Below are positions 1 to 11,243 of a stretch of DNA of 11,243 bases, piece after piece. The notes under the pieces are model-generated. The model was not told the origin of the DNA and did not search any database. It was given only the letters and a program-made list of their open reading frames with translations. The first letter of the stretch is position 1, and the number at the start of each line of letters is the position of its first letter. Source of the DNA: an uncultured Bacteroidota bacterium. Its GTDB lineage: Bacteria > Bacteroidota > Bacteroidia > Chitinophagales > Chitinophagaceae. Made by a program: the position numbers and the translations under genes. The stretch spans positions 1 to 11,243 of the forward strand of contig CAINEG010000146.1 of NCBI GenBank assembly GCA_903847655.1, written 5' to 3'.

Positions 1-332
1 ATTTCATCCCCATTGGCTAAAGGAAGTGGATAATGATAGCTATTTAAAATGGGAAGACGGCTTAGTATAGCCATATTAGAGAAGCATTGTACAGGGAACT
101 CTTCAAAATTTCTTATTTTTTCCCTAGCTTGAATAAAGTCCAAATGATAATTAAATGCTTGATTTATATAGCTAATGGTATCTTTCTCAATAATGGGGGC
201 TTCAAAGCATTCCTGCATTAGTATAATATCAGGTTGCAAAGCCAGCAATTGTTGCTTTAAATTTTCAATTCTTACATCATAGGCATCCTCGCCTTTCCAT
301 GTATTAATGGTAATAATTTTTAATGTTGCCAT
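1..332 (-). CDS. Endonuclease/exonuclease/phosphatase (EEP) family hydrolase, 5' part only
   Basis: The reverse strand from an ATG at 332 stays open to the window edge for 110 codons, so the C-terminal half is missing. Residue 10 is the Asn in 'TINTWKG', and residue 41 is the Glu in 'QPDIILMQEC'. Together with 'NMAILSR' at 87-92 these match the first metal-binding motifs of the EEP fold (DNase I, exonuclease III, sphingomyelinase and inositol-phosphatase relatives). The catalytic His and Asp near the usual C-terminus lie outside the window. No signal peptide is seen, so the product is probably cytoplasmic. It is divergent from the phn operon and shares its 131-bp upstream region, so co-regulation is possible. 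The fold class is fairly secure. The substrate (nucleic acid, phospholipid or a small phosphodiester) cannot be told. Confidence 0.8.
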   Translation of the reverse strand, partial: MATLKIITINTWKGEDAYDVRIENLKQQLLALQPDIILMQECFEAPIIEKDTISYINQAFNYHLDFIQAREKIRNFEEFPVQCFSNMAILSRLPILNSYHYPLPLANGDE

Positions 333-406
333 AATTAAATACTAAGTAAGCGGATTATTAGAATTTAATGACCTAGTTATTGTTGTTTTATTATTAATTT
401 TTTTGA

Positions 407-426
407 AGTTAATATTCAGTTAACAT
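407..426 (+). promoter_or_regulatory. Pho-box-like 11-bp direct repeat in the divergent phn promoter region
   Basis: The sequence AGTTAATAT at 407-415 recurs as AGTTAACAT at 418-426, exactly 11 bp (one helical turn) later and matching at 8 of 9 positions. The core is TTAATA-N5-TTAACA, the same layout as the Bacillus PhoP box (TTAACA-like hexamers, 11-bp period). An AT-rich TAATTTAA at 435-442 sits 8 bp downstream, where a -10/-7 element would fall if the repeat replaced the upstream promoter element. The site lies 38 bp before phnG and about 75 bp before the divergent hydrolase gene. The rest of 333-463 shows no hairpin or RNA gene. Phosphate-starvation control fits this operon, but the Bacteroidota Pho box is not something I can match from memory, so the functional claim is inferred. 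Confidence 0.4.
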
Positions 427-463
427 ATCAATCGTAATTTAATTTATTAAACCATAAAATAAG

Positions 464-883
464 ATGGATATAGATGAGGTTTTATGTGATTGCTCAAATG
501 ATCGGTTAGTGGAATTTATCACTAAGCATGAATCTAATTTGTCAATAGAAATTGTGATTGCTCCAAAACTGGGAATGACAATGGTTCAAGCTGAAGATTC
601 TATTGATTTTCAACCCTTTTATTTAGGTGAAGTACTTATTACAGAATGTCAAATATCAGTAAATGGCCAATTGGGATATGGTTATTGTATGGGCGATGCA
701 CCTCAAAGGGCTTACTGTATTGCTATCATAGATGCCCTTCTTCATTCCGAAGTGCCTACTTTGTTAAAAGAGGTGGAACATTTTATAGCAGAAGAAAAAG
801 AGCTATTGCTAAAACAAAAACTAGAAGAGTACAATCAAGTATTAAAAACAAAAGTGGATTTTAAAATAATGGAACAAGACTAA
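464..883 (+). CDS. phnG: PhnG, C-P lyase core complex subunit
   Basis: This small cytoplasmic subunit (139 aa; E. coli PhnG has 150) belongs to the PhnGHIJ core, where it supports PhnI in transferring ribose triphosphate from ATP to a phosphonate. Recognisable parts are 'LGEVLITECQ' at 54-63, 'GQLGYGYCMGDAPQRA' at 68-83 followed by 'IIDALLHS', and the C-terminal 'KVDFKIM' (130-136), which corresponds to the family's RVDF ending. The ATG at 464 is the first possible start because an in-frame stop lies at 455-457. No Shine-Dalgarno sequence precedes it. The protein has five cysteines (8, 10, 62, 75, 85), which is many for its size. It is the first gene of the operon, with phnH beginning 1 bp after its stop. 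Confidence 0.93.
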   Translation: MDIDEVLCDCSNDRLVEFITKHESNLSIEIVIAPKLGMTMVQAEDSIDFQPFYLGEVLITECQISVNGQLGYGYCMGDAPQRAYCIAIIDALLHSEVPTLLKEVEHFIAEEKELLLKQKLEEYNQVLKTKVDFKIMEQD

Positions 884-884
884 T

Positions 885-1499
885 ATGATTAAAGAAGTAT
901 CATTTGACCCCATTTTTGATGCACAACAGGCATTTAGAGTTTTATTAGATGCATTTAGCCATCCTGGAAAAATTTATTCATTTGAGCAATATGCTTTAAA
1001 TCAGCCCACTGAATTATATCCCAGTAATGCCATTGTGGCTTTATCTTTATTTGATAATAATATTAGCTTCCATACTGCAAGTTCCTATAATGAAAATGTA
1101 GCAACCTATATTCATTTAAATACAAGTTCTAATATTGAAGTCATTGAAAAAGCAGATTATGTTTTTTTAAATGGCAGTAATGACATTGCTCACTTGATTA
1201 ATGAATGTAAAATTGGCGAGCTTTCATATCCTGAAAAAAATGCCACCATAATTATAAGTGTTGCTCAAATAAGTGCAAGTACTATCGATGATTATAATTT
1301 TCAATTAATATTATCTGGACCAGGTATCAAATCTGAAAATATATTATTTGTGCATGGTTTATCGATTGAAACCATTCAAAACATTGTATCCTTAAATACT
1401 GAATTCCCATTGGGAGTAGACATACTTTTGACTGATGCTTTTGAAAATATATGTTCAATACCGAGAAGTATTGTATTACAAATAATTCAAAAAAATTAG
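885..1499 (+). CDS. phnH: PhnH, C-P lyase core complex subunit
   Basis: Core-complex subunit of 204 aa (E. coli 194), cytoplasmic, needed with PhnG, PhnI and PhnL for the first step of phosphonate activation. The N-terminus 'PIFDAQQAFRVLLDAFSHPG' (9-28) matches the characteristic DAQ-FR-LL-A-S-PG opening of the family. 'LSGPGI' at 143-148 and 'FPLGVDILLTD' at 174-184, followed by 'SIPRS' at 191-195, match the family's typical C-terminal half. It starts 1 bp after phnG and ends 1 bp before phnI, so the three are almost certainly co-translated. Nothing is truncated or missing. Confidence 0.93.
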   Translation: MIKEVSFDPIFDAQQAFRVLLDAFSHPGKIYSFEQYALNQPTELYPSNAIVALSLFDNNISFHTASSYNENVATYIHLNTSSNIEVIEKADYVFLNGSNDIAHLINECKIGELSYPEKNATIIISVAQISASTIDDYNFQLILSGPGIKSENILFVHGLSIETIQNIVSLNTEFPLGVDILLTDAFENICSIPRSIVLQIIQKN

Positions 1500-1500
1500 T

Positions 1501-2583
1501 ATGGGCTATTTTGCAGTAAAGGGAGGGGCTGATGCGATTGAAAATTCTTTAGCACTATTGGATTTTTATAGACTTAAAGAGGCAACAAGCCCATTAGAAA
1601 TAAATCAAATAGTTTCTCAACTAAGGATTGCGGTTGGAAAAATAATGAGTGAAGGCAGTTTATACGCTCCCGAATATGCTGCCATTGCGATTAAACAAGC
1701 TGAGGGTGATTTATTAGAAGCTGCCTTTATTATAAGGGCATTTAGAACCACTTTAGAAAGAAGGTTTGTTTCGGAAACATTGAACACTAGAGAGATGTTT
1801 GTTCGCCGAAAAATTTCAGCCTCCTTTAGAGAAATACCTGGAGGTCAAATATTAGGGCCCTCTATGGATTATTCCCAAAGAATATTAGATGTAAAAAAGG
1901 CCATTGAGACTAGGGATGATTTTTCACAAATTTTAAAAGCATTTGAAGATAAAATTGATAAAGAAAATTTATTGGACATTACTTATCATGATAAAGTAAT
2001 TGATATTTTAAATAGGGATGGTTTAATACAAAAAGCAGATAAAAACGAAGATCAAAGTTTAGTTGATATCACAAGAGAAGCTATTCGTTTTCCAGCACCC
2101 AGGTCAGCAAGATTACAAATGATGGCGCGTTCTGAAACCGGCGCACTCATGAGTATGGGATATAGTAGCATGCGCGGTTTTGGATCAGTACATCCTACCG
2201 TTGGTGAATTGAGGTATGGTATGGTACCTGTGCGGATTAAAGATCCAAGAGGACGTATTAGGTATATTGGTTCAGTGGAAGTAACAGAAGCTGAAATGAT
2301 TACGGGAACAAAAAAAACAAATGACGCCGAGGTAGCTTTATTTTCAATTGGATATGGTTTATGTTTTGGACAAAATGATACCAAGGTAATTTGTATGGGT
2401 ATATTAGATACTACCTTGCGTAATCCAGATCCTAGTTTACCAGCAAATGATCAAGAATTTGTTTTATACCATAGTGAAGGTATTGAAGCCATGGGATTCA
2501 CCAACCATTTGAAATTACCACACTATGTTACTTTTCAGTCTAGCTTAAATAATGTTAGAGAGGCTGTAGAAAGAAACAAATAA
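1501..2583 (+). CDS. phnI: PhnI, ribose-1-phosphonate triphosphate synthase catalytic subunit
   Basis: PhnI (360 aa; E. coli 354) is the nucleosidase/transferase subunit. With PhnG, PhnH and PhnL it displaces adenine from MgATP with a phosphonate, giving alpha-D-ribose 1-phosphonate 5-triphosphate. It opens with 'MGYFAVKGGADAIENS', as in the family. It contains 'IPGGQILGPSMDYSQRILD' at 116-134 and ends with 'NHLKLPHYVTFQ' at 335-346. His336 and His341 in that motif correspond to the pair (E. coli His328/His333) that holds a Zn ion beside the PhnJ active-site glycine in the known core structure. The catalytic interface is therefore kept on the PhnI side even though PhnJ is altered. It starts 1 bp after phnH; a 24-bp gap, the largest between genes here, separates it from phnJ. 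Confidence 0.95.
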   Translation: MGYFAVKGGADAIENSLALLDFYRLKEATSPLEINQIVSQLRIAVGKIMSEGSLYAPEYAAIAIKQAEGDLLEAAFIIRAFRTTLERRFVSETLNTREMFVRRKISASFREIPGGQILGPSMDYSQRILDVKKAIETRDDFSQILKAFEDKIDKENLLDITYHDKVIDILNRDGLIQKADKNEDQSLVDITREAIRFPAPRSARLQMMARSETGALMSMGYSSMRGFGSVHPTVGELRYGMVPVRIKDPRGRIRYIGSVEVTEAEMITGTKKTNDAEVALFSIGYGLCFGQNDTKVICMGILDTTLRNPDPSLPANDQEFVLYHSEGIEAMGFTNHLKLPHYVTFQSSLNNVREAVERNK

Positions 2584-2607
2584 TAAATGCCGTTGAAATA
2601 ATAAATT

Positions 2608-3510
2608 ATGATTGACCAAAATAAATTTGCAACACAATATAGGTTTGCTTTTATTGATGAAGCAACAAAACGTGAAATAAGGAGAAAATTGTTAAAAGCA
2701 ATTGCTATCCCTGGTTATCAAGTACCTTATTCATCACCAGAAATGCCCATTGCTAGAGGTTGGGGAACAGGAGGGTTGCATGTAACCCTAGCCATTATTG
2801 GCCCTAAAGATATTTTTAAAATTATTGATCAAGGTAGTGATGCTAGTGTGAACGCTTGTAATTTGAGAAATTTTGTACACACCATGACGGGCGTAGAAAC
2901 TACTTTAGATACCCAAAAGGCAACCATTATACAAACAAGGCATCGAATTACAGAAGAAGTTTTAAAAGCAAATCAAATTTTTGTATACCAGGTTCCTCAG
3001 CCAGAGCCTTTAAGAAGTGTAGAGCGGTATGAAAATAAAACAAGACAAATGCATGGAGAAGCCGACTATGCAAAAATGTGGGTTTCCTTATACGAACAAT
3101 TTGTAAGACATGGCGATATTATGTTAGGGGCTGGATATCCTGTAAAAGTAAATGGTCGTTATATTATGGCACCTTCTCCTATTCCAAGATGGGATATCCC
3201 CAATTTAAATAATTCAGAAGCCATTCATTTATTTGGTGCAGGGAGAGAAAAACGTTTGTATGCAGTGCCTCCTTATACAAAAGTGGAGCCTTTAGAATTT
3301 GAAGATGTCAAGTTCCACATAGAAGACTTTAAAGGTATCCCTTGTTTTAGAACAGGATATAAAAAAGCATTCCTAGACGAATTATATTATGATGATGGAT
3401 CTAAACACTATGTAATTAATGATAGTAATTTCTTAGACAAATTAGTGAATCAAGAAACACCTATTCAACACGAAAATGCTTACTTAAATAAAATAGATCA
3501 TGAAGCATAA
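2608..3510 (+). CDS. phnJ: PhnJ-like C-P lyase subunit lacking most Fe-S/catalytic cysteines
   Basis: Classical PhnJ is a radical-SAM enzyme that cleaves the C-P bond of 5-phosphoribosyl 1-phosphonate to give an alkane (methane from methylphosphonate) and 1,2-cyclic ribose phosphate. This protein (300 aa; E. coli 281) aligns throughout: 'AIPGYQVPY' at 33-41 with Gly36 equivalent to radical Gly32, 'GWGTGG' at 51-56, 'IIQTRHRI' at 107-114, 'QVPQPEPLRSVE', 'YPVKVNGRYIM', and 'LFGAGREKRLYAVPPYTKVE'. The family's cysteine signature, Cys241-x2-Cys244-x21-Cys266 plus Cys272 in E. coli, is here Cys246, Thr249, Ile270 and Leu276. Its neighbours (PC, FLDEL, DDGSKHYV, ND) still align, with a single-residue gap. 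The only other cysteine is Cys84. A tail of 24 residues follows Leu276, against 9 after Cys272 in E. coli. The last 11 bp overlap phnK. The family assignment is very safe; the chemistry is in question. Confidence 0.92.
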   Translation: MIDQNKFATQYRFAFIDEATKREIRRKLLKAIAIPGYQVPYSSPEMPIARGWGTGGLHVTLAIIGPKDIFKIIDQGSDASVNACNLRNFVHTMTGVETTLDTQKATIIQTRHRITEEVLKANQIFVYQVPQPEPLRSVERYENKTRQMHGEADYAKMWVSLYEQFVRHGDIMLGAGYPVKVNGRYIMAPSPIPRWDIPNLNNSEAIHLFGAGREKRLYAVPPYTKVEPLEFEDVKFHIEDFKGIPCFRTGYKKAFLDELYYDDGSKHYVINDSNFLDKLVNQETPIQHENAYLNKIDHEA

Positions 3511-4348
3511 TAGTGAAAATTGGTTATTAAAAGTGGAAGGACTGACCAAAGTATATGGTACACCTAATTCAAATTCAATTGATAAGACAGGGCCTTTGTT
3601 TGATTCCAATATTTGTCCTGAAACTAGTGCTATTGTAGCTTGTGCAAAGATAAATTTTGAATTATTTCCAGGTGAGGTATTAGGCATTGTAGGCGAAAGT
3701 GGATCTGGAAAAAGTACAATTGTTAAAATGCTTTATTTTGATATGGAGCATACCAGTGGTCATGTTTTATTTAATAGAGCTCCTTATATTGGAAAAAATA
3801 TATTAAATGAAAGTAATCAATCTAAGAGATCCATCAGAAATCATTTAATGGGTATGGTTTATCAAAACCCAAGAGATGGGTTAAATTTTAAATTTACTTC
3901 AGGAGGAAATATTGCAGAGAAATTGATTATGGCAGGTAACTATCATGTAGGAACCATTAGAGAAAAAGCAACAAACTTATTAGAAAAAACCGAAGTTCCC
4001 GTTTTAAGATTAGACGATTTGCCAGCCCATTTTAGTGGGGGTATGCAACAACGCGTACAAATTTCAAAAGCCATTGCCAATCATCCACCCTTATTATTTT
4101 TAGACGAAGTCACCACTGGTTTGGATGTTTCTGTACAAGCGAAGGTATTGGATTTAATTAGAGAATTACAACAGGAATTAGGCATTGCGATGATTGTGGT
4201 ATCACATGATTTGTCTGTAATTAGAATGCTTACCGATCGAACATTAGTAATGAAAAATGGTCGTATTGTGGAGCAAGGATTAACGGATCAAATATTGCAG
4301 GATCCACAACATCCTTACACTCAATTATTAGTTAGTTCAATTTTATAA
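3500..4348 (+). CDS. phnK: PhnK, C-P lyase ABC-type ATPase
   Basis: PhnK (282 aa; E. coli 252) is an ABC nucleotide-binding protein that docks on the PhnGHIJ core near PhnJ rather than on a membrane permease. Walker A 'GESGSGKST' is at 65-73, the Q-loop 'VYQNPRDGL' at 120-128, the signature 'SGGMQQR' at 179-185, Walker B 'LLFLDEVTTGLD' at 198-209, and the switch 'VSHD' at 234-237. The tail 'DPQHPYTQLLVSS' is the classical PhnK/oligopeptide-type ending. The extra length comes mostly from residues 21-48, inserted before the first core strand. They contain 'TGP', 'NICPETS' and 'VACAK' and look like a decayed zinc ribbon, keeping one cysteine of two expected pairs plus Cys48. The start overlaps the phnJ 3' end by 11 bp, suggesting coupled synthesis. 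Confidence 0.93.
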   Translation: MKHNSENWLLKVEGLTKVYGTPNSNSIDKTGPLFDSNICPETSAIVACAKINFELFPGEVLGIVGESGSGKSTIVKMLYFDMEHTSGHVLFNRAPYIGKNILNESNQSKRSIRNHLMGMVYQNPRDGLNFKFTSGGNIAEKLIMAGNYHVGTIREKATNLLEKTEVPVLRLDDLPAHFSGGMQQRVQISKAIANHPPLLFLDEVTTGLDVSVQAKVLDLIRELQQELGIAMIVVSHDLSVIRMLTDRTLVMKNGRIVEQGLTDQILQDPQHPYTQLLVSSIL

Positions 4349-4349
4349 T

Positions 4350-5048
4350 ATGCATCCATTATTAGAAATAAAGCATTTAAATAAATCTTTTACCATGCAT
4401 ATTTTGCAAGGCAAAATAATTGAGGCATTGGTGGATGTAAATTTTGAAGTTGCTCAGGGTGAAATAATTGGACTAACGGGAAAAAGTGGTTCTGGTAAAT
4501 CAAGTTTAATGAAATGCATTTACAGAACATATTTAAGTGATGGTGGAAATATAAATTATAATGCTATCACAGGTAATGTTGATTTAGTTGCCTTGAATGA
4601 TTATGAAATTTTACATTTAAGAAAAACAGAAATCAACTATTGCTCACAGTTTTTAAGTGTGATTCCAAGAGTAACTGCATTACAAGTAGTTGCACAGCCT
4701 TTATTAAAAAAAGGAATAATGACGAAAGAAGCCAATGAAAAAGCAATGCAAATTTTAAAAGCATTAGGCTTACCCGAAGCATTATGGTCTGGATTTCCCG
4801 TTACATTTAGCGGAGGAGAACAACAAAGAATAAATGTTGCAAGGGCTATTATTGATCCACCTAGATTACTATTAATTGATGAACCCACTGCTTCCTTAGA
4901 TCCAACTACCAAGGATGTAGTAATTGAAATGCTATTAGGTCTAAAAAAATTGGGAAGTACCCTTGTTTGTATTTCACATGATGAATATACTTTAGATCAT
5001 TTGGTGAATAGACGTATACATTTAGAAAAAGGAATAATTATAAACTAA
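4350..5048 (+). CDS. phnL: PhnL, C-P lyase ABC-type ATPase
   Basis: PhnL (232 aa; E. coli 226) is the second non-transport ABC ATPase of the pathway. It is required with PhnG, PhnH and PhnI for formation of the ribose 1-phosphonate triphosphate, and PhnL stacks with PhnK on the core complex. Walker A 'GKSGSGKSS' is at 44-52, the Q-loop Gln100 lies in 'YCSQFLSVIPRVTALQVVAQPLL', the signature 'SGGEQQR' at 154-160, Walker B 'LLLIDEPTASLD' at 173-184 and the switch His210 in 'ISHD'. The 'SQFL-VIPR' segment after the Q-loop and 'PEALW' at 142-146 are typical of PhnL and separate it from the related LolD-type ATPases. The gap to phnK is 1 bp and to phnM 6 bp. All ATPase motifs are intact. Confidence 0.94.
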   Translation: MHPLLEIKHLNKSFTMHILQGKIIEALVDVNFEVAQGEIIGLTGKSGSGKSSLMKCIYRTYLSDGGNINYNAITGNVDLVALNDYEILHLRKTEINYCSQFLSVIPRVTALQVVAQPLLKKGIMTKEANEKAMQILKALGLPEALWSGFPVTFSGGEQQRINVARAIIDPPRLLLIDEPTASLDPTTKDVVIEMLLGLKKLGSTLVCISHDEYTLDHLVNRRIHLEKGIIIN

Positions 5049-5054
5049 TATAAT

Positions 5055-6260
5055 ATGGAAAACTGCTTTACCATTGCAAATGGAAAAATTATAACACCAA
5101 CGGATATTATTGAAAATGGATTTATTTCTGTAGTTGGTAATAAGATTGTAGCTATCGGGAACATGGATGATTATGATTATGATCCCAATTTAGAAGAAGA
5201 CATTATTGATGCTCATGGTCAATATATTTTACCAGGGATCATTGATATTCATACCGACGCATTAGAAGCTGAAATTATACCTAGGCCCGGAGCTGATATG
5301 CCCATTAATGTAGCTTTTAGAGAATTAGAAAGAAAAATGAATGGATGTGGTTTTACCACCGTGTATCATTCCTTACATCTAGGTTATAAAACTGCCGAAT
5401 ATGGTTCAAGAAGTAAATACACCAGGCAACAAGTTTATGACACCATTTTTAAAGCCATGAATGGGGACACTTTAATTAATAATAAAATTCATTTACGTTT
5501 TGAAATAACAGGAGTTGATGCATATGATCAATGTATTGATTTCATTAATAAAGGGTATATACAAATGTTAAGTGTAATGGACCATACACCAGGGCAGGGT
5601 CAATATACCAAGAAAGTGTTTATGGAAGTGAGTATGAAAAATGGGAAAACGGAAGAACAAGCACTTCAAGATTTTGAAGAAAAAGCAAGTAGACCCAATA
5701 TTAAAGGGGATAAGATGAATCAATTAATTCAATTGGCAATACAAAAAGGAATTGCAGTGGCTTCTCACGATGATGATACCATTGAAAAAATTGATGAAAT
5801 GAAAGCATTGGGGGTAAGCATTTGTGAATTCCCTATAAATATGCAAACTGCTGCTTATGCAAATGAACAAAACATGCATGTAATTGGAGGAGCTTCGAAT
5901 GTATTAAGAGGCGGTTCCTTAACGGGTAATTTAAATATAAAAGATGCCATATTAAATGGCCACGTTACTAGTTTATGTTCCGACTATTACCCACCTGCAA
6001 TTTTACATTCTATTTTTAAACTATATTTTGAACATGATTTAACATTAGTGGATACGGTTAAATTAGCCACATTACATCCTGCAGTAGCCGTGGGTATTGA
6101 TCATTATACTGGTTCCTTATCAATTGGAAAAGATGCTGATTTAATTTTGGTAAAATTAATTGACAACATTCCAACCGTAACAAAATGTTTTGTGAAAGGA
6201 AGAAAAACGCTTGAAATACCTCATTATATTAGCTATAACGAAAATACTTATTTAGTATGA
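5055..6260 (+). CDS. phnM: PhnM, ribose 1-phosphonate 5-triphosphate diphosphatase
   Basis: PhnM (401 aa; E. coli 378) is a cytoplasmic amidohydrolase-superfamily enzyme. It removes pyrophosphate from ribose 1-phosphonate 5-triphosphate to give the 5-phosphate that PhnJ uses. It contains the metal-binding 'DIHTD' motif at 64-68, then 'PRPGADMP' at 76-83, 'GFTTVYHSLHLG' at 99-110, 'MDHTPGQGQY' at 175-184, 'ASHDDDT' at 236-242, 'GGASNVLRGGS' at 278-288, and 'LCSDYYPPA' at 307-315 with the final catalytic Asp310. The C-terminal strand 'GSLSIGKDADLILV' is the small beta domain normal in amidohydrolases. The 'HTDALEAE' form differs slightly from E. coli (HTDNLEKH) but fits other PhnM clades. Its stop overlaps the next start by 4 bp (ATGA). 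Confidence 0.95.
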   Translation: MENCFTIANGKIITPTDIIENGFISVVGNKIVAIGNMDDYDYDPNLEEDIIDAHGQYILPGIIDIHTDALEAEIIPRPGADMPINVAFRELERKMNGCGFTTVYHSLHLGYKTAEYGSRSKYTRQQVYDTIFKAMNGDTLINNKIHLRFEITGVDAYDQCIDFINKGYIQMLSVMDHTPGQGQYTKKVFMEVSMKNGKTEEQALQDFEEKASRPNIKGDKMNQLIQLAIQKGIAVASHDDDTIEKIDEMKALGVSICEFPINMQTAAYANEQNMHVIGGASNVLRGGSLTGNLNIKDAILNGHVTSLCSDYYPPAILHSIFKLYFEHDLTLVDTVKLATLHPAVAVGIDHYTGSLSIGKDADLILVKLIDNIPTVTKCFVKGRKTLEIPHYISYNENTYLV

Positions 6261-7078
6261 TACCAGAAAGTACCATACCTATAACCGATTTAAATTATAT
6301 TGACTACCATTATAAACAATGGAAGGAATTAACGTATGAGCAACAGGTGTATAAAGCTAATAATGTAAAACTTGCTAATAATTTTTCATTTATAAATAAT
6401 CAATGGAGTGCGCTACCTTATTATGGTTTTGGGATAATTAGTATATTGAACCAACATGAAAAAAATACGGAGTTAAGTCAAGCATTACTAGACACACAGG
6501 AAAAATTAATGCACTTATTGGAAGAAAAAATAAGTAAAGAAATTCACGAAAAAATATATTTATTACCAGAAAATAGTTTTCATCAAACCATTGCCAATGC
6601 CCTATCTAATACTAAGTATGATTTACAAATAACGGAAAAGGGAATAACGGAAACCTATCCAGAAAAAATAAATAGTTTATTAAAAAATTACAAAAGTGTA
6701 TTTGAACAAAAAACACTTAAGATGAAAATGATTGGGTTAGGGATTTTTGGAAATGCAATAGGTATTTTAGGTGTATTTGATGATCCCTTTGATTACAATC
6801 GTATTTTACAATTTCGAAATCATTTTTATAATAGTGAAATTACGATGGGGTTGGGGATACAAAAAACAAGACCATTTATAGGACATATAACGCTTGCATA
6901 TATAGAGGCTGATTTATCATTGATTGAAAAAAAAGCATTAGTTGAAGTGACCACCACTTTGAATGAACAATGGCAGAATGAAAAACATTCATTTTATATA
7001 GACCATGCGCAATTAACAACTTTTACTAATTTAGCTAGCTTCCACATATTTCAAAATAATCAAATCATATATTTTTAA
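6257..7078 (+). CDS. 2H-phosphoesterase-like protein, phn-associated (possible PhnP substitute)
   Basis: This 273-aa protein has two His-x-Thr motifs about 100 residues apart, each followed by a strand-like stretch: 'FHQTIA' (His109/Thr111) and 'GHITLAYIE' (His210/Thr212). That is the hallmark of the 2H phosphoesterase superfamily, which includes LigT/ThpR RNA cyclic phosphodiesterases and the DUF1045 proteins often found in phn operons. Members hydrolyse 2',3'- or 1''-2'' cyclic phosphates. It is translationally coupled to phnM (4-bp overlap) and the window has no PhnP. I therefore infer that it may open the 1,2-cyclic ribose phosphate released by PhnJ. It has no signal peptide or membrane segment. 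Overall likeness to DUF1045 is weak apart from motifs and context, so the name is left open. The superfamily assignment is likely; the substrate is a hypothesis. Confidence 0.72.
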
Positions 7079-7080
7079 TT

Positions 7081-7734
7081 ATGAATTATTTTGAAACATA
7101 CCCCGAAGGAATTAATATCGCTTTAAAACCTATTTTAAAAAAGGAACCTAATATTCATCCTAGCTGCATTATTAAAAATTCATATCTAGGAGATTATACT
7201 GAGCTCATGATGCATTGTCATATTGTAGAATCAAAATTTGATGATTATAGTTATTGTGCTGGTAATGTTCAAATTATTTATAGTACTGTTGGAAAATTTT
7301 GTTCTATTGCTAATAGCGTTCGCATAAACCCAGGGAATCACCCACAATGGAGGGTGACACAACACCATATGACTTATCGTAGAGTAGCATTTGGATTTGA
7401 TGATACAGATGATACTGAATTTTTTAATTGGAGAAGAGAACATAAATGCACTATTGGACATGATGTTTGGATTGGACATGCCGCAATTATTATGCCAGGC
7501 GTGACAATTGGACACGGGGCTATTATAGGATCAGGTGCTGTAGTCACCAAGGATGTGCCTCCTTATGCTATAGCAGTGGGCGTTCCTGCAAAAGTAATAA
7601 AGTATCGATTTGATGAAACTACTATTGAATCCTTATTGTCCATTGAATGGTGGAATTGGGAACGGGCTCAATTAGAAAAGCATTTTAAAGCGCTAAATGA
7701 TGTTGCATTATTTATTGAAAAATTTAAAGTATGA
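7081..7734 (+). CDS. Hexapeptide-repeat (left-handed beta-helix) transferase of the phn-operon type
   Basis: The 217-aa protein carries hexapeptide repeats around 26-80 and again at 124-160 ('[18 protein letters not shown]', '[19 protein letters not shown]'). They are separated by a loop holding '[18 protein letters not shown]' (83-100) and an acidic stretch with 'FFNWRREH'. This arrangement matches CatB-like acyltransferases and closely fits the subfamily annotated as phosphonate-metabolism hexapeptide transferase in other phn operons. His87 is the likely catalytic base by analogy with CatB enzymes. By analogy with PhnO, it may acetylate aminoalkylphosphonates or a toxic intermediate; that role is inferred. 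It starts 2 bp after the 2H gene and overlaps the first phnD by 4 bp, placing it between catabolic and transport genes. It is cytoplasmic and full length. Confidence 0.85.
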
Positions 7735-8636
7735 TGAAAAAACTTTTATTTCTCCTAATATTAATTACTATACTCACTAGTTGTGGTAATAATAATTCAA
7801 AAACAACTTCTGTATTAAGAGTTGGTATTTATAGTGGTGATCAACCCATACAAACCAAAGAAAAAATAAAAGGGTTTCAACAATATTTAGAAAAGGAATT
7901 AAAAATGCCCGTTGAATTTGTTTTTACTTCTGATTATACCACACTAGTGGAAGGAATACAAAGAGATAAATTAGATGTGGTGCAGCTTTCTCCTTTTGCG
8001 TATGTATTAGCAACTCAAAAGCCTTGTTTGGTTCCTTTAGTAACGATTGCCGAAAATAAAATTAGAACCGAATACCATAGTTTTATATTCACTTATGGAT
8101 CTTCAAAAATTAATAATATTGAAGATTTAAAAAAACATGCAAAGGAATTAACACTTTGTTTTGCTGATCCAGCTTCCGCATCGGGCCATTTAATTCCAAG
8201 AGCCTATTTAAAAAGTATTGGCTTAGACCCTGAGAACAGTTTTAAAGAAGTGATTTTTGCTGGAAGCCATCCTGCATCAATGTTAAGTGTTAAAAATAAA
8301 AAAATTGATATCGGCTGTTCCACTACTGAATTAGGTTATCAACGCTTAGTTATCAACGGAGGCATTAAGGAAGGTGAATTAAAATCGTTGTGGGTTTCTG
8401 ATCCAATCATCAATGATGCCATTTGTGCAAACAAAAATTTGTCTACTACTTTAATTGAAAAAATTAAAAAGGCCTACTTGGAAGTGGATCAAAAAGATCC
8501 AAAAGCATTTGCAGGTTCGGTATCAAGGTATTACTCTGATGCAAGTCATATGCAGTTTATTCCTACCTATGATAGCTTATATAATAACATAAGAAATATT
8601 GCAGAAAGTATTAAAGAATTAAAAACAATAAAATGA
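7731..8636 (+). CDS. phnD: PhnD1, phosphonate ABC transporter substrate-binding lipoprotein
   Basis: This 301-aa protein begins with two Lys, a hydrophobic run and the lipobox 'LTSC' (Cys18), so it should be lipid-anchored and periplasm-facing. The mature part is a PhnD-type type-II binding protein. It has '[11 protein letters not shown]' at 67-77, '[13 protein letters not shown]' at 85-97, the phosphonate-cradling helix start '[11 protein letters not shown]' at 146-156, '[20 protein letters not shown]' at 176-195 and 'LWVSDPI' downstream. The family's usual S-T-S-G is S-A-S-G here. The translation start could be ATG 7731 or ATG 7734; 7731 gives the 4-bp coupling overlap with the preceding gene. 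A paralogue follows directly. The substrate could be phosphonate, phosphite or a phosphate ester; context favours phosphonate. Confidence 0.92.
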
Positions 8637-9556
8637 AAAATTTAATTATTGCCTTAGTATTATTGATTTTTATTTCCTGTAACAATAAATCTGAATTGGA
8701 TTCCAATGGAGAGCCTAAAGTTTTGACCATTGCCATTTTTGGTGGTAGTGGTGATAATAAAGGTTCGGTTAAAAAAGCAATGGAACTGTTTAAAGTATAT
8801 TTACAAAAGAAATTAAATAAGGAAGTAAAATTTTATATCGCAACCGATTATACCGCTGTAATTGAAGCACTACACGCTAAAAAAGCGCACATAGGATATT
8901 TAAGCCCCTTTTCCTATGTATTGGCTGCTCAAAAAAAGGATATAACGCCTTTGGTAGTCATTGGACAAAATGGGAAACCCAGTATGTACCATAGTATAAT
9001 ATTTGCAAGTGTTAAGTCGGGTATTTCCAATTTAGATCAATTAAAAAACAATGCTAAAAATTTATCATTATCTTTTTCAGATCCTGCATCAGCATCAGGA
9101 CACTTAATACCATTTGCATTTTTACAGTCAATTGGTTTAGACCCAGATAAAAAGTTTAAACAGGTGATGTTTTCTGGTAGTCATGCAGCAACCGTTTTAT
9201 CAGTTACCTCCAACAAAATTGACATTGGATGTTCCACCAAAGAATATGGAACTGATATTTTATTAAGGAAGGGTTTAATTAAAAAAGAAGATTTTATGAT
9301 ATTATGGGTATCAGAACCTATAGTCGCCAGCCCCATTGTAATTAGGAATGATATTGATGTAAAATTTGCAGAAAAAATGAAAAATATATATTTGAATTTA
9401 AATACCGATGATTCCACAGTATTTAAATCCTATATAAGTTTATATCATACTAATGCAAATGAATTATCTTATATGACTACTCATGACTCCTTATACAATG
9501 GAGTTAGATCTATTGCAAATGGTATTAAGGATATTGAATTACTAAAAAAACATTAA
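8633..9556 (+). CDS. phnD: PhnD2, second phosphonate substrate-binding lipoprotein
   Basis: This 307-aa tandem paralogue of the preceding gene has a short signal peptide and lipobox-like 'FISC' (Cys16; Phe at -3 is less usual). It shares the same landmarks: 'TDYTAVIEAL' at 71-80, 'YLSPFSYVLAAQK' at 89-101, '[11 protein letters not shown]' at 150-160, 'FSGSHAATVLSVTSNKIDIG' at 180-199 and 'LWVSEPI'. The two copies match over most of the mature protein but differ in the segments between motifs, for instance SDPIIND in PhnD1 and SEPIVAS in PhnD2, and in the N-terminal strand (YSGDQ versus FGGSG). The likely origin is an old duplication with divergence in ligand preference. The start overlaps the previous stop by 4 bp (ATGA), and phnC begins 1 bp after its stop. 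Confidence 0.92.
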   Translation: MKNLIIALVLLIFISCNNKSELDSNGEPKVLTIAIFGGSGDNKGSVKKAMELFKVYLQKKLNKEVKFYIATDYTAVIEALHAKKAHIGYLSPFSYVLAAQKKDITPLVVIGQNGKPSMYHSIIFASVKSGISNLDQLKNNAKNLSLSFSDPASASGHLIPFAFLQSIGLDPDKKFKQVMFSGSHAATVLSVTSNKIDIGCSTKEYGTDILLRKGLIKKEDFMILWVSEPIVASPIVIRNDIDVKFAEKMKNIYLNLNTDDSTVFKSYISLYHTNANELSYMTTHDSLYNGVRSIANGIKDIELLKKH

Positions 9557-9557
9557 T

Positions 9558-10319
9558 ATGATTAAGGCAATAGGTATTACCAAAACATTAATGTCTGGAA
9601 AAATACTCTTAAACAATATTTCCTTTGAAGTAAGAAAAGGTGAATTTGTGGGTATTTTAGGTGCGAGTGGTGCAGGTAAAACCTTAACCTTAAAATCTTT
9701 AATTGGATTAATGGAATTAACTGCTGGTGAGGTATGGGTCGAGCAAGAAAATAATCAGCATATTAATATTTATAAAACAAGTTCAAAATCATTAAAAAAA
9801 TTAAGAAGTAAAATTGCATTAATTTTTCAGGGTTATCATTTGGTACAACGCGCTAATGCAATTGATAATGTATTAATGGGAAGATTGGGATCCATATCCA
9901 CATGGAGAAGCTTATTTATTGGTTTTAATGAACAAGAAAAAAGCGAAGCGGTAATGGCTTTAGAACGTGTTAATATGCAATCCTTTGCTTATACAAGAGT
10001 AAGTGCTTTAAGCGGAGGGGAAAAACAAAGAGTCGCTATTGCAAGAGCCTTGTTTCAACAACCCAATTTATTATTAGCCGACGAACCCATTTCCAATTTA
10101 GATCCAAAAAATGCCAAAACAATTATGGCTTTGTTAAAAGAGCTTTCTATTTTTTTTCCAGTTATTGGTGTATTTCATCAACCTGAATTATGTGCAAAAT
10201 ATTGTACGCGGATTATTGCAATTAAAGACGGAGCCTTATTTTATGATGGCAAACCCAACTTAGATGAAAAAACTTTAGAAGATATTTATGGTGAAGAGCT
10301 TTCTAGTATTTTACAATAG
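9558..10319 (+). CDS. phnC: PhnC, phosphonate ABC importer ATPase
   Basis: The 253-aa ATP-binding subunit powers import through the PhnE permeases. Walker A 'GASGAGKT' is at 35-42, Q-loop Gln91 lies in 'IFQGYHLVQRANAIDNVLMGRLG' (89-111), the signature 'LSGGEKQRVAIARAL' at 151-165, Walker B 'LLLADEPISNLDP' at 171-183 and the switch His207 in 'VFHQPE'. The 'NVLMGRLG' plus 'WRSLF' pattern (104-120) is diagnostic for PhnC among importer ATPases. By contrast, PhnK and PhnL upstream serve the lyase complex. It sits 1 bp after phnD2 and 13 bp before phnE1, at normal family length. Confidence 0.94.
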   Translation: MIKAIGITKTLMSGKILLNNISFEVRKGEFVGILGASGAGKTLTLKSLIGLMELTAGEVWVEQENNQHINIYKTSSKSLKKLRSKIALIFQGYHLVQRANAIDNVLMGRLGSISTWRSLFIGFNEQEKSEAVMALERVNMQSFAYTRVSALSGGEKQRVAIARALFQQPNLLLADEPISNLDPKNAKTIMALLKELSIFFPVIGVFHQPELCAKYCTRIIAIKDGALFYDGKPNLDEKTLEDIYGEELSSILQ

Positions 10320-10332
10320 CTGAAGAAGCAAC

Positions 10333-11100
10333 ATGATTAAAAAAATTACATACCTATTTATTATATCAGCAATAATCATTGCAACTTACTTTTCAATGGT
10401 GGTGTGTGGATTTCAAGTAAGCGCGTTACAAAAGGGGTTACATGATAGTTTGGTTTTTATTCAGCAAATGTTTCCTCCAAGTTGGGACGATTTTAAAGAT
10501 TTATGGAACCCAGCATTAGAAACAATTGCCCTAGCTTTATTGGGTACTTTTTTGGGAAGTATATTATCTTTTGTAATCGCCATTTTTGGGGCAAGTAATT
10601 TGTCGAATAAATGGGTTAAACAAATTGTTCGATCTTTTATAAGCATTGAACGTTCGATACCCGAATTATTTATTTTATTGATATTAATTGCAGCATATGG
10701 CCTAGGTGCATTATCGGCAGTACTTGCTTTAATGATAGGATGTATTGGAATGTTAGGTAAACTTTTTGCTGATGCAATGGAAGAAACACCTAGCGCTGTT
10801 ATTGAATCTTTAAAAGCTGCGGGTGCCAATAAAATTCAAATTATCTATTTTGGTATTTTACCTGACATATTTCCTAAGCTTTTATCTTATAGCTTGTTTA
10901 GATTTGAAATAAATATTCGATTATCCGTGATGTTAGGTGCCATTGGAGCTGGGGGGATTGGCTATGAATTAGATTATGCATTTAATATGTTGCAATTTCA
11001 TAGAGCACTTTCCTGCTTAATGGTTGTTCTTGTATTAGTAATTGTTATTGAGCAGAGCTCTATTTATATCAGAAAAAAATTAGCAACTCAACAATTATAA
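10333..11100 (+). CDS. phnE: PhnE1, phosphonate ABC importer permease
   Basis: This 255-aa inner-membrane permease has hydrophobic segments near 5-26, 61-88, 112-144, 195-215 and 226-245. It contains the ABC-importer cytoplasmic loop: 'ERSIPELFILLI' (106-117) and the EAA-type motif around 153-175, 'AVIESLKAAGANKIQIIYFG', which contacts PhnC. 'FRFEINIRLSVMLGAIGAGG' (189-208) is very typical of PhnE. Length agrees with the family (about 250-280). The ATG at 10333 follows a purine-rich 'GAAGAAG' at 10322-10328, the only upstream sequence in the operon that faintly resembles a ribosome-binding site. A second permease gene starts 2 bp after its stop, so the channel is probably a heterodimer of two PhnE proteins. 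Confidence 0.93.
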   Translation: MIKKITYLFIISAIIIATYFSMVVCGFQVSALQKGLHDSLVFIQQMFPPSWDDFKDLWNPALETIALALLGTFLGSILSFVIAIFGASNLSNKWVKQIVRSFISIERSIPELFILLILIAAYGLGALSAVLALMIGCIGMLGKLFADAMEETPSAVIESLKAAGANKIQIIYFGILPDIFPKLLSYSLFRFEINIRLSVMLGAIGAGGIGYELDYAFNMLQFHRALSCLMVVLVLVIVIEQSSIYIRKKLATQQL

Positions 11101-11102
11101 TT

Positions 11103-11243
11103 ATGATGTTAATTTTAAATAAATATAAAAATTGGTTTTATACTTTAATGGTATTACTAACAATGTATTTATTAATGTTATTTTTAAAAATTGATATTGG
11201 TATAATATTTTCAGACCTGCACTATGTGGGAGACTTATTAAAC
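11103..11243 (+). CDS. phnE: Second PhnE-type permease, N-terminal fragment cut by the window edge
   Basis: From the ATG at 11103, 47 codons are open to the window end. The peptide begins 'MMLILNKYKNWFYTL' and has one hydrophobic segment (about 11-28), followed by 'IDIGIIFSDLHYVGDLLN'. This is the expected pattern for the first transmembrane helix and the periplasmic lead-in of a PhnE permease. It starts 2 bp after phnE1, and many phn importers have two consecutive phnE genes. The diagnostic EAA loop is outside the window, so the assignment rests on position and topology. A second ATG directly follows at 11106 and could also be used. Confidence 0.7.
   Translation, partial: MMLILNKYKNWFYTLMVLLTMYLLMLFLKIDIGIIFSDLHYVGDLLN

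Follow-up and report, generated by a model that had tools for sequence, protein, structure and literature searches.

A conserved PhnJ without three of the four cluster and thiyl cysteines in an otherwise complete C-P lyase operon

The PhnJ protein encoded in the window, by which we mean the whole 11,243-nucleotide stretch of DNA analysed, has kept only one of the four cysteines that form the [4Fe-4S] and thiyl site of E. coli PhnJ, and, judged from its sequence, the canonical site cannot exist in it. C-P lyase is one of the main microbial routes to phosphorus from phosphonates and makes methane in oxic water. Comparison with relatives indicates that the missing cysteines are a conserved state rather than a mutation, and the accepted PhnJ mechanism is either inapplicable to these bacteria or incomplete. 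What the sequences show is which residues are present, how far these are conserved, the make-up of the operon, selection and repeated loss; from this we infer the reaction, its product and the non-involvement of a PhnJ-bound cluster, and on balance we lean toward a functional, cluster-free C-P lyase complex that would work at the Zn/His site.

The full phnGHIJKLM set is present in the window, in keeping with the original prediction that the operon is otherwise complete. Its features are:

332..1, minus strand: start only of a gene for an endonuclease/exonuclease/phosphatase protein, facing away from the operon (PF03372, 26 bits versus 24.5)
464..883, plus strand: phnG (PF06754, 92.1 bits), with cysteines 8, 10, 62, 75 and 85
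885..1499, plus strand: phnH (PF05845, 138.3 bits)
1501..2583, plus strand: phnI (PF05861, 427.4 bits), Zn-site histidines 231, 336 and 341 (E. coli 219, 328 and 333) kept
2506..2508 and 2521..2523, plus strand: codons of PhnI His336 and His341
2608..3510, plus strand: phnJ, a 300-residue open reading frame (PF06007, 423.9 bits, cut-off 25) without three of the four cluster/thiyl cysteines
2713..2715, plus strand: PhnJ Gly36 (E. coli Gly32, the proposed glycyl radical site), kept
2857..2859, plus strand: PhnJ Cys84, nearly invariant in the window's own clade, clade A (161 of 162 PhnJ)
2938..2946, plus strand: PhnJ Arg111-His112-Arg113 (E. coli 107-109), kept
2989..2991, plus strand: PhnJ Gln128 (E. 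coli Gln124, a ribose contact), kept
3313..3450, plus strand: PhnJ C-terminal domain, residues 236-281, the former four-cysteine site, from alignments (pLDDT 92-97 in the blocks of 241-290)
3343..3345, plus strand: PhnJ Cys246 (E. coli Cys241), codon TGT, the sole site cysteine remaining
3352..3354, plus strand: PhnJ Thr249 for E. coli Cys244, codon ACA
3415..3417, plus strand: PhnJ Ile270 for E. coli Cys266, codon ATT
3433..3435, plus strand: PhnJ Leu276 for E. coli Cys272 (the proposed thiyl), codon TTA
3500..4348, plus strand: phnK (ABC_tran; best NCBIfam match TIGR02323 PhnK, 242 bits, below the cut-off of 302.85)
3566..3643, plus strand: N-terminal stretch of PhnK, residues 23-48, with its degenerate four-cysteine insert (23-42)
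4350..5048, plus strand: phnL (TIGR02324 PhnL is the best NCBIfam match, at 255.2 bits a little short of the cut-off of 256.3)
5055..6260, plus strand: phnM, RPnTP diphosphatase (NF011990, 390.8 bits, cut-off 233)
6257..7078, plus strand: 2H-type phosphodiesterase, a candidate for opening the 1,2-cyclic phosphate (PF08975, 25.7 bits, cut-off 21; no NCBIfam match)
7081..7734, plus strand: hexapeptide acyltransferase of phosphonate operons (TIGR03308, 263.2 bits, cut-off 201.65)
7731..8636, plus strand: phnD, first copy (PF12974, 175.9 bits)
8633..9556, plus strand: phnD, second copy (PF12974, 165.3 bits)
9558..10319, plus strand: phnC (best NCBIfam match TIGR02315 PhnC, 253.8 bits, below the cut-off of 266.1)
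10333..11100, plus strand: phnE (TIGR01097, 251.1 bits, cut-off 216.7)

The window PhnJ is intact and colinear with its E. coli counterpart, to which it is 50% identical; residues 10-276 align with E. coli 6-272 with one single-residue gap on each side (phmmer). It is a PhnJ by family, with a PF06007 score above the curated cut-off, by fold, which is that of E. coli PhnJ over the whole chain, and by operon, but not by the residues that define the radical-SAM mechanism: the glycine is there as Gly36, two of the three ligands of the [4Fe-4S] cluster (Cys241, Cys244 and Cys266) are missing, and the thiyl Cys272 is a leucine. Only two cysteines, 84 and 246, remain in the whole protein, the first of them not noted in the original prediction. 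Alignment and codons bear out every residue call of the original prediction, both the substitutes Thr249, Ile270 and Leu276 beside the lone Cys246 and the retention of Gly36, the RHR motif and PhnI His336 and His341. NCBIfam yielded no family for the window PhnJ, the window PhnI or the PhnJ of Thermus.

In the AlphaFold model of the window PhnJ (mean pLDDT 88.0, with the blocks of residues 241-290 at 92-97) residues 10-283 superpose on E. coli PhnJ, matching 7z18, 7z19 and 4xb6, and the emptied C-terminal domain is therefore predicted to retain its fold. Modelled by itself the domain is poor (pLDDT 64), and its treble-clef likeness is one of strand and helix order in the predicted model. Foldseek matches of PhnJ to ribosomal chains were weak (E near 1) and were given no evidential value.

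The same loss is found throughout the closest relatives. When the best 120 of 8000 scored homologues are taken together with the window, all 121 proteins keep Cys246, and every one has Thr or Ser at 249, Ile or Val at 270 and Leu or Met at 276. The cluster nearest to the window PhnJ, at 96% identity, represents 84 member sequences and has the same loss, which rules out a sequencing error in the window; re-sequencing that restores the cysteines, the outcome on which the original prediction could have fallen, is contradicted by these sequences and by the 120 best homologues. An artefact of sequencing, frame or alignment is hardly conceivable, as the 120 homologues come from several sources and agree, the alignment is almost free of gaps, and the model superposes. 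A genome scan, of which the best 80 of 247 confirmed phnJ loci were kept, gave 41 clade-A loci (L001-L041), by record title mostly Bacteroidota, Verrucomicrobiota and Acidobacteriota. The three cysteines are gone in 40 of them, L035 retaining the second; outside the clade the four cysteines are complete in 36 of 39 loci, the exceptions being L044, L045 and L072. The nearest named relatives of the window are Bacteroidota. One locus, L014, has a Bacteroidota-type phn operon in a record titled Beijerinckiaceae bacterium, probably through a binning or label error.

The check proposed with the original prediction, whether such proteins form a clade with conserved substitutes, gave a positive answer of greater breadth than foreseen, holding for 120 of the best 120 homologues and 40 of 41 loci and extending to further clades. 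With L072 as query, all 120 listed matches (of 7976) lack the three cysteines, and nine of these 120 lack the first as well; the few named ones are mostly Chloroflexota. With L044 as query, 107 of the 120 listed matches (of 7999) have all four cysteines, and the other 13 have the site letters CSAA (six), CGCC (three) and CSVR, CCVR, CCAR and CSCA (one each). Among twelve named records the variant occurs in Thermus thermophilus HB8 (pVV8) and on plasmids of Haematobacter, Nitratireductor, Mesorhizobium AR07 and Sinorhizobium B11, and the canonical form in E. coli, S. meliloti, Paracoccus, Variovorax, Mesobacillus, Haloferax and Natronorubrum.

Taxonomic samples were drawn around a seed genome, and their counts include the seed and some genomes already found. 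PhnJ was present in 37 of 400 Chloroflexota genomes, in 38 copies of which 12 are variant and 26 canonical, no genome having both; in nine of 350 genomes from the order of Mucilaginibacter polytrichastri, all variant (five previously found); and in six of 337 Verrucomicrobiota genomes, three variant (two previously found) and three canonical. The Acidobacteriota sample had it in one of 347 genomes, the seed, where it is variant, and the sample of the phylum Bacteroidota in one of 395, again the seed itself. Plasmid pOT1-5 of Haematobacter massiliensis (L140) carries two full phnG-M operons about 18 kb apart, one with a canonical and one with a variant PhnJ; integrases and transposases lie both between the operons and next to them. 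The two kinds can therefore coexist, a hint that one does not simply stand in for the other.

To place these groups, 86 PhnJ chosen from 453 sequences were analysed with IQ-TREE, the C-terminal domain being excluded. Clade A has a support of 99 and clade B, of Chloroflexota, Thermus and Alphaproteobacteria, one of 96, and the two are sisters with a weaker support of 86. Placed among canonical sequences are clade C, from Chloroflexota and with the site letters CSAA, and clade D, which consists of three proteins without the third and fourth cysteine, one of them lacking the second as well. Three changes are required on this tree; a quicker FastTree of all 453 sequences gives seven, minor ones included, and the lower count was adopted. 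The AU test rejects a single clade of A+B+C+D (p 0.012) as well as one of A+B+C (p 0.011), and by these phylogenies a single origin of the cysteine loss is rejected.

What was lost is narrowly confined. In 150 canonical PhnJ, 61 positions reach a conservation of at least 99%, and when these were followed in clades A (162 sequences), B (126) and C (8) only 244, 266 and 272 are lost in all three; 54 positions stay at 90% or more in each clade, and positions 54, 111, 202 and 215 each fall below 90% in one. Arg107, Arg109, Gln124 and the loop 47-50 are kept in the variants, as is His108 in all but one sequence, and PhnI His328 and His333 are kept in all 50 PhnI examined from clades A-C; the Zn-site residues are likewise retained in the PhnI and PhnJ of the window. 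In the E. coli structures, as described in part of PMC9947105, the retained residues bind a product analogue and Zn. Gly32 is kept in 160 of 162 clade-A proteins (the others have one gap and one Cys), in all 126 of clade B and in all eight of clade C. The equivalent of Cys241 is present in all 162 of clade A, and nine of the 126 clade-B PhnJ have Ser or Asp there, which weakens the idea that this cysteine is an essential catalytic residue. Clade-B PhnJ contain a single cysteine in 87 of 126 cases and none in two. Three replacements belong to clade A only, Arg40 to Pro (161 of the 161 with a letter), Gln54 to His (162/162) and Val80 to Cys (161/162, the window's Cys84; a few canonical sequences also have a cysteine there). 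Positions 40 and 54 lie in or near the active-site loop, and as these two changes occur in clade A alone the clade-A reaction may differ.

Missing catalytic residues usually mark a gene on its way out, the C-terminal domain is under weaker constraint than the remainder of PhnJ, and there is one truncated extra copy (L094, in genome G011). That phnJ is simply being lost is nevertheless very improbable in view of fixed substitutes, persistence across several phyla, retained operons and a dN/dS of about 0.02 between the window and L001 outside the C-terminal domain (dN 0.023, dS 1.37). Other close pairs give values of the same low order, although dS is saturated in many, and by these estimates selection on variant phnJ is strong. 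In most close pairs the C-terminal domain changes more quickly than the remainder of the protein, with dN/dS of 0.033/0.38 versus 0.020/0.55 for L025-L026 and 0.138/0.79 versus 0.051/2.13 for L039-L040. Of the 41 clade-A loci, 34 have the complete phnG-L set and seven are cut by contig ends. These results uphold the earlier view that the state is not one of simple decay. A second, four-cysteine phnJ in the same genome had been named as the finding that would undo the prediction, and it was sought among relatives in 29 genomes, 26 of the window's clade and three of other variant groups, many of them metagenome-assembled and possibly incomplete. A single phnJ was found in 28, five of them isolates by title; the 29th, G011, has as its second copy the internally deleted L094, in two frames and likewise without the cysteines. 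G011 is a metagenome-assembled genome whose title, Bacteroides fragilis, seems questionable. One clade-B organism, Haematobacter, does have a canonical operon besides its variant one.

Some further genes recur at related loci. Relatives of the 2H phosphodiesterase are present at 23 of the 41 clade-A loci, and 13 of the 41 have a PhnN kinase; both of the two kinases checked score above the TIGR02322 cut-off. The PF03372 gene has relatives in 12 clade-A loci, in L044, L045 and L072 and in four canonical loci, and its product might act as another phosphodiesterase in this pathway. The two phnD adjoining in the window (7731-9556) are different, and some relatives have three or four phnD-like genes; the variant operons L011 and L018 have two phnM-like genes in tandem.

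If PhnJ does not hold the cluster, another subunit might, and cysteines conserved at 80% or more were sought in PhnG-M. Clade A has them at PhnG 10, 37, 62, 75 and 85, PhnI 288 and 298, PhnJ 84, 96 and 246, PhnK 39 and 48, PhnL 56 and 98, and PhnM 308; those at PhnG 62, 75 and 85, PhnI 298 and PhnL 98 are common in clade A and rare in canonical loci. Clade B (five to six loci) has them at PhnH 60, PhnI 334 and PhnJ 246, of which Thermus keeps only the one in PhnJ, while individual clade-B subunits are richer, e.g. five cysteines in the PhnH of L090. Thermus HB8 has no cysteine in PhnG, H, I and M and one each in PhnJ, K and L. Relocation of the cluster in clade A is unlikely, and conceivable because of the several conserved PhnG cysteines. 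The insert of PhnK carries C-x2-C...C-x2-C in 32 of 36 canonical loci; in clade A its length is kept and three of the four cysteines are gone, the first of the second pair remaining and the second being Thr in the window, as in PhnJ; in L044, L045 and L072 the insert is missing. A joint loss of the PhnJ cysteines and this insert, which these loci initially appeared to show, was dropped because E. coli, S. meliloti, Paracoccus, Variovorax, L053, L062, L073 and L074 lack the insert and have all four PhnJ cysteines.

The radical could instead be supplied in trans, as the original prediction had allowed, another radical-SAM enzyme placing it on Gly36 and Cys246, with Cys84, serving as the thiyl. 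The near-invariance of all three residues in clade A (160, 162 and 161 of 162) and the conserved PhnG cysteines would suit such a scheme. We regard it as improbable, since the first cysteine is missing in the nine clade-B proteins noted above, two clade-B PhnJ have no cysteine at all, and the 44 variant loci, with flanks that differ in length, have no frame of at least 150 residues with a strict radical-SAM motif. With a looser motif nine frames were found across all 80 loci, eight in canonical loci and one in a variant locus (L032, minus strand), which looks spurious by eye. Among the clusters of flanking frames looked at nothing redox-like appeared, and many of these frames look antisense or spurious by eye. 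Supply in trans thus finds no support in the operon flanks, nor in the Thermus complex.

In the cluster-free complex that we favour, PhnJ would keep its fold and the whole substrate site, comprising Arg111/His112/Arg113, Gln128 and the Gly-Trp-Gly-Thr loop, which would face the Zn held by the PhnI histidines, and the C-terminal domain would survive as a metal-free structural element in which Thr/Ser and two hydrophobic side chains replace three cysteines. Synthesis of the phosphoribosyl phosphonate most likely still falls to PhnG, I, L and M. The ribose 2'-OH would then attack phosphorus at the PhnI-PhnJ Zn/His site with loss of the organic group, giving ribose 1,2-cyclic phosphate 5-phosphate, and a phosphodiesterase and a PhnN kinase would recycle the ribose phosphate; a cyclic product at this site is favoured by the persistence of genes for such enzymes, the 2H phosphodiesterase in the window and both at some of the clade-A loci. 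Bond breaking might be polar, or use a radical from another source. Counting against the cluster-free reading are the retention of Gly32, needless for a non-radical enzyme (this glycine may be structural), the faster evolution of the C-terminal domain, the clade-A changes at Arg40 and Gln54, and the published E. coli biochemistry, which assigns a catalytic role to the cluster and Cys272, as summarised in PMC7916636. The presence of both operon kinds on the Haematobacter plasmid counts here too, being as compatible with a change of substrate as with a change of mechanism.

The strongest rival is a different or narrower reaction: without a thiyl, only leaving groups that depart radical-free would be accepted (carbanion-stabilised phosphonates, phosphite, P-N or P-S compounds), the cyclic phosphate still being made. 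That exactly the residues of radical chemistry were lost beside an intact Zn site, that pOT1-5 has a full phnG-M set of each kind, and that Pro and His replace Arg40 and Gln54 in clade A would all fit. Yet clades B and C have no such active-site changes, and the window has kept the phosphonate transporter, PhnM and the hexapeptide acyltransferase, by which the substrate class looks unchanged; we hold this alternative to be possible, at perhaps one chance in a few. Tentative, and less likely than not, is a wider proposal, in which PhnJ repeatedly had its proposed radical-SAM site deleted and C-P lyase was otherwise left as it was, so that the C-P bond (or its equivalent) would be broken at the PhnI-PhnJ Zn/His site. 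The canonical four-cysteine domain would then be either a metal site that is dispensable and perhaps structural or a late addition, and the textbook mechanism would be invalid for these lineages and maybe incomplete in E. coli.

The radical-SAM mechanism of C-P lyase reportedly goes back to Kamat and Raushel. It is summarised in passages of PMC7916636 and PMC9947105, the latter of which calls the mechanism an unresolved conundrum, with the cluster site about 30 A from the glycyl radical site, a distance that opening of the complex leaves unchanged, and the ligand at the Zn site; the former, a review, mentions Zn used in place of an intact cluster. In the parts of two recent papers that bear on it, the four cysteines are treated as the enzyme's mark (PMC11978286 and PMC12413358), and no report of PhnJ without them was found in the literature searched, most subscription papers lying outside the search. 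Naturally occurring complexes that lack the cluster ligands offer a test of which of the two sites carries the reaction, and Thermus thermophilus HB8, with three cysteines in its whole PhnGHIJKLM, is a simple experimental object. The finding also touches annotation: phnJ counts serve to estimate the capacity for methane production from methylphosphonate, according to a passage of PMC10734540, and the 12 variants among 38 Chloroflexota copies in the 400-genome sample are relevant to such estimates.

Set beside E. coli C-P lyase (PDB 4xb6 and 7z15-7z19), the window protein shares the fold over the whole chain, 50% identity, the partner genes, the Zn-site residues and Gly32, but is without Cys244, Cys266 and Cys272, and in clade A Arg40 and Gln54 are moreover replaced by Pro and His. 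Of the radical-SAM mechanism the equivalents of Gly32 and Cys241 are there, whereas both the thiyl cysteine and the cluster site with its three cysteines are gone. A parallel is offered by ribosomal proteins, which exist with and without their Zn cysteines and are alike in that a small metal domain keeps its fold after ligand loss, which for PhnJ is a predicted fold; the metal is structural there, whereas the PhnJ site is considered catalytic. In glycyl radical enzymes the radical is installed by activases, which are separate proteins; with these enzymes the window PhnJ shares a conserved glycine and one cysteine, but by strict motif no activase gene was seen in the 44 variant loci, and two clade-B members do without a cysteine altogether.
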